Positions 1-64,000 of a DNA stretch of 64,000 nucleotides are shown piece after piece. Every line of letters begins with the position of its first letter. Position 1 is the first letter of the stretch. Both the position numbers and the translations under genes were made by a program. The notes beneath the pieces were generated by a model. The model was not told where the DNA came from and did not search any database. It saw only the letters and a program-made list of their open reading frames with translations. Source of the stretch: Eubacteriales bacterium (GTDB taxonomy: Bacteria; Bacillota; Clostridia; Lachnospirales; Lachnospiraceae); NCBI GenBank assembly GCA_030524455.1, contig JAUNGT010000013.1, forward strand, positions 1 through 64,000, given 5' to 3'.

Positions 1-428
1 GGCTCATAAAATGCGCTGCAATTATAATTATCTATGGTTTCGCAGATATCATTGTTGTATACACGAATCATACCATCCACGTAATCTTCCCCGGAAACAG
101 CAGTATCCACAATCAGTCTTTGATAAACTTTACCCATTTCAGTAGCTGTTGGAATTCTGTCGGCCAGGTCTTTATCAACCTGTGTGATATCAAAATTACC
201 CTCGACCAAATGGTATTCGTCAATCCAGTCATCTTCAACTTGTAATGGATTTTCACAATGCAACACATTGGCAACACTGATCAGATGCTCCAAAGCATCC
301 TTTCCAATCGAATTTACTATATATTTATTTTTCTGATGAAGTCTGCGCGCAATGCGCTCAATCATATAACACATAAAATACAGATCATTTATCTCTATCT
401 TTTCATCCGGAAAATATTTATTTGTCAT
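1..428 (-). CDS. hypothetical protein, 5' part only (runs off the window)
   Basis: The first 142 codons of a minus-strand gene are present; its 3' end lies beyond base 1. It begins MTNKYFPDEKIEINDLYF and contains the acidic stretch YHLVEGNFDITQVDKDLADR, then GEDYVDGMIRVYNNDICE and DNYNCSAFYEP at the window edge. There is no signal peptide and no membrane segment, so it is probably a soluble cytoplasmic protein. Its ATG shares four bases (ATGA) with the stop codon of the upstream LacI-type gene. It is clearly more AT-rich than the genes to its right, which suggests acquired DNA. From memory it resembles proteins found beside DUF3990/DUF3791 toxin-antitoxin-like pairs in gut Firmicutes, but this was not checked and no function is assigned. 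Confidence 0.7.
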   Translation of the reverse strand, partial: MTNKYFPDEKIEINDLYFMCYMIERIARRLHQKNKYIVNSIGKDALEHLISVANVLHCENPLQVEDDWIDEYHLVEGNFDITQVDKDLADRIPTATEMGKVYQRLIVDTAVSGEDYVDGMIRVYNNDICETIDNYNCSAFYE

Positions 429-1456
429 AGCTTGCCAATCTCCGTGGAAGATCGAAATACCGGCTGTGATGAGATATAGATCTGCTCAAACCGCGCCGCA
501 GGATGCTCGATGCGGTAGCGGATCTGGGCGGCCAGCCGTGTGCCGATGTCCCGGTTGAAGACCCGGACGGAGGTGAGGTTTTCTGCCAGCGGGTTTTCCG
601 TGATATCGTCGAAGCCGCAGATCGCGATGTCCTGCGGGACGCGCAGGCCGCGCTTTTCGAGAAGCTGCATCAGCAGGCAGGCCACATAATCGCTGACGCA
701 GACAAAGGCGTCCGGCATATCCGGGAGCGTATTTAAAAACGCGTCGATCTCCTCCCGGTAGGTGTCTGCGCCGATGGAGCCGGTCATGCTCCACTCGGGC
801 TCCAGCGTGAGGCCGTGCCTTTTCAGGGCGGAGGCAAAGCCCATAAAGCGCTCGTAGTTGGAGAGGGCGTAGTTGATGTCCCCGATAAAGCCGAAGCGCC
901 GGCAGCCCTGCCTGATCAGCCGCTCCGTGAGCGCAGACACGCTGGAGGAGTTTTCCATGGTGACAAGGTCGCCGTGAAGCGCCGAAAAGGGCACATGGGT
1001 GGCGGTGTCCAGAAAAACCTTGGGCAAAGGGGAGGCCGCAAGCAGTCCAAGCAGCCGCTCATCATACACGTTCATCACGATCATGCCCGACGCCTGTCCG
1101 TTTGTCAGGTTGGCGGGCAGCTGATAGCCTTCCTCGATTTTGGAGGGAAGGTAGGTATAGATGAGATTGATATTCTGGAAGGAAAGCTCTTTGGCGGCCT
1201 GGTGGATGATGCTCATCCAGAACAGGGAGGTCTCGGGGCGGCAGACGGCCAGGGCGATGCCGGAGGGCGGCGGAAGCGTCTCCGTCCCCTCCGGGAAAGC
1301 CGTGTCAGGCACGCTGTAATTGAATTCCCGCGCTTTGTCGATAACCTTTTTGCGAAGCTCGGCGGATACCGTGTCCTGTCCGCTGAAAACCTTCCAGACA
1401 GTGGTGCGGGAAATGCCGAGGGAGTCGGCAATATCTTGCATGGTAACCTTTTTCAT
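425..1456 (-). CDS. LacI-family transcriptional regulator
   Basis: A sugar-responsive DNA-binding regulator of 343 residues. The N-terminal helix-turn-helix and hinge are visible at residues 1-55 (MKKVTMQDIADSLGISRTTV). A periplasmic-binding-like effector domain follows, with typical family segments such as AFVCVSDYVACLLMQLLEKRG and the ending CGFDDI...PLAENLTSVRV. The ATG at 1456 is preferred over an in-frame TTG at 1468 because only the ATG has a GGA at a usable distance. It lies 64 bp downstream of rqcH on the same strand, so it may be cotranscribed with it. A 15-bp inverted repeat sits just upstream. Its last roughly 18 codons are AT-rich like the next gene, so the 3' end may have been replaced by recombination. 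The target operon is not in view. Confidence 0.85.
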   Translation of the reverse strand: MKKVTMQDIADSLGISRTTVWKVFSGQDTVSAELRKKVIDKAREFNYSVPDTAFPEGTETLPPPSGIALAVCRPETSLFWMSIIHQAAKELSFQNINLIYTYLPSKIEEGYQLPANLTNGQASGMIVMNVYDERLLGLLAASPLPKVFLDTATHVPFSALHGDLVTMENSSSVSALTERLIRQGCRRFGFIGDINYALSNYERFMGFASALKRHGLTLEPEWSMTGSIGADTYREEIDAFLNTLPDMPDAFVCVSDYVACLLMQLLEKRGLRVPQDIAICGFDDITENPLAENLTSVRVFNRDIGTRLAAQIRYRIEHPAARFEQIYISSQPVFRSSTEIGKL

Positions 1457-1471
1457 AAAAACATCCAATCT

Positions 1472-1486
1472 GCGTGCCGGGCACGC
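1472..1486. promoter_or_regulatory. inverted repeat upstream of the LacI-type gene
   Basis: GCGTGCC-G-GGCACGC is a perfect 7-bp dyad with a 1-nt centre, lying 16 bp upstream of the chosen ATG of the minus-strand LacI-type gene. It could be an autoregulatory operator, since LacI-family sites are short palindromes, or a hairpin in the rqcH-lacI transcript. No U-run follows on the minus strand, so it is not a terminator. Confidence 0.35.
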
Positions 1487-1520
1487 CTGTGTCTGGGCGA
1501 CCGGTAAAAAACGGTTCCTG

Positions 1521-3260
1521 TTAATCCTGCGCCTGGCGGATACCGCTGATATCGGTGCCGATCAGCATGGAATAGTTGGTGTGGTAGATCACAAAGCCGG
1601 GCTTTGCGCCGGCCACCTTTTTGACGTGCTTTTTTTCCACATAATCGATTTCCACCTTTTCCTGGTCTTTGCCGCTGGAATAGTGGGCGGCCAGGCGGGC
1701 GGCCTCCTCGAAGGTGGAGTCGGGAAGCGCTGCGCCGCCGGATTTGACGATGACGTGGGAGCCGGGCATCCCTTTGGCGTGGAACCACCAGTCGTTGCCG
1801 ACGGCAAATTTGAAGGTCAGCTCCTCGTTTTGCAGGTTGTTTTTGCCCACATACATGTCAAAGCCGTCGCTGCTGATATAATGGAAGGGACGGCTGGTGA
1901 TTTTCACCTTTTTGACAGGGCCCCTGCGGCGGATATAGCCGCTCTCGATCAGCTCCTCCTTGATCTGCACAAGATCCTCCTCGCCGTAGGCGATGTCCAG
2001 GGCGTTGCTGATGGATTTGAGATGCTCAATCTCCTCGTGAACCTCCTTTGTGAGGGCGGTCAGCGCCTCGCAGGTGCGCTTGAGCTTATTATATTTTTCA
2101 AAATATTTCCTGGCGTTTTCCCCGGCGGTCAGCTGGGGATCCAGCGGGATGGTGACCGGCTCCCCGGTATAATAGTTCACCGCCTCCAGGGTTTTGTCGC
2201 CGGGCTTTGCGCTATAGCCGTAGGTGTTTAAAAGCTCGCCCCAGATACGGTATTTATCGCGCTTTTCCGTGTCCTTCAGCTGCTTTTGCTGAAGATCGTA
2301 TTTTTTGACGTTTCGCTCCAGGGCGGTGGAGACGATGCGCCGCAGGTCAAAGGAGCGCTGACGGATCCGCGTGATCCGGTTTTTTTCCGCATAGTAATCT
2401 GCCAGCAGGGAGGAAATGTCCGTATAATCTTTCCGCTCACTCTCCGGGTAGGAGGTCAGCCGAAGCGCCGCGTACTCGGCGGGCACGCCGTTTTCATAGA
2501 CGATGCAGGGAGAAAAGTCCCCCGCTTTGACCTGCTCCATCATCCCGGAGAAGGCTTCCCAGAGAGCCTGCCGGTCACTGTCTGTGCAGGCGGCGCAGGA
2601 CAGATCCGTATGCCCCCCGGCGCGGTGGCAGATTTCGTGGGAAATCGCCGGGGAGAGCCCGGTGAAGGTGGTGTAGAGCGCCTGAAAGCATTCCGCAGGC
2701 TTTGAAAAAACCTGTTCCAGAAAAAGGGCCCTGTCTGCGGTCAGCGGATCAAATTTTTCCTGAGTATGGGGGATGAACCAGCGCTTGCCGGGCAGCACCT
2801 CCCGCACGGAGCTGACCAGGCCGGAAATGTGCTTGATGCTGTCGATGATCGTGTCCTGCTCGTCGCAGAAAATGATGTTGCTGTGCTTGCCCATCACCTC
2901 CACAATCAGCTTTTTGCGGCGCAGATCCCCCAGCTCGTCCAGGTGCTCGATCTCAAAGATCACGATCCGCTCCAGCCCCGGCTGGGTGACGGATACGATC
3001 CGTCCGTTCTGGATGTGCTTGCGCAGCAGCATACAGAAATTCGGCGCGGTCATGGGGCTTTGCTTGTTGTCCGGAGTCAGATAGATCAGGGGCAGGGAGG
3101 CGCTGGCGGACAGGCACAGGCGGTATGAGCTGCTGCGCCCTTTTATGGTCAGTAAAAGCTCGTCCGGCTCCGGCTGGGCGATTTTGGACAGCCGCCCGTC
3201 GGTGAGAGCCGAGCGAAGATCTCTTACGATATTTGCAACGGTAATTCCATCAAAAGCCAT
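1521..3260 (-). CDS. rqcH: Rqc2/RqcH homologue, NFACT ribosome quality-control protein
   Basis: This protein binds obstructed 50S subunits carrying peptidyl-tRNA and recruits alanyl-tRNA for C-terminal Ala tailing that marks stalled chains for degradation; it was formerly annotated as fibronectin-binding protein FbpA. It has 579 residues. The N-terminal NFACT-N domain starts MAFDGITVANIVRDL, with the conserved basic segment MLLRKHIQNGRI around residue 80. A long coiled-coil middle region spans about 300-440. The NFACT-R domain carries NDWWFHAKGMPGSHVIVK. The ATG at 3260 is chosen because AAAGGAA lies just upstream; the frame extends 21 codons further without a ribosome site. It is transcribed away from mcsA/clpC, so two protein quality-control units share one divergent control region. 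Confidence 0.93.
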   Translation of the reverse strand: MAFDGITVANIVRDLRSALTDGRLSKIAQPEPDELLLTIKGRSSSYRLCLSASASLPLIYLTPDNKQSPMTAPNFCMLLRKHIQNGRIVSVTQPGLERIVIFEIEHLDELGDLRRKKLIVEVMGKHSNIIFCDEQDTIIDSIKHISGLVSSVREVLPGKRWFIPHTQEKFDPLTADRALFLEQVFSKPAECFQALYTTFTGLSPAISHEICHRAGGHTDLSCAACTDSDRQALWEAFSGMMEQVKAGDFSPCIVYENGVPAEYAALRLTSYPESERKDYTDISSLLADYYAEKNRITRIRQRSFDLRRIVSTALERNVKKYDLQQKQLKDTEKRDKYRIWGELLNTYGYSAKPGDKTLEAVNYYTGEPVTIPLDPQLTAGENARKYFEKYNKLKRTCEALTALTKEVHEEIEHLKSISNALDIAYGEEDLVQIKEELIESGYIRRRGPVKKVKITSRPFHYISSDGFDMYVGKNNLQNEELTFKFAVGNDWWFHAKGMPGSHVIVKSGGAALPDSTFEEAARLAAHYSSGKDQEKVEIDYVEKKHVKKVAGAKPGFVIYHTNYSMLIGTDISGIRQAQD

Positions 3261-3294
3261 GGGGTGGTTCCTTTCTTTATATATAACTGTTTTT

Positions 3295-3323
3295 ACTATA
3301 TCCTGATTTCCGGTTTTACACAA
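3295..3323 (-). promoter_or_regulatory. promoter of rqcH
   Basis: On the minus strand, TTGTGT (3323-3318) and TATAGT (3300-3295) are separated by 17 bp, 35 bp upstream of the rqcH start. It is back to back with the mcsA promoter. Confidence 0.5.
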
Positions 3324-3347
3324 GATGAAAGTGATGCAAAAAAACTA

Positions 3348-3376
3348 TTGACAGTTTTAATGTTAAGATATAGAAT
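3348..3376 (+). promoter_or_regulatory. promoter of the mcsA-like/clpC operon
   Basis: TTGACA (3348-3353), a 17-bp spacer and TAGAAT (3371-3376) make a near-consensus sigma-A promoter. The predicted start near 3383 falls on the first base of a long dyad. The leader to the first gene is about 130 nt. Confidence 0.75.
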
Positions 3377-3381
3377 AATTA

Positions 3382-3411
3382 AAGACTTAACAAATTATTT
3401 TGTTGAGTCTT
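3382..3411. promoter_or_regulatory. 13-bp-arm dyad at the mcsA/clpC transcription start
   Basis: AAGACTTAACAAA (3382-3394), loop TTAT, then TTTGTTGAGTCTT (3399-3411) are complementary at every position if one G-T wobble is allowed. It sits immediately downstream of the -10 box. It could be an operator at +1 or a 5' hairpin in the mRNA. It is neither a CIRCE element (HrcA) nor the CtsR heptad repeat, the two usual controls of class I and III heat-shock genes in Bacillota. Confidence 0.6.
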
Positions 3412-3515
3412 CCTTCCGTAATTGGGAATGTGTTGTGGTGGCAGGAGCCGTGCTTTTGACAGAGTAATCTGCAGAAGGACGGCTTTCGTGCAATCTGATA
3501 GAGGAGGATAAAAGG

Positions 3516-3884
3516 ATGAAATGTCAATATTGCAAAAACAATGAAGCGGATAGAATCTTTTTTGTAAACTGGATGGGGGTCTGCTACGAGACCGCCATGT
3601 GCTCGGAGTGCCTGGAAAAGCTGTACTACCGGTCGAAGGAAGCGGGGCAGGAGGAGATGTTTAAGCGCTTTACGGACTGGTGGCCGGGCAAGCCAAGACC
3701 CCGCAGCCTGGGGGATACCGCCTTTTCGGAAAAGGCGCCGGAGGGGCTGATTTTGAAGAGGCAGCTCAACGAACTGCGTCAGCGGCTGAAAGAGGCGGCC
3801 GGCCGGGAGAACTATGAGGAGGCGGCGCGGCTCAGAGACGATATTGCAAGGATGGAGAAGGAGGTGTGCTCCTATGAAAAATGA
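3516..3884 (+). CDS. McsA-like zinc-finger/UVR-motif protein
   Basis: The protein has 122 residues. Two CxxC pairs near the N-terminus (C3-x-x-C6 and C29-x-x-C32) form a probable zinc finger. Residues about 84-120 form a UvrB/UvrC-type (UVR) helix pair with LNELRQRLKEA and NYEEAARLRDDIARME. In Bacillus McsA activates the arginine kinase McsB and acts as a ClpC adaptor; that protein is longer (about 185 residues) with two zinc pairs repeated, so this is a shortened relative. Neither mcsB nor ctsR is adjacent, so a direct ClpC adaptor role is the more likely inference. It is the first gene of the operon and its last 11 bases overlap the clpC start. Confidence 0.8.
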   Translation: MKCQYCKNNEADRIFFVNWMGVCYETAMCSECLEKLYYRSKEAGQEEMFKRFTDWWPGKPRPRSLGDTAFSEKAPEGLILKRQLNELRQRLKEAAGRENYEEAARLRDDIARMEKEVCSYEK

Positions 3885-6414
3885 GAGATACAGCGAGAGA
3901 ATGGGTGAGGTGATGCGGGCTTGCCTGCAGTTCGCTTTTCAGAATAAGCGGGGCTTTGTGGGGAGCGAGCATTTGCTCTGGGCGCTGGCGCGGGATAAGG
4001 GCCGGGCCGGAGACGCCCTGCGGAGAAACGGCGTGACGGATACGCTGATCGGGGAGTATTTGCAGGATTGTGGGGAGGAGCCCCGGGAGGACGCCCAGGT
4101 GCTGGAGGTTTCGGACGAGGTGCGGCAGCTGTTTTCCATGGCCCGGGAGGCTGCCCGTCAGAACCGGCATGAGAGGATGGAACCGGAGGATATGCTGGAA
4201 GCCATCCTGGATGCGCGGGAGAGCGCGGCGGTGCAGCTTCTGGCCGCGCTTGCGCTTCCGGCACAGAGCGTGCGTGAAGCGCTGGAGGAAAGAGAGAAGG
4301 AGGAGCCCCGTGTGATTCATCTTTCCGACGGACAGCCGCTTGGCCGCGGCCGCCGGCAGGAGCAGCGGGAGGAGGATGAGGAAGAAGGACAGGAGGAAAC
4401 AGAAGAAGGACAGGAGGAGCCGCAGGAGACGGCCGGAAGCTTTTTGGAGCGCTTCGGAGAGGATCTGACGCAGGAGGCCGCCGGGGGCAGGTTTGATCCC
4501 ATGATCGGCCGGGAGGATGTGACGGAGCGGCTGATCCAGGTGCTTTCCCGCCGTACGAAGAACAATCCGGTTCTGATCGGGGATCCGGGCGTGGGCAAGA
4601 CCGCCGTTGTGGAGGGACTGGCCCAGCGGATCGTACAGGGGCGTGTGCCCCGGGATCTGAAAGGAAAGCGGATCATTTCCCTGGATCTGACCGGGATGCT
4701 GGCGGGCGCAAGGTTCCGCGGCGATTTCGAGGAGCGCTTAAAGGGTGTTTTGGAGGAGGCCCAGGAGGAACAGGACGTGATTTTGTTCCTGGACGAGCTG
4801 CACACTCTGATCGGGGCGGGAGCGGGCCCCGGGGACGCCATGGATGCGGCGAATATGTTAAAGCCTGTCCTGGCCCGGGGAAAGCTGCGCATGATCGGCG
4901 CTACCACGGTGCAGGAATATCGCCAGCATATCGAGAAGGATGCCGCGCTGGAGCGCCGGTTCCAGCCGGTTTTGGTGGCCGAGCCCTCGGCGGAGGATAC
5001 GGTCAAAATCCTGCGGGGCTTAAAGGAGCGCTATGAGGAATTTCATGGCCTGACGATCACGGATGAAGCGATCCGGGCATCGGTGGAGCTGTCTGTGCGT
5101 TATCTGCCGGACCGCTTCCTGCCGGACAAGGCCATCGACCTGATGGATGAGGCTGCTTCCCGGGTCAAAACGAGAGCAACCACCGCGCCACAGAAGCAGC
5201 GGGAGCTGGAGGCAGAGATTTCCGGCCTCCGGAGCGAGAAGGAGCAGGCGGCCCTGGCTCAGGAATACGAGCGGGCAGCCGTTTTGCGGGACCGGCAGCT
5301 GGAGCTGGAAAAAAAGCTTGCCAGACAGCAGGCGGCCTGGAGGGCGAAAATGGGCACTCAGGTGGAGGCAGAGGACATCGCGGGCGTTGTTTCTTTGTGG
5401 AGCGGCGTGCCGGTGACCGCCTTAAGCAGCGATGAAAAGGAAAGGCTCCGGAACCTGAGGGAGACGCTGCAAAAACGCGTGATCGGTCAGGATGAGGCCG
5501 TCCGGGCGGTGGCGCGGGCGATTTTGCGGTCGCGCACCGGGGTAGCGGAGCCGGACCGGCCGGCCGGGTCTTTTCTGTTTCTCGGGCCCACCGGCGTGGG
5601 AAAGACGGAGCTGTGCCGTGCGCTGGCGGAAGCGGTGTTTGGGGACGAGCAGGCGATGATCCGGCTGGATATGTCGGAGTACCGGGAGCCTCACACGGTG
5701 GCAAAGCTGATCGGCTCGCCTCCCGGCTATGTGGGGCATGAGGAGGGCGGCTTTTTGACGGAGCAGGTCAGGAGACGGCCCTACAGCCTGCTTTTGTTTG
5801 ACGAGATTGAAAAGGCCCATCCGGACGTCTGGAACACGCTGCTGCAGATTCTGGACGACGGGCGGCTGACGGATTCCCAGGGCCGCACGGTGAACTTTAA
5901 AAACACGGTGATTGTGCTGACCTCCAACGTGGGGGCGAGACAGCTGCAGAGCAAAAAGGGAACCCTGGGCTTTGCGGGAATGGAGACCGGGAAAAAGGAG
6001 AACGGGCAGCAGGAGCGCAGACAGCGGGTGCTGGAGAATGTCAGGGAGGTGTTTCCTCCGGAATTTATCAACCGGCTGGACGAGGTTCTTGTGTTCCGTT
6101 CCCTGGAGAAGGAGGATATCCGCCGGATCGCCCGCAGCATGGTGGAGCGCATGGAAAAACGGCTGGCAAAGCAGGGCGTCCGCCTTCGGGTGGAGGAGAG
6201 CGCGGTCGAACTTCTGGCAAAGCAGGGCTATGATCCCGTTTACGGAGCGCGGCCGCTGCGGCGCAGTATTCAGAGCGGTCTCCAGAACCGGCTGGCCGAC
6301 GTGCTCCTGCGGGAGGATTATACGCCCGGGGACACGGTCGTGGCGACGGCAAAAGCCGGGGAAATCAGCCTGTCTTTGCGCAAAAAGAGACGTCCGGCTG
6401 TTGTGACAGCCTGA
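3874..6414 (+). CDS. clpC: ClpC-type AAA+ unfoldase (Clp protease ATPase subunit)
   Basis: A hexameric ATP-driven unfoldase that feeds proteins to ClpP; 846 residues. A Clp-N repeat domain occupies about 1-145. An unusually acidic Glu/Gln-rich linker lies at about 160-190. The first AAA domain has Walker A GDPGVGKT near 237 and Walker B ILFLDELHTL. A middle region with a UVR-like motif (YERAAVLRDRQLELEKKL) follows at about 450-490. The second AAA domain has GPTGVGKT near 571 and LLFDEIEKAHP. The start at 3874 follows GAAGGAGGTG with good spacing and overlaps the end of the McsA-like gene. The C-terminus ends in a basic SLRKKRRPAVVTA tail. Convergent with marR; no terminator is evident in the 27-bp gap. 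Confidence 0.95.
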   Translation: MKNERYSERMGEVMRACLQFAFQNKRGFVGSEHLLWALARDKGRAGDALRRNGVTDTLIGEYLQDCGEEPREDAQVLEVSDEVRQLFSMAREAARQNRHERMEPEDMLEAILDARESAAVQLLAALALPAQSVREALEEREKEEPRVIHLSDGQPLGRGRRQEQREEDEEEGQEETEEGQEEPQETAGSFLERFGEDLTQEAAGGRFDPMIGREDVTERLIQVLSRRTKNNPVLIGDPGVGKTAVVEGLAQRIVQGRVPRDLKGKRIISLDLTGMLAGARFRGDFEERLKGVLEEAQEEQDVILFLDELHTLIGAGAGPGDAMDAANMLKPVLARGKLRMIGATTVQEYRQHIEKDAALERRFQPVLVAEPSAEDTVKILRGLKERYEEFHGLTITDEAIRASVELSVRYLPDRFLPDKAIDLMDEAASRVKTRATTAPQKQRELEAEISGLRSEKEQAALAQEYERAAVLRDRQLELEKKLARQQAAWRAKMGTQVEAEDIAGVVSLWSGVPVTALSSDEKERLRNLRETLQKRVIGQDEAVRAVARAILRSRTGVAEPDRPAGSFLFLGPTGVGKTELCRALAEAVFGDEQAMIRLDMSEYREPHTVAKLIGSPPGYVGHEEGGFLTEQVRRRPYSLLLFDEIEKAHPDVWNTLLQILDDGRLTDSQGRTVNFKNTVIVLTSNVGARQLQSKKGTLGFAGMETGKKENGQQERRQRVLENVREVFPPEFINRLDEVLVFRSLEKEDIRRIARSMVERMEKRLAKQGVRLRVEESAVELLAKQGYDPVYGARPLRRSIQSGLQNRLADVLLREDYTPGDTVVATAKAGEISLSLRKKRRPAVVTA

Positions 6415-6441
6415 TTTCTTTGGAAATAGTGACCGGTCTTG

Positions 6442-6900
6442 TTATTCTCTCTCCGGACAGCCCGGGCTGTTATCGCACAGAGCGTTGAGCGCTGCGAGCA
6501 GCTCGGTGAGCTGCCGGAGATTTTCTTCTCCGAACTGTGTCAGAATGGCCTCCCAGAGGCGGTCTATCTTTTCACGGGACTGCTGCGCGGCGGCCATTCC
6601 GTCCGGGGTGGCGCAGATGGAAATCTTGCGCCGGTCCCGGGCGTCGATCTGACGTGTGATATAATTTTTCTTTTCCAGCGTATTTAAAATATAGGAAACG
6701 GCGGGCTTGGAGATGCGCAGCTTCTCCTGCACGTCCGGTACGTTCAGATTGATGCCGGCACAGCCGCCGCAGGCCCCGGCAATTTTGTGAAGGATCATCA
6801 TCTCGTTGAGCTGCATCTCACATTCGCCGGAGAAAAAGGCTTCCCATTTCCGGCTGCAAATCATGGCAGAAAAAAACTGATCTCGTAAAGTGTCTTTCAT
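6442..6900 (-). CDS. MarR-family transcriptional regulator
   Basis: A dimeric winged-helix repressor of 152 residues. The recognition helix and wing are visible at about 55-95: VQEKLRISKPAVSYILNTLE followed by KKNYITRQIDARDRRKISI, where the DxRxR wing signature is typical. A short cysteine cluster (GACGGCAG) near residue 43 could respond to oxidants or metals, but this is only a suggestion. It has its own promoter and is divergent from the hydrogenase operon across 217 bp, so it could regulate that operon or itself; the sequence does not decide. Confidence 0.88.
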   Translation of the reverse strand: MKDTLRDQFFSAMICSRKWEAFFSGECEMQLNEMMILHKIAGACGGCAGINLNVPDVQEKLRISKPAVSYILNTLEKKNYITRQIDARDRRKISICATPDGMAAAQQSREKIDRLWEAILTQFGEENLRQLTELLAALNALCDNSPGCPERE

Positions 6901-6929
6901 AATGGCTCCATCCGGTATTTGATGCCTCT

Positions 6930-6958
6930 ATTATAGGAGGAAAGGAGGGCGGAGTCAA
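6930..6958 (-). promoter_or_regulatory. promoter of the MarR gene
   Basis: On the minus strand TTGACT (6958-6953) and a perfect TATAAT (6935-6930) are 17 bp apart, 30 bp upstream of the start codon. Confidence 0.75.
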
Positions 6959-7003
6959 TCCGTAACCGATCACTCCTGGCTGGCTGAACTGTCACAGAAT
7001 ATG

Positions 7004-7032
7004 TTGCTAAAAACGATGAAAAAATATATAAT
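7004..7032 (+). promoter_or_regulatory. promoter of the hydrogenase operon
   Basis: TTGCTA (7004-7009), 17 bp, TATAAT (7027-7032). The leader is about 80 nt and ends in a strong AAGGAGGAGG ribosome site. Confidence 0.65.
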
Positions 7033-7117
7033 CAATCTATACATATCGTGCTTTTTGCACAAATAAAATGGACGATGAGGGGGATTGTGTGCTACTTTTC
7101 AAGGAGGAGGTTAGTAT

Positions 7118-8968
7118 ATGAGCCGATTGAAGATTGAAACGCCCAACCAGGCCCAGCTGACAGTGGAACGTCTGTACAAGGATCTGGAGCGTCACATTGT
7201 GGCCAGCCCGCCGGGGCTGTGTCCGGTGGACCTGCAGCTTTCCTTTTTGCGGGTCTGTCACGCGCAGACCTGCGGGAAATGTGTGCCCTGCCGGGTAGGG
7301 TTGGGGCAGCTGGCGAATCTGATGGAGGACGTGCTGGAGGGGCGCGGTACCATGCGGACGCTGCAGCTGATCGAGGAGACGGCCAACAATGTGACGGATT
7401 CCGCGGACTGCGCCATCGGCTATGAGGCGGCCCACATGGTGCTGGCCGGGCTGAAGGGCTTTCGGGAGGATTATGTTCATCACATCGAGCATGGGAAGTG
7501 CTCCTATCACATCACCCAGCCCGTGCCCTGCGTGGCGCTCTGTCCTGCCGGGGTGGACATCCCCGGCTATATCGCGCTGGTGGGGGAGGAGCGCTACAGC
7601 GAGGCGGTGCAGCTGATCCGCAAGGACAACCCCTTTCCGACGGCCTGCGCGCTGATCTGTGAGCATCCCTGCGAGGCCCGCTGCCGGCGGAATATGATCG
7701 ACAGCTCGGTGAACATCCGGGGGTTGAAGCGCATGGCCGTGGACAATGCCAGGGCCAACACGGTCCCGGTGCCGGAGAAGGCGGCTCCCACGGGGAAAAG
7801 AGTGGCCATCGTGGGGGGAGGGCCGGGCGGCTTATCCGCGGCCTATTATCTGGAGCTGATGGGGCATCACGCGGTGGTGTTCGAGGCGCGGAAGCGCCTG
7901 GGCGGTATGCTGCGCTACGGGATCCCCAACTACCGGTTCCCCCGGGAGCGGCTTCAGGAGGATATCGACGCGATTTTGTCCACGGGGGTGGAGGTGCACC
8001 GGGAGACGCGCATCGGCAATGAGCCGGGCGAGATCCCCTTTGAGAAGCTCCGGGCAGAGTTCGATGCGGTCTATATTGCGATCGGCGCGCACACGGACAA
8101 AAAAATCGGCATCGAGGGGGAGCAGTATAACGGCGTGATGTCGGCGGTGGAGCTTCTGCGCAGCATCGGTGAGGAGAAGCTGCCCGATTTTACCGGAAAG
8201 CGCGTGGTTGTGGTGGGCGGCGGCAACGTGGCCATGGACTGCACCCGCTCGGCGATCCGGCTGGGGGCGAAGAAGGTGAGCATCGCCTACCGGAGGCGGC
8301 AGGAGGATATGACGGCCCTGCCGGAGGAGGTGGAGGGCGCCGTGGCGGAGGGCGCGGAGCTGTTTTCCCTCAAAGCGCCCCAACGCATCGAGGGGGATGA
8401 AAACGGCAATGTCACCGCGATCTGGGTGCAGCCGCAGATTATCGGCCCGATCGACGCGTGGGGACGGGCCCGGCCGGTGCAGGCCGACGTGCCCCTGATG
8501 CGCATTCCCTGCGATATCGTGATCGTGGCGGTGGGACAGGGCATCGCTACCCGGCATTTTGAGGAGTCGGGCCTGGCGGTAAAGAAGGGAACGATCGAGG
8601 CCATGAGCGACAGTGAGGTGCGGGAGATCCCGGGGGTGTACGCAGGCGGCGACTGCGTGACCGGGCCGGCCACCGTGATCCGGGCGATTGCGGCGGGCAA
8701 GGTGGCGGCGGCCAACATCGACGAGTATCTGGGTTACCATCATGTGATTTCCTGCGAGGTGGAGATTCCCCAGGTGCACTATGACGATAAGCACCCCTGC
8801 GGCCGGGTGCAGCTTTCGGAGGGGGAAGCCGGGGAGCGGAGAAAGAATTTCGACGCCTTCGAGTGCGGCATGACGAAGCAGGAGGCCTGTCAGGAGGCGG
8901 CCCGCTGTCTGCGCTGCGATCATTACGGATACGGCATTTTAAAAGGAGGGAGGGCTGCTATATGGTAA
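7118..8968 (+). CDS. NuoF-like Fe-S domain fused to GltD-like FAD/NAD(P) oxidoreductase, hydrogenase partner subunit
   Basis: A 616-residue chimeric electron-transfer flavoprotein. The N-terminal 110 residues match the C-terminal [4Fe-4S] region of NADH dehydrogenase subunit F (CGKCVPCRVG plus a fourth Cys in DSADCAIG). A GltD-type [4Fe-4S] region follows (CVALCPAGVD; CEHPCEARCRR). Two dinucleotide folds come next: GGGPGGLSAAYYLE for FAD and GGGNVAMDCTRSAIR for NAD(P). The FAD site closes with YAGGDCVTGPATVI. It lacks the flavin/NADH domain of a true NuoF. The next gene, a multi-cluster [FeFe] hydrogenase, overlaps it by 7 bp, so the two very probably form one complex linking H2, NAD(P)H and perhaps ferredoxin. 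The exact electron partners are inference. Confidence 0.85.
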   Translation: MSRLKIETPNQAQLTVERLYKDLERHIVASPPGLCPVDLQLSFLRVCHAQTCGKCVPCRVGLGQLANLMEDVLEGRGTMRTLQLIEETANNVTDSADCAIGYEAAHMVLAGLKGFREDYVHHIEHGKCSYHITQPVPCVALCPAGVDIPGYIALVGEERYSEAVQLIRKDNPFPTACALICEHPCEARCRRNMIDSSVNIRGLKRMAVDNARANTVPVPEKAAPTGKRVAIVGGGPGGLSAAYYLELMGHHAVVFEARKRLGGMLRYGIPNYRFPRERLQEDIDAILSTGVEVHRETRIGNEPGEIPFEKLRAEFDAVYIAIGAHTDKKIGIEGEQYNGVMSAVELLRSIGEEKLPDFTGKRVVVVGGGNVAMDCTRSAIRLGAKKVSIAYRRRQEDMTALPEEVEGAVAEGAELFSLKAPQRIEGDENGNVTAIWVQPQIIGPIDAWGRARPVQADVPLMRIPCDIVIVAVGQGIATRHFEESGLAVKKGTIEAMSDSEVREIPGVYAGGDCVTGPATVIRAIAAGKVAAANIDEYLGYHHVISCEVEIPQVHYDDKHPCGRVQLSEGEAGERRKNFDAFECGMTKQEACQEAARCLRCDHYGYGILKGGRAAIW

Positions 8969-10686
8969 ACCTGACCATCGACGGCCTGGAGGTATGCGTT
9001 CCGGAGGGGACGACGATTATGAAGGCGGCGGCCCGCGCTGGGATTGAGATCCCGCATCTGTGCTATCTGGAGGGGATCAATGAGATCAGCGCCTGTAAGG
9101 TGTGCGTGGTGGAGCTTCTCGGGAAGGTCAAGCTGATCACCGCCTGCAATAACAAGGTGGAGGAGGGGATGGTGATTTTTACCAACTCGCCCAAGGTGCG
9201 CTCCGCCCGCCGGATGAATGTGGAGCTGATTTTGTCGCAGCACGACTGCCGCTGCGCAACCTGCGTCCGGAGCGGCAACTGCAGCCTGCAGAAGCTTTCC
9301 AACGATCTGGGCATCGTGGAGGTGCCTTACCGGCAGGAGCTGCCGGAGCAGTCCTGGGATATGGAGTTCCCGCTGATTCGGGACTTCGGCAAATGCATCA
9401 AATGTATGCGCTGCGTTCAGATCTGTGAGAAGGTCCAGCAGATTTTTGTGTGGGACGTGCAGAATACCGGCTCCCGCACGACGGTGGACGTGTCGCAAAA
9501 CCGTTCCATCCGGGAATCCGGCTGTACCCTCTGCGGCCAGTGCATCACCCACTGTCCCACCGGGGCGCTGCGGGAGAGAAACGACGTCCAGAAGGTGTTT
9601 GAGGCGCTGGCGGATCCGGAAAAGATCACGGTGGTGCAGGCAGCTCCGGCGGTGCGGGCAGCCTGGGGCGAGCAGCTGGGGCTGTCCCGGGAGGAGGCGA
9701 CCGAGCGCCGGATGGCGGCGGTCCTGCGCCGGATCGGCTTCGACTATGTGTTTGACACCAACTTTGCGGCGGATCTGACGATCATGGAGGAGGGAAACGA
9801 GCTGCTGAAGCGCCTGGCGGAGCCGGCAAAGCACCGCTGGCCCATGTTCACCTCCTGCTGTCCGGCCTGGGTCAGCTTTGTGAGGACCGAGTATCCGGAG
9901 TTTGCGGCGCAGCTTTCCACGGCGAAATCCCCGCAGCAGATGTTCGGGGCGGTGGCAAAGAGCTATTTTGCGAGGGAAAAGGGGATCGCGCCGGAAAATG
10001 TCTGTTGTATTTCCGTCATGCCCTGCGTGGCCAAAAAGGGGGAGGCGGCCCTGGATTCCATGAAAAACGCGGAGGGTCTTGCGGACGTGGATCTTGTGCT
10101 GACGACCCGGGAGTTTGTCCGGATGATCCGGGCCGAGCACATCAATCCCCGGATGCTGCCGGAGGAGGATTTCGACCGGCTGCTGGGTACAAGCAGCGGG
10201 GCGGGCGTGATTTTCGGCGTCACCGGGGGCGTGATGGAGGCGGCTCTGCGCACGGCCTATGCGGCGGCGGAGGGGAAAAATCCGCCGGCGGAGGCCTTTG
10301 CGCCGGTGCGGGGCAGCCAGGGACGCCGGGAAGCGTCCTTTGCCCTGGGCGGACGGACGCTCCGGACCTGCACGGTCAGCGGGCTGGGCAATGCCAGAGC
10401 GCTGCTGGAGGATCTGCGGAGCCAAAAGGTTTCCTATGATTTCGTGGAGGTGATGTCCTGCCCCGGCGGCTGCGTGGGCGGAGGCGGGCAGCCGATCTGC
10501 GACGGACAGGAGCCGGCGGCGGGCAGGGGCGAACAGCTCTACCGCCTGGACCGGGAGCGGCAGCTGCGGTTTTCCCATGAAAACCCGGAAGTGCAGGCGC
10601 TGTACCGCGATTTTCTGGGAGAGCCCCTGGGCCATAAGGCGCATGAATTGCTGCACACGGAAATTTGCTCTTTACAGAAACATTAA
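8962..10686 (+). CDS. [FeFe] hydrogenase catalytic subunit, multi-cluster type
   Basis: Interconverts H2 and protons/electrons at the H-cluster; 574 residues. The N-terminal domain is [2Fe-2S] ferredoxin-like (CYLEGINEISACKVC). A His-ligated [4Fe-4S] motif follows (HDCRCATCVRSGNC). Two [4Fe-4S] ferredoxin motifs come next (CIKCMRCVQIC and CTLCGQCITHCPTG). The H-cluster domain has all three signatures: TSCCPAWVSF near 296, MPCVAKKGEA near 352 and MSCPGGCVGGGG near 498. The small C-terminal subunit region is fused. The ATG at 8962 is preceded by GGAGGGAGGG and overlaps the upstream gene by 7 bp. No HydE, HydF or HydG maturase is in view, so these must be elsewhere. Confidence 0.95.
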   Translation: MVNLTIDGLEVCVPEGTTIMKAAARAGIEIPHLCYLEGINEISACKVCVVELLGKVKLITACNNKVEEGMVIFTNSPKVRSARRMNVELILSQHDCRCATCVRSGNCSLQKLSNDLGIVEVPYRQELPEQSWDMEFPLIRDFGKCIKCMRCVQICEKVQQIFVWDVQNTGSRTTVDVSQNRSIRESGCTLCGQCITHCPTGALRERNDVQKVFEALADPEKITVVQAAPAVRAAWGEQLGLSREEATERRMAAVLRRIGFDYVFDTNFAADLTIMEEGNELLKRLAEPAKHRWPMFTSCCPAWVSFVRTEYPEFAAQLSTAKSPQQMFGAVAKSYFAREKGIAPENVCCISVMPCVAKKGEAALDSMKNAEGLADVDLVLTTREFVRMIRAEHINPRMLPEEDFDRLLGTSSGAGVIFGVTGGVMEAALRTAYAAAEGKNPPAEAFAPVRGSQGRREASFALGGRTLRTCTVSGLGNARALLEDLRSQKVSYDFVEVMSCPGGCVGGGGQPICDGQEPAAGRGEQLYRLDRERQLRFSHENPEVQALYRDFLGEPLGHKAHELLHTEICSLQKH

Positions 10687-10700
10687 GAAAGAAGTATAAT
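10671..10700 (+). promoter_or_regulatory. candidate promoter of the GH51 gene
   Basis: TTTACA (10671-10676), an 18-bp spacer and TATAAT (10695-10700) overlap the end of the hydrogenase gene. The following 42 nt are very AT-rich and lead to a GAGGAGG ribosome site. Confidence 0.55.
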
Positions 10701-10742
10701 ATTTTACATAAATATAAAATATTTGGCGAGGAGGATTACGTC

Positions 10743-12713
10743 ATGAAATTACACCTTTCCACCCGGAAGGCAGCGCCCATTCAGAGGGGGATGATCGGCC
10801 TGTTTTTTGAGGACATTAACTACGCCGCGGACGGCGGACTGTATGCGGAGATGATCGAGAACCGTTCCTTTGAGTTTGTGGACTGCTTCGGGACGGTGGG
10901 AGATTACTATACAAAGCCGGACTGGGGCTACGGCTGGAGAGCCACGGAGGATAACGGCCAGGGCCAGATGGAGTATGTGACCGGCAGCCCGGTGAACCGG
11001 ATCAATCCCCATTATCTGCGCTTTACGGCCGGGGAGGCGGGACAGGGCTTCTGGAACAAGGCCTACGACGGCATTTACCTGGAGGAGGGCAAGCAGTACC
11101 GGGTCAGCTTTTATGCCCGGGCAGCGGCTTATCCGGAGGGGGATCTGGAGGTTTCCGTGCGCAAGGATGGAAGGATCTGCGCGCTGGCAACGGTGACCTG
11201 TATCCATGCGCCGGCGGGGAGCTGGCAGAAATGGCACCGCTATGAGGCAGAGCTGACGGCCTGTGAGACGGTGCGGGGCGGACGCTTTACGATCAGCCTG
11301 ACGGCCGCCGGAGCGGTGGAATTTGATCTGATCTCCATGATGCCAAAGGACGCGGTGGCGGGCCTGTTCCGCAGGGATCTGTTTGAACTGTTAAAGGGAC
11401 TGCATCCGGGCTTTCTTCGCTTCCCCGGCGGCTGCATCATCGAGGGCAATACGCTGGAAAACCGCTATCGCTGGAAGGAGAGCGTGGGGCCTGTGGAGCA
11501 GAGACGCTTCAATTTCAACCGCTGGGCGGTGCACGGCACTGCCGAGGAGAACGGCTGGCACACCCGGTATTCCCATTACGGACAGACGCTGGGCCTTGGC
11601 TATTACGAGTATTTTCTGCTGTGCGAGATGATCGGAGCAAAGCCGCTTCCGGTGCTGAATGTGGGCCTGGCCTGCCAGTATCAGTCCTACGAGCTGGTGG
11701 AGATGGACGATCCCGCCTTCCAGGAATTTTTGCAGGATGCGGTGGATTTGATCGAATTTGCCAACGGCCCCGCCGACAGCAAATGGGGAGCGGTGCGCGC
11801 GCAGATGGGACACCCGGAGCCCTTTGGGCTTACGATGGTGGGCATCGGCAACGAGCAGTGGCAGACGGATAAAATTGATTTCTTTGCGAGATACAAGGCC
11901 TTTGAGGAGACGATCCACGCCCAATATCCCGATATTTTGCTGATCGGCTCCGCAGGCCCCGATATCACCTCCGAGCGCTATCGGATGGCCTGGGATTTTT
12001 ATAAGAAGGAAGTGCCCGCGAAGAAGAATTTCTGCTACGCGGTGGATGAGCATTATTATGTGAAGCCGGAATGGTTCTATGAGCACACGGATTTTTACGA
12101 CGAATATCCCCGGGATGTGAAGGTGTTCTCCGGCGAGTACGCGGCGCATCCGGTCAGCGGCATGAACCTGCCGCAGGCAAACACGTTGGGCGGCGCGCTG
12201 GCGGAGGCGGCGTTTCTGACCGGTGTGGAGCGCAATGCGGATGTGGTGGTTCTGGCCTCCTACGCGCCTTTGTTTGCGCGGGTCGGCTATGCCCAGTGGT
12301 CGCCGGACATGATCTGGTTTGACGAGACGAAGGCCTACGGCACCCCCAGCTACTATGTGCAGAAGCTCTACGGCGAGAACATGGGAACCGTTACGGTGGA
12401 CATGGAGGGCCAGGAAAAGCAGCTTCGCAGCGAGGACGTTTATGTGAATGTGAGCCTGGACGAGGAAAAGGGCGAGCTGATTATCAAGGCGGTCAATCAC
12501 AGCGCGGCCGGAAAAACGCTGGAGCTGGATTTTGGCGCGTGGAAGGCGGAGGGCGCGATGCGCCAGCAGATCCTGGCCGGACAGGAGGACGACTACAACT
12601 GCATCGAGAAGCCGGATAAGGTCGTCCTGCGGGAGAAGGAGAGCGACGTTTCGCAGGGACTTTTCCTGGAGCCCGATAGCTTTACGGTGGCGAGGATCCC
12701 CGTGCGGGCGTAA
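10743..12713 (+). CDS. alpha-L-arabinofuranosidase, GH51
   Basis: Removes terminal arabinofuranose from arabinan, arabinoxylan or their oligosaccharides; 656 residues with no signal peptide, so intracellular. The N-terminal segment GMIGLFFEDINYAADGGLYA is characteristic of the family. The acid/base Glu is in VGIGNEQW (about residue 371) and the nucleophile in FSGEYAAH (about 465). The FPGGCIIEG segment before the barrel is also typical. A carbohydrate-binding-like beta region lies at about 80-200 and a beta-sandwich closes the protein. The ATG at 10743 follows GAGGAGGA; the frame extends 26 codons upstream without a ribosome site. The AraC-type regulator follows after 15-18 bp. Confidence 0.92.
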   Translation: MKLHLSTRKAAPIQRGMIGLFFEDINYAADGGLYAEMIENRSFEFVDCFGTVGDYYTKPDWGYGWRATEDNGQGQMEYVTGSPVNRINPHYLRFTAGEAGQGFWNKAYDGIYLEEGKQYRVSFYARAAAYPEGDLEVSVRKDGRICALATVTCIHAPAGSWQKWHRYEAELTACETVRGGRFTISLTAAGAVEFDLISMMPKDAVAGLFRRDLFELLKGLHPGFLRFPGGCIIEGNTLENRYRWKESVGPVEQRRFNFNRWAVHGTAEENGWHTRYSHYGQTLGLGYYEYFLLCEMIGAKPLPVLNVGLACQYQSYELVEMDDPAFQEFLQDAVDLIEFANGPADSKWGAVRAQMGHPEPFGLTMVGIGNEQWQTDKIDFFARYKAFEETIHAQYPDILLIGSAGPDITSERYRMAWDFYKKEVPAKKNFCYAVDEHYYVKPEWFYEHTDFYDEYPRDVKVFSGEYAAHPVSGMNLPQANTLGGALAEAAFLTGVERNADVVVLASYAPLFARVGYAQWSPDMIWFDETKAYGTPSYYVQKLYGENMGTVTVDMEGQEKQLRSEDVYVNVSLDEEKGELIIKAVNHSAAGKTLELDFGAWKAEGAMRQQILAGQEDDYNCIEKPDKVVLREKESDVSQGLFLEPDSFTVARIPVRA

Positions 12714-12731
12714 GCGATACAAAAGGACATG

Positions 12732-13652
12732 ATGGAATATTATCAGATGCGGGCGGATGTGCTGCCGAAAATCCACTTTGTGGACGAGACGGTGATCCGT
12801 CCGCCCTATGTGCACAAAAAACGCAGGCCGGGAGAGTATATCGTCTATGTGGTAAAGAGCGGCGAGATGTTCCTGGAGGAGGACGGCGTTGCCTTTACCC
12901 TGCGGGAGGGGGATGTGTGTGTGCTGGACAAAGCGCGCACCCATGTGGGGACGAAGGCCTCCACCTGCGGCTATTATTACATTCATTTTCAGAGCAGCCG
13001 GATCGAGGCGCACCGGGAGCGCTACGAGGGGGAGCTGGCGGAGCGGATGCAGAAACAGCGGCAAAAGTCGTTAAAAAGCAAGTGCTTTTCCTATGAGGCC
13101 TGCGAAAACGTGCCGCTGTGTCTGCCGAAGCATTTCCATATCGAGGATTTCAAGGTGCAGGCCGGGATCCTCGAGCTTTTGCGCCAGGCTACGGAGGCCA
13201 ACTATCATCAGCTGGAGGGCTATAAAACCATGTGCGCCTGCCGCGTGCAGGAGGCCTTTATTTTGATGTCCAGAAGCTTCCTCTCTGCGGAGCGCAAAAA
13301 AAGTGCGGGCCGCCTGCCCGTCTATTATCCCACCGTTCAGAAGCTCCAGGAATGGCTCAACCGGGAGTACGCCACCCCGATTTCCGGCGAGCGGCTGGAG
13401 CAGGAGTTTGGCGGCAATTTCGACTATATGAACCGGATTTTTAAAAAAGTGACCGGCCAGACGATCTTCACCTATCTGACCAACGTGCGGATCAGCCACG
13501 CCAAGGTGCTGATCCTCCATACGCCCATGCGGATGCGGGAGGTATGCGAGCGGGTGGGCTATCCGGACGTGTACTATTTCAGCAGGGTTTTCAAAAAAAC
13601 AACCGGAATGTCCCCGGCGGCCTTCGCGGCAGCCTCCCAGGCAGAGGAGTAA
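12732..13652 (+). CDS. AraC-family regulator with cupin sensor domain
   Basis: A transcription factor of 306 residues. A cupin-like sugar-binding half occupies about 25-110 (GEYIVYVVKSGEMFLEEDG, then LREGDVCVLDKARTHVG). The C-terminal AraC double helix-turn-helix is at about 205-300 (GNFDYMNRIFKKVTGQT and VCERVGYPDVYYFSRVFKK). Two ATGs are adjacent (12729 and 12732); the second has better spacing to AAAAGGA. Its position between GH51 and GH2 suggests control of this block in response to an arabinose-containing or galactose-containing sugar. Confidence 0.9.
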   Translation: MEYYQMRADVLPKIHFVDETVIRPPYVHKKRRPGEYIVYVVKSGEMFLEEDGVAFTLREGDVCVLDKARTHVGTKASTCGYYYIHFQSSRIEAHRERYEGELAERMQKQRQKSLKSKCFSYEACENVPLCLPKHFHIEDFKVQAGILELLRQATEANYHQLEGYKTMCACRVQEAFILMSRSFLSAERKKSAGRLPVYYPTVQKLQEWLNREYATPISGERLEQEFGGNFDYMNRIFKKVTGQTIFTYLTNVRISHAKVLILHTPMRMREVCERVGYPDVYYFSRVFKKTTGMSPAAFAAASQAEE

Positions 13653-13713
13653 GGGGCCGCTGCAAACAGACCGAAAAAAGTCGCTATCGGATAAATCAAT
13701 ACGGAATTCTCCA

Positions 13714-13741
13714 TTGCTTTTCCCTGGCTTTTTTTTATCAT
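13714..13741 (+). promoter_or_regulatory. weak candidate promoter of the GH2 gene
   Basis: TTGCTT (13714-13719) and TATCAT (13736-13741) are 16 bp apart in the AT-rich 145-bp gap between the AraC gene and the GH2 gene. Confidence 0.35.
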
Positions 13742-13797
13742 ATCGTATAGAAGATGCGTCGGCACAACAGCCGGCGTCAGGAGAGAGAGGAAAAGCA

Positions 13798-16212
13798 ATG
13801 GATACGGTAAAACGCACCATCAACGATAACTGGAAATTTCACCTGGGGGACTGCGAGCCCGCCTGGTACAAGGGCTTTGACGACAGCGGCTGGCAGCCGG
13901 TCAGGCTGCCCCACGACTGGTCGGTGGCCCTGCCCTTCGATCCGAAAAACTCCAGCGGCACAGGCTATGTGTCCGGCGGCATCGGCTGGTATCGCTGCCG
14001 TTTTTCTCTGCCGGAGGAGTATGCGGGCAAGAGCGTCCGCCTGGTTTTTGACGGTGTGTACAAAAACAGTCAGGTGTGGGTCAACAGCTATTATCTGGGA
14101 AAGCGTCCCAACGGCTATGTGAGCTTTGCCTACGATATTACGCCCTTTGTCAGCTTCGGGGAGCGGGACAATGAGATCAGCGTGAAGGTGACGCATACCG
14201 ATCTGGCGGATTCCCGGTGGTTTACGGGCAGCGGCATCACCCGCAGCGTGCACCTGGAGATCGCAGAGCCTGTCCATCCGGCGCTGTACGGGATTTTCTT
14301 TGAGACAAAGCAGGTTGGCGCCGACAGCGCCCTGGTGCAGGTGACCCAGGAGCTGGTCAACCAGACGGACCATACGGCCCGGGTCGGGATTGTTTCCCGG
14401 CTGGTGGACGAGGCGGGACAGACCGTGCTTGAGCTGCGCGGGGAGACGCAGGCAGAAAGCGGGGCGGAGGCTGTGGCGGTGCTGTCGGGCACGCTCAAAA
14501 ACCCCCGGCTGTGGAGCATTGAGGAGCCTTATCTGTACCGCCTGTGCACCGATTACTGTGTGGACGAAGGAGCGTTTTACCGGGTGGACGAGGAGAGCGT
14601 GGGCGTGCGCAGCATTCGCTTCGACGCGGATAAGGGCTTTTTCCTCAATGAAAAGCCGATGAAAATCAAGGGCGTCTGCGTCCATCACGACGGCGGCTGC
14701 CTGGGGGCGGCCATGACCGCTCCGGTGTGGCAGCGGCGGCTGTCTTCCTTAAAGGAGAGCGGCTGCAACGCGATCCGCTGCAGTCACAATCCCCATATGC
14801 CGGAGCTGTATGCGCTCTGCGACCGGATGGGCTTTGTGATGATGGACGAGGCTTTCGACGAGTGGGAAAACGCGAAAAATAAATGGTCCACGGGCCACAA
14901 TGTCTATCCGCCCCGCCATCAGGGCTATTTCGAGGACTTCCCGCAGTGGCATGAGGCAGATTTGAAGGCGATGGTGCGCCGGGACAGAAACCACCCTTCC
15001 GTGATCCTCTGGAGCATCGGCAACGAGATCGATTATCCCAACGATCCTTACTGCCATCCCATGTTTGAGACGATGACGGGCAACAACGATGCCAACAAAC
15101 CGGCGGCGGAGCGAACCTATGATCCCGATAAGCCGAATGCCGAAAGGCTGACGGTGCTGGCGGCCCGCCTGGCCGGCATGGTGCGTCAGGAGGATACCAG
15201 CCGCCCGGTGACGCTGGCGGCGGCCTTCCCGGAGCTTTCCAGCCGGATCGGTTTTCTGGACGCCCTCGATGTGGCGGGCTACAACTACAAGGAGCATCTC
15301 TACGAGGAGGATCATAAGCGCTTCCCGAAGCTTCCGTTTTTGGGCAGCGAGAACGGTCACAGCTACGCAGCCTGGAAGGCGGTGCGGGACAACGATTATA
15401 TCAGCGGACAGTTTCTGTGGACCGGAATCGATTATCTGGGCGAGGCCCACGGCTGGCCGATCCGGGGCTCCCAGGCCGGCATTCTGACCACCGCCGGGGA
15501 CAAAAAGCCGGGCTTTTACAAGACCGCTTCCTTCTGGAAGTCCGAGCCCCTGGTGCGGATCGCAACCAGGCCGGAGGATACGCAGAAGCAGGGACGGGAG
15601 GCCAAATGGACGCCGGTGCAGGAGCTGTGGGCTTACGAGGCAGGGCAGCGGGTGACGGCAGAGTGCGCTTCCAATGCAGACAGCGTGGCGCTGTACTTAA
15701 ACGGAAGGGAGATCGGACGGAAAGAAGGCTGCGACGAGGAGGGCGTGTTCTCCTTTTCGCTGGACTATGAGCCCGGAGAGCTTTGCGCAAAGGCCTTCGA
15801 CGCAGAGGGACGGGAGGTGGCTGCCCACCGGCTCGTCACGCCGGGACCTGCGGCAAAGCTGGCCTGCAGCCTGTGGCAGGCGGAGGATGCGCTGAGCGGC
15901 CGAAGCTGGGAGGAGGCAGGACAGCAGCCCGGTTATCTCTATCAGCTCAAGCTTCTTTTGACGGATGAAAACGGACAGCCGGCAGTGTCGGATGACCGTG
16001 AGGTGAGCGTCAGCGTCAGCGGCCCCGGGGAGCTGATGGGCCTGGAAAACGGCGACCTCTCCGACGTGTCCGCCTACAGCAATCCTTTCCGGAAAACCTG
16101 GCTGGGGCGGCTGACGGCCTATGTGCGCAGAAACGGGGCCGGAGCCATCACCGTTACGGTCAGGAGTGTACTGGCAGGAGGCGAACAGACCGATGAAATT
16201 ACGGTTGATTGA
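13798..16212 (+). CDS. glycoside hydrolase family 2 (beta-galactosidase type)
   Basis: An 804-residue intracellular beta-glycosidase. The sugar-binding jelly-roll (GGIGWYRCRFSLPEEY, then GVYKNSQVWVN), an immunoglobulin-like domain and the TIM barrel (KIKGVCVHHDGGCLG, CNAIRCSHNPHMPELY) appear in the GH2 order. The acid/base Glu is in WSIGNEID (residue 410) and the nucleophile in LGSENGHS (residue 518). C-terminal Ig-like modules include a DUF4982-type segment (VALYLNGREIGRK). Beta-galactosidase is the most likely activity; beta-glucuronidase or another GH2 activity is possible. The ATG at 13798 follows GAGAGAGAGGA. Its end overlaps the MATE gene by 20 bp. Confidence 0.88.
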   Translation: MDTVKRTINDNWKFHLGDCEPAWYKGFDDSGWQPVRLPHDWSVALPFDPKNSSGTGYVSGGIGWYRCRFSLPEEYAGKSVRLVFDGVYKNSQVWVNSYYLGKRPNGYVSFAYDITPFVSFGERDNEISVKVTHTDLADSRWFTGSGITRSVHLEIAEPVHPALYGIFFETKQVGADSALVQVTQELVNQTDHTARVGIVSRLVDEAGQTVLELRGETQAESGAEAVAVLSGTLKNPRLWSIEEPYLYRLCTDYCVDEGAFYRVDEESVGVRSIRFDADKGFFLNEKPMKIKGVCVHHDGGCLGAAMTAPVWQRRLSSLKESGCNAIRCSHNPHMPELYALCDRMGFVMMDEAFDEWENAKNKWSTGHNVYPPRHQGYFEDFPQWHEADLKAMVRRDRNHPSVILWSIGNEIDYPNDPYCHPMFETMTGNNDANKPAAERTYDPDKPNAERLTVLAARLAGMVRQEDTSRPVTLAAAFPELSSRIGFLDALDVAGYNYKEHLYEEDHKRFPKLPFLGSENGHSYAAWKAVRDNDYISGQFLWTGIDYLGEAHGWPIRGSQAGILTTAGDKKPGFYKTASFWKSEPLVRIATRPEDTQKQGREAKWTPVQELWAYEAGQRVTAECASNADSVALYLNGREIGRKEGCDEEGVFSFSLDYEPGELCAKAFDAEGREVAAHRLVTPGPAAKLACSLWQAEDALSGRSWEEAGQQPGYLYQLKLLLTDENGQPAVSDDREVSVSVSGPGELMGLENGDLSDVSAYSNPFRKTWLGRLTAYVRRNGAGAITVTVRSVLAGGEQTDEITVD

Positions 16213-17557
16213 TCCGGAGGTGACAAGCGTTTCGACCAGGGAGGGAAGGCTGAGCTTAAAAACCCTGTTCGTGCCGCTGTTTATCGAGCAGCTTCTGATG
16301 AACCTGATGGGGACGGTCAACACGCTTGTTTTGGGACATTATTCCGACGAGGCGGTGGCGGCGGTGGGGGCCGCCAATCAGGTGATATCTCTGGTATTCA
16401 CTTTTTATGCGGTGGTCAGCGGAGGAACCTCCATCGTGATCAGCCACCGGCTGGGTGCGGGAAAGCGGAAGGAGGCGTCGGACGCCGCCTTCACCTCCCT
16501 GTGCTTTGCGGGAGTGCTGAGCCTGGTTTGCAGCGCGGCCCTGACGGCCTTTGCCATGCCGGTGATGCGGATGCTCAACCTGGAGGGGGAGGTGCTTTCC
16601 ATGGCGGAGCGGTATTTCCGCATCGTCATCGGCTTTTCCTTCTTCCAGGGCATCATCTCCGCGGCCTCCGCGATCCTGCGCAGCTATGGCAAGCCCAGGC
16701 TGGCGGTGGGGGCCTCCGTGCTGATGAATGCCGTCAATGCGCTGCTGAATTACCTGGTGGTGTTCCGTCCGGTGGAAATTCCTCTGCGGGGAGCGGAGGG
16801 GATCGGCGTCTCCAACGTGATCGCCCATCTGGCGGCCATGATTGTGATCCTGATCTGCCTGGCGCGCGCCCGGCTGGGGCTGGAGTTTGGCAAAAAGAAT
16901 CTGCGGACGCTTTTGTGTCTGCCCTCCATCTTAAAGGTCGGAGTTCCCGGCGGCGTCAGCAACCTGTCCTATTCCCTCTCCCAGGTGGTGTCCACCTCGA
17001 TTCTGGGCGTATTGGGGACGCTGGCGCTGTCCACCAAGGTGTACATTTCCTCCGTGGTCTTTTATGTCTATGTGGTGGGAATGTCGCTGGGCCTGTCCAC
17101 CGCGATCCTGATGGGCTGGATGACGGGGGCAAAGGAGTATGACAAGGCCTACCGGCTGAACCAGCAGGTGCTGAAGCTTGCGGTTTCCTTAAATATCGTG
17201 CTTTCGGTGCTGCTGTTTTTGTTTTACCGGCCGGTTTTGGGACTCTTTACCCGCAACCCGGAGATTCTGGACATGGCCCGAATCGTTTTGTTTATCGATA
17301 TTTTTGTGGAGATCGGCAGGGCGTTTAACCATGTGGAGGACAATTCTCTGCGGGGCGCGGGGGATGTGGTATTCCCGATGGCGGTTTCCATCGTGTCCTG
17401 CTGGCTGATGAGCATCCTTTTTTCCTATATTCTCGGAATCCGGCTGGGTCTGGGACTGAAGGGCTGCTGGATCGCCTTTATGATGGATGAGCTGTTCCGC
17501 GGGCTGATTTTCTGGCGGCGCTTTAAGTCGCGCAAGTGGATGGAAAAGAAGGTATAA
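16193..17557 (+). CDS. MATE-family efflux transporter
   Basis: A 454-residue inner-membrane antiporter with about 12 hydrophobic helices. The first repeat starts after FIEQLLMNLMGTVNTLVLGHY, and the family hallmark of an early AVAAVGAANQ segment is present. The usual role is Na+- or H+-coupled export of drugs or metabolites. Its start, behind AGGAGG at about 16177, lies inside the end of the GH2 gene, so the two are translationally coupled. Why an exporter should accompany a glycosidase is not clear; export of a glycoside-derived aglycone is conceivable. Confidence 0.9.
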   Translation: MKLRLIDPEVTSVSTREGRLSLKTLFVPLFIEQLLMNLMGTVNTLVLGHYSDEAVAAVGAANQVISLVFTFYAVVSGGTSIVISHRLGAGKRKEASDAAFTSLCFAGVLSLVCSAALTAFAMPVMRMLNLEGEVLSMAERYFRIVIGFSFFQGIISAASAILRSYGKPRLAVGASVLMNAVNALLNYLVVFRPVEIPLRGAEGIGVSNVIAHLAAMIVILICLARARLGLEFGKKNLRTLLCLPSILKVGVPGGVSNLSYSLSQVVSTSILGVLGTLALSTKVYISSVVFYVYVVGMSLGLSTAILMGWMTGAKEYDKAYRLNQQVLKLAVSLNIVLSVLLFLFYRPVLGLFTRNPEILDMARIVLFIDIFVEIGRAFNHVEDNSLRGAGDVVFPMAVSIVSCWLMSILFSYILGIRLGLGLKGCWIAFMMDELFRGLIFWRRFKSRKWMEKKV

Positions 17558-17690
17558 ATCTCTTCAAAAAAGTCGATTCTGCTCAATATTTTATTCCGAA
17601 TGATTAGAAAAGTGAGGACAAATTTCTGATAATAGGGTATATAAAACAAAAAACCTATACAGAATGACGAAAAAATCAGGAGGAAGCAGA

Positions 17691-19436
17691 ATGAAAAGAC
17701 GGACGATGCAAAAGACTCTGGCTCTTACCCTGGCAGCCGTAACGGCGGCGGGAGCCCTGGCAGGCTGCGGCGGCTCGGGCGACCAGGCAAAGACGGACTC
17801 TGCGGCAGCGCAGGAGAGCGGCGAGGCAAAGGAAGCGGAGAGCGCGCAGGAAGGCACGGCGGCGGAGAGCGCAGAGGGCGCAGAGATTACCCCCGGCGCG
17901 GGAATGTCTGCCTGGGAGCCCTTTGAGGAGAATGTGACGCTGACCATTCCCGTCTATGACAGAGGACAGGAGGGCGTTCCCGCGATCGGTGAGAACTATT
18001 GGGAAAGCTACATCCAGGAGAATTTTGCGGACGCCTACAATATTACCATGAAATTTGTGCCGATCACCCGGTCTGACGTGCTGACCGCCTATTCCCTGCT
18101 GGCGGCCGGAAACGAGCTGCCCACGGTTTTGATGGAGTATGATTACCCCAAGCAGGCGCAGTGGGTATCCGACGGCTATCTGACGCCTTATGATATGCAG
18201 GAGTTTGCGGAGATCGCACCCACCTATTATCAGGCCATGATCGACAACGGGGTGATGGATTACACGAATATGGGCGGCGAGTGCTATTTTGCGCTGGCGA
18301 AAAACCCTTACTACGATACCGGTTATTCCTGGGTTACCTTTTACCGTCAGGACTGGCTGACGCAGGTGGGCTACGACGCGTATCCGGAGACCTGGGCGGA
18401 GGAAAAGGAGATGCTGCTGAAAATCAAGGAGGCGGGCATCTGCGAGTATCCTCTGGGCGGCCAGATGGTTACGGGCGCGGGCGTGGATCAGAACTATGCC
18501 TTCCGCACCTTCCCGCTGGATGAGCTGGACTGGGCAATGTACGGCGATTTCGGCATTCCGGCGCTGGGCAATGAGGCCAACCGCAAGCTGGTGAAGCGGG
18601 AGAACGAAAAGTTTAACCTGGGGCTGACCGATCCGGAGTATTACATCACGGACGCGGAGACGGCAAAGGCAAACTTTATTAACGGAAAGTCCATCATGTA
18701 CGGCAGCTACATCAGCTCCAATATGGACTGGCTCAATTCCTTCTATCAGCAGAATCCGGACGCTGACGTGAAGGTGAAGATGCAGGTTACCACGGAGGAT
18801 CCGGAGGGCGGCACCGTTCCCGCAGTCCGTTCCGCAAATCCCTTCGGCATGATGATCGGCTTCTCCTCCCAGGCTTCCGAGGATGAGATCAAGGCTGCGA
18901 TGATGTACATGGAGTGGATGATCCAGGAGGATACGCTTTATACCATGCAGTGGGGCTTTGAGGGCGAAAACTACACGGTGGGCGAGGATGGAATCCCGGC
19001 GTCCGTGGCGGATTATTCCGGCGAGCACAAGCAGGGCTACAACAATAACCAGGATTACTGGTGCATCGTAAAGCAGGGCCGCGAGGTGGGCACCATCGAG
19101 GATCTGATCCGCGTCAATTCCCCGCAGGGCCTGCCCAAGGATTTCACACAGGAGATCATCGACAACTACTATAACCTGAGAAAGATCGCCGACGAGGGAT
19201 GGGCGATCACCGACTGCAATTTCTCCGTTGCCATCGATTCGGTTGCGGAATATCAGGCGACGCTTCTCTCCCTCTACACCGAGTACCGGGATAAGCTGAC
19301 CATGTGCACGCCGGAGGAGTTCGACGCGCTCTATGACGAGCTGGCTCAGGATTACGCGGACGCAGGCTTTGCCGAGATCGCCGAGGAGCGTAAGGAAGCG
19401 TTCGAGGCCGGCAATTCCACCAGGCTTGCCCAGTAG
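17691..19436 (+). CDS. extracellular solute-binding lipoprotein (LplA type), orphan
   Basis: A 581-residue membrane-anchored substrate-binding protein of a carbohydrate ABC importer. Basic residues, a hydrophobic segment and the lipobox ALAGCGG give lipidation at about Cys26. A low-complexity Ala/Glu/Ser linker follows (residues 30-65) before the binding domain. The size matches the large LplA/YtcQ-like group that works with LplB/YtcP permeases. No permease genes are adjacent; the next gene is secG. The ATG at 17691 follows CAGGAGGAAG. An own promoter is likely in the 133-bp AT-rich gap (weak TAGAAA-N17-GATAAT at 17605-17633). Confidence 0.85.
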   Translation: MKRRTMQKTLALTLAAVTAAGALAGCGGSGDQAKTDSAAAQESGEAKEAESAQEGTAAESAEGAEITPGAGMSAWEPFEENVTLTIPVYDRGQEGVPAIGENYWESYIQENFADAYNITMKFVPITRSDVLTAYSLLAAGNELPTVLMEYDYPKQAQWVSDGYLTPYDMQEFAEIAPTYYQAMIDNGVMDYTNMGGECYFALAKNPYYDTGYSWVTFYRQDWLTQVGYDAYPETWAEEKEMLLKIKEAGICEYPLGGQMVTGAGVDQNYAFRTFPLDELDWAMYGDFGIPALGNEANRKLVKRENEKFNLGLTDPEYYITDAETAKANFINGKSIMYGSYISSNMDWLNSFYQQNPDADVKVKMQVTTEDPEGGTVPAVRSANPFGMMIGFSSQASEDEIKAAMMYMEWMIQEDTLYTMQWGFEGENYTVGEDGIPASVADYSGEHKQGYNNNQDYWCIVKQGREVGTIEDLIRVNSPQGLPKDFTQEIIDNYYNLRKIADEGWAITDCNFSVAIDSVAEYQATLLSLYTEYRDKLTMCTPEEFDALYDELAQDYADAGFAEIAEERKEAFEAGNSTRLAQ

Positions 19437-19443
19437 AAAGTGC

Positions 19444-19472
19444 TTGAACTGACAGACGCTTTATGGTATAAT
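19444..19472 (+). promoter_or_regulatory. promoter of secG
   Basis: TTGAAC (19444-19449), 17 bp, TATAAT (19467-19472). It begins just after the stop codon of the solute-binding protein gene. Confidence 0.7.
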
Positions 19473-19501
19473 CCTTTTGTTTAGCGCTGGGAGGTGTGAC
19501 A

Positions 19502-19747
19502 ATGGAGATTGTACGGATTATTTTGACAGTGATTTTTATAGCGGTTTGTATCGCTTTGACGGTTCTGGTATTGATGCAGGAAGGGAAGGCTGCCGGCCTG
19601 GGTTCCATCGCGGGCGGCGCAGAGACCTACTGGGGCAAAAACAAGGGCCGTTCCATGGAAGGTCTGCTGGTCAAGATTACCAGATGGCTCGCAGTCGGGT
19701 TCATGCTCATTGCGGTGATCCTGAATATTTCGAGGCTCTGGGATTAA
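19502..19747 (+). CDS. secG: SecG, preprotein translocase subunit
   Basis: An 81-residue SecYEG accessory subunit with two transmembrane helices (about 4-24 and 58-77). They flank the conserved cytoplasmic loop LVLMQEGKAAGLGSIAGGAE. The ATG at 19502 has GGGAGGTG at ideal distance; the GTG two codons earlier overlaps that ribosome site. secG followed by rnr and smpB is a common order in Bacillota. A terminator separates it from rnr. Confidence 0.95.
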   Translation: MEIVRIILTVIFIAVCIALTVLVLMQEGKAAGLGSIAGGAETYWGKNKGRSMEGLLVKITRWLAVGFMLIAVILNISRLWD

Positions 19748-19760
19748 GAAAACGATTACA

Positions 19761-19795
19761 AAAGCACTCCGCGCGCAACAGCGCGGAGTGCTTTT
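19761..19795 (+). terminator. intrinsic terminator after secG
   Basis: AAAGCACTCCGCGC (19761-19774), a short loop, then GCGCGGAGTGCTTTT (19781-19795) form a 14-bp GC-rich stem with a T-run. It lies between secG and rnr, so rnr expression needs readthrough or a promoter inside this short gap. Confidence 0.85.
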
Positions 19796-19813
19796 CCGTT
19801 ACGGGGGAACGAT

Positions 19814-21808
19814 ATGGACGAATTGTTTGAAAAGAGGAAAAAACTGATCTGCGAGCTGACGGAGGATCCCCGTTATGTTCCCATGAAGGAGAAGGAGCTG
19901 GCGGTGATGCTGCAGGTAAAGCCCGAGGACCGGGGGGAGCTTACGCGGGCGCTTTCGGAGCTTTTGGAGCAGGGAAAGCTGGAACAGACCAGGAGGGGGC
20001 GGTATGTGCGGGCCAGCAGGCAGGTTCTGCGGGCGGTGGGCGTGTATCAGTCCAGTGAAAATTACGGGTTTGTGGTGCCGGACAACCGGAAGCTTCCGGA
20101 TATTTTTATCCCCCGGGAGAAGAGAAACGGGGCGTATCACGGGGCCAAGGTGGTGGCAGAGTACACGGAAAGCCGGGAGGCCGGACGCAGCCCCGAGGGG
20201 GAGGTGGCGGAGGTTCTGGGCCGTTTGGACGAGCCGGGGGTGGATATGCTCTCCGTGGTGCGCGCGCTGGGAATCCCGGAGCGCTTTCCGGAGAAGGTGC
20301 TGCGTCAGGCGGAGCGTGTCAGCAGGCCGGTCAGCGAGGCAGACTGCGCGGGGCGCCGGGATTTGCGGGAGCTTTTGACTGTCACCATCGACGGGGAGGA
20401 TGCGAGGGATCTGGACGATGCGGTGAGCCTGACGGAGGAGAACGGCGTCTGGAAGCTGGGGGTGCATATCGCGGACGTGGCCAACTATGTGCAGGAAAAT
20501 TCCGCCCTGGACTGGGAGGCGAAGGAGCGGGGCACCAGCGTGTACCTGGCGGACCGGGTGATCCCCATGCTGCCCCGGGAGTTATCCAACGGCATCTGTT
20601 CCCTGAACGCAGGGGAGGACAGGCTGACGTTGTCCTGTCTGATGGAGATCGATGAAAAGGGAAATATCGGAAATTATGAGATTTTGGAGTCCGTGATCCG
20701 GGTGAAGCGGCGGATGAGCTATGTCCAGGTGCAGCAGATTCTGGACGGGGAGGAGCAGGCGCTTCGGGAATACAGAGAGGAGGCGCCCATGCTGCGGCAG
20801 ATGGCGCAGCTGTCCGGGCTTTTAAGACGCAGGCGCTGCGAGCGTGGGGCGGTGGATTTCGATTTTCCGGAGAGCAAGATAAAGCTGGACGGACAGGGGG
20901 TTCCGGTGTCCGTGGAGCCTTATGTCAGAAACGCGGCCACCCGGCTGATCGAGGACTTTATGCTGGCGGCCAACGAGACGGTGGCCCAGCATTTTTACTG
21001 GCTGGAGCTTCCCTTCCTCTACCGGGTGCATGACGTGCCGGACCCGGACAAGATGCGGCAGCTGTCCGTCTTTTTGCACAATTTCGGCTACCGGCTGCGG
21101 GTCGGCCAGGGACGGGGAAAACGGGCGGGTGCAAAGACGGCCGGGGAGGTGCATCCCAAGGAGCTGCAGAAGCTTTTGGATAAAATAGAAGGGACGCCGG
21201 AGGAGCCCATGCTGGCGCGGCTGATTCTGCGGAGTATGCGGCGGGCGGCCTATTCGCCGGAGTGCACCGGACATTTCGGACTGGCCGCCTCCTGCTATTG
21301 TCATTTCACCTCCCCGATCCGGCGCTACCCGGATTTGCAGATCCACCGGATCATCAAGGAGTTTCTGCGGGGCAGGCTGGGAAATGCCCGGATTGCCCAT
21401 TATGAGGAGCTGCTTCCCGGGGTGGCAAAGCATTCCTCCGACACCGAGCGGAGGGCGGATGAGGCGGAGCGCACCTGCGAGAAGCTCAAAAAGGCCCAGT
21501 ATATGGAGCGCCATATCGGAGAGGTTTCCGACGCGGTGATCTGCAGCGTGACCTCCTGGGGGCTGTACGCAGAGCTTCCGAACACGGTGGAGGGCCTGAT
21601 CCCGGTGGGGAGCCTGACGGAGGATTATTTTATTTACGACGAAGCAAGGAGCGCCCTGATCGGGGAGCACACCGGGAGGATGTACCAGCTGGGCGAGACG
21701 GTGACGGTGGAGGTTGCCGCGGCAGACCGGTATGCGGGAACGGTGGATTTTAAGCTGATAAGGAGGCCGGAGGATGACGAAGACAGCACAGAAGCTGGTG
21801 GCGAATAA
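19814..21808 (+). CDS. rnr: ribonuclease R
   Basis: A processive 3'-5' exoribonuclease of 664 residues for structured RNA, also involved in trans-translation. Order of domains: N-terminal winged helix (1-65), cold-shock domain (GVYQSSENYGFVVPDNRK), and RNB catalytic domain with the metal-binding acidic motif TIDGEDARDLDDAVSL, HIADVANYV and YCHFTSPIRRYPDLQIHR. A C-terminal S1 domain follows (AVICSVTSWGLYAELPNTVE). It is somewhat short because the usual Lys-rich C-terminal tail is missing. Its last 35 bases overlap smpB. Confidence 0.95.
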   Translation: MDELFEKRKKLICELTEDPRYVPMKEKELAVMLQVKPEDRGELTRALSELLEQGKLEQTRRGRYVRASRQVLRAVGVYQSSENYGFVVPDNRKLPDIFIPREKRNGAYHGAKVVAEYTESREAGRSPEGEVAEVLGRLDEPGVDMLSVVRALGIPERFPEKVLRQAERVSRPVSEADCAGRRDLRELLTVTIDGEDARDLDDAVSLTEENGVWKLGVHIADVANYVQENSALDWEAKERGTSVYLADRVIPMLPRELSNGICSLNAGEDRLTLSCLMEIDEKGNIGNYEILESVIRVKRRMSYVQVQQILDGEEQALREYREEAPMLRQMAQLSGLLRRRRCERGAVDFDFPESKIKLDGQGVPVSVEPYVRNAATRLIEDFMLAANETVAQHFYWLELPFLYRVHDVPDPDKMRQLSVFLHNFGYRLRVGQGRGKRAGAKTAGEVHPKELQKLLDKIEGTPEEPMLARLILRSMRRAAYSPECTGHFGLAASCYCHFTSPIRRYPDLQIHRIIKEFLRGRLGNARIAHYEELLPGVAKHSSDTERRADEAERTCEKLKKAQYMERHIGEVSDAVICSVTSWGLYAELPNTVEGLIPVGSLTEDYFIYDEARSALIGEHTGRMYQLGETVTVEVAAADRYAGTVDFKLIRRPEDDEDSTEAGGE

Positions 21809-22241
21809 TAAAAAGGCGTATCATGATTATTTTGTGGAGGAGACGCTGGAGGCAGGGCTTTCGCTGGCGGGCACGGAGGTCAAGAGCCTGCGGCTTGGAA
21901 AGTGCAGCATCAAGGAGGCGTTTGTGCAGGAGGACCGGGGAGAAATGTATGTCTACGGGATGCATATCAGCCCCTATGAGAAGGGAAACCTGTTCAACAA
22001 GGATCCGCTGCGCACCAGAAAACTCCTTTTGCATAAGGCCCAGATTTTAAAGCTGGCCGCAAAATGCAAGGAAAAGGGCTACACGATCATGCCCCTGCAG
22101 GTGTATTTCAAGGACGGCCGGGCCAAGCTCGAGATCGGTCTGTGCCGGGGCAAGAAGCTCTACGACAAGCGGCAGGATATCGCCAAAAAGGATCAGCGCC
22201 GCGAGCTGGAGAGGGATTTTAAGGTCAAAAATCTGTATTGA
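21774..22241 (+). CDS. smpB: SmpB, tmRNA-binding protein
   Basis: A 155-residue ribosome-rescue protein that delivers tmRNA to stalled ribosomes. Conserved segments ANNKKAYHDYF, LSLAGTEVKSLR, GMHISPYEKGN and the basic C-terminal tail KKLYDKRQDIAKKDQRRE are present. It overlaps rnr by 35 bp and is translationally coupled. No tmRNA gene (ssrA) follows in the 87-bp gap, although it is often nearby in related genomes. Confidence 0.96.
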   Translation: MTKTAQKLVANNKKAYHDYFVEETLEAGLSLAGTEVKSLRLGKCSIKEAFVQEDRGEMYVYGMHISPYEKGNLFNKDPLRTRKLLLHKAQILKLAAKCKEKGYTIMPLQVYFKDGRAKLEIGLCRGKKLYDKRQDIAKKDQRRELERDFKVKNLY

Positions 22242-22248
22242 CCGGCGT

Positions 22249-22277
22249 TTGCAGTCGGTATGGAAGTGTGGTATGAT
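22249..22277 (+). promoter_or_regulatory. weak candidate promoter upstream of murE
   Basis: TTGCAG (22249-22254), 17 bp, TATGAT (22272-22277) in the 87-bp gap between smpB and murE. It may start the long murE-to-rsgA transcript. Confidence 0.4.
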
Positions 22278-22328
22278 TGGTATCAGCTATGCAAACCGGC
22301 AGATCCGGTCTGTGAAAGGAGCATTTCT

Positions 22329-23807
22329 ATGAAAAGGTTAAAGGAATTGCTGGAGGAGCTGGAATATACCTGTGAGAGAGGAAGCCTGGAGAAAACGGTG
22401 GAGGCGGTGGTGTACGATTCCCGCCGGGTATCGCCGGGCTGCCTGTTTGTCTGTATCCGGGGCGCCAACTTTGACGGCCATAAGGCAGCGCCGGAGGCGG
22501 CGGCCCGCGGCGCGGCGGTTATCGTGGCGTCGGAGCCGGTGGAGCTTCCTGCTAAGGCGGATACGACGCTGATTTATGTGAAGGATACGCGGTATGCCCT
22601 GGCCTTTCTGGCGGCGGCCTGGTTTGACCATCCGGCCCGGCGGCTGACCACCATCGGCATCACCGGCACGAAGGGAAAAACCACCTCCACCTATCTGGTC
22701 AAATCCATCCTGGAGAACGCCGGGCGGAAGGTGGGGCTGGTGGGCACCATCGAGGTGATCATCGGGGAGGAGCATATCCACGCGGTGAACACTACGCCGG
22801 AATCCTACGCGCTGCAGGAATATTTTTACAAAATGGCCGAGGCAGGCTGTGACACGGTGGTGATGGAGGTTTCCTCCCAGGCGCTGATGCTGCACCGCAC
22901 CCAGGGCTTTGTGTTCGACTTCGGGATTTTCACCAATCTGGAGCCGGACCATATCGGGCCCAACGAGCATGCAAGCTTTGAGGATTACCTGCACTGCAAG
23001 AGCCTTTTGTTTCGCCAGTGCCGGGTGGGGATTATCAACTGCGACGACGCCCACTGGCAGGCGGTGACGGCGGGGCATACCTGCAGCCTGGAGACCTACG
23101 GCCTCTCAGAGGGGGCGGGCCTGCGGGCGCAGGATCTGCGGTTTACCAACCGGCAGGGATATCTGGGCGTGGCCTTCCATGTGAGCGGCCTTCTGGAGAT
23201 GGACGCCGAGATTGCCATGCCGGGACGTTTTTCCGTCTACAACGCGCTGACGGCCATCGCCATCTGCAGGCACTTTGGCGTGTCAAAGGAGGACATTCAG
23301 AGGGCGCTGCTGGCGGCAAAGGTCAAGGGGCGCATCGAGATGGTGAAGGTTTCCGACCAATTTACGCTGATGATCGATTACGCTCACAACGCCATGGCGT
23401 TAAAGAGCCTGCTGACGACCCTGAAGGAATACGAGCACGGCCGGCTGGTCTGCGTCTTTGGCTGCGGCGGCAACCGCTCCCGGGAGCGGCGCTTTGAGAT
23501 GGGCGAGGTGTCCGGGCAGCTGGCGGATCTGACGGTGATTACCTCCGACAATCCCCGCTTCGAGGAGCCGGAGGCCATCATCGCCGATATTGTCACGGGC
23601 ATGAAAAAGACCGGGGGCAAATATCTGGAGATTCCCGACCGCAGGGAGGCCATCGCCTACGCCATCGACCACGGGCAGCCCGGCGACATTATCGTGCTGG
23701 CGGGCAAGGGACACGAGGATTACCAGGAGATTAAGGGCGTCAAATATCCGATGGATGAGCGGAACCTGATCGCGGATATTTTGGCGGAACGAGGGATTGT
23801 TTTTTGA
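22329..23807 (+). CDS. murE: UDP-MurNAc-tripeptide synthetase MurE
   Basis: Adds the third amino acid to UDP-MurNAc-L-Ala-D-Glu in the cytoplasm; 492 residues. The ATP loop is TGTKGKTTSTY near 118, the central domain contains TTPESYALQ and SSQALMLHR, and the C-terminal domain carries CVFGCGGNRSRERR and the substrate loop SDNPRFEEP. The DNPR motif indicates meso-diaminopimelate as substrate. The ATG at 22329 follows GAAAGGAG; 23 codons upstream in frame have no ribosome site. It lies apart from the division cluster, and its stop overlaps the priA TTG start by 3 bp. Confidence 0.93.
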   Translation: MKRLKELLEELEYTCERGSLEKTVEAVVYDSRRVSPGCLFVCIRGANFDGHKAAPEAAARGAAVIVASEPVELPAKADTTLIYVKDTRYALAFLAAAWFDHPARRLTTIGITGTKGKTTSTYLVKSILENAGRKVGLVGTIEVIIGEEHIHAVNTTPESYALQEYFYKMAEAGCDTVVMEVSSQALMLHRTQGFVFDFGIFTNLEPDHIGPNEHASFEDYLHCKSLLFRQCRVGIINCDDAHWQAVTAGHTCSLETYGLSEGAGLRAQDLRFTNRQGYLGVAFHVSGLLEMDAEIAMPGRFSVYNALTAIAICRHFGVSKEDIQRALLAAKVKGRIEMVKVSDQFTLMIDYAHNAMALKSLLTTLKEYEHGRLVCVFGCGGNRSRERRFEMGEVSGQLADLTVITSDNPRFEEPEAIIADIVTGMKKTGGKYLEIPDRREAIAYAIDHGQPGDIIVLAGKGHEDYQEIKGVKYPMDERNLIADILAERGIVF

Positions 23808-26125
23808 GGAAAGAGTTTGCAAAGATTATTGTGGATATTTCCCATGAAAAGGTGGACCGTCCCTTTGAGTACCGGATCCCTCCCGGGCTGCGGGAGCTGG
23901 TGGAGCCGGGGGTGCGGGTGCGGATCCCCTTCGGGGCGGGAAACACGCTGCGCACCGGCTATGTGATCGAGGTTTCCGACGAGGCAGAGTTTGCGCCGGA
24001 GCGGCTCAAGCAGATCGATTCCGTTGTGGGCGGGACGGTGGAGCCGGCCCAGCGGCTGATTATGCTGGCCGCCTGGATGAAGGAGCAGTACGGCTCCACC
24101 ATGATTCAGGCGCTGAAGACCGTGCTGCCTTCCCCCAAAAAGGTGGCGGCGCGCAAGCAGCGGCGGGTGGAGCTGGCCGTTTCGGCGCAGGAGGCGCAGG
24201 AGCGGGCCGCCTTTTTTGAAAAAAAGCATCAGACCGCAAAGCTGCGTCTGCTGAGCAGCCTGCTGGAGGAGGGGACGCTCTCCTGGGAGCGGGTGACAAA
24301 GCAGTTAAAAATCCCGGCGGCCACGCTGAAGGCGCTGGAGGAGGACGGGACGATCCAAAAAAGCGCTTCTTTATTATACCGCAATCCGATCCGGCAGCTT
24401 TCGGAGCGCGAAGCTTTGCGGAAAACGGAGCTTTCCCCGGACCAGCAGCGCATTGTCAGGGATACGCTGGCCGCCTTTGACCGGGGCGATAAGACTCCGG
24501 CGCTGATCCACGGAATTACCGGCAGCGGCAAGACGGAGGTGTATCTGGCGCTGATTGAGGGAATGATAGAGAGGGGATATCAGGCGGTCATGCTGATTCC
24601 GGAGATTGCCCTGACCTATCAGAACGTGCAGCGCTTTACGGCCCGCTTCGGCGACCGGGTTTCCGTCATAAATTCCTCCCTGAGCGCGGGGGAGAAGCAG
24701 GATCAGAGGCTTCGGGCCCAGCGGGGGGAGATCGACGTGATCATCGGTCCCCGCTCGGCGCTTTTTGTGCCCTTTCCGAGGCTTGGCATGATCCTGATCG
24801 ACGAGGAGCATGAGGCGAGCTACAAAAGCGAAACAAGCCCCAAATATCATGCCCGGGAGACGGCGGTGCAGCTGGCCGGGCTGTCCGGCGCGGTGGTGGT
24901 GCTGGGCTCAGCCACGCCCTCCCTGGAGGCCTACAGCAGGGCCAAAAGCGGGGAGTACCGCCTGTTTACGCTGAAGGAGCGGCTCACCGGGGGACAGCTT
25001 CCAACGGCGCAGATCGTGGATTTGCGGGAGGAGCTGCACAGCGGGAACCGGTCCATTTTTTCAAGAAGCCTGCAGGAAAAGCTGCGGGAGCGGCTGGAGC
25101 GCCGGGAGCAGTCCATGCTGTTTCTGAACCGGCGGGGCTATGCGGGCTTTGTGTCCTGCCGTTCCTGCGGCTATGTGTGCAAATGCCCCCACTGCGACGT
25201 TTCTTTGTCGGAGCACAGGGGCGGACGGCTGGTGTGCCACTACTGCGGCTACGAGCAGCCGGCGGTGACGCTCTGCCCCTCCTGCGGCTCCAAATACATC
25301 CTGGGCTTTAAGGCCGGGACGGAGCAGATCGAGGAGCAGCTGGGGAAGCTGTTTCCCGGGGCGCGGGTCTTGCGGATGGACGCGGACACGACCCGGACCA
25401 GGGACAGCTACGAGCGGATTTTATCCTCCTTCTCGCGGGGGGAGGCGGATATTTTGGTGGGAACCCAGATGATCGTCAAGGGCCACGATTTCCCTGCGGT
25501 GACGCTGGTGGGAGTGCTGGCGGCGGATCTGTCCCTGTCCATGAGCGATTACCGGGCGGGGGAGCGTACCTTCCAGCTTCTGACCCAGGCGGCGGGCCGG
25601 GCGGGGCGGGGGAGCCGGCCGGGACAGGTGGTGATCCAGACCTATCAGCCGGAGCACTACAGCGTCCGTTACGCGGCGGCCCAGGACTACGAGGGCTTTT
25701 TTCAGGAGGAAATGCTCTACCGGGAGCTTTTGTCCTATCCGCCGGCCTCCCATATCCTGGCGGTGCAGTTTTTTGCAAAGAAGCAGGAGGAGGCCCGGGA
25801 CGCGGCCCGGGAGGCAGCGGATTTTGCGCGCCGGTGGGCGCGGGAACGGGAAAAGGCCCGGGAGGAAGCTGGGAATGCCCAGAGGGAAGTTGGGCATGCC
25901 CAGAGGGAAGCAGGGCCGGCCCGCCCGCCGGACACCGTTGTGATCGGCCCGGCCCCGGCGCTGATCGGGAAAATAAATGACGTATACCGATATGGAGTCT
26001 ATATAAAGGACCGGGACTACCAGAGACTGGTGGAGGTCAAGGACGGCATCGAGCGGCTCCGGAGCGCGAAGGAGCGCCCCGGCGGCCTGTGCCAGTTTGA
26101 CTTTGACCCGGTGCACATTTTTTAA
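23804..26125 (+). CDS. priA: primosomal helicase PriA
   Basis: Restarts collapsed replication forks; 773 residues starting at TTG 23804, which overlaps the murE stop and follows GAGGGA. The N-terminal DNA-binding domain begins FAKIIVDISHEKVDRPFEY. The helicase has Walker A GITGSGKTEVY near 240 and DEEH (ILIDEEHEASYKSE). The zinc-binding CxxC pairs are present (CRSCGYVCKCPHCD, CHYCG, CPSCG). Within the C-terminal domain, about residues 680-712, there is a polar insertion with a repeated NAQRE/HAQRE unit that is not typical of the family. Confidence 0.95.
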   Translation: MRKEFAKIIVDISHEKVDRPFEYRIPPGLRELVEPGVRVRIPFGAGNTLRTGYVIEVSDEAEFAPERLKQIDSVVGGTVEPAQRLIMLAAWMKEQYGSTMIQALKTVLPSPKKVAARKQRRVELAVSAQEAQERAAFFEKKHQTAKLRLLSSLLEEGTLSWERVTKQLKIPAATLKALEEDGTIQKSASLLYRNPIRQLSEREALRKTELSPDQQRIVRDTLAAFDRGDKTPALIHGITGSGKTEVYLALIEGMIERGYQAVMLIPEIALTYQNVQRFTARFGDRVSVINSSLSAGEKQDQRLRAQRGEIDVIIGPRSALFVPFPRLGMILIDEEHEASYKSETSPKYHARETAVQLAGLSGAVVVLGSATPSLEAYSRAKSGEYRLFTLKERLTGGQLPTAQIVDLREELHSGNRSIFSRSLQEKLRERLERREQSMLFLNRRGYAGFVSCRSCGYVCKCPHCDVSLSEHRGGRLVCHYCGYEQPAVTLCPSCGSKYILGFKAGTEQIEEQLGKLFPGARVLRMDADTTRTRDSYERILSSFSRGEADILVGTQMIVKGHDFPAVTLVGVLAADLSLSMSDYRAGERTFQLLTQAAGRAGRGSRPGQVVIQTYQPEHYSVRYAAAQDYEGFFQEEMLYRELLSYPPASHILAVQFFAKKQEEARDAAREAADFARRWAREREKAREEAGNAQREVGHAQREAGPARPPDTVVIGPAPALIGKINDVYRYGVYIKDRDYQRLVEVKDGIERLRSAKERPGGLCQFDFDPVHIF

Positions 26126-26149
26126 TCGAACAAGAGAGGAGCTGTAAGC

Positions 26150-26698
26150 ATGGCAATCCGCAACATCAGGACGATCGGAGATCCGATCCTGAACAAGAAA
26201 TGTAAGGAAGTAAAGGAGATGACGCCCCGTATCCGGGAGCTGATCCAGGACATGTTTGAGACAATGTACGACGCCAACGGCGTGGGGCTGGCGGCCCCTC
26301 AGGTGGGCATTCTGAAACGGATCGTGGTGATCGACACGACGGGGGAGGATCCCATTGTGCTGATCAATCCGCAGATCCTTAAGACAGCCGGGGAGCAGAC
26401 CGGCGGTGAGGGCTGTCTGTCCGTGCCCGGCAAGACCGGCACCGTGACCCGGCCCAACTATGTGAAGGCGCGGGCCTTCAATGAAAACATGGAGGAGTTC
26501 GAGATCGAGGCCGAGGAGCTTCTGGCCCGGGCGATCTGCCATGAGACGGATCATTTAAACGGGGAGCTTTACGTCTCCAAGGTGGAGGGCGACCTGATGA
26601 ATACGGACGACTACTACGCGCGCCTGGAAGCCATGGAGGCCGAGGAGGAGGCGCGGGCCCGGGCGGAGGCGGCCCTGGAGAGCGGAAAGCGGCAGTAA
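26150..26698 (+). CDS. def: peptide deformylase
   Basis: Removes the formyl group from new N-termini; 182 residues. All three motifs are present: GVGLAAPQVG, EGCLSVPG and CHETDHLNGE, the last a version of HExxH with Thr-Asp inside. The C-terminal extension (about 155-182) is Ala/Glu-rich and helical. It is followed by fmt after 17 bp, the usual partner that adds the formyl group. Confidence 0.96.
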   Translation: MAIRNIRTIGDPILNKKCKEVKEMTPRIRELIQDMFETMYDANGVGLAAPQVGILKRIVVIDTTGEDPIVLINPQILKTAGEQTGGEGCLSVPGKTGTVTRPNYVKARAFNENMEEFEIEAEELLARAICHETDHLNGELYVSKVEGDLMNTDDYYARLEAMEAEEEARARAEAALESGKRQ

Positions 26699-26715
26699 GA
26701 CGGGAAGGTGTCAGG

Positions 26716-27645
26716 ATGAAGATTGTATATATGGGAACGCCGCAGTTTGCGGTGGGGCCGCTTCAGGCTCTGCTGGCTGCGGGACATCAGGTGACGGCGG
26801 TGGTGACGCAGCCGGACAGGCCAAAGGGACGCAGCGGAAAGGTGCAGATGTCTCCGGTGAAGGAGTACGCCCTATCCTGCGGGATCCCGGTGCTGCAGCC
26901 GGTACGGATCAAGACGCCGGAGGCAGTGGCGGCCCTGCGGGAGTACGAGGCGGACGTCTATGTGGTGGCGGCCTTCGGGCAGCTTTTGTCTCAGGAAATT
27001 CTGGATATTCCACGGTACGGCTGCATCAACATTCATGCTTCCCTGCTGCCCGGCTACCGGGGCGCGGCCCCGATCAACTGGGTGATCCTAAACGGGGAGA
27101 AGGAGACCGGCGTGACCACCATGCAGATGGACGCCGGGCTGGATACCGGGGATATGCTGGAGCAGACGAGGGTGCCGGTTTTGGACACGGACACGGACTT
27201 AAGTCTGGAGGAAAAGCTGTCGGAGGCGGGCTCTGCCCTGATCGTGCAGACCTTAAAGCGGCTGGAGGCCGGGGAGCTTTCCCCCAAAAAGCAGGGGGAG
27301 CAGACAAGCTTTTATGCGAAGCTTCTGGACAAGTCCATGGGACGCATGGATTGGGCGGACAGCGCAGACAGTCTCTGGAGGAAGGTGCGGGGACTGTATT
27401 CCTGGCCCGGCGCATATACCTTTTACCAGGGGAAAATGCTGAAAATCTGGCAGGCGGTCCCGGCCGGACAACCGGCGGACGGGCCGGCGGGCAGCGTCAG
27501 CCGGGTCGGAAAGCAGGAGCTTGTGATCAATACGGGCGACGGGCAGCTTTCGCTTGTGGAGCTGCAGCTGGAAGGCAAGAAGCGGCTTTTGGTAAAGGAA
27601 TTTTTGATGGGCTGTAAAATCGGAAAGGGTGAAATACTGGGATGA
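26716..27645 (+). CDS. fmt: methionyl-tRNA formyltransferase
   Basis: Formylates Met-tRNAi using 10-formyl-THF; 309 residues. Signature segments are MGTPQFAVGPLQALL, the catalytic Asn-His-Asp set in CINIHASLLPGYRGAAPINW and DTGDML. The C-terminal tRNA-binding domain spans about 205-309. Its stop overlaps the next start as ATGA. Confidence 0.96.
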   Translation: MKIVYMGTPQFAVGPLQALLAAGHQVTAVVTQPDRPKGRSGKVQMSPVKEYALSCGIPVLQPVRIKTPEAVAALREYEADVYVVAAFGQLLSQEILDIPRYGCINIHASLLPGYRGAAPINWVILNGEKETGVTTMQMDAGLDTGDMLEQTRVPVLDTDTDLSLEEKLSEAGSALIVQTLKRLEAGELSPKKQGEQTSFYAKLLDKSMGRMDWADSADSLWRKVRGLYSWPGAYTFYQGKMLKIWQAVPAGQPADGPAGSVSRVGKQELVINTGDGQLSLVELQLEGKKRLLVKEFLMGCKIGKGEILG

Positions 27646-28355
27646 CAATTTTGGCTTATTGGGGCTATTACTATTATGATGCTACCTATCTGCTGGTGAT
27701 CTTGGGGGCGATTCTCACCATGGTTGCCAGCGCCGGGGTCAACGGCACCTTCCGGCGCTACAGCCGGGTGCGAAGCACCACGGGGATGACCGGTGCAGAG
27801 ACGGCCCGGCGGATTCTGGACCGCAATGGCCTTTATGACGTGAAGGTGGAGCATATCCGGGGCAATCTGACCGATCACTACGACCCGCGCACCAAGGTGG
27901 TGCGGCTCTCCGACGCGACCTACAGCGCGACCAGCGTGGCGGCGGTGGGGGTGGCGGCGCACGAGTGCGGCCACGCCATGCAGGATTCGGAGGGCTACGA
28001 GCCGCTTCGCCTGCGCTCTAAAATGGCGCCTGCGGCCAATTTCGGTTCGCGGTTCGGGCTGCCGATTTTTATTCTGGGGCTGCTGTTTGGTTCCAATCAG
28101 GTGCTGATGCAGATCGGAATCTGGGTCTTTTTGCTGGCGGTGCTTTTCCAGCTGGTGACCCTTCCGGTGGAGTTTGACGCCAGCAGGAGGGCCATGGGCT
28201 TTCTGACCGGATACGGCGTGCTGTCGGAGACCGAGGCGGAGGGCAGCCGGAAGGTGCTTCGGGCGGCGGCCATGACCTATGTGGCGGCGGCAGCCGCTTC
28301 CATCTTAAACCTGCTGCGGCTGATTTTGATGGCGAGAAGCCGGGATCGGGATTAA
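27642..28355 (+). CDS. membrane zinc metallopeptidase (YugP-like, DUF2268/zinc_neutral type)
   Basis: A 237-residue membrane protein with an N-terminal helix (about 12-32), the gluzincin-like motif AAHECGHAMQD near residue 107 and two or three helices after it. The segment RRILDRNGLYDVKVEHIRG and the C-terminal half match the YugP family of zinc-dependent proteases. The substrate is not known. It is embedded between fmt and rsmB with a 4-bp overlap to fmt, a frequent position in Clostridia. The family name is from memory. Confidence 0.85.
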   Translation: MTILAYWGYYYYDATYLLVILGAILTMVASAGVNGTFRRYSRVRSTTGMTGAETARRILDRNGLYDVKVEHIRGNLTDHYDPRTKVVRLSDATYSATSVAAVGVAAHECGHAMQDSEGYEPLRLRSKMAPAANFGSRFGLPIFILGLLFGSNQVLMQIGIWVFLLAVLFQLVTLPVEFDASRRAMGFLTGYGVLSETEAEGSRKVLRAAAMTYVAAAAASILNLLRLILMARSRDRD

Positions 28356-28358
28356 GGC

Positions 28359-29726
28359 ATGGATACGAGAGAGATCGCGCTGGAGCTTTTTCTGGAAGCG
28401 GAAAAAAGCGGCGCATATGCGGCGTCCCTGGTGAAGGGGACACTGGACAAATATGCTTATGAGGATTCCCGGGAGAAGGCCTTTTTCAAGCGGCTGACGG
28501 AGGGGACGCTGGAGCGGCGCATCACGCTGGACTGGGTGATCGACGCCTACTCCAAAACCCCGGTGCGGAGGATGAAGCCGTTGATCCGCAACCTTTTGCG
28601 GCTGTCCGTCTACCAGATCCTCTACATGGACAGCGTGCCCGACGCGGCGGCCTGCAGCGAGGCGGTGCGCCTGGCAAAGCGCCGCGGCTTTGCCGGGCTT
28701 TCCGGCTTTGTCAACGGCGTCCTGCGCGCGGTTGTGCGGGGAAAGGAGGCGCTGCCCTGGCCGGATCAAAAAAAGGAGCCGGTGAGGGCGCTTTCCGTCA
28801 AATACAGCCTGCCGGAATGGATCATCGGGCTGTGGCGGGAGCAGTATGGCGCAGAGCGGGCGGAGCAGATCGCAGCGGGCGCGGTTTCTCAGAGGCCGGT
28901 GACGATCCGGCTGTCGCGTCGCCTGTCAAAGGAGCAGCAGCGGGAGGCGCTGGAGGCCGTCAGGCCCTGTGTGCAAAAGCTGAGCCCCCATCCTCTGTAC
29001 GAGGGCGCCTGGGAGCTTGCCGGCTGTGAGGGCGTCGCTTCCCTGCCGGGCTTTGCGGAGGGGCTCTTTTACGCCCAGGATGTGAGCAGCATGCTGGCGG
29101 TGTCGGCGGCGGGGATCGCCCCGGGGATGACGGTCATGGATCTGTGCGCCGCTCCCGGCGGAAAGACCGCTCTGGCGGCAGAGCTGGCGGCCGGAGCAGA
29201 GGGCTCCGGCCCGGGCCGTGTGCTGGCCGGGGACGTTTCGGAGAGAAAGGCCGCCCTGCTCCGGGAAAACCTGTCCCGCATGAACTGTGAAAACGTGTCG
29301 GTTTCCGTCTGGGACGCCTCCGTTTTTATGGAGGAGTACCGGGAGTGCGCGGATGTGGTGCTGCTGGATGTGCCCTGCTCCGGGCTGGGCGTGCTGGGGC
29401 GCAAGAAGGACATCCGTTACCGGCTCCGACCGGAGGATATCGACGGTCTGACGCAGCTGCAGCGGCAAATGATCGACGCCTGCTGGCAGTATGTGAAGCC
29501 GGGCGGGGTGCTTTTGTATTCCACCTGCACGATGGACCGGCGGGAGAACGGGGAGATGGTTTCCTATCTTTTGGAACACTGTCCCTTTGAGGCGGAAAGC
29601 CTGGATTTGTTTCTGCCAAAGAGCCTGCACAGTGAGGAGACGGCGGCGGGGCGCTGCCAGCTGTTTTGCGGGCAGAACGATACGGACGGCTTTTTTATGG
29701 CGAGACTGAGAAGGAAGAACGAATAG
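28359..29726 (+). CDS. rsmB: 16S rRNA m5C967 methyltransferase RsmB
   Basis: 455 residues. The N-terminal NusB-like RNA-binding domain (1-140) begins REIALELFLEAEKSGAY. The SAM-dependent methyltransferase has DLCAAPGGKTALAAEL and the two catalytic cysteines in DVPCSGLGVLGRK and LLYSTCTMDRRENGEMV. It starts 3 bp after the peptidase gene and its TAG directly abuts the rlmN ATG. Confidence 0.95.
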   Translation: MDTREIALELFLEAEKSGAYAASLVKGTLDKYAYEDSREKAFFKRLTEGTLERRITLDWVIDAYSKTPVRRMKPLIRNLLRLSVYQILYMDSVPDAAACSEAVRLAKRRGFAGLSGFVNGVLRAVVRGKEALPWPDQKKEPVRALSVKYSLPEWIIGLWREQYGAERAEQIAAGAVSQRPVTIRLSRRLSKEQQREALEAVRPCVQKLSPHPLYEGAWELAGCEGVASLPGFAEGLFYAQDVSSMLAVSAAGIAPGMTVMDLCAAPGGKTALAAELAAGAEGSGPGRVLAGDVSERKAALLRENLSRMNCENVSVSVWDASVFMEEYRECADVVLLDVPCSGLGVLGRKKDIRYRLRPEDIDGLTQLQRQMIDACWQYVKPGGVLLYSTCTMDRRENGEMVSYLLEHCPFEAESLDLFLPKSLHSEETAAGRCQLFCGQNDTDGFFMARLRRKNE

Positions 29727-30770
29727 ATGGAAAAAGCGGATATCAAGTCCCTGCCCTTTGAGCAGGTAAAGGGGCTGCTGACAGAGATGGGGGAGAAGCC
29801 CTTCCGGGCCGCCCAGCTGTATGACTGGATGCATGTGAAGCTGGCGGACAGCTTTGAGGAGATGACGAATCTTTCCGCTGAGCTTCGCAAAAGCCTTCAG
29901 GAGCGGGCATCCCTCACGGTGCTGCGCACGGTGCGGGTACAGACCTCGGCCATCGACGGCACGAAGAAATTTCTCTTTGCCCTGCCCGACGGCAACCTGG
30001 TGGAGAGCGTATGGATGCGGTATAAGCATGGCAATTCGGTGTGCATTTCCTCCCAGGTGGGCTGCCGCATGGGCTGCAGGTTCTGCGCCTCCACGCTGGA
30101 CGGACTGGAGCGGGGGCTGACGGCGGCGGAGATGCTGGATCAGATTTACCGGATCCAGAAGCTTACCGGAGAGCGGGTCAGCAACGTGGTGGTGATGGGA
30201 AGCGGGGAGCCGATGGATAATTACGATAATCTTCTTACCTTTCTGCGGATGCTGACGGATGAGCACGGGCTGCACATCAGCCAGAGAAACGTCACGGTGT
30301 CCACCTGCGGCATTGTGCCGCGGATGTATGAGCTGGCCGGGGAAAAGCTGCAGATCACCCTGGCGCTGTCCCTGCACGCCACGACGGATGAAAAGCGGCG
30401 CAGCCTGATGCCGATCGCCAACAAATACGGCCTGGCCGAGCTGATGGAGGCCTGCCGCTATTACGCGGAAAAGACGGGACGCAGGCTCACCTTCGAGTAC
30501 AGCCTGGTGGGCGGCGTCAACGATACGGCGCAGGACGCACAGGAGCTTATCGGGCTTGCGGGGCCGCTGGGAAGCCATGTGAACCTGATTCCGGTCAACC
30601 CCATCAAGGAGCGCAGGTTTGTGCAGTCCAACCGCCAGGCCATCGAGGCATTCAAAAATAAGCTTGAAAAAAATGGAATTAATGTTACTATAAGAAGAGA
30701 AATGGGACGGGATATCGATGGAGCCTGCGGCCAGCTGCGGCGCAGGCACATGGAGGAACAGAGAGGTTAG
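29727..30770 (+). CDS. rlmN: dual-specificity 23S rRNA/tRNA A2 methyltransferase RlmN
   Basis: A radical-SAM enzyme methylating A2503 of 23S rRNA and A37 of some tRNAs; 347 residues. The radical-SAM motif is CRMGCRFCAS (CxxxCxxC), SAM-binding MGSGEPMDNYDNL is present, and the family VNLIPVNPIKE segment follows. The C-terminal catalytic Cys is in the GACGQLRRRH ending. The start codon immediately follows the rsmB stop. Confidence 0.96.
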   Translation: MEKADIKSLPFEQVKGLLTEMGEKPFRAAQLYDWMHVKLADSFEEMTNLSAELRKSLQERASLTVLRTVRVQTSAIDGTKKFLFALPDGNLVESVWMRYKHGNSVCISSQVGCRMGCRFCASTLDGLERGLTAAEMLDQIYRIQKLTGERVSNVVVMGSGEPMDNYDNLLTFLRMLTDEHGLHISQRNVTVSTCGIVPRMYELAGEKLQITLALSLHATTDEKRRSLMPIANKYGLAELMEACRYYAEKTGRRLTFEYSLVGGVNDTAQDAQELIGLAGPLGSHVNLIPVNPIKERRFVQSNRQAIEAFKNKLEKNGINVTIRREMGRDIDGACGQLRRRHMEEQRG

Positions 30771-30777
30771 CGCATTG

Positions 30778-31521
30778 ATGAGAGCTTATGCGATTACCGA
30801 TATCGGGAAGAAGCGGACGCTGAACCAGGATTATGCATGGATGACGATGGATCGGATCGGGCATCTGCCCAACCTTTTTGTGGTTGCGGACGGGATGGGC
30901 GGCCACCGGGGCGGCGATCACGCTTCCCACATGGCGGTGGAGACGATTCTTGAGGAGATAGAGAAGAGTGATCTGGAGGATCCGTCCGGGATTCTGACCG
31001 GGGCGATCCGCCGGGCCAACGACTGCATCCGCCGGGAAGCCCGGCAGGACGAGGCGCTGGCGGGGATGGGGACCACCGTGGTGGCCGCCACCTTTGTGAA
31101 TGGCGTCCTGCAGGTTGCCAACGTCGGGGACAGCCGTCTGTATGTGGTGAGCAGGACCGAGATCCGGCAGATCACGGAGGACCATTCCCTGGTGCAGGAG
31201 ATGGTGCGCTTCGGCGGGATCAGCCGGGAGCAGGCGCGCAATCATCCGGACCGCAATATCATCACCCGGGCCGTGGGCGTGGAGGATGATCTGAAGGTGG
31301 ACTGCTTTCGCCTGCCTCTGGAGACGGGGGATAAGGTCCTTTTATGCTCCGACGGACTGACCGGTATGCTCGAGGACGAGGAAATCCGGAGGATTTTGAA
31401 GAGGGACGCTGCGCTGGAGGAGCTGGCGCATGAGCTGATAAAGGCAGCCAACGACCATGGGGGAAGAGATAATATCGCGGTGATAATTATGGAGCCGTTT
31501 TCAGATGAGGTGAGCCGATGA
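30778..31521 (+). CDS. prpC: PP2C-type Ser/Thr phosphatase (PrpC/Stp)
   Basis: 247 residues; Mn-dependent phosphatase opposing the next-encoded kinase. PP2C motifs with metal-binding aspartates: TDIGKKRTLNQDYAW, VVADGMGGHRGGDHAS, VANVGDSRLYVV and HGGRDNIAVII. There is no membrane segment. The stop and the kinase ATG overlap as ATGA, the usual arrangement of this pair. Confidence 0.95.
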   Translation: MRAYAITDIGKKRTLNQDYAWMTMDRIGHLPNLFVVADGMGGHRGGDHASHMAVETILEEIEKSDLEDPSGILTGAIRRANDCIRREARQDEALAGMGTTVVAATFVNGVLQVANVGDSRLYVVSRTEIRQITEDHSLVQEMVRFGGISREQARNHPDRNIITRAVGVEDDLKVDCFRLPLETGDKVLLCSDGLTGMLEDEEIRRILKRDAALEELAHELIKAANDHGGRDNIAVIIMEPFSDEVSR

Positions 31522-33626
31522 TTAAAATTGGAATGATGATAGGGGACCGTTATGAGATCCTGGAACGGATCGGCACGGGCGGCATGTCGGATGTTTATAA
31601 AGCGAAGGATCATAAGCTGAACCGTCATGTGGCGGTCAAGGTGTTAAAGCAGGAGTTTTCAGAAAACACAAACTTCGTTTCCAAATTCCGGGTGGAGGCC
31701 CAGGCGGCGGCCAGCCTGATGCATCCCAACATCGTCAACGTCTATGACGTGGGCGAGGATAACGGCGTCTATTATATTGTGATGGAGCTGGTGGAGGGAA
31801 TCACCCTCAAGAAATATATCGAGAAGAAGGCGCGGCTTTCCGTCAAGGAGGCGGTCAGCATCGCCATTCAGGCCTGCATGGGCATCGAGGCGGCGCACAA
31901 CAATCACATCATTCATCGGGATATCAAGCCTCAGAACATTATCATTTCCAAGGACGGAAAAGTGAAGGTGACGGATTTTGGCATCGCCAAGGCTGCCACC
32001 AGCAACACCATCACCTCCAACGTGATGGGATCCGTGCATTACACCTCGCCGGAGCAGGCGCGGGGCGGCTACAGTGATGAAAAAAGCGACATTTATTCGA
32101 TGGGAATTACGCTTTTCGAGATGCTGACCGGGCGCGTCCCCTTCAACGGGGAGACGACGGTGGCAATCGCCATCAAGCACATTCAGGAGGAGATGCCCTC
32201 CCCCAGGGAGTATGTGCCGGAAATCCCGGTGAGCGTGGAGCAGATCGTCTTAAAATGCACGCAGAAAAGCCCTGACCGGCGTTATCACAGCATGGCGGCC
32301 CTGATTGCGGACTTAAAACGGGCGCTGATGTCGCCGGACGAGGATTTTGTCCGGATCGACGATCCCGACGAGAGCATGGCGACCCGGGCGGTGGAGCCCA
32401 GGGAGCGCACGGAGATCAAGAAGCAGGCGAGAAAAAAGGAGGCTCCGGAGGAGGAGCTTCGCCTGAAGAAGAATACCGCGCCCAAGAAGAAAAAGCCTCC
32501 CGTTTACGAGGAGGATGAGGAGGATGACGACGAGGAGGACGATGATGATTCCAGAATGGAAAAAATCACCACCTTCCTGGCGGTCCTGGGAGCGGTCCTG
32601 ATCGGCTGCGCCGTGATTTTTCTGGTGGGCCGGACCGTGGGTATTTTCGATTTCGGCGCGGAATCGTCCCAGGTGACGATGATCGACGTGACCGGAAAGG
32701 CGGAGGCGGACGCCCAAAAAGCGCTGGAGGATCTGGGCTTAAAGACGGAGATTACTTATCAGGAGTCGGACTCCGTGGAGGCAGGACTGGTGATTGACCA
32801 GGATGTGAAGGCCGGGGCAACCCTGGCCTCCGGCAGCAAGGTGGTGCTGACCGTGAGCGGAAAGGCGGACGGAAGCCAGGACAGCTCCCAGAGCGGCATA
32901 CCGGTGCCCGACGTGACAGGCGCGCTGGAGGCGGAGGCCACGGCGACCCTGCAAAAAAGCGGCTTTACCGTGACGAAATCGGAGGGCTTCTCCGACACGG
33001 TGGCGGCGGGACAGGTGATTTCCCAGGAGCCTCAGGGCGGATCCCGCGCAGCCTCCGGTTCTGCGGTGACGATCGTGATCAGCCAGGGCCCCAATGCCGG
33101 CAACAAGGTGGCGATGCCGGATATCATCGGCCTGGATCCGGAGACCGGGATTGCGATCCTGACGGAGAGCGGATTTTTGGTCGGACAGCAGGAGGAGATG
33201 AGCGACGCTGCCGTTCCGGAAGGGAAGATCTGCTATGCCAGCTATACGGCGGGCGCGCTTGTGGAGCCGGGGACGACCATTGATATCGGCATCAGCGTGG
33301 GCCCCAAGGCGGTGACCTATTCCTATCAGGAGCCGGTTCCCAGTCCGGCGGATCTGGATCCCGAATACCGGGAGGGCACAGAGTGTACGGTGACGATCAC
33401 CGGGCAGTCCGGCACGGAATATATGAAAACCACGGTCACCTCCTTCCCGATCACCACGGTGAATCTGCACGGCATGTCGGATCCGGCGGGCCTGATCACC
33501 TATGAGTATACGGTGGAGGGCGCGGCGACCTCGACGACGGACGCGGACGGCAACGTGGTGAGCACGCCGGGAGAAAAGACCCGGAAAACCCAGCAGCGCA
33601 CCGTGATGTTTACGGCGGAAGGGTGA
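31518..33626 (+). CDS. prkC: PASTA-domain Ser/Thr protein kinase (PrkC/Stk1)
   Basis: A membrane kinase that senses muropeptides or lipid II; 702 residues. The kinase domain is at 12-275: GTGGMSDVY, catalytic HRDIKPQNIII and TDFGIAKA. The juxtamembrane region (about 290-340) is highly charged, ending in a run of Asp/Glu directly before the single helix (TTFLAVLGAVLIGCAVIFLVG). Three extracellular PASTA repeats cover about 385-600. A non-repetitive C-terminal extension of about 100 residues follows, rich in Thr. Confidence 0.95.
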   Translation: MIKIGMMIGDRYEILERIGTGGMSDVYKAKDHKLNRHVAVKVLKQEFSENTNFVSKFRVEAQAAASLMHPNIVNVYDVGEDNGVYYIVMELVEGITLKKYIEKKARLSVKEAVSIAIQACMGIEAAHNNHIIHRDIKPQNIIISKDGKVKVTDFGIAKAATSNTITSNVMGSVHYTSPEQARGGYSDEKSDIYSMGITLFEMLTGRVPFNGETTVAIAIKHIQEEMPSPREYVPEIPVSVEQIVLKCTQKSPDRRYHSMAALIADLKRALMSPDEDFVRIDDPDESMATRAVEPRERTEIKKQARKKEAPEEELRLKKNTAPKKKKPPVYEEDEEDDDEEDDDDSRMEKITTFLAVLGAVLIGCAVIFLVGRTVGIFDFGAESSQVTMIDVTGKAEADAQKALEDLGLKTEITYQESDSVEAGLVIDQDVKAGATLASGSKVVLTVSGKADGSQDSSQSGIPVPDVTGALEAEATATLQKSGFTVTKSEGFSDTVAAGQVISQEPQGGSRAASGSAVTIVISQGPNAGNKVAMPDIIGLDPETGIAILTESGFLVGQQEEMSDAAVPEGKICYASYTAGALVEPGTTIDIGISVGPKAVTYSYQEPVPSPADLDPEYREGTECTVTITGQSGTEYMKTTVTSFPITTVNLHGMSDPAGLITYEYTVEGAATSTTDADGNVVSTPGEKTRKTQQRTVMFTAEG

Positions 33627-33629
33627 GCA

Positions 33630-34529
33630 ATGCAGGGAAAAATCATCAGAGGAATCGGCGGATTTTATTATATCCACACGTCCTGCGGCGTCTATGAGTG
33701 CCGGGCCAGAGGGATTTTCCGGAAGGACAACCAAAAGCCCCTGCCCGGCGACCGGGTGCGTATCGACGTGTTGGACGAGGAGAAAAAGGAGGGCAGCATC
33801 CGGGAGATCCTGCCCCGGACCAACAGCCTGATCCGGCCCGCGGTGGCCAATGTGGATCAGGCTATGGTCATTTTTGCGCTGGCAAGCCCCAAACCCAATT
33901 TCAACCTGCTGGACCGTTTTCTGGTGATGATGGAAAAGCAGGGCCTGCCCGCGCTGATCTGTTTTAATAAGAAGGATCTGGCAGATCAGGAGACCGTTTG
34001 CCGGGTGGAGGAGCGCTACCGGGAGGCAGGCTATCCGCTCCTGTTTGTCAGCGCGGCCGCGGGAGAGGGCCTGGACGGGATCCGAAAGAGACTGCTTGGC
34101 AGGACCACCACAGTGGCGGGGCCCAGCGGAGTGGGAAAGTCCTCCCTGATCAATCTGCTTCAGGACAATGTGCGGATGGAGACGGGGGCGGTCAGCGAGA
34201 AGATCGAGCGGGGCCGGCACACCACCCGCCATACGGAGCTTTTGTGGGTGGACGAGGATACCTATATTCTGGACACGCCGGGCTTTTCCTCTATCGATCT
34301 GATCGGGGTGGAGAAGGAAGCGCTGGGACAATATTTTCCGGAGATCGCGGCCCTGGAGGGACAGTGCCGGTTTGCGGGCTGTTCCCACATCGCGGAGCCG
34401 GACTGCAGCGTCAAGGCCGCGCTGGAGGCCGGGAGGATCAGCGCCGGCCGCTATGAGGATTACAAGGCATTTTATGAGGAGTTAAAAGAAAGTCAAAGGA
34501 AAGGGGGAAGATCATGCCGGATACAGTAA
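33630..34529 (+). CDS. rsgA: ribosome small-subunit GTPase RsgA
   Basis: A late 30S assembly GTPase of 299 residues. An OB-fold (1-65) precedes the circularly permuted GTPase domain with FNKKDL (G4), GPSGVGKSSLINLL (G1) and DTPGFSS (G3). The zinc finger is CRFAGCSHIAEPDCSVK. In many Bacillota rpe and a thiamine pyrophosphokinase gene follow; here an AT-rich insertion follows directly. The last codons overlap a short open frame starting at 34514. Confidence 0.95.
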   Translation: MQGKIIRGIGGFYYIHTSCGVYECRARGIFRKDNQKPLPGDRVRIDVLDEEKKEGSIREILPRTNSLIRPAVANVDQAMVIFALASPKPNFNLLDRFLVMMEKQGLPALICFNKKDLADQETVCRVEERYREAGYPLLFVSAAAGEGLDGIRKRLLGRTTTVAGPSGVGKSSLINLLQDNVRMETGAVSEKIERGRHTTRHTELLWVDEDTYILDTPGFSSIDLIGVEKEALGQYFPEIAALEGQCRFAGCSHIAEPDCSVKAALEAGRISAGRYEDYKAFYEELKESQRKGGRSCRIQ

Positions 34530-34588
34530 GCGATATTATCGATCAGTTTGAGCAGCAAAGGAGTTGTTATTTTTGGCAGATATTTTAA
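34514..34588 (+). CDS. short open frame (24 aa) overlapping rsgA end and the RelA/SpoT-like start
   Basis: ATG at 34514, preceded by AAGGGGGAAG, reads MPDTVSDIIDQFEQQRSC and six more residues, then TAA. It overlaps the rsgA stop and runs past the TTG start of the next gene in the frame one base behind. It could be a translated leader that couples translation to the next gene, or the original N-terminus of that gene separated by a 1-nt deletion near the T5 run at 34570-34574. No function is known. Confidence 0.35.
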   Translation: MPDTVSDIIDQFEQQRSCYFWQIF

Positions 34589-35196
34589 AAAAAGATGGGA
34601 TATCTTTAGAGCTGCTGGAACAGCTTTCCTTTCACTCAAAGCTCGGAATAAACTTAAAAAAGAATCTCCATTATTTTGATGAGGATCCCCTATTTGAAGA
34701 ATTGGCATCTGTTAATGCTTGGTATGATACGACGGATTGCCTGTGCGATATAGCAATTGATTATCGTATTAAGAGCTTGCAATCTGCGAGATTGAAATAC
34801 AACAGATATTATCCGGATCACCAGACCGGTAAGGTGTTTAATGATATGCTTGGGTTTCGTGCGTTGTGTGATGATTATGAGGAAGTACTGGCATTAAAAG
34901 ATTCTGAGTACATCCGTATAGCGGATATGTCAAAGGGGAAGGCTCATGATGATGGTTATCGCGGTGTGCATGTTTATTTTCAGTTGAGTAATTTCCATTA
35001 TCCAATTGAGATACAATATAATACCTATTATGACAGACAATTGAATAACTGGCTGCATAAATATGTATATAAGAAAAATTATCCCAATAGTGTCGGTTGT
35101 TCCTTGCGGGCAGCTTATGAGAGTGGTACAATCAAGGTGGAAAAGGAGTTTAAGGAGGTGTTGAACCATGTGCTATTTGATTGCGAAGAGATTTGA
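34573..35196 (+). CDS. RelA/SpoT-fold nucleotidyltransferase-like protein (small alarmone synthetase/toxSAS-like)
   Basis: 207 residues, TTG start with AAAGGAG nine bases upstream. The centre matches the (p)ppGpp synthetase fold: DxxGFR (D91, R96), the GYRGVH segment (128-133, equivalent to GYRSxH) and PIEIQYNT (E146, Q148), followed by W160. The metal-binding Asp and Glu are conserved, so it may be active. There is no HD hydrolase domain, TGS or ACT domain. Known relatives make alarmones or, as toxSAS toxins, pyrophosphorylate tRNA or make (pp)pApp. It is much more AT-rich than its neighbours and sits where rpe is often found, so it was probably acquired. Its end overlaps the next gene by 29 bp, as in toxin-antitoxin pairs. 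Confidence 0.8.
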   Translation: MADILKKDGISLELLEQLSFHSKLGINLKKNLHYFDEDPLFEELASVNAWYDTTDCLCDIAIDYRIKSLQSARLKYNRYYPDHQTGKVFNDMLGFRALCDDYEEVLALKDSEYIRIADMSKGKAHDDGYRGVHVYFQLSNFHYPIEIQYNTYYDRQLNNWLHKYVYKKNYPNSVGCSLRAAYESGTIKVEKEFKEVLNHVLFDCEEI

Positions 35197-35392
35197 CTGT
35201 ACAGGAAGTTTGGCACTGCAGACTGTTCATGGTCAACATTTGGCGGAGTTTAAAAGACATCTGATTGAAAAAATAGGATACGATAAAATTCAGCTTGTGA
35301 CGATCAGCAGACCATCAGCCTATGGAGAATATGAGCCGTATCGTTTTGTGGATTCAGAAGAAGAGTTTGAGAAGCAAGTTGTAAATATGTGA
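35168..35392 (+). CDS. small hypothetical protein (DUF6718-like), possible partner of the RelA/SpoT-fold protein
   Basis: 74 residues; the ATG at 35168 follows AAGGAGG. It starts MCYLIAKRFDCTGSLALQ and contains IQLVTISRPSAYGEYEPY and an acidic ending FVDSEEEFEKQVVNM. From memory this is the DUF6718 family of small soluble proteins of unknown function common in gut Firmicutes. It starts 29 bp before the end of the RelA/SpoT-fold gene, so both are made from one message. By position it could be an antitoxin or a regulator of that enzyme; the sequence alone does not show this. Confidence 0.7.
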   Translation: MCYLIAKRFDCTGSLALQTVHGQHLAEFKRHLIEKIGYDKIQLVTISRPSAYGEYEPYRFVDSEEEFEKQVVNM

Positions 35393-35446
35393 TCATAAGG
35401 TTAAGGGATTATTTGGAAAATAACGGAATATTTTAAGTGAGAGAAG

Positions 35447-35482
35447 CCTCAGTAGTTAATCGATAGCTACTGGGGTTTTTTT
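35447..35482 (+). terminator. intrinsic terminator after the RelA/SpoT-like pair
   Basis: CCTCAGTAG (35447-35455) pairs with CTACTGGGG (35467-35475), followed by seven T. It ends the transcript and insulates ychF. Confidence 0.85.
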
Positions 35483-35532
35483 GTTACTTCCAATAGGACG
35501 ATCAGGCGATTGTTAAAAATATGATAATTTAC

Positions 35533-35561
35533 TTTTGAGGCTTAATATGGTACATTATAAA
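35533..35561 (+). promoter_or_regulatory. candidate promoter of ychF
   Basis: TTTTGA (35533-35538), 17 bp, TATAAA (35556-35561), about 100 bp upstream of the ychF start. The rest of this gap is AT-rich with no other recognised element. Confidence 0.45.
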
Positions 35562-35664
35562 ACAGGTATTAAGGCTCATGGTAAGAGTTTGTGTTTCTGT
35601 GTAAAAAAGGAACTCCGGTAAAAAACACTTACAAAATCAAGTATTTAAAGGAGATATATCGAAA

Positions 35665-36762
35665 ATGAAGCTAGGAATTGTCGGTTTACCAAATGTCGGA
35701 AAGAGCACTCTTTTTAATTCCCTGACAAAGGCGGGAGCGGAATCTGCCAACTATCCCTTCTGCACCATCGATCCCAACGTGGGCGTGGTTGCGGTGCCGG
35801 ACGAGCGATTGAAGCTGCTGGGCGACCTGTACCACTCCAAAAAGGTGACCCCTGCGGTGATCGAGTTTGTGGATATCGCAGGTCTGGTGAAGGGAGCCTC
35901 CAAGGGCGAGGGGCTGGGCAACCAGTTTCTGAGCAACATCCGGGAGGTGGATGCCATCGTCCATGTGGTGCGCTGCTTCGAGGACAGCAATGTGGTGCAT
36001 GTGGACGGCAGCGTCAATCCCTTGCGGGATATCGAGACAATCAACCTGGAGCTGATTTTCTCCGATCTGGAGATTCTGGAGAGAAGGATCGCCAAGGTGG
36101 CCAAGGGCGCGCGGATGGATAAGACCCAGGCCAAGGAGCTGGCGATGCTGGAGCGCATTAAGCAGCGGCTGGAGGACGGAAAGCTTGCGATCGGTTTTGA
36201 GACGGAGGACGAGGATGAGGAGGAGATTTTTAAGACGCTGAACCTGCTGACCGCCAAGCCGGTGATCTATGCGGCGAACGTGGGGGAGGAGGATCTTGCC
36301 AACGACGGCGCGGACAATGCCGGCGTGCAGGCGGTCCGGGAGTACGCCCGGGAGACGGACAGCGAGGTGTTTGCCCTCTGCGCGCAGATCGAGGAGGAGA
36401 TTTCCGAGCTGGATGACGAGGAGCGCCAGATGTTTCTGGACGATCTGGGGCTGAAGGAGTCCGGCCTGGAAAAGCTGATCCGGGCGAGCTATCACCTGCT
36501 CGGGCTGATGAGCTTTCTGACCGCGGGCGAGGATGAGACCAGAGCCTGGACCATCCGGAGGGGCACCAAGGCACCCCAGGCGGCGGGCAAGATCCACACG
36601 GATTTTGAGCGCGGCTTCATCAAGGCGGAGGTTGTCAATTATAAGGATCTGCTGGAGCAGGGCTCTCTGGCGGCGGCCCGGGAAAAAGGACTGGTCCGCA
36701 TGGAGGGTAAGGAATATGTGGTGCAGGATGGGGATGTGATTTTGTTCCGGTTTAATGTGTAA
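35665..36762 (+). CDS. ychF: redox-regulated ATPase YchF (OLA1 family)
   Basis: 365 residues; an Obg-family P-loop protein that prefers ATP and binds ribosomes. It starts MKLGIVGLPNVGKSTLFNSL, with DIAGLVKGASKGEGLGNQFL (G3). The coiled-coil insertion lies at about 125-175 and the C-terminal TGS domain at about 280-365 (TAGEDETRAWTIRRGTKAP). The ATG follows AAAGGAG. Convergent with the metal transporter operon, with only a weak hairpin between. Confidence 0.96.
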   Translation: MKLGIVGLPNVGKSTLFNSLTKAGAESANYPFCTIDPNVGVVAVPDERLKLLGDLYHSKKVTPAVIEFVDIAGLVKGASKGEGLGNQFLSNIREVDAIVHVVRCFEDSNVVHVDGSVNPLRDIETINLELIFSDLEILERRIAKVAKGARMDKTQAKELAMLERIKQRLEDGKLAIGFETEDEDEEEIFKTLNLLTAKPVIYAANVGEEDLANDGADNAGVQAVREYARETDSEVFALCAQIEEEISELDDEERQMFLDDLGLKESGLEKLIRASYHLLGLMSFLTAGEDETRAWTIRRGTKAPQAAGKIHTDFERGFIKAEVVNYKDLLEQGSLAAAREKGLVRMEGKEYVVQDGDVILFRFNV

Positions 36763-36821
36763 CGCTCCCGATACCCTTGTACAGTTTGGGTGATGGTTTG
36801 TGAATGTATTCATGATATCCT

Positions 36822-37754
36822 TCAAATGATCCTGCGGCGGTTTTCCCAGCCTGCCCCCTTTGGCGTTCCCCCAGTGGAGGTATGCTGCCGTTTTCTTCGG
36901 ATAAAAATGCCGACCAGTCCTTGACGCGGTGAGAAAAGAAACGCCATCAAAAAGAGCATCCCGGTGGTGACCGCCATGGATCCGGCAATGGAAACGTCAA
37001 AAAGAGAAGCGGCCTGATAGCCAAGAATACCGCTCAGCGCCCCGAAGCCGGCGCTTAGAAGCAGCATGTTTTTCAACTGATCGGTCAGCAGCCAGGCGGT
37101 GACCGGGGGACCAATCATAAAAGCGACTACCAGGACGGAGCCGACTGCCTGAAAGGCCCCTACCGCGGTGACGGAGACAAGGGCCATCAGGCCATAATGA
37201 ATCAAAACCGGAGAAAAACCAAGCACAGCGGACAATAACGGGTCAAAGGAAGCCAGTTTCAGTTCTTTGTAAAACACCAGGATAAGCGTACTATTCAGCA
37301 GAAGCAGAAAGCCGGAAGTGTAGATCGCCTTTGCACCGATGTCCCGGCCAAAGACAATCATCCGGTCAAAGGGCGCAAAAGCCAGTTCCCCCAGCAGGAC
37401 CGAATCCGTGTCTAAATGGACCGAACCGGCATATCGGGTAATCAGGATAATGGCGACGGAAAAAAGCAGTGGGAACACAATTCCGATAGCGGAATCCTCC
37501 GATACCAGACGTGTTTTGGCAACGGTTTCCGTCAGCCATACCGTCACAAGGCCGGTAAAGGCAGCGCCGGCAACCAGCAAAGGCGAGCTTAAATCACGGG
37601 TCAGGAAGAATGCCAGCACGATTCCCAGCAGGATTGTGTGAGTGATGGAATCGGATATCATGGACATTTTCCGCAGTACGAGAAATGTCCCGGGAAGCGC
37701 GCAGGCCACGGCGATAATCACCGCAATTATCTGGATTTCCATACCGGCTCTCAT
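36822..37754 (-). CDS. troD: metal ABC transporter permease (TroD type)
   Basis: A 310-residue inner-membrane permease of the ABC-3 family with about eight helices; it starts with IQIIAVIIAVACALPGTFLVL. It works with TroC, TroB and TroA to import a divalent metal, here most likely zinc. The ATG at 37754 has AAGGAGG six bases upstream and overlaps the troC stop as ATGA; the longer upstream open frame is not used. The end (FIRRKRQHTSTGG...) is basic and cytoplasmic. Confidence 0.9.
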   Translation of the reverse strand: MRAGMEIQIIAVIIAVACALPGTFLVLRKMSMISDSITHTILLGIVLAFFLTRDLSSPLLVAGAAFTGLVTVWLTETVAKTRLVSEDSAIGIVFPLLFSVAIILITRYAGSVHLDTDSVLLGELAFAPFDRMIVFGRDIGAKAIYTSGFLLLLNSTLILVFYKELKLASFDPLLSAVLGFSPVLIHYGLMALVSVTAVGAFQAVGSVLVVAFMIGPPVTAWLLTDQLKNMLLLSAGFGALSGILGYQAASLFDVSIAGSMAVTTGMLFLMAFLFSPRQGLVGIFIRRKRQHTSTGGTPKGAGWENRRRII

Positions 37755-38689
37755 GAGAGACGCCTCCTTTCTTTCAGAATAGTTGTTGAGATTCCCGCCT
37801 GGAAACGGGCGCGGGTCTTCCTGCGATCCAGGATCCGTCGCAGGAGTCCCCGGTGGGGTGCAAACAGCAGGCTGAATGTGGCGATTACCGTGATGCACAC
37901 GACGATAACAGGACCGGTGGGGAGTCCCGGAACAGCCGAACTGAACAGCGTTCCGAGAACACCGGAGACAGCGCCGAATCCGGCGGCCAGCAGCACCATC
38001 AGCCACAGGCGTCCGGACCACTGCCTGGCGGCTGCGGCCGGAGCAATCAGCATGGCACTCATCAGCACTACCCCCACAGTCTGGAGGCCGATGATAATAG
38101 CCAGGACAATCAGCAGGGACAGAAAGAGATTCAGCCGACCTGTGTGAAAGCCCAGAGTCTGTGCGAATTCAGGATCAAATGTAAACAGTTTAAATTCTTT
38201 CCAGAACAGAACGACAAGAGACAGCAGAATGGCCGCGCAGGCCGCCATCAGGATCACATCCCGCGAAAGCAGTGTAGATGCCTGTCCATAGATAAAGCGT
38301 TTTAACCCTGCCTGGTTGGCATTGGGAACCTTTTGGGAGTAGGTGAGAAGCACCAGGCCAAGCCCGAAAAATACCGACATCACCAGAGCCAGGGCGCTGT
38401 CGAACCGAATATGGGAATTTTTCTCAATTCCCGTGATGAACAGCGCTGCGAGCAGACCGGAAGCCAGGGCGCCCAGAAGCAGGACCTCCGTGTTTTTGTT
38501 CCCGGTCAACAGGAAAGCCAGGATTACGCCGGGCAGCGCCGCATGAGACACGCCGTCACCGAAAAGGCTCTGCCGGCGGAGCACGGCGAAGCTTCCCAGC
38601 ACCCCGCTGATGATGCCCAGAAGGGCCGAACCTAAGGCAACTGTGCGGAACGTATAGTCCTGCAGCAGAAAAAGAACGTTATCCATCAT
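37751..38689 (-). CDS. troC: metal ABC transporter permease (TroC type)
   Basis: A 312-residue ABC-3 family permease (MDNVLFLLQDYTFRTVALGS start, then GVLGSFAVLRRQSLFGDGVS, the conserved loop contacting the ATPase). It forms the channel with TroD. Two ATGs, 38689 and 38686, are adjacent; both lie behind AAGGAGG. It overlaps the troB stop, so the whole operon is translationally coupled. Confidence 0.92.
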   Translation of the reverse strand: MMDNVLFLLQDYTFRTVALGSALLGIISGVLGSFAVLRRQSLFGDGVSHAALPGVILAFLLTGNKNTEVLLLGALASGLLAALFITGIEKNSHIRFDSALALVMSVFFGLGLVLLTYSQKVPNANQAGLKRFIYGQASTLLSRDVILMAACAAILLSLVVLFWKEFKLFTFDPEFAQTLGFHTGRLNLFLSLLIVLAIIIGLQTVGVVLMSAMLIAPAAAARQWSGRLWLMVLLAAGFGAVSGVLGTLFSSAVPGLPTGPVIVVCITVIATFSLLFAPHRGLLRRILDRRKTRARFQAGISTTILKERRRLS

Positions 38690-39429
38690 ACCACCTCCTT
38701 TAAACGGATTCCGTGGCCTTTGTAGGTGCGGTTCAAATTTGCTTCATTGTATGTTTCCGCCACAGGGCCGTTTGCTATTATCTTCAGGTTAATCAATGTG
38801 ACCCAGTCAAAATATTCCGTCACGGTCTGCAGGTCATGATGAACCACTATCACCGTCTTTCCCTGCCGTTTCAGTTCCTTTAACAAAACCACAAATGCTT
38901 TTTCTGTCTGGGCATCTACTCCTTTAAAGGGTTCATCCATCAGGTAAATTTCTGCCTGCTGAATCAATGCCCGGGCCAAAAAGACGCGCTGCTGCTGGCC
39001 TCCCGACAGTTGACTGATCTGCCGGGACGCAAATCCAAGCATTCCGACTTTGTCAAGCATTTCAAGAGCCATCTGTTTTTCTGCTTTTCCCGGACGGCGC
39101 AGCCAGCCGAGACGGCCATAACGGCCCATCGTCACAATATCCAGGGCGGTAGCCGGAAAATCCCAGTCCACGCTGCCGCTCTGTGGGACATAGGCAATAT
39201 CATTCTTATGGGCGTTTTGTTCGTTAGCAAAAAACAGGACTTCTCCGGACAGCGGTTTGATAAGTCCAAGCATTGCCTTGATCAGTGTTGTTTTCCCGGC
39301 TCCGTTAGGGCCGACAATAGCGGCCAGGCTCCCTTTTGGAATTTCCAGGTCGATGTCCCATAAAACCGGGGTTGTATCGTAGGCCACGGTCAGGTCGTGG
39401 ACCTCAACCGCACAGATTTTGTGTTCCAT
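38686..39429 (-). CDS. troB: metal ABC transporter ATPase (TroB type)
   Basis: A 247-residue ATP-binding subunit. Walker A is GPNGAGKTTLIKAM near 38, the Q-loop is AYVPQSGSVDW, the signature is LSGGQQQRVFLARALI and Walker B is IYLMDEPFKGVD, with the switch His in VIVVHHDL. The segment AYVPQSGSVDWDFPATALD is typical of Mn/Zn uptake ATPases. Directly downstream of troA. Confidence 0.95.
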   Translation of the reverse strand: MEHKICAVEVHDLTVAYDTTPVLWDIDLEIPKGSLAAIVGPNGAGKTTLIKAMLGLIKPLSGEVLFFANEQNAHKNDIAYVPQSGSVDWDFPATALDIVTMGRYGRLGWLRRPGKAEKQMALEMLDKVGMLGFASRQISQLSGGQQQRVFLARALIQQAEIYLMDEPFKGVDAQTEKAFVVLLKELKRQGKTVIVVHHDLQTVTEYFDWVTLINLKIIANGPVAETYNEANLNRTYKGHGIRLKEVV

Positions 39430-39442
39430 GGAAAACTCCTTT

Positions 39443-40447
39443 CTATTTCAGGGCATCGACAATTGTGTCGATGTTGGCTTTGCAGGTGAGGATATAGGTG
39501 CCGTCTCCGGAAGCTTCGTCCCCTAAAGAGTCGGAATACAGTTCGCCGCCGATTTCCACCTCAAAACCCTTTGATTTGACAGCGGCTTGCAGCGCCTCGA
39601 TATTTTTTGGGGGAACGGAGGACTCCACAAAGATGGCCTTGATTTTGTTGTCTGCTATAAACTGGGCCAGGCTGCTGACATCTGCGGTGCCCGCCTCGGC
39701 CTCGGTGCTGATTCCCTGCAGCCCTTTCACCTCAAAGCCGTAAGCCCTGCCAAAATACCGGAATGCGTCGTGAGCGGTAATCAGCACCCGCTGATTTTCG
39801 GGAAGCTCCAGGACGCGGTCTTTGATATACTGATCCAGAGCCTCCAGTTCTTTTAGATACTGGTTCAGGTTTTCTGCATAGACATCTGCATGGGCAGGGT
39901 CAATTTCTTCCAGGCGTCCGGCCACGTGTTTTGCCACATCCATCCAGATTGAGACATCAAACCAGATGTGGGGATCGTGGATTTCAGGGTTATCCTCATC
40001 GGCAAGCAGCTTCGATGGGTCAATTCCATCCTCGGCGCAGATGATTTCGTGCCCCTGATCCGTCAGGGAAGCAAAAATATCTCCCATCTTTCCCTCCAGA
40101 TGAAGTCCGTTATAGAGGACAATATCAGATTCCTGCATCGTTTCCACATCCCCGGCACTGGCCTGGTAAAGGTGCGGGTCTACGCCGGGACTCATGAGAG
40201 CCGTTACCTCCGTTTGATCTCCGCCGATAACGGATGCCAGGTCATAGAGCATGGTTGTAGTTGCCGTGATTTTCCATTTCCCGTCCGGCACGGCGGCTTT
40301 GTCCTGTGAAATAATTTCGTCTGATACAGCGGTTTCGGCCGGGGAAGAAGTGCAGCCGGCCAAAGATGCAAGGCTGAATGACAGCGCCAGTGCCATGGCA
40401 AACATGACAGGGGCTTTTGATTGAAACATTTTTTGGTAAGACCTCAT
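39443..40447 (-). CDS. troA: metal-binding lipoprotein (TroA/ZnuA cluster A-I type)
   Basis: A 334-residue surface lipoprotein; the lipobox is SLAGCTS. The four metal ligands are recognisable: His in VDPHLYQ, His in HDPHIWFDV, His in ITAHDAFRYFGRAYG and Asp in GELYSDSLG. A His at the third position is the ZnuA/TroA pattern; the manganese proteins PsaA/MntC have Glu there. With the surrounding zinc-sparing genes this points to zinc. The ATG at 40447 follows GAGGAGG. First gene of the minus-strand operon. Confidence 0.92.
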   Translation of the reverse strand: MRSYQKMFQSKAPVMFAMALALSFSLASLAGCTSSPAETAVSDEIISQDKAAVPDGKWKITATTTMLYDLASVIGGDQTEVTALMSPGVDPHLYQASAGDVETMQESDIVLYNGLHLEGKMGDIFASLTDQGHEIICAEDGIDPSKLLADEDNPEIHDPHIWFDVSIWMDVAKHVAGRLEEIDPAHADVYAENLNQYLKELEALDQYIKDRVLELPENQRVLITAHDAFRYFGRAYGFEVKGLQGISTEAEAGTADVSSLAQFIADNKIKAIFVESSVPPKNIEALQAAVKSKGFEVEIGGELYSDSLGDEASGDGTYILTCKANIDTIVDALK

Positions 40448-40504
40448 GGTTTAAATCCTCCTCTTGATTTTGATCCTGCACAGAGATTTGTGCAGCAGCC
40501 ATGG

Positions 40505-40522
40505 AGTTAGTTACAACTAACT
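40505..40522. promoter_or_regulatory. candidate metalloregulator operator at the troA start site
   Basis: AGTTAGTT-AC-AACTAACT is a perfect 8-bp inverted repeat. It lies 9 to 26 bases downstream of the troA -10 box, over the expected early transcribed region. It differs from the Bacillus Zur box and is somewhat reminiscent of DtxR/MntR-type sites. The neighbouring Fur-family gene is the obvious candidate regulator. Confidence 0.6.
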
Positions 40523-40530
40523 ATGGTGCG

Positions 40531-40559
40531 ATGTTAAAACTAAAATTGCAATGTGTCAA
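40531..40559 (-). promoter_or_regulatory. promoter of the troABCD operon
   Basis: On the minus strand TTGACA (40559-40554) and TAACAT (40536-40531) are 17 bp apart. Confidence 0.7.
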
Positions 40560-40690
40560 TATCATTTTATAAACAAAAAGGAATCTTCAGAATTTTTCAG
40601 ATTCTGCCGTTTGAGCCTGTGGTATAAAAATTCCGCCTGCAGAATACAAAAATCAGGGAGGATTATCTGTATCCGTATGAAATTGACAGC

Positions 40691-40720
40691 TTGACATGAT
40701 TCTGAAAACCGCTGTAGTAT
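40691..40720 (+). promoter_or_regulatory. candidate promoter of zur
   Basis: TTGACA (40691-40696), 18 bp, TAGTAT (40715-40720). A second TTGACA at 40683-40688 gives a direct repeat TTGACAGCTTGACA. The AAATTAATTT palindrome lies just downstream. Confidence 0.5.
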
Positions 40721-40757
40721 AAAAATAAAAATTAATTTCAAATTGAGGTGTTTCTAT

Positions 40758-41186
40758 ATGGCAGAGCGGGGCAGATACAAGACAAAGCAGCAGGATATTA
40801 TATTAGACTGCCTGAAAAAACAGAAGTCACGTTTCCTCACGGTGGATCAGCTTATGGATTGCCTCCGGGAGGATGGGGTGGCTGTCGGGCAGACAACGGT
40901 ATACCGGGTATTGGAGCGCATGGTCGCTGACGGAAAGATGATGAAGCTTCCGACGGAGGACGGCACCAAAGTCCGCTATTGTTTTGCGGATGAAAATGAC
41001 TTGAGTAAGCCGGGAAAATTGGTGTGTCTCAGGTGCGGCCGATTTATCCCTCTCGAATGTACCAAAATGGAAGAATTTCTGGAACATGTTTACGAGGAGC
41101 ATGGCTTTGAACCGGATCGGCGGCACACAATCCTGTATGGCTATTGTGAATCTTGTAAAAATAAGGATTCCAGGCTCGGCTTATAA
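40758..41186 (+). CDS. Fur-family metalloregulator, probably Zur
   Basis: A 142-residue dimeric repressor. The winged helix covers about 10-80 (QQDIILDCLKKQKSRFLTVD, then VGQTTVYRVLERMVADGK). The dimerisation domain has the structural zinc pairs CLRCG and CESC and a metal-site-like GFEPDRRHTILYG segment. The ATG at 40758 with GAGGTG upstream is chosen; a TTG five codons earlier is inside the ribosome site. Zinc rather than iron specificity is inferred from the adjacent genes. Confidence 0.85.
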   Translation: MAERGRYKTKQQDIILDCLKKQKSRFLTVDQLMDCLREDGVAVGQTTVYRVLERMVADGKMMKLPTEDGTKVRYCFADENDLSKPGKLVCLRCGRFIPLECTKMEEFLEHVYEEHGFEPDRRHTILYGYCESCKNKDSRLGL

Positions 41187-41280
41187 TGGCGGAAATCTCG
41201 CCCATTCAGCCTTTTTGGATGTGGCTGGCACAGCAAACCGTCTGTAGGCCAGGTCGTCCATGCGGGGATCAGGTTATAGA

Positions 41281-41297
41281 ATAAGTGATTGACTTAT
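41281..41297. promoter_or_regulatory. dyad overlapping the -35 box of the zinc-sparing operon
   Basis: ATAAGT-GATTG-ACTTAT, a 6-bp inverted repeat that covers TTGACT. A repressor here would block RNA polymerase. It is not the same sequence as the troA dyad. Confidence 0.4.
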
Positions 41298-41316
41298 AGA
41301 AAATTGCTGCTATAAT
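41289..41316 (+). promoter_or_regulatory. promoter of the zinc-sparing operon
   Basis: TTGACT (41289-41294), 16 bp, perfect TATAAT (41311-41316), about 110 bp upstream of the first long gene. It probably drives the genes up to 45454. Confidence 0.7.
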
Positions 41317-41352
41317 ATGAAAATGAATTTTATTTTTAAATTGGAGAATAAA

Positions 41353-41382
41353 ATGGAAGCCCTGCGGTATTTGGTTTGTTAA
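41353..41382 (+). CDS. possible 9-residue leader peptide
   Basis: ATG at 41353 with GGAG nine bases upstream reads MEALRYLVC then TAA, in the leader of the zinc-sparing operon. It may be chance, but it sits just after the start site, has a ribosome site and ends in Cys. Confidence 0.25.
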   Translation: MEALRYLVC

Positions 41383-41427
41383 GACCTGGGGAAAAAGAAC
41401 TTCCGTTTAGGGAAAGGAGGAGACGAA

Positions 41428-41739
41428 GTGAATTATTTCGTAAAGCATAAAAAAATCTGTGCATTCGTGACAGCGTTCCTTGTAACCGCTGTGCTGCTTC
41501 TCTCCGGCCTTTTTATCGTTACGCATGCAGAACATGAGTGTACAGGTGAGGACTGTCCTGTCTGTGCGGAGCTTCAGGTGTGCGCTGCCGCCATCCGTCT
41601 GCTCACAGAAGCAGCGGGAACGGGAACCATCGTCATCTTTGCATATAGGATGATTCAAAAAATCTTATTATCTTACCAGTCCGGACTCTGTCTGCGCCTG
41701 GTTTCTTTGGTCAGCTTAAAAATCCGTTTAGATACTTAA
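41428..41739 (+). CDS. small membrane protein with Cys/His-rich loop, unknown function
   Basis: 103 residues; GTG start with AAAGGAGG upstream. One strong hydrophobic helix (about 9-32) is followed by HAEHECTGEDCPVC and a further Cys (ELQVC), then a second, weaker helix (about 58-80). The two His, three clustered Cys and acidic residues look like a metal site on one face of the membrane. The operon position suggests a role in zinc binding, sensing or handover. From memory, short proteins with the HxCxGxDCPVC pattern occur near zinc genes in other Firmicutes. Function unknown. Confidence 0.75.
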   Translation: MNYFVKHKKICAFVTAFLVTAVLLLSGLFIVTHAEHECTGEDCPVCAELQVCAAAIRLLTEAAGTGTIVIFAYRMIQKILLSYQSGLCLRLVSLVSLKIRLDT

Positions 41740-41805
41740 ATCGTCCTTCCGGCAATTCTATTAGAAGATAGCGGGGACACGGTGTAGTGTGGAAAGAATT
41801 CAATC

Positions 41806-42579
41806 ATGGATGAATCGGAAAAGATACAGGAAAGATTTGAACGATTTTGTCTCGAAAAAGCGGTCTATTCTCAGGCAGAGGCCATAAAAGAATTAAAAAG
41901 TATCATTGGAAATGCAAAAAAGCTACAGAGCGGCCAGGCGGCTGCCGCCATATCCTTTAACCATGCGGTGGAGTGTTATTATTACGCATATTTTATGAAC
42001 AGCGGTGATTTCATGTGCGCAAAAACCAGCCTGAACCGCATGTACCGGGAATTGGCATGGCTCTACAGGAAAGCCGGCGATTTCAGCCGGGCTAAAAGAG
42101 CTTACGAAGAGGCGATTCAATGGAATCCGGTTGACCCGGAACTTTATTTTGACCTTGCACAGTTATATAAGGAACAGGGCAGCCTGGCCTTATACTTAAA
42201 AACCAGTCAAAGCGCATATAACTACTGCAATTCCAAGCCCCTGCTGGCCCTCTACTATCGCAGTCTGGGATTTTACTACCTGGAATCCTATCAGCCGGAG
42301 CTGGCAAGGGCATTGTATGAATACAGTGAGGTGTACAGCGAGACGCAGTGCGCCAAAATGGAATTGGAATATCTTGCACAGGCAATGGGATGGGCGGAAG
42401 AAAAACTGGAGAGAGAAGTTCTCGTCCAGCGGTTAAAGGAGAGGAATATACCTTCGGGACTCAATCCAATCACGGTGGCTTTAACATACAAAGCAGCGAA
42501 AACGGAGGAATTAAAAGGCCATATAACTGCGGCCAGAGAGTGTGCTGAACTGTTTTTCCACCAGGTATTCCCGCAGTAG
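41806..42579 (+). CDS. TPR-repeat protein of unknown function
   Basis: 257 residues, helical, soluble. Repeats of TPR type are visible, for example [20 protein letters not shown] at about 85-104 and [20 protein letters not shown] after it; [20 protein letters not shown] fits too. It starts [20 protein letters not shown] behind a GGAAAG site. There is no catalytic motif. It lies between the small membrane protein and the S14 paralogue, so it is probably part of the same regulon, perhaps as a scaffold, but nothing shows its partner. Confidence 0.8.
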
Positions 42580-42596
42580 AGAAAGGAAGGAGAAAA

Positions 42597-42866
42597 ATGG
42601 CAAAAAAATCAAAGATTGAGAAGTTAAAAAAACAACAGAAGACAGTGGAGAAATACTGCGAACTGCGCCGGAAATTAAAAGCGGAGGGAGATTATGTGGC
42701 TTTAAGCAGGCTTCCAAGGGACGCCTCGCCGACGCGGCTGCAAAACCGCTGCCAGATTACCGGCCGTCCTCATGGATATTTGCGAAAATATGGGGTGTCC
42801 AGGATTGTATTCCGGGAACTGGCCTACTGCGGTGAGCTGCCGGGAATCCGAAAAGCAAGCTGGTAA
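42597..42866 (+). CDS. rpsN: ribosomal protein S14, zinc-independent paralogue
   Basis: 89 residues, the long zinc-free form: [20 protein letters not shown], with [20 protein letters not shown] and [18 protein letters not shown]. The zinc form is about 61 residues with CxxC...CxxC, absent here. In Bacillus the equivalent paralogue is Zur-repressed and replaces the zinc form on ribosomes during zinc starvation. Ribosome site GAAAGGAAGGAG. Confidence 0.93.
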
Positions 42867-42932
42867 ATCAGAGAAGATTTTTGGCGGAAGACAGGAACAG
42901 TTTACAGGGTAAAGCCCGGAAAGGAAACGATG

Positions 42933-43082
42933 ATGAGAGTAAAGGTGACATTGGCGTGTACGGAATGCCAGGACAGAAACTACACCACAACCAAAAATAA
43001 ACAGAAGCACCCGGAACGGATGGAGGTAATGAAATATTGTCCCAGACTCCGGAAATATACGCTTCATAAAGAGACAAAGTAA
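42933..43082 (+). CDS. rpmG: ribosomal protein L33 paralogue with a broken zinc motif
   Basis: 49 residues: [20 protein letters not shown] with [20 protein letters not shown]. The first zinc pair (CTEC) is kept, but the second is YCPRL, with Leu where the zinc form has Cys. Three of four ligands remain, so tight zinc binding is unlikely. Two tandem ATGs (42930, 42933) follow AAAGGAA. It was found by direct reading because of its length. Its place between rpsN and the GTPases fits a zinc-sparing paralogue. Confidence 0.88.
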
Positions 43083-43099
43083 ACAGGAAGGGAAAACGG

Positions 43100-43186
43100 A
43101 TGACCTGGGACTTAGTGCGGACAATCGCAGTCTGCCGGCTTCGGCAGGGGTCAGATATGGATTCCGCAAAGACGGCAGAGCCATAA
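43100..43186 (+). CDS. possible 28-residue small protein
   Basis: ATG at 43100 behind AGGAAGGGAAAA, reads MTWDLVRTIAVCRLRQGSDM and eight more residues, then TAA, ending 13 bp before the first GTPase gene. It fits the spacing of the operon, but resembles no ribosomal protein known to me and may not be translated or may be a decayed gene. Confidence 0.3.
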   Translation: MTWDLVRTIAVCRLRQGSDMDSAKTAEP

Positions 43187-43199
43187 GGAAGGAGAAGGA

Positions 43200-44315
43200 A
43201 TGGAAAAAATACCGGTAACCTTATTAACCGGCTATCTGGGAGCCGGCAAGACAACGCTGCTGAACCATATCTTAAAGCACCCCACAGGGCGCAGGATTGC
43301 TCTCGTCGTCAATGACCTGGGTTCTGTAAATGTGGATGCAAGGCTGCTGAAAAGCAATGGAATCAAGTATGAAAAAAATCAACTGATGGAGCTGACAAAC
43401 GGCTGCATCTGCTGCAGCCTCCGGGAGGATTTCATCAAGGAAATAAAAAAATTGGCATTGGATGGGAGATTTGATTCGATTGTTGTGGAAGCCTCCGGTG
43501 TCAGCAGCCCGGCAAATATAGCGGATGCCTTTGAGGACGAGGGGACAGAATTCCCGGCCAGACTGGATGCCATCATTGCGGTAGCGGACGCAAACCGGAT
43601 TCATACGGAATTTCTGGACGCGCTTGGAGAACATGTCGCCCTGAATGCCGAGGAGGGGCAGGAGGAAGAACAGGATATTATTAATCTTGTCATGGAGCAG
43701 ATGGAGTACAGCAATATTATCGTGCTCAACAAGTGCGATCTGCTGACAACCGGGCAGACGGAAAAAATCGAAAGGCTGATCCACAGCCTGGTTCCGGAGG
43801 CGGAGATCATAGAGACATCAAACGGCTGCGTGGAACCAGTGTCTCTGTTTGACCGGAAGCTGTACGATTATGAGAAAATGAACCGGGCATCGGTTCTCGC
43901 CAGGGCATGGTCCGAAGGGGAGAGTCATGAAGATGAATCCGATTATGGAATTAAAACTTTTTGTTATAAGCGAAAGAAGCCCTTTGATGGGCGAAAATTT
44001 AATGCCTGGATTGAGAGGCGGTATCCCGGAGAAATCATACGGGCAAAGGGGTATCTGTGGTTTGTACAGGATGAAGCCCATATGGTTTTATTTGAGCAGG
44101 CCGGAAATAGCATCGCCCTGACTCCGGGAGCCAGGTGGTTTGTTTCTTATCCGGAGGAGGAACGGCAGGAACTGTTGGCGGAATATCCGGAGCTGCTGGA
44201 GGGGTGGGACGAAATAAACGGGGACAAGGAAAATCAGATTGTCTTTATCGGAAAAGGAATGGATATTGAGAGGCTCATTCAGGAGCTGGATACATGCCTT
44301 GCGGATATATCCTGA
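43200..44315 (+). CDS. CobW/COG0523 GTPase, probable zinc metallochaperone (1)
   Basis: 371 residues. P-loop TGYLGAGKTTLLNHIL (10-25), the family metal motif GCICCS (C69-x-C71-C72), IVVEASGVSSP and the guanine motif NKCD. The C-terminal CobW domain spans about 240-371 with RRYPGEIIRAKGYLWF. COG0523 proteins under Zur control (ZNG1, YciC, ZigA) deliver zinc to client enzymes using GTP. The ATG at 43200 is preceded by GGAAGGAG. A near relative follows directly. Confidence 0.9.
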   Translation: MEKIPVTLLTGYLGAGKTTLLNHILKHPTGRRIALVVNDLGSVNVDARLLKSNGIKYEKNQLMELTNGCICCSLREDFIKEIKKLALDGRFDSIVVEASGVSSPANIADAFEDEGTEFPARLDAIIAVADANRIHTEFLDALGEHVALNAEEGQEEEQDIINLVMEQMEYSNIIVLNKCDLLTTGQTEKIERLIHSLVPEAEIIETSNGCVEPVSLFDRKLYDYEKMNRASVLARAWSEGESHEDESDYGIKTFCYKRKKPFDGRKFNAWIERRYPGEIIRAKGYLWFVQDEAHMVLFEQAGNSIALTPGARWFVSYPEEERQELLAEYPELLEGWDEINGDKENQIVFIGKGMDIERLIQELDTCLADIS

Positions 44316-44332
44316 CACGAGAGGAGCGGAAC

Positions 44333-45454
44333 ATGAAACAAAAATCGATTCCCATTGCTTTGATAACCGGGTATCTGGGAGCTGGAAAAACAACACTGTT
44401 AAATCATATCTTAAATAACCAGAATGGGTACCGCGTGGCTGTCATTGTCAACGACATCGGTACGGTGAATATAGACGCGGAGCTAATCACGCAAGGCGGA
44501 TATGTAAAAGAGGCGGATAACAGCCTGATCCCCTTGACAAACGGCTGTATCTGCTGCACGCTGAAGCTGGATCTGGTCCGGCAGCTGGCAGAATTGGCCA
44601 GATCCGGCCGGGTGGACTACATCATGATTGAGGCCAGCGGTGTGTGCGAGCCAATCCCGATTGCACAGACCGTTACGATGATGAGTATGGCGCTCAAAAA
44701 CAAAGGTCTTCCGCCAATCTGTCATCTGGACAATGTCATTGTAGTGGCGGACACCCTGCGCCTGGTTCATGAGTTTGGGTGCGGTGAGTATTTTCTGGAT
44801 GGGACAGCGGACGAGGAGGACATAGAATCGCTATTGATTCAGCAGCTGGAATTCTGTAACACAGTGGTAATGAATAAGGTGGAAATGGTGTCGGTTGAGG
44901 AGAAAAACCGCGTCCGGGCGGTCATCCATGCGCTGTCTCCGGAGGCTGTGATCCTTGAGACAAGCTTTGGAAAGGCGGAACTTTCGCAGCTTCTGGAGGT
45001 GAAACGGTTTGATTATGAGAAAGCCTGCATGTCGGCAGGCTGGATTGAAGCGCTGGACAATCCGGAGGAGAAGGAACCGGAAACCCTGGAATACGGAATC
45101 GATACCTTTGTATATTACCGAAGAAAGCCTCTGGTGCGGGAAAAATTTGAGAAGCTGTTAAAAACATGGCCTTCCGGAGTCATACGGACAAAAGGATTTT
45201 TATGGCTGGAAAAAGAGCCTGATCAGGTGTATGTGTTTGAGCAGGCTGGAATACAGGCCAGCATGTCGGAGGACGGAACCTGGATTGCCTCCGCCCCCGC
45301 GGAGGAACAAAAGCAGTTCCTTGCGAAGGATCCGGAAATCCGTAAAAACTGGGATACTACCTATGGGGACCGTATGGTCAAGCTGGTATTCATCGGACGG
45401 GATATGGATAAGGAGAAAATCTGCAGACTGCTGGATTCCTGTCTTGGAAAATAA
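44333..45454 (+). CDS. CobW/COG0523 GTPase, probable zinc metallochaperone (2)
   Basis: 373 residues, P-loop ITGYLGAGKTTLLNHILN, metal motif GCICCT (C72, C74, C75), IEASGVCEP, NKVE in the G4 position and a C-terminal CobW domain (WPSGVIRTKGFLWLEK). It shares overall plan with the preceding gene but differs throughout, so this is an old duplication and the two may serve different clients. The ATG at 44333 behind GAGAGGAG is chosen over an in-frame ATG at 44294 inside the first gene. Last gene of the zinc block. Confidence 0.9.
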   Translation: MKQKSIPIALITGYLGAGKTTLLNHILNNQNGYRVAVIVNDIGTVNIDAELITQGGYVKEADNSLIPLTNGCICCTLKLDLVRQLAELARSGRVDYIMIEASGVCEPIPIAQTVTMMSMALKNKGLPPICHLDNVIVVADTLRLVHEFGCGEYFLDGTADEEDIESLLIQQLEFCNTVVMNKVEMVSVEEKNRVRAVIHALSPEAVILETSFGKAELSQLLEVKRFDYEKACMSAGWIEALDNPEEKEPETLEYGIDTFVYYRRKPLVREKFEKLLKTWPSGVIRTKGFLWLEKEPDQVYVFEQAGIQASMSEDGTWIASAPAEEQKQFLAKDPEIRKNWDTTYGDRMVKLVFIGRDMDKEKICRLLDSCLGK

Positions 45455-45582
45455 TGATCTGACAGCTATCGTGAAAGCGGGATAGAGGTGGAAAAGAGGT
45501 GCAAGCGCCTGAAGGGTTGTCGGGTCTGTGATACCATGAACCCATAGAAAACAGCCGATGCAGTGTGATTTGGCCGCTGCGC

Positions 45583-45866
45583 AGCGAAGGCGATTGGGAA
45601 AACGGGTAGTACTATCTGGATAAGAGCGGCCTGATCCGGGCGCTTTTGCAGGCGGGGACGAAAAGAGCATCAGCGGGGAGCTGAATAAGCTGCTGCGCCG
45701 GACAATCAGCTATCACGATGAGCGGGAGGATTTTTATCACGCATTTCTGGCGGGTATTTTTGCGGGAGCGGGGTATGCGGACGGACTCTCGGACAGCTAT
45801 GACCAGGTGCTTTGCTATGGGATTTCCTTTTATAAAAAGCGCTGTATCGTAGAGAAGGCACTATAA
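45583..45866 (+). pseudogene. remnant of an AAA-ATPase/PD-(D/E)XK nuclease (DUF1703-type) gene
   Basis: Two pieces of one family are left. An N-terminal piece reads EGDWENG, a TAG stop, then YYLDKSGLIRALLQAG, matching the usual YYVDKTGLIxELL start. One base out of frame follows the C-terminal piece DEKSISGELNKLLRRTISYH, then EDFYHAFLAGIFAGAGYA, then DQVLCYGISFYKKRCIVEKAL and TAA at 45864-45866. The whole ATPase core with its Walker motif and the nuclease core (normally ending in NREAGNGRSD and EIK) are deleted. The family is abundant in gut bacteria and of uncertain role. Confidence 0.6.
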
Positions 45867-45876
45867 AACTCAATGC

Positions 45877-45917
45877 GGGTGGTTGAACGTACCGTTCCTC
45901 CACCCACATTTATTTTT
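45877..45917 (+). terminator. hairpin terminator after the decayed gene
   Basis: GGGTGG (45877-45882) pairs with CCACCC (45900-45905), with an inner AACG/CGTT stem, then a T-rich stretch ATTTATTTTT. Confidence 0.55.
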
Positions 45918-46024
45918 GCAGAAAAAGTCAGTATATCAACAGCTTAATCCATAGCGTGAAATTTGCTGATTTCGTTATAATGCTTTCAACAAGCAGAAAC
46001 TTCTGTGAAAAAGGAGAGGAAAAC

Positions 46025-47416
46025 ATGGCCATATATGATGTGCGCGCCTTTGGCGCAGTGGGGGACGGCATTCAGGACGATACGGCGGCACTGCAGGCGG
46101 CGATCGATGCCTGTGCAGACGGCAGCGGCGGCAGGGTATCTCTGGCAGGCGGCTGCTTTGTGACGGGTACACTTTATTTAAAGTCCGGTGTATTTTTGGA
46201 AATCGAGGCTTCCGCAAAACTGCTGGCAAGCCCCCGGATCGGCGATTACGGTACGGATACCCATCACAACCGCTACCGCAACGAACCGGAGCTGGATCGC
46301 TGTCTGATCTTTGCGGCGGACGCGGAAAATATCGGGCTGACCGGCTATGGGCAGATCAATGGGAATGGAGAGGCTTTTCCCAATGCGGGGACGAAGAACC
46401 GGCCGATGCTGATCCGGTTTTTGCGCTGTAAAAATGTGCATGTGGAAAATCTTCAGCTGTATGATGCGGCGGCCTGGACGACCGCCTTTTTGGATTGCGA
46501 GGCCGCCTGGGTAAGGGGCGTGGATATCTGCAACGAGAAGCGTTACAACGGGGATGGCCTGGATTTTGATGGCTGCAGCCGGGTGTGGGTATCGGATTGC
46601 CGCATCCGGGGAACGGATGACAATCTGTGCCTGCAGTCCAGCGGCAGACCGACAGAAAATGTCCATATCACCAACTGTATGTTTTCGTCGGTATGCGCGG
46701 GGATCCGAATTGGATTAAAGTCTGTGGGAGATATCCGGGATGTGGTGATTGCCAACTGCACCATGCGGGACGTATGGCGGGAGGGCATCAAGATAGAGTG
46801 CAGTGAGGGCGGAACGATTTCGGACATTCTGATTTCACAGGTTGTCATGCGCAATGTGAGGCGGCCTCTTTTTATGATATTGAACAACCGGTTTGTGCCG
46901 GAGGGGTTTGGCAGCTCGCTGGAGCTTTCCGGGATGCCTGCGATCGGGCGGATGGAACGTATTTCGGTAAATGGTCTGACGGCGGTGGACGAGACATGTA
47001 TGGAGCAGACCCAATACAGGTTTGACGATGACATAATGGGAGAGCCCCGGTTTGGCGGTTTCCGGGTGGATGCCGCTGCCGGGCATCCGATCCGGGAGCT
47101 CACGCTGTCCCATATCCGGTATGAGTGCGTCGGAGGCGTGCGGCTGACGGAGATTCCGGAGCGGTATCCGGAGGTAGTGGATCAGACCAAAGTATCGGAA
47201 GCGGACTGTACGGCAGGCGTTTCGGAAAATTACTGGCCGGATTGGAGCAGAACGGCCTGCATGGATATCCGGCATGTGGACGGGCTTTGTCTGGAGCAGG
47301 TTCACTGCAGCTGCCGGAATGCGGATCAGCGGCCGATGGTGCTGGTGGAAGGCTGCACCCGTGTGACCGGGCAGGCGGAAACCAGACAGGAGAAGACCGG
47401 GGAAAAAGAGGAATGA
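46025..47416 (+). CDS. glycoside hydrolase family 28 (polygalacturonase-like)
   Basis: 463 residues, right-handed beta-helix; no signal peptide, so intracellular. The N-terminus AFGAVGDGIQDDTAALQAAI is the pectate-lyase-superfamily opening. The GH28 core is NGDGLDFDGCSRVWVSDC and RGTDDNLCLQSS, with the catalytic Asp pair in TDDN; later repeats include CAGIRIGLKSVGDI. It probably trims pectic oligosaccharides (galacturonosyl or rhamnosyl linkages). Start ATG at 46025 behind AAAGGAGAGG. Followed by a GH43 gene after 16 bp. Confidence 0.85.
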   Translation: MAIYDVRAFGAVGDGIQDDTAALQAAIDACADGSGGRVSLAGGCFVTGTLYLKSGVFLEIEASAKLLASPRIGDYGTDTHHNRYRNEPELDRCLIFAADAENIGLTGYGQINGNGEAFPNAGTKNRPMLIRFLRCKNVHVENLQLYDAAAWTTAFLDCEAAWVRGVDICNEKRYNGDGLDFDGCSRVWVSDCRIRGTDDNLCLQSSGRPTENVHITNCMFSSVCAGIRIGLKSVGDIRDVVIANCTMRDVWREGIKIECSEGGTISDILISQVVMRNVRRPLFMILNNRFVPEGFGSSLELSGMPAIGRMERISVNGLTAVDETCMEQTQYRFDDDIMGEPRFGGFRVDAAAGHPIRELTLSHIRYECVGGVRLTEIPERYPEVVDQTKVSEADCTAGVSENYWPDWSRTACMDIRHVDGLCLEQVHCSCRNADQRPMVLVEGCTRVTGQAETRQEKTGEKEE

Positions 47417-47432
47417 GGAGATAAAAACGCAT

Positions 47433-49094
47433 ATGAAAATACAAAATCCGATTTTAAAGGGCTTTCATCCGGATCCTTCGATTGTCCGGGTGGGGGAGGA
47501 CTATTATCTGGCCACATCAACCTTTGAGTGGTGGCCCGGCGTGCGGCTGCATCATTCCCGGGATTTAAAGCACTGGGAGCTGATAGCGTCGCCCTTAAAC
47601 CGCATGTCGCAGCTGGATCTTCGGGGCGTGGGGGCCAGCCAGGGCATCTGGGCTCCCTGCCTGACCTATGATCAGGGAACCTTTTATCTGGTTTATACGG
47701 TGGTGAAGGCCTTTTACTGCAACATGTATGATACGGAAAATTATCTGGTGACGGCGCAGGATATTCGCGGCCCCTGGTCGGAGCCGGTGGCACTGAACAA
47801 TTTTGGCTTCGATCCGTCCCTGTTTCATGATGAGGACGGACGAAAGTATATGGTGAGCATGGTGACAGACCATCGGGTACCCAAAAAGTATGCGGGACGG
47901 CTGGTGCTGCAGAAATATGATCCGGTGCAAAAGACGATGACCGGCCCGGTGCGGGAGATTTACCGGGCGGAACGTATTTTTCTGGAAGGGCCTCATATTT
48001 TCAGGCGGAACGGCTGGTATTATCTGTTTTCGGCGGATACCGGCACCGGGGAGGGGCACGGGCAGACGATTCAGCGTTCCCGCAGCGTCTGGGGGCCTTA
48101 CGAGATGTATCGGGCGGATTTTATGGAACGGACCGACGAAGGGGAGGCGTATTCGATTCTGACCAGCCGTCATCGTCCGGAGCTTTTGCTGCAAAAAAGC
48201 GGGCACTGCGATCTGGTGGAGACGCCGGAGGGAGAGTGGTATGCGGTGCATTTGTGCGGCAGGGCCGGGCGGGAGAAAAACCCGGCGGATGCGGCCCGTT
48301 TCCCCGGGATGCGGCGGTACCCGCTGGGGCGGGAGACGGCGATCCAGAAAATGAAGTGGACAGAGGATGGCTGGCTGGTGCTGGACTGTGGAGAAGAACC
48401 GCAAAGCAATGTGCCTTTTGTGGAAATTCAGGGACCAAAGCTGCAGGAGTATCCTTTTGCGCAGCCTCCGGAGCGGGACGAGTTTGACAAAAAGGAGCTG
48501 GATCCGGAATTTCAATCCCTGCGGATTCCCATGGACGGGCGTTATCTGTCTCTGACCGCCCGGCCGGGCTGGCTGCGGCTGTACGGCAGAAGCGGCCTGT
48601 CCAGCAAATTTTCACAGAGCCTGATTGCAAAGCGATGGACGGAGTTTTCCTTCACCGTAAGCACCTGTCTGGACTTTGAACCGGAGGTATTTAAGCAGAT
48701 GGCGGGGTTGATTTTGTTATATGACACAGACAACTATCTGTATCTGCATGTGAGTCGGGATGAGGAAATCGGCAAGTGCATCAGTATTTTGCGGGCAGAA
48801 AACGGCAGCTACAGCTATCCTGCGGGATATGTGCCGGTGGATGCGGGGCGCAGCCTGATTTTAAAGGCAGTGGTGGAACAGGAACGTCTGCAGTTTTACT
48901 GGGGTTACGAGGAGACAGGGACAAGTCCGATTGGCCCGGTTTTGGAAACCGGCTTTCTGTCTGACGAGGCCTGCCGGGAGGGCTGGTTTACCGGAGCGAT
49001 GGCCGGGATTTGCTGTCAGGATCTGACCGGCTTTGGCAGGTATGCGGATTTTGACTGGTTCGAGAAAAAGGATGGAAGCCAAACATCTTCTTAA
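47433..49094 (+). CDS. glycoside hydrolase family 43 (beta-xylosidase/arabinofuranosidase)
   Basis: 553 residues, intracellular. The five-blade propeller begins NPILKGFHPDPSIVRVGEDY (general base Asp), pKa-setting Asp in NFGFDPSLFHDEDG and acid Glu in FLEGPHIFRRNGWYYLF. The C-terminal beta-sandwich (about 325-553, DEFDKKELDPEFQSLR onward) is the DUF1349-like module found in XynB-type beta-xylosidases. Together with GH28 and the transporter it forms a plant cell-wall oligosaccharide operon. Confidence 0.92.
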   Translation: MKIQNPILKGFHPDPSIVRVGEDYYLATSTFEWWPGVRLHHSRDLKHWELIASPLNRMSQLDLRGVGASQGIWAPCLTYDQGTFYLVYTVVKAFYCNMYDTENYLVTAQDIRGPWSEPVALNNFGFDPSLFHDEDGRKYMVSMVTDHRVPKKYAGRLVLQKYDPVQKTMTGPVREIYRAERIFLEGPHIFRRNGWYYLFSADTGTGEGHGQTIQRSRSVWGPYEMYRADFMERTDEGEAYSILTSRHRPELLLQKSGHCDLVETPEGEWYAVHLCGRAGREKNPADAARFPGMRRYPLGRETAIQKMKWTEDGWLVLDCGEEPQSNVPFVEIQGPKLQEYPFAQPPERDEFDKKELDPEFQSLRIPMDGRYLSLTARPGWLRLYGRSGLSSKFSQSLIAKRWTEFSFTVSTCLDFEPEVFKQMAGLILLYDTDNYLYLHVSRDEEIGKCISILRAENGSYSYPAGYVPVDAGRSLILKAVVEQERLQFYWGYEETGTSPIGPVLETGFLSDEACREGWFTGAMAGICCQDLTGFGRYADFDWFEKKDGSQTSS

Positions 49095-49231
49095 AAATCT
49101 GCATATTCCGCTTAAAAAACCCGATTTTTTTTCCGGACTGCCTTTGGTATATTACAGATACAGACAAGCAAGGCAGCAAACGGCAGGGGAAAATACCCGG
49201 GGCCGGGAAAGAAAGAGAGGAGATTGAGAGG

Positions 49232-50641
49232 ATGAAAAAGAAGATTCTGGCAGCGGTTTTGAGCGCGGCGACAGTGACCGGTATGCTGGCAGGCTGCGGC
49301 AGCACAGCTTCCACGGGAGGGGCAGAGAGCGCGGCAGCGACAACGGCGAATACGGAGAGCACATCCGCAGATGCAGATGCGGCGGCAGATGCAGGCGCAG
49401 CGGCAACGACGGCGGGAGAGTCTGTGGTGACAGAGCCTACGGATCTGACCTTTATCTTTGCGGACGGCGACGAAGGCATGAAAACGGCCATGAATGAGAT
49501 TGTCAATCGCTTCAACGAAGCATATCCGGATATTACCGTGACCATCGAGCCGGGCAACGGCGGCGCCTACAGCGAGTTTTTAAAGACGAAGGACAGCGTG
49601 GGCGAGTTCCCGGATATTATGGAGATGCGGGACACGGCGATGTATGTGCGGGCCGGCAAGCTGGCGGAGCTGCCGGAGGAGATCACCTCCCTGTTCCAGA
49701 CCACCACAGAGTTTGAGGGCGCTGTATATACGGCTCCGCTGGGCGGCGAGAACACCAACGGCATCATCTACAATAAGACCTATTTCGATGAAAACGGCTT
49801 TGCGGAGCCGACCACCTATGAAGAATTTCTGGAGCTGTGCCAGGCTATCCAGGAGAAGGGAGATATGGCTCCCCTGGTAGTGGGCGGCCAGGACATCTGG
49901 CATATGGGCTTTTGGTTCCACAAAGCCTACAACGATCAGGTGCTGAGCCAGGATCCGGAGTTTATCAAGCATTGCTATGAAGGGACAAAGGACTTTACCG
50001 ATGAAACCGTGAAGGCAACCTTTACTGAGCTGCAGGATATCATGCAGTACGCACAGGACGGCTGGACCTCCACGCCGGACGCGCAGATCACCACATTTTT
50101 GGTCAGCGACATGGCGGCGATGATGTATTCCGACACTCATATGTTTTCCAATATCCAGCAGGCTGATCCGAGCTTCGAGATGGGATGGTTTGCAGTGCCC
50201 AGCCCGGATGGCAAGACCCGCCTGGTAGGCGGCGCGGGCATCGGCGGTCTGGCGATCTCTGCGGAGGCAGCCCAGGATCCCAATAAGAAGGCGGCAGGCG
50301 AGGCATTTATCAAGTTCTTCTTCCAGCCGGAAAACTACAAGCTATACTGTGAGAGCTTAAGTGCGATTCCCACAACCGTGGATAAGCCCCAGCTGGATGT
50401 GCTGCCGGTATTTCAGGAGGTGATCGACGCCACCGAGACGGCGGACGATCTGGCTCCCATGTGGAACGGCAGAGTGGGTGACAACGAGCTGCCCCCTGAT
50501 TTCAGAAACTTTACCTACAAGACGCTGGTGGAGGTGCTTCAGGGCACCAGAGACATCGACTCCGCCTGCGAGGAGATGAATAAGACCTGGAAAACCGCGA
50601 TGGAAAGCTTCAACCCCATCACCGGCACCGGGATCAAATAA
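49232..50641 (+). CDS. sugar ABC transporter solute-binding lipoprotein
   Basis: 469 residues; lipobox MLAGCGS, then an Ala/Thr/Ser-rich linker to about residue 65. The binding domain is SBP family 1 (DLTFIFADGDEGMKTAMNEI, then APLGGENTNGIIYNKTYFDE and the C-terminal pattern AAGEAFIKFFFQPENYKLYC). Captures an oligosaccharide for the two permeases encoded next. Start behind GAGAGGAG. A strong hairpin follows the gene. Confidence 0.93.
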   Translation: MKKKILAAVLSAATVTGMLAGCGSTASTGGAESAAATTANTESTSADADAAADAGAAATTAGESVVTEPTDLTFIFADGDEGMKTAMNEIVNRFNEAYPDITVTIEPGNGGAYSEFLKTKDSVGEFPDIMEMRDTAMYVRAGKLAELPEEITSLFQTTTEFEGAVYTAPLGGENTNGIIYNKTYFDENGFAEPTTYEEFLELCQAIQEKGDMAPLVVGGQDIWHMGFWFHKAYNDQVLSQDPEFIKHCYEGTKDFTDETVKATFTELQDIMQYAQDGWTSTPDAQITTFLVSDMAAMMYSDTHMFSNIQQADPSFEMGWFAVPSPDGKTRLVGGAGIGGLAISAEAAQDPNKKAAGEAFIKFFFQPENYKLYCESLSAIPTTVDKPQLDVLPVFQEVIDATETADDLAPMWNGRVGDNELPPDFRNFTYKTLVEVLQGTRDIDSACEEMNKTWKTAMESFNPITGTGIK

Positions 50642-50683
50642 AGCGCTGTAATTTGCAATCAGTCTGCAAAAAAGCCTGATATA

Positions 50684-50716
50684 CGGCGGGCATCCGGAGC
50701 GATCCGGGTGCCGCCG
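50684..50716 (+). promoter_or_regulatory. intercistronic hairpin between binding-protein and permease genes
   Basis: CGGCGGGCATCCGGA, loop GCGA, TCCGGGTGCCGCCG: a GC-rich stem of about 14 pairs with one bulge, not followed by a T-run. Such hairpins protect the upstream message from 3' decay and raise binding protein over permease, as known for malE-malF. Confidence 0.65.
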
Positions 50717-50760
50717 TCCAACCCTATCCTTACGTTTCCCCAAAACAGGAGTGTCAGATT

Positions 50761-51651
50761 ATGAAAAAGACAGGAAAATTCCGGCCGGACAAGGTGGCGA
50801 TCGGCTTCATCGCACCGGCCTTTCTCTTTTATACCCTTTTTATCATCGTGCCAACCTTAAGCAGTGTGTATTACAGTTTTACCTCCTGGGACGGCATCAG
50901 CCCCACGATCCGTTTCGTCGGACTGGCAAACTACAAAGAGATTTTCACCAGCGCACGCTTTGGAAATGCGCTGAAAAATACGGTGATTCTCACGTTGTTT
51001 ATTTCTATTTTGGAAAATGCTTTCGCATTGGGACTTGCCCTGATCGTGGATCATGTGCGCTGGATGAAAAATCTGTTTCGCAGCGCTTTCTATATTCCGG
51101 TGCTGATCTCCGGCATCGTATCCGGCTTTATCTGGAAAATTATGTATAACTATAATTTCGGCGCCATCAATTCCATTCTGAGCGGAGTGGGACTGGAAGG
51201 GTGGAAGCAGGATTGGCTGGGCAACACGGCCCTGACTCTGATTATGGTAGGCGTGGTGCTGGTGTGGAAGGGCGCAGGCTATTACATGATCATATATCTG
51301 GCCTCCCTGCAGAGCGTTTCCACGGATATCATCGAGGCGGCTGAAATCGACGGCGCAACGCCGATCCAGAAATTTAAGAGTATCACGCTGCCGCTGATTT
51401 CCGGCGCGTTTACGATCAATTTCACCCTGTCTTTGATCAACGGCCTCAAGGTGTTTGATCAGATTTCCGTGATGACGGACGGCGGACCGGGCTTCACTAC
51501 AGAGACGCTGGTATATTTGCTGTACAAGGTAGGCTTTAACGAGGGCCGTCAGGGCTTCGGCACGGCGGTTGGTATCGTGCTTTTGTTTATCATCATCATT
51601 TTGAATACACTGCAGCAGAAATTCTTAAGAAGCAGGGAGGTGCAGTTATAA
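50761..51651 (+). CDS. sugar ABC transporter permease (MalF/UgpA type)
   Basis: 296 residues, six helices (first about 16-38, IGFIAPAFLFYTLFIIVPTL). The ATPase-contact EAA loop is IIEAAEIDGATPIQKFKSIT. No ATPase gene is in the operon, so it probably uses a shared MsmX/MalK-type ATPase encoded elsewhere, as is usual for CUT1 systems in Bacillota. Its stop overlaps the next ATG. Confidence 0.95.
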   Translation: MKKTGKFRPDKVAIGFIAPAFLFYTLFIIVPTLSSVYYSFTSWDGISPTIRFVGLANYKEIFTSARFGNALKNTVILTLFISILENAFALGLALIVDHVRWMKNLFRSAFYIPVLISGIVSGFIWKIMYNYNFGAINSILSGVGLEGWKQDWLGNTALTLIMVGVVLVWKGAGYYMIIYLASLQSVSTDIIEAAEIDGATPIQKFKSITLPLISGAFTINFTLSLINGLKVFDQISVMTDGGPGFTTETLVYLLYKVGFNEGRQGFGTAVGIVLLFIIIILNTLQQKFLRSREVQL

Positions 51652-52490
51652 TGGAAAAGGCGCAGAGAAAAGTAAAATCGTCGGATTTTGTTTTGCTGGC
51701 GGTGACGGTGGTGCTGGCGATCCTGTTTTTGTATCCGGTGCTGTTTGCCCTGATGTCGGCGTTTAAGAGCAACGGCGATATCCTGAAAAGTCCGGTTTCC
51801 TTCCCGACCACGCTGTATATACAGAATTTTAAGGATCTGTTCGCTCAGTCGGATTTCGGCACGGCGATCCTGCACAGCATTTTTCTGACGGTAGTGTCGG
51901 AGGTACTGATCGTTTGCATCGTGCCCATGGCGGCCTATGGTATCGAGCGGCGCAAAAGCAGAATGACAGGCTTTATCTATACCTTTTTCCTGGAGGGCAT
52001 GATGATTCCCTTTCATCTTTATATGTTTCCGCTGTTTAAGCAGATGAAGACGTTTCATCTTTTCGGAAATATGGCCGGTCCGATTGTCTGCTACATCGCG
52101 GGCTCCATCGCCTTCGGCACGCTGCTGTATTCCAGCTTTTTAAAGGGCGTGCCGCTGGAGATCGAGGAGGCGGCCCAGATTGATGGCTGCACTCCCTTCC
52201 AGACCTTCTGGAAGGTAACGTTTCCGCTGCTTGGCCCCTGCACCGGCTCCATGGTGATCTTAAACGGCCTGGGGATCTGGAATGACTATCTGATGCCCTA
52301 CCTGGTGATGCCCAGCGGCAAGGCCAAAACCATCACCGTGGAGATCGCCTCCTTTGTGGGACAGTATACGGCAAGATGGGATATCGTGTTCGCGGGAACG
52401 GTGATCTCGATCATCCCGGCGCTGGCGATCTTCTGCATGTTCCAGAAATACTTTGTGAAAGGGATCACGGCAGGGGCGGCAAAGGGGTGA
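51651..52490 (+). CDS. sugar ABC transporter permease (MalG/UgpE type)
   Basis: 279 residues, six helices. N-terminal segment VLLAVTVVLAILFLYPVLFA and the EAA loop LEIEEAAQIDGCTPFQTFWK. Pairs with the preceding permease. Its start is one base after the previous stop position overlap and has GGGAGGTG upstream. Confidence 0.95.
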   Translation: MEKAQRKVKSSDFVLLAVTVVLAILFLYPVLFALMSAFKSNGDILKSPVSFPTTLYIQNFKDLFAQSDFGTAILHSIFLTVVSEVLIVCIVPMAAYGIERRKSRMTGFIYTFFLEGMMIPFHLYMFPLFKQMKTFHLFGNMAGPIVCYIAGSIAFGTLLYSSFLKGVPLEIEEAAQIDGCTPFQTFWKVTFPLLGPCTGSMVILNGLGIWNDYLMPYLVMPSGKAKTITVEIASFVGQYTARWDIVFAGTVISIIPALAIFCMFQKYFVKGITAGAAKG

Positions 52491-52494
52491 ACCG

Positions 52495-52523
52495 TTGAAA
52501 AAAAGCCGCAGATCTGGTAAAAT
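52495..52523 (+). promoter_or_regulatory. promoter of the sensor/regulator pair
   Basis: TTGAAA (52495-52500), 17 bp, TAAAAT (52518-52523), starting right after the permease stop codon and 43 bp before the kinase ATG. It would allow the sensors to be made independently of the transport operon. Confidence 0.55.
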
Positions 52524-52565
52524 CAGAATACCGAAAAGTGATAGGATAGAAACGAAGGATCCGGA

Positions 52566-54422
52566 ATGGGAAAAATAAAAAAGCTGTTTCGACATTTGAA
52601 TCTATATCATAAATTTGCCCTTGCGATGATTGCGCTGGGGCTTTTTCCCATGCTGATCCTGACGACGGTGATGAGCAACCGGATGCTGGAAGGGTATCGG
52701 GAGGCGCTGGAAGAAAATTACGAGCAGGCGGCGGTGCATGCGGCCTCCAGCGTGGAAAATATGCTGTCTGTCTACGACAACGCCTCCAAGCTGTCCTATC
52801 AGTACAATTTTGGAGAGGGCACGGTCTATGAGGATTACACCGATTACGACAATCTGCGGCGGGTACTGACCGGAGAAATCTACGAGCCGGGGGAAAGAAG
52901 TCAGAGGCGGGCGTTGGAAATGCAGCAGTTTCTGCGCCAGGTGGAAAGCACGGACGGCTACATTTACGCGGCACATTTTCTGGGAGAAACGGAGGCGGGC
53001 GAACAACTGGATTTTCATTTCAGCACGATCAGCACCTATTTCAGGGATTTGCAGGCCTTCTGCGACAGTGTGGCTTATGAGAGCTGGGACAGGAAGGCCA
53101 AGACGCTGCAGCTGGTGGTGCCCCACGGGACGGCTTATTTTGGCGGCATGGAGCGCACCGTGTTTTCCCTTGCCCGCAATTATTATGACCTGCGGGGCGC
53201 GGTGGGACAGGAAAAATATGTGGGAACCCTGTTTTTGGATGTGGATATGGAGAAGCTGCGGCTGATTTTTAAAAAGATGCAGCTGCAGGGGGATGCGGAT
53301 TTTTATCTGATCAACGAAGCCGGGGACTGTTTTTATGCGACCCGCACAGATTGTATCGGCGTCAATCTGGAGCGACAGGGGAAAATGCCGCAGGAGTCGG
53401 AGGCTCAGCTGGTGGTGCTGACGAAGACGAATCCATACGGTCTGCGGGTGCTGGCGGCGGTGGATACACAGAATGCGTTTGCCGGGCTGTATTCCGTCCG
53501 ATATACGATGTATGCTTTTCTGGCGGCGGCAGGGCTTTTGCTGGTGCTGGCCTCCTTCTGGTTTTCCAGACGGCTGACCCGGCCGATCCACAGTATGATG
53601 GAACAGATGGGACAGATCGGGGGAGGGCATTTTGACCTGGAGCTGCCGGTGGAGACAAACGACGAGATCGGCGTGCTGTCTGCCCGCTTCAACCAAATGA
53701 GTCGGGAGCTGAAAAAATATATTGATCAATCCTATCTGGCCAGGATCCGGCAGAACGAGGCGGAGCTGACAGCGCTGAAATCCCAGATTTATCCGCATTT
53801 TCTCTACAATACGCTGGAGATTATCCGGATGACGGCGCTGGAAAATCAGGATCAGACGGTTTCGCAGATGATCGAGGCGCTTTCGGAGCAGATTCATTAT
53901 CTGATCGGTCCGATGCAGGATATGGTGCCGCTGGAAAAGGAGATCGATATTGTGCGGCGCTATGTGTATCTGTTAAACTGCCGGATCCAGGGAAAGGTAC
54001 TCTTGCAGGTAAACGCGCCGGGCAGCGGACAGGTGACGGTGCCCAAGCTGATCCTGCAGCCGATTGTGGAAAACGCCTATGTGCACGGCATCAAGCCAAA
54101 AAACGGCAGGGGCAGCATCCTGGTCGAGGCAGAGCAAAAGGACGGGAAGCTTTCGATCAGCGTCATGGACAACGGAACCGGGATGGATCAGGAGGCGCTT
54201 GCGCGTCTGGAGCAGCTGTTGGCCGGGGATGCGCCCGGCGTGAAAAACGAATATAACTGGCAGAGCATCGGTCTGAAAAATGTACACGACCGGATCCGCT
54301 TTTTGTACGGCGAGACCTACGGAATCCGTGTCACCAGCACGGCGGGGGTAGGTACGATTGTGGAGGTGCTGCTGCCCTGTCCGGGAGGGGAAAATCATGC
54401 AGAAAATGATTTTGGCAGATGA
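52566..54422 (+). CDS. sensor histidine kinase, YesM type
   Basis: 618 residues. A first transmembrane helix (about 18-40, FALAMIALGLFPMLILTTVM) is followed by an extracellular sensor domain of about 260 residues, then a second helix (about 310-335) and HAMP (SRRLTRPIHSMMEQMGQIGG). The His_kinase domain has the phosphoacceptor in SQIYPHFLYNTLEIIRM. The ATPase domain has LILQPIVENAYVHGIKPKNG and VMDNGTGMD. It detects an extracellular sugar, perhaps via the lipoprotein, and phosphorylates the next gene product. Confidence 0.94.
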   Translation: MGKIKKLFRHLNLYHKFALAMIALGLFPMLILTTVMSNRMLEGYREALEENYEQAAVHAASSVENMLSVYDNASKLSYQYNFGEGTVYEDYTDYDNLRRVLTGEIYEPGERSQRRALEMQQFLRQVESTDGYIYAAHFLGETEAGEQLDFHFSTISTYFRDLQAFCDSVAYESWDRKAKTLQLVVPHGTAYFGGMERTVFSLARNYYDLRGAVGQEKYVGTLFLDVDMEKLRLIFKKMQLQGDADFYLINEAGDCFYATRTDCIGVNLERQGKMPQESEAQLVVLTKTNPYGLRVLAAVDTQNAFAGLYSVRYTMYAFLAAAGLLLVLASFWFSRRLTRPIHSMMEQMGQIGGGHFDLELPVETNDEIGVLSARFNQMSRELKKYIDQSYLARIRQNEAELTALKSQIYPHFLYNTLEIIRMTALENQDQTVSQMIEALSEQIHYLIGPMQDMVPLEKEIDIVRRYVYLLNCRIQGKVLLQVNAPGSGQVTVPKLILQPIVENAYVHGIKPKNGRGSILVEAEQKDGKLSISVMDNGTGMDQEALARLEQLLAGDAPGVKNEYNWQSIGLKNVHDRIRFLYGETYGIRVTSTAGVGTIVEVLLPCPGGENHAENDFGR

Positions 54423-55959
54423 TGAGCCTGTGATCACCAGGGGGATTCGCCGGTTGGTGGACTGGGAGCGTCTGGGAATTTGCATCGTGGGAGAATATGC
54501 GGACGGCAACAGCGCCATGGATGGCATTTTGTCCATGCAGCCTGCGCTGGCGCTGCTGGATATTTCCATGCCCGGTATGGACGGCATCGCCATCCTGAAA
54601 AATATCCGGGAGCTCAAGCTTTCCACCCGCGTGATTTTTATCAGCGGCTTTCAGGATTTTACCTATGCCAGAAGCGCCATCAGCTACGGGGCGGTGGAGT
54701 ATCTGTTAAAGCCGGTGATCCGGGAACAGCTGCTGGCGGCGGTGGAGAAGGCGCTGGGCAGCCTTTGTGCCGGCACGGAAGGATATGAGAGCGTTGGTGC
54801 GATGGCGGATACTGCCGCCGCGAAGTCTTCCGTCACAGAACCTTCCGCGGCAGAGCCGTCTGCGGCGGCGCTGGAGCAAACCACTTATTTGCCTGTGCTG
54901 GCAGAGCTTTTGTTTGACGGGACGGAAGGGAAACAGGAGCAAAAACTGCTGCGATTTTCCATGATCAGCTATCTGGAGGAATATCTGGCGGAGAAAAAGC
55001 TGGGGATTTTGTTTTCCAAAAATGAGCATGTGGTGCTTGTGCTGAAGGGTCTGGAGGAAGAACGGGCAGAGGAGGAGCTGACAGCGCTTTTGCAAGAGGT
55101 GGAGCAGGCTGCCGGCAAAAAGATCGGTTTTGCGGTGGGGCAGGCCGTGGAGAGCATGGGGCAGATCCCGCAGCAATACGCCAAATGTCTGGAGCTTTCC
55201 CGGTACTTTTTCTTTGCGCCCTGGCTGCCGCGGCCTGTTTTGTGGGTGGAACAGCCGGTTTTTTGGCGCACGGCCGGGACAAAGGAGCTGTCGGAGGCCA
55301 GGGAGCGGCTGCTGGAAGTCCTTCTTTCGCAGGACGAGGCGGCATTTGGCGGGGCCTGGGAAGGGTTTGTCAAAATTCTGTGTCTGGCGGCCGAGGGACG
55401 GCGGGAGGACGCCTGCTATTATTTCTGCTCCACGGTGCGTCTGGCAGAGGAACGGGTTGCGGCATTGGGCATACAGAGCCGGGAGCCGGACATGGGCGCT
55501 CTGCTGGAGCAGGGCCGCGGCTGTCTCAATTTCAGGCAGATGCAGGAGCTGTTTGGCGGCATTTTTTCCGGTTATCTGGAGCTGGTCCGGCAGACGATGA
55601 TCAGCAGCGAGAAGAAGGATCTGCTGCGGGCGCGGGAATATATCGAGACCCATTATCAGGAAAATCTGACACTGGAGGTGCTGGCCGGTCAGATCCATAT
55701 GAATCCATACTATTTCAGCAGCTTTTTTAAAAAGCACGCGGGGGAGAATTTCAAGGACTATGTGAATCGGGTGCGGCTGGGGCATGCGGTATCTCTGCTG
55801 CTGACCACGGATCTGAAAACCTATGAGATTGCGGCCAGGGTGGGCTTTCGGGATGCACGCTCCTTTACGGAGGTGTTTTCCAGAGCCTATCAGGAGACGC
55901 CGAGCGCGTATAAGAAGCGAAGACTGGCGGAACAGAGAGAAACGATAGAGAAAAAATAG
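54397..55959 (+). CDS. AraC-type response regulator, YesN type
   Basis: 520 residues. The receiver domain (1-120) begins MILADDEPVITRGIRRLVDW with phospho-Asp in LALLDISMPGMDG and Lys in EYLLKPV. A long middle region with an Ala/Ser-rich hinge lies at about 130-170. The C-terminal AraC domain is at about 415-515 (ETHYQENLTLEVLAGQIHMN and IAARVGFRDARSFTEVFSRA). It overlaps the kinase gene by 26 bp and starts behind GGGAGGGG. It likely activates the GH28-GH43-transporter operon. Confidence 0.94.
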   Translation: MQKMILADDEPVITRGIRRLVDWERLGICIVGEYADGNSAMDGILSMQPALALLDISMPGMDGIAILKNIRELKLSTRVIFISGFQDFTYARSAISYGAVEYLLKPVIREQLLAAVEKALGSLCAGTEGYESVGAMADTAAAKSSVTEPSAAEPSAAALEQTTYLPVLAELLFDGTEGKQEQKLLRFSMISYLEEYLAEKKLGILFSKNEHVVLVLKGLEEERAEEELTALLQEVEQAAGKKIGFAVGQAVESMGQIPQQYAKCLELSRYFFFAPWLPRPVLWVEQPVFWRTAGTKELSEARERLLEVLLSQDEAAFGGAWEGFVKILCLAAEGRREDACYYFCSTVRLAEERVAALGIQSREPDMGALLEQGRGCLNFRQMQELFGGIFSGYLELVRQTMISSEKKDLLRAREYIETHYQENLTLEVLAGQIHMNPYYFSSFFKKHAGENFKDYVNRVRLGHAVSLLLTTDLKTYEIAARVGFRDARSFTEVFSRAYQETPSAYKKRRLAEQRETIEKK

Positions 55960-55970
55960 AAGACATCGGA

Positions 55971-56011
55971 GAAGGAGCGCATATCCGCGGGACAGGGTAT
56001 GCGCTTCTTTT
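55971..56011 (+). terminator. intrinsic terminator after the YesN-type gene
   Basis: GAAGGAGCGCATATCC pairs with GGGTATGCGCTTC (55995-56007), followed by TTTT. It separates the sugar locus from the division cluster. Confidence 0.75.
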
Positions 56012-56055
56012 GCTATGAAAATGTTACAGGTTTTTGAATTTTTTAAGAAAAATCC

Positions 56056-56084
56056 TTGTCAACGCCCTGCTTTTATACTAGAAT
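56056..56084 (+). promoter_or_regulatory. promoter of the mraZ (dcw) cluster
   Basis: TTGTCA (56056-56061), 17 bp, TAGAAT (56079-56084). The expected start near 56091 falls at the first MraZ repeat. Confidence 0.75.
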
Positions 56085-56092
56085 GGGATTAA

Positions 56093-56128
56093 AAGTGGTG
56101 GAAAGTGGAGTGAAGTGGTGTGAAGTGG
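56093..56128 (+). promoter_or_regulatory. MraZ operator: four AAGTGG repeats at 10-bp spacing
   Basis: AAGTGG occurs at 56093, 56103, 56113 and 56123, exactly one helical turn apart, directly after the -10 box. MraZ is known to bind direct repeats of this kind (TGGGN in E. coli, AAAGTG in mycoplasmas) upstream of its own gene as a ring. Repression or activation of the cluster through these boxes is expected. Confidence 0.85.
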
Positions 56129-56223
56129 GACAAACTGAGTCCGGCGGACATCCTTTGCGCGAAACAGACGCCAGGTTGGCGGCAGCAGACGCTTCCATCG
56201 CTTCGATCGGCAGGTGATTGTTC

Positions 56224-56655
56224 ATGTTTATGGGTGAGTACAATCATACGGTAGATACGAAAGGCAGGTTGATCATTCCCTCCAAATTTCGCGAGACACT
56301 GGGCGATAAATTTGTGATTACAAAGGGACTGGACGGCTGCTTATTTGCGTATGACAACGCCGGCTGGAGCGCCTTTGAGGAGAAGCTCCAGGCTATGCCC
56401 ATCAGCAGGAAGGATACCCGTATGTTCGTCCGGCATTTTCTGGCCGGCGCGGCGGAGGCCGAGGTGGACAAGCAGGGACGTATCCTGATCCCGGCCAAGC
56501 TTCGGGAGTTTGCCGATCTGACAAAGGATGTGGTGCTGGTAGGCGCCGCGGGACACATTGAGATTTGGAGTAAGGAGCGCTGGCTTGCGCTGGAGGAAGA
56601 GGCGGAGGAGTCCATGGAGGACATCGCGGAGCGGATGGACGACCTGGGACTCTAA
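56224..56655 (+). CDS. mraZ: transcriptional regulator MraZ
   Basis: 143 residues; two AbrB-like swapped-hairpin halves, each with the DxxGR motif: [20 protein letters not shown] (residues 4-23) and [20 protein letters not shown]. It autoregulates the division cluster. The ATG at 56224 behind AGGTG is chosen; a TTG at 56218 and an ATG at 56230 are alternatives. Confidence 0.94.
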
Positions 56656-56690
56656 GGCTGGGATATCGCAGGGAGAAACGGAAGGGATTC

Positions 56691-57629
56691 ATGGATTTTG
56701 CACACACATCCGTCCTTTTGGAGGAGACAATTGAAGGTCTGGCCATCCGGCCGGAGGGCGTCTATGTGGACGGCACGCTGGGCGGGGCGGGACATTCGTC
56801 CCGGATCGCGGAGAAGCTGACGACAGGACGGCTCATCGGCATCGATCAGGACAGCGACGCCATCGAGGCGGCCGGGCAGCGGCTTATGCCGTGGAGCAGC
56901 AGGGTGACGCTGGTGCGGGACAACTACTGCAACCTTCCCTCCATTTTAAAGGGGCTGGGAATCGACCGGGTGGACGGAATCCTGCTGGATCTGGGAGTTT
57001 CCTCCTATCAGCTGGACAACGCCGGAAGAGGCTTTTCCTACCGCTTTGACACGGCGCTGGATATGCGGATGGACCGGCGGCAGACGCTGACGGCACGCAC
57101 CATCGTCAACGAGTGGAGCCAGAACGAGCTGTTTCGCTGTATCCGGGATTACGGCGAGGATAAATTTGCGCAGAACATTGCGAAGCACATCGTGGCGGCC
57201 AGGGAGAAAAAGCCCATCGAGACGACGGGAGAGTTAAACGAGATCATCCGGGCGGCAATTCCGGCCAGGATGCGGGAAACCGGGGGACATCCCTCCAAGA
57301 GGACGTTCCAGGCAATCCGGATCGCCTGCAACCGGGAGCTGGAGGTGCTGGAAAGCTCGCTGGACAGCTTTATCGGGCTGCTGGCGCCGGGAGGAAGGCT
57401 GTGCATCATCACCTTCCATTCCCTGGAGGACCGGATCGTCAAGACCGCGTTTAAGAGAAATGAAAATCCCTGCACCTGCCCGCCGGAATTTCCGGTGTGC
57501 GTCTGCGGGAAGAAGAGCCGGGGGAGGGTGGTTACGCGAAAGCCCATTTTGCCCTCACCGGAGGAAATGGAGGAAAATCCCCGGGCCAAGAGCGCGAAGC
57601 TGAGGATTTTTGAAAGAAAAGAAGAGTAA
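56691..57629 (+). CDS. rsmH: 16S rRNA m4C1402 methyltransferase RsmH
   Basis: 312 residues; methylates N4 of C1402. Family segments [36 protein letters not shown] (SAM site), [31 protein letters not shown] and [12 protein letters not shown] are all present. Second gene of the dcw cluster. Confidence 0.96.
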
Positions 57630-57663
57630 AGCCGGACGGACGATCCGGCGGTAAGGAGAGCAA

Positions 57664-58161
57664 ATGGCGGCAACCCAACGCGTATCCCAAAGAGCCGGAA
57701 AACGGCAGACATACAGAAGAAGCGAATATGTGACGGGGACGGCGGTACGTCAGCTGCAGCCCGAGAGGGAGCTTGAAAGACGGCTGGAGCAGCCGGGCAG
57801 ACGGCTGAGCCATGAGGCGCGCAAGAACCGGGAAAAGGCGAAGTACATGAACTTTGCCTATGTGCTTTTTCTCACGGCAGCGCTGGCGGTGACGGGATTT
57901 GTTCTGATCGGCTATATCCGCATGGAGTCCGCCATCACCCAGAGCGTGAAGAAGGTGGCCTCCCTGGAGAGCAAGCTCAACAATATCAGAACCCAGAATG
58001 ACGAGACGCTGGGCCGCATCGAGAGCTCCATCGACCTGGAGGAGATCCGGCGCATCGCGATCACCGAGCTCGGCATGACCTATGCGGGCGAGGGGCAGAT
58101 CGTGGAGATCCCGGATGAGGGGAGCGACTATGTAAGGCAGTATGCGGACATCGATAAGTAA
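57664..58161 (+). CDS. ftsL: FtsL-like cell division protein
   Basis: 165 residues, bitopic. A basic cytoplasmic N-terminus (1-60), one transmembrane helix (about 62-84, FAYVLFLTAALAVTGFVLIG), then an extracellular leucine-zipper-like coiled coil (VKKVASLESKLNNIRTQ) and ELGMTYAGEGQIVEI typical of FtsL-like proteins. Works with DivIC/FtsB and the septal transpeptidase. Assignment rests on position and shape, as sequence conservation is low. Confidence 0.85.
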   Translation: MAATQRVSQRAGKRQTYRRSEYVTGTAVRQLQPERELERRLEQPGRRLSHEARKNREKAKYMNFAYVLFLTAALAVTGFVLIGYIRMESAITQSVKKVASLESKLNNIRTQNDETLGRIESSIDLEEIRRIAITELGMTYAGEGQIVEIPDEGSDYVRQYADIDK

Positions 58162-58174
58162 AGCAGGTGCAGGT

Positions 58175-60472
58175 TTGGAAAAAAGAAATAAATTTACGAT
58201 AAAAATGCAGAAAAAGCTGGTGGTACTGTTCGGATTGGTGCTGCTGGCTTTTGCCGGATTGAGCGCAAGATTGATCCTGATCAATAAAGACAACGGGGAA
58301 CAGTACAAAAAACAGGTGCTTTCCCAGCAGCAGTATTCCAGCACGACAATTCCCTACAAACGGGGAGAAATCCTGGACAGCAAGGGGACGAAGCTGGCCG
58401 CCAGCGAGAAGGTCTATGACCTGGTGCTGGACGTGAAGGCCATGAACAACAAGGAAGATTATGTGGAGCCTACGATTCAGGCGCTGTCGGATTACTTTGA
58501 TGTGGATACCGGGAAGGTGCGGGAATATGTCCAGGAGCACCCGGATTCCCAGTATTATGTACTTAAGAAGCGGATGAGCTACGACGAGATCAGCGATTAC
58601 CAGGCGATGATGGCGGACGAGAATCAGAAGGAGACCAGCCAGTACATCAAGGGAATCTGGTTCGACGAAAGCTATAAAAGAGTATATCCCAACGATTCCC
58701 TCGCCAGCGACGTGATCGGTTTTACGCGGACGGACGGCACGGGAACCTACGGACTGGAGGAGTATTACGACAGCGTATTAAGCGGCGTCAACGGCAGGAC
58801 CTACGGCTATATGGACAGCGACGAAAACCTGCAGCGCACCACGGAGCCGGCGGTGGACGGCTACAACATCTATTCCACCATCGACGCCACGATTCAGGGC
58901 ATTGTCGAGAAATATTTAAAAAAGTATAACGACGAAAATAAGAACGTGGCCCGCGAGGGAAACGGCGCGCAGGATATCTCCGCCATTGTGATGGATGTGG
59001 ATTCCGGCGAGGTGCTCGCCATGGCCAGCTATCCGTTTTTCAACCTGAATGACACAAGGGATACGAGCGCCCTGATCGGCAGCCGCTTAATCGACGTCAG
59101 CGGCAACACGACGACCACGGTGATCAACGAGGAGATCGCGGCCTCCCTGGAGGAGAAGGATAAGAACGACCTTCTGGTGCAGAATCTGAACGCCCTCTGG
59201 AAAAACTACTGTATCAACAGTACCTACGAGCCCGGTTCCACCATGAAGCCCTTTGTGGCGGCCATGGGACTGGAGGATGGGAGGCTGAAGGGAAACGAAT
59301 CCTTCGAGTGCACGGGAATTGTGGAGATCGGCGGCTACAAAATCCGCTGCCACAACTACAGCACCAGCGGAGCGGAGGGGTGGCTCACCATCGATCAGGC
59401 CATCGAGCGCTCCTGCAATATCGCCCTCATCAAAATGGCGCAGGTGATCGGAAATGATGAATTCCTGAAGTATATGGAGGAATTCAATTTCGGCTTAAAG
59501 ACCAACATTGATCTGGCCGGCGAGGCAAGGACGGCCTCCCTGGTGTTCAATTCCAATACGCTGGGGCCGACGGAGCTGGCGACCTCCAGCTTCGGCCAGG
59601 GCTTCAATGTGACCATGATCCAGATGATCACCGGCTTTTGCTCCCTCATAAACGGCGGCTACTATTATGAGCCCCATATGGTGAGCAAGATCACCGCCTC
59701 CGACGGTTCTGTGGTGGAAAACATTGAGCCCAGGCTGTTAAAGCAGACCGTCTCCGCTGAGACCTCGGCGAAGATCCGGGATTACTGCGTGCAGGTGGTG
59801 GAGGGGGAGAATGGAACCGGTAAGAGGGCGAGGCCGGCAGGTTACCGCATCGGCGGAAAGACCGGCACGGCGGAGACCGTTTCCGCGCAGGGAACCCGTG
59901 AAAAGGATGAGTACGTCGTGTCCTTTCTGGGCTACGCCCCGGCGGACGATCCGCAGATCGCCATTTATGTGGTGCTCAACCGGCCCAATGCCCGCAACCA
60001 GGATCTGGAAACCCGCAAGGCCTGCATCATCGCCAAGAACATTTTGACGGAAGTTCTTCCTTATTTAAATATCTTTATGACCGAGCCTCTGACGGAAGAG
60101 GAGGAGAAGGAGCTGGAGGAGATGCAGATCGACATCCGCCAGCAGCTCTCCGCCGGGGTCAGCGGCAACGATGTCAGCGGAAATGAGGCGGGAACCGGCA
60201 CCGGGGCGGAGACAGGAACCGGGACAGGGGATCCGGACAGCGGCGAGGCAGCCGGTGGGGATGCGGCAGCCGGTCAGGAGGGAGAACAGACGCAGGAAAG
60301 CAATCCTTATGTGAACGCGGACGGCGAGCTGGTTGACCCGGATACCGGGGAGAAGATCACGGAGGATACGCCGGGCTATGACCTTCCGGTTTCGGGCCTG
60401 CTAAACGGCTCGGACGCCGGGGAGGCCGGGGCCCGGGATGAGCCGCCAAGCGGCCTGTCCTTTACGCCTTAG
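58175..60472 (+). CDS. class B penicillin-binding protein (FtsI/PBP2-like transpeptidase)
   Basis: A septal peptidoglycan transpeptidase of 765 residues. One N-terminal membrane helix (about 13-33), dimerisation domain and transpeptidase domain with STMK (S355), the SxN motif in IERSCNIAL and KTGT (K562). The C-terminal tail (about 655-765) is Gly/Glu/Thr-rich low complexity outside the membrane, unusual for this class. The start is uncertain: TTG 58175 behind AGGTG gives a compact N-terminus; an ATG at 58142 inside ftsL is the alternative. Confidence 0.9.
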   Translation: MEKRNKFTIKMQKKLVVLFGLVLLAFAGLSARLILINKDNGEQYKKQVLSQQQYSSTTIPYKRGEILDSKGTKLAASEKVYDLVLDVKAMNNKEDYVEPTIQALSDYFDVDTGKVREYVQEHPDSQYYVLKKRMSYDEISDYQAMMADENQKETSQYIKGIWFDESYKRVYPNDSLASDVIGFTRTDGTGTYGLEEYYDSVLSGVNGRTYGYMDSDENLQRTTEPAVDGYNIYSTIDATIQGIVEKYLKKYNDENKNVAREGNGAQDISAIVMDVDSGEVLAMASYPFFNLNDTRDTSALIGSRLIDVSGNTTTTVINEEIAASLEEKDKNDLLVQNLNALWKNYCINSTYEPGSTMKPFVAAMGLEDGRLKGNESFECTGIVEIGGYKIRCHNYSTSGAEGWLTIDQAIERSCNIALIKMAQVIGNDEFLKYMEEFNFGLKTNIDLAGEARTASLVFNSNTLGPTELATSSFGQGFNVTMIQMITGFCSLINGGYYYEPHMVSKITASDGSVVENIEPRLLKQTVSAETSAKIRDYCVQVVEGENGTGKRARPAGYRIGGKTGTAETVSAQGTREKDEYVVSFLGYAPADDPQIAIYVVLNRPNARNQDLETRKACIIAKNILTEVLPYLNIFMTEPLTEEEEKELEEMQIDIRQQLSAGVSGNDVSGNEAGTGTGAETGTGTGDPDSGEAAGGDAAAGQEGEQTQESNPYVNADGELVDPDTGEKITEDTPGYDLPVSGLLNGSDAGEAGARDEPPSGLSFTP

Positions 60473-60529
60473 AGCATAATCGGAGCGGAAGGCTAATAGA
60501 CTGTAACAATTACCGGTTGGCGGGGCGGT

Positions 60530-62248
60530 ATGGAAAAGAGCAGAACCTTCCACAGAAAAAAGATTGTCACGGTTTTTTTCGCCTGCACGCTTTTGTTTGC
60601 GGGGCTGTCGCTGCGGGTGGGCTGGCTGATGGTTTTCCGGTCGGAGCATTACATGGAGCTGGCTGACGAGCTTCACCAGCGGGAGCGCAGGATCAAGGCA
60701 AAGCGGGGCAGGATCATCGACCGCACGGGTCAGGTGCTGGCGGATAACCGGACGGTATGCACAATTTCCGTGGTTTACAGCCAGATCACGGATCCGGAGA
60801 CCGTGATCCGGACGCTCTCCGAAAAGCTCTCCCTGCCGGAGGAGACGGTGCGCAAAAGAGTGGAGAAGGTTTCCTCCATCGAAAAAATCCGGAGCAATGT
60901 CCCAAAGGAGCTGGGGGATTCCATCCGCGCCTGCGGTCTGGATGGGGTGAAGGTGGACGAGGATTATAAGCGGTATTACCCTTACGGCGAGCTGGCCTCC
61001 AAGGTGCTGGGCTTTACCGGCGGCGACAACCAGGGAATCCTGGCGCTGGAGAGCCGCTACGAGGAGGTCCTGGCGGGGACGGGAGGGCTGATCCTGGAGA
61101 CGACCGACGCCAGGGGCGTGCGGCTTTCCCGGGAGGGCGAGAGCCGGCAGGAGCCGGTGGACGGCGAGGATCTTTATATCAGCCTGGATATCAATATCCA
61201 GCAGTATGCCACCCAGCTGGCGGAGCAGGTCAAAAAGGCCAAGGAGGCCGAAAGCGTATCCGTTCTTGTGATGCGCCCTGACAACGGGGAGATCCTGGCG
61301 ATGGCGGATGTGCCGGAGTATTCCCTGAACGATCCCTTCACCCTGACCGAGGAGGCGGCATCCGCTGCCATGACCGAAAAGGAAAAGCAGGAGGCCTTAA
61401 ACCGGATGTGGCGCAATGCATGCATCAACGACACCTACGAGCCCGGCTCCGCCTTCAAGATCATCACCGCCGCGGCGGCGTTGGAGGAGGGTGCTGTGAC
61501 AGAGAAGGACACCTTTCAGTGTCCGGGCTTTATCACGGTGGAGGGGCGAAGGATCCGCTGCGCGAGGGTAAACGGCCACGGCACGGAAACCTTTGTGCAG
61601 GGCACGATGAATTCCTGCAACCCGGTCTTTGTCACCGTGGGACTGCGGCTGGGCGCAGAGCGCTTCTACCGGTATTTTGAGCGCTTCGGGCTGCTGGGAA
61701 AGACCGGCATCGACGTCTCCGGCGAGGCGTCCACGATTATGCATAAGGCAGAGGACATGGGGCCGGTGGAGCTGGCCACGGTATCCTTTGGGCAGTCCTT
61801 TCAGATCACGCCCATCCAGCTTGCCGCCACGGTCAGCTCGCTGATCAACGGCGGCAGGCGCGTGACGCCTCATTTCGCGGTAAAGACGGGGAAGGGAGAG
61901 GCACTCACGGACGTGGGCTGGCAGGAGGGGGAGAGGATTTTGTCGGAGGAGACCAGCCGCAGGCTGCGGGATATCCTCTTTGAGGTGGTCGAGAACGGGG
62001 GCGGTAAAAACGGAAAGGTGGAGGGCTACCGGGTAGGCGGGAAAACCGCCACCAGCGAGACGCTTCCCCGCGGGACAGGGCGCTATATCTCCTCCTTTCT
62101 GGGCTTTGCTCCGGCGGAGGATCCCAAGGTGCTGGCGCTGTGCATTATCCGGAATCCGCAGGGCGTCTACTATGGCGGACAGGTGGCGGCTCCGGTGGTG
62201 CGGCAGCTTTTTGAAAATATTCTCCCCTATCTGGAGGAGACAGGATAG
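60530..62248 (+). CDS. second class B penicillin-binding protein (SpoVD/PBP2-like, no PASTA)
   Basis: 572 residues. One membrane helix (about 12-34), N-terminal domain with RIKAKRGRIIDRTGQVLADN, then the transpeptidase with SAFK (S307), SCN (MNSCNPVFV) and KTA (K505) where KTG is usual. It has no PASTA domain, unlike B. subtilis SpoVD. In related Clostridia a second pbp in this position serves sporulation or division. mraY would normally follow, but murD does. Confidence 0.9.
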   Translation: MEKSRTFHRKKIVTVFFACTLLFAGLSLRVGWLMVFRSEHYMELADELHQRERRIKAKRGRIIDRTGQVLADNRTVCTISVVYSQITDPETVIRTLSEKLSLPEETVRKRVEKVSSIEKIRSNVPKELGDSIRACGLDGVKVDEDYKRYYPYGELASKVLGFTGGDNQGILALESRYEEVLAGTGGLILETTDARGVRLSREGESRQEPVDGEDLYISLDINIQQYATQLAEQVKKAKEAESVSVLVMRPDNGEILAMADVPEYSLNDPFTLTEEAASAAMTEKEKQEALNRMWRNACINDTYEPGSAFKIITAAAALEEGAVTEKDTFQCPGFITVEGRRIRCARVNGHGTETFVQGTMNSCNPVFVTVGLRLGAERFYRYFERFGLLGKTGIDVSGEASTIMHKAEDMGPVELATVSFGQSFQITPIQLAATVSSLINGGRRVTPHFAVKTGKGEALTDVGWQEGERILSEETSRRLRDILFEVVENGGGKNGKVEGYRVGGKTATSETLPRGTGRYISSFLGFAPAEDPKVLALCIIRNPQGVYYGGQVAAPVVRQLFENILPYLEETG

Positions 62249-62297
62249 AAAACAGGGCGGCAGGAGCAGCTGTCGCCGGGAAAGGCGGTTTGTCGAG

Positions 62298-63659
62298 ATG
62301 GATTTGACAGGAAAAAAGGTTTTGGTGGCGGGCTGCGGAAAGAGCGGGATCGCCGCGGCAGAGCTCCTTTTACAGGCCGGAGCCTGTCCGGTTTTGTTTG
62401 ACGAGAACCGGGAGCTGGATCGGGAAGCGCTGCGGCGCAGGGAACCTCTTTTGGAGGGGACCGATATTGTGCTCGGAGAGCTTTCCGGAGAGCTGCTCGG
62501 GGAGCTTTCCCTGGCGGTGTTAAGCCCCGGTATTTCGGTGGAGGAGCCCTTCTGCGGCCGGCTGCGGGAGGGGGGCGTCCCGATCTGGGGCGAGGTGGAG
62601 CTTGCCTGGCACTATGCGAAGGGAAGCCTGATCGCCATCACCGGGACGAACGGCAAGACCACGACCACCACTCTGGTGGGAGAGATTATGAAAAACTGTT
62701 ACCCTTCTGTTTTTGTGGTGGGAAATATCGGCACGCCTTATACCGGCGAGGCGCTGAAAACCCGTGAGGACAGTGTGACCGTGGCGGAGATCAGCAGCTT
62801 TCAGCTGGAGACGGCGGTGGATTTCCATCCGGCGGTGTCCGCCGTCTTAAACATCACGCCCGATCATTTGAACCGCCATCACACCATGGAAAACTACGCG
62901 GCGGTAAAGGAGTCTATCGCCAAAAACCAGACGGAGAAGGATTTCTGTATTTTAAACTATATGGATCCCCGCCTGCGGCGTTTCGGCGCAGAGTGCGCAG
63001 CGCAGGTTGTCTGGTTTTCCTCCGGGGAAAAGCCGGAGCGCGGTTATTATCTGAGAGGAAGCAAAATCTGCCGTAACCTGGGCAAGGGGGAGGAGGAGCT
63101 GATGGACGTGGAGGAGATGAGCCTCCTTGGCGTCCACAATTATGAGAACGTGATGGCGGCGATCGCCATTTCCTCCGCTTTCGGCGCGCCCATGGACAAA
63201 ATTCTGGAAACGGTGCGCCATTTCCGGGCGGTGGAGCACAGGATCGAGTATGTGGCCACCAAAAACGGCGTGGTTTACTACAATGATTCCAAGGGAACCA
63301 ATCCGGATGCGGCCATTCAGGCGGTGCGGGCCATGAAATGGCCGACCGTGCTCATCGGCGGGGGCTACGACAAGCAGAACACCTACGACGAGTGGATCGA
63401 GTCCTTTGGAGATAAGGTGAAGCTTTTGGTGCTGATCGGCCAGACCCGGGAAAAGATCGCGGCCTGCGCCAGGGCCCACGGCTTTGACCGGGTGGTGCTG
63501 GCGGACAGCTTTGAGCAGGCCATGGAGATCTGTGTGAAGGAGGCGCATCCCGGCGATGCGGTGCTCTTATCCCCCGCCTGCGCCAGCTGGGGAATGTTCC
63601 CCAACTATGAGGTGCGGGGAAAAATGTTTAAGGATTATGTCAATGGCTTAAAGGAGTGA
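62298..63659 (+). CDS. murD: UDP-MurNAc-L-Ala-D-Glu ligase MurD
   Basis: 453 residues; adds D-Glu to UDP-MurNAc-L-Ala. N-terminal Rossmann segment KKVLVAGCGKSGIAAAELLL, ATP loop ITGTNGKTTTTTLVGEIM, TPDHLNRHHTMENY and VYYNDSKGTNPDAAIQAV. The ATG at 62298 is where homology starts; 64 codons upstream are in frame but run through the pbp gene. Only a weak ribosome site (GGGAAAGGCGG) precedes it. Confidence 0.94.
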   Translation: MDLTGKKVLVAGCGKSGIAAAELLLQAGACPVLFDENRELDREALRRREPLLEGTDIVLGELSGELLGELSLAVLSPGISVEEPFCGRLREGGVPIWGEVELAWHYAKGSLIAITGTNGKTTTTTLVGEIMKNCYPSVFVVGNIGTPYTGEALKTREDSVTVAEISSFQLETAVDFHPAVSAVLNITPDHLNRHHTMENYAAVKESIAKNQTEKDFCILNYMDPRLRRFGAECAAQVVWFSSGEKPERGYYLRGSKICRNLGKGEEELMDVEEMSLLGVHNYENVMAAIAISSAFGAPMDKILETVRHFRAVEHRIEYVATKNGVVYYNDSKGTNPDAAIQAVRAMKWPTVLIGGGYDKQNTYDEWIESFGDKVKLLVLIGQTREKIAACARAHGFDRVVLADSFEQAMEICVKEAHPGDAVLLSPACASWGMFPNYEVRGKMFKDYVNGLKE

Positions 63660-63663
63660 CAGG

Positions 63664-64000
63664 GTGGCGCAGCGGAGATTTCGGAGGAAAACTGAACACT
63701 ATTTTGACTATAGCCTGCTGTTTATCATTCTGTTCATGACGGGCTTTGGCCTGGTGATGATCTATTCGGCCAGCGCCTATGATGCGGCCCTGCAGATGGA
63801 CAACGAGACCTATTACCTGACCCACCAGGCCTTTGCGGCGGTGCTGGGGATCGTCGGGATGTTCGTGGTGTCGCGGATTCCCTATCATTTCTGGGAACAC
63901 TTCGCAGTGCTTGGCTACGGCGTTTCCATGCTGCTGATCCTGCTGGTCCTGACGCCCCTGGGCATAGAGGCAAACGGAGCCCGGCGCTGGCTGAACCTGG
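63664..64000 (+). CDS. ftsW: FtsW/SpoVE-type glycosyltransferase, 5' part (runs off the window)
   Basis: The first 112 codons are present. GTG start at 63664 behind AAGGAG, 4 bp after murD. Basic start MAQRRFRRKTEHYFDYSLLF, then helix FIILFMTGFGLVMIYSASAY and further hydrophobic segments. IEANGARRWLNL at the window edge is the SEDS-family GxxRW signature. Polymerises septal glycan with a class B PBP. FtsW or the sporulation paralogue SpoVE cannot be told apart from this piece. Confidence 0.9.
   Translation, partial: MAQRRFRRKTEHYFDYSLLFIILFMTGFGLVMIYSASAYDAALQMDNETYYLTHQAFAAVLGIVGMFVVSRIPYHFWEHFAVLGYGVSMLLILLVLTPLGIEANGARRWLNL

Follow-up and report, generated by a model that had tools for sequence, protein, structure and literature searches.

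What kind of genes lie in the AT-rich DNA between rsgA and ychF of this Eubacteriales bacterium, and how did they come to be there? We analyzed a stretch of 64,000 nucleotides (the window) from contig JAUNGT010000013.1. An earlier reading made from the letters alone (the sequence-only reading) had proposed that this DNA is an insertion carrying a toxin–antitoxin or alarmone module at 34514-35392.

Layout and origin of the insert

Two genes on the + strand occupy most of the 1135-bp gap between rsgA and ychF (Table 1). As proposed, the insert differs in composition from both neighbors, with a G+C content of ~38% compared to ~59% in the surroundings. The toxin and antitoxin genes have 37.7 and 39.2% G+C, respectively, against 58.7-59.1% in the neighbors, while GC3 is 0.36-0.39 in the two insert genes and 0.75-0.78 in rsgA, prkC, and ychF. 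The arrangement of the 74-residue gene was also read correctly: it starts 29 bp before the toxin gene ends (counted from its ATG through the toxin stop codon), has a strong ribosome-binding site, and is followed by a terminator. This ribosome site, AAGGAGGTG, is near-perfect and lies within the toxin gene. The segment TTTAAGGAGG, which encodes F-K-E in the toxin and holds the antitoxin ribosome site, is retained in most of 18 loci. Both open reading frames of the proposed span are in place; however, the toxin begins with a TTG codon and not at 34514. The ATG at 34514 was rejected as the toxin start because its frame is unrelated, stops after 24 codons, and has no counterpart upstream in relatives.

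Table 1. Features of the rsgA–ychF interval (positions within the window).
Feature	Position	Strand	Basis or remark
rsgA (flanking gene)	33630-34529		
AT-rich insert, rsgA stop to ychF start	34530..35664		boundaries approximate; five congeners carry 18-111 bp vs 1135 bp
Toxin ribosome-binding site AAAGGAG	34557..34563	+	sequence; 9 nt before TTG 34573
FaRel2-type toxSAS toxin gene, 207 aa, TTG start, TGA stop	34573..35196	+	homology, residues, model
Antitoxin ribosome-binding site AAGGAGGTG	35152..35160	+	within the codons for the conserved F-(K/R)-E-x of the toxin
ATfaRel2-type antitoxin gene (Pfam DUF6718), 74 aa, ATG start, TGA stop	35168..35392	+	homology, Pfam, model
Intrinsic terminator, strong hairpin then seven T	35447..35482	+	z = -6.5
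ychF (flanking gene)	35665-36762		

The 24-codon frame (MPDTVSDIIDQFEQQ...) overlaps the rsgA stop codon, and in the region 34490-34588 the C-terminal tail of rsgA is unlike that of its congeners. The tail and the frame are probably insertion-junction sequence. The upstream regions of 18 loci could be aligned little past the first codons of the toxin and showed no shared promoter or third small gene, and an Rfam search gave no matches.

Toxin and antitoxin are each encoded once in the source genome. The pair was found in 33-34 of 397 genomes of the family and in 1 of 13 within the genus; neither gene was detected in any of the 12 congeners. Because the congeners lack the pair and in five of them rsgA directly adjoins ychF, with 18-111 bp between, the gap is most simply explained by the acquisition of ~1.1 kb of DNA in this lineage. 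The native right-hand neighbor at the junction is ychF. The sequence-only reading was right to place the pair after rsgA but not to name rpe as the usual occupant of the site: rpe is intact on another contig of the source genome, which, together with the five congeners, rules out its displacement by the insert.

No integrase is present in the rsgA–ychF gap. Relatives are carried on plasmids. A search of phage genomes found no relative of the toxin. A predicted viral contig carries a 74% identical pair ~600 bp behind a gene for a 425-aa integrase-like protein (L127:2112-4841). In Blautia sp. Marseille-P3201T, a toxin fragment of 46 residues, 80% identical, lies upstream of ychF (L023:5001-5177), in the order rsgA, rpe-like ORF, 217-aa ORF, toxin fragment, ychF. 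This suggests that the junction received the unit in two lineages or that an old insert was lost elsewhere.

Kinship with FaRel2 and ATfaRel2

The 207-aa protein matched the FaRel2 chains of the PDB over its full length (50% identity, E=4e-69). In the Pfam search, RelA_SpoT (PF04607) alone matched, at 24.2 bits just below the 27-bit cut-off, and no HD hydrolase domain was found; the synthetase motifs D91xxGxR96, GYRGVH (128-133), and E146IQ are all present. The sequence-only reading had noted these motifs and the lack of a hydrolase domain, which it took to make unregulated activity potentially toxic. No NCBIfam model matched either protein, and PADLOC returned only a weak PDC-S33 match to the toxin (E=6e-5). 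AlphaFold2 models of both proteins were built from their relatives. The toxin model superimposed on 8pu3_C with a TM score of 0.90 (E=2e-24), followed by the housekeeping enzymes RelQ and RelP at a TM score of ~0.45 (RelQ, E=1e-6). We then compared the functional residues listed for FaRel2 and ATfaRel2 (PMC11782079). Twelve of the 13 toxin residues are identical, including all 11 of the donor site and catalytic center (R64, K66, S70, K74, R77, D90, G93, R95, Y128, E145, and Q147), with the numbering shifted by +1. The tRNA-patch residues K28 and R29 correspond to K29 and K30, the change of R29 to K30 being conservative, and both lysines are invariant across a 19-row toxin alignment.

The 74-aa protein scored 122 bits against Pfam DUF6718 (PF20476; cut-off 27) and is ~58% identical to ATfaRel2 (E=3.5e-21). 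ATfaRel2 itself scored 100.9 bits with the same Pfam model (E=5e-29); thus, DUF6718 and the known FaRel2 antitoxin are one family. The public name of PF20476 remains DUF6718, and the matching structures have been public since 2024. The antitoxin model matched 8pu2 (TM 0.83, E=1e-8), and a structure search with it gave no significant match outside ATfaRel2. Eight of nine contact residues are identical: V43, I45, R47, A50, Y51, Y54, Y57, and F59 of ATfaRel2 are kept, and I42 is replaced by leucine. The YxxY motif reads Y52GEY55, and R48, Y58, and F60 match the secondary-interface residues R47, Y57, and F59 of ATfaRel2. The segment YGEYEPYxF is invariant across a 22-row antitoxin alignment. As judged from sequence, these conserved partner contacts favor an antitoxin that would bind over the active site of the toxin.

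Thus, the pair is a toxSAS toxin–antitoxin pair, as the sequence-only reading had suggested, and its specific subfamily is FaRel2. The family has already been described, with structures of FaRel2 and ATfaRel2 solved alone and together (8PU1-8PU4; PMC11782079). The antitoxin role of DUF6718, for which the sequence-only reading knew of no description, was shown earlier under the name ATfaRel2 (PDB 8PU1-8PU3; PMC11782079).

The sequence-only reading had also considered an alarmone module. The same architecture could house a FaRel/Tas1-like alarmone synthetase that makes (pp)pApp or (p)ppGpp and leaves tRNA unmodified, and the shared RelA/SpoT synthetase fold and the rank of RelQ and RelP right behind FaRel2 are consistent with this. 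However, FaRel2 is by far the closest in both fold and sequence and, as the closest characterized enzyme, acts on tRNA (PMC11559606). The N-terminal tRNA patch is invariant in the 19 aligned proteins, and the antitoxin belongs to the pZFD type, which counters tRNA-modifying toxSASs, rather than the Tis1 type, which counters (pp)pApp makers (PMC11782079). Together, these data make an alarmone product improbable and tRNA pyrophosphorylation the likelier activity. A divergent toxSAS clade (L083-L090, e.g., L087:1483-2076) is paired with DUF6718 without overlap, and FaRel2 is its closest solved structure (E=2e-26).

Pairing and one-sided loss of the toxin

In a separate genome collection, we found 22 relatives of the toxin, 21 of which are accompanied by DUF6718, starting always at the same point in the last codons of the toxin. 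This arrangement is far from chance. In 19 of the 21 cases, the toxin in front is complete or almost so, and in two (L020 and L024), part of it is missing; the remaining relative, the Blautia fragment, lacks DUF6718. The 397 genomes of the family sample hold 38 DUF6718 genes above the cut-off. Of these, 21 follow a full-length toxin, 3 show no toxin trace, and 14 follow a toxin remnant, with 10 remnants called at an E of 2e-4 or better and 4 weakly (G027 and G339 from marginal BLAST matches, G303 and G235 by visual inspection of the upstream DNA). All 21 full-length toxins are paired with the antitoxin. The neighborhood expected by the sequence-only reading was thus found, and the small family does not mostly stand alone.

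Distances among the toxins are correlated with those among the antitoxins (r=0.80, Mantel p=0.0001); the median dN/dS is ~0.11 for either gene. A nontoxic regulatory pair, in which a small alarmone synthetase with a regulator of its own is part of host physiology, would fit this purifying selection on both genes, the position among core genes, and the frequent outlasting of the toxin by the antitoxin gene, but it is hardly credible given the patchy distribution, the AT-rich foreign composition, the frequent decay, and the location of relatives on plasmids and close to a gene of integrase type.

Loss is one-sided: the toxin goes first, and the antitoxin remains, as expected if the toxin cannot persist without its antitoxin. 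The DUF6718 genes behind remnants (L099, L100, L101, L102, L104, L107-L114, and L116) have mostly retained their frame and the YGEY motif. They are possibly stand-alone protectors or decay products. Tentatively, and we consider it rather unlikely, orphan DUF6718 genes might be maintained because they guard on their own against FaRel2 toxins entering the cell ("anti-addiction" antitoxins), with the few trace-free ones next to HicB-like or DUF3990 genes serving other toxins. DUF6718 genes without toxSAS trace adjoin a HicB-like antitoxin gene (L105:2870-3324), a DUF3990 gene (L120:2504-3495), and, on a Clostridioides plasmid, an antitoxin gene labeled as VbhA family (L118:2618-3225). These neighbors are possible other partners of DUF6718.

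Proposed mode of action and significance

We conclude, with a probability of about 0.93, that the insert is a horizontally acquired bipartite type II toxin–antitoxin unit of the FaRel2:ATfaRel2 (toxSAS) family. Its layout, homology, conserved residues, pairing, and insertion at a core-gene junction directly support this conclusion. The tRNA target, the geometry of the complex, and the toxicity would be those of the characterized homolog. FaRel2 pyrophosphorylates the 3'-CCA of tRNA, with a preference for tRNA-Gly and tRNA-Thr (PMC11559606), and ATfaRel2 forms a 2:2 complex with it in which the YxxY tyrosines block ATP (PMC11782079). As the contact and catalytic residues are identical, this mechanism is by far the likeliest for the present pair. 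By analogy, the toxin would pyrophosphorylate tRNA 3'-CCA ends, and this capping very probably stops protein synthesis. In a 2:2 complex with the toxin, the 74-residue partner would add a strand to the toxin sheet and push Y52 and Y55 into the ATP site. An antitoxin ATG stronger than the toxin TTG, with a ribosome site in the last codons of the toxin, would ensure an excess of antitoxin. The choice of tRNA may differ from the Gly/Thr of FaRel2, since the acceptor-stem region varies among toxSASs and R29 of FaRel2 is K30 here.

FaRel2:ATfaRel2 comes from Coprobacillus sp. D7 (Thomasclavelia ramosa; PMC11782079, PMC11559606, and PMC10565793). The present pair resembles it in the full length of both proteins, the catalytic and contact residues, the bicistronic order, and the predicted folds. 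It differs in sequence (~50 and ~58% identity for toxin and antitoxin), in the tRNA patch, in L43 in place of I42 and one extra residue before strand beta3 of the antitoxin, and in its location, a chromosomal insertion at the rsgA–ychF junction. The same RelA/SpoT and DUF6718 order, with a ~45% identical toxin, is found on the Clostridioides plasmids pCd5_2 (NZ_CP037841), where the overlap is also 29 nt, and NZ_CP067350; in contrast to the present pair, these are plasmid-borne, and their antitoxins are more distant (39-42%). CapRel(SJ46) is likewise a toxSYNTH enzyme with an ATP site blocked by YxxY tyrosines but unites in one chain what are two separate genes here, and its antitoxin domain doubles as a sensor of a phage capsid protein (PMC9712102 and PMC11782079). 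RelQ and RelP share the synthetase fold; however, they make (p)ppGpp and have no paired antitoxin.

The role of the unit, whether phage defense or maintenance of the element, is a matter of speculation. The analogous CapRel makes phage defense plausible (PMC9712102), but FaRel2:ATfaRel2 itself gave no protection in Escherichia coli against the phages tried (PMC11559606). For annotation, many entries labeled "DUF6718 family protein" or "hypothetical protein" can now be given a function, FaRel2 antitoxin. The locus places a toxin–antitoxin pair, predicted to cap tRNA, at a junction of chromosomal core genes in a gut-type, Lachnospiraceae-like bacterium. The one-sided decay, starting with the toxin, is relevant to the persistence of such pairs.
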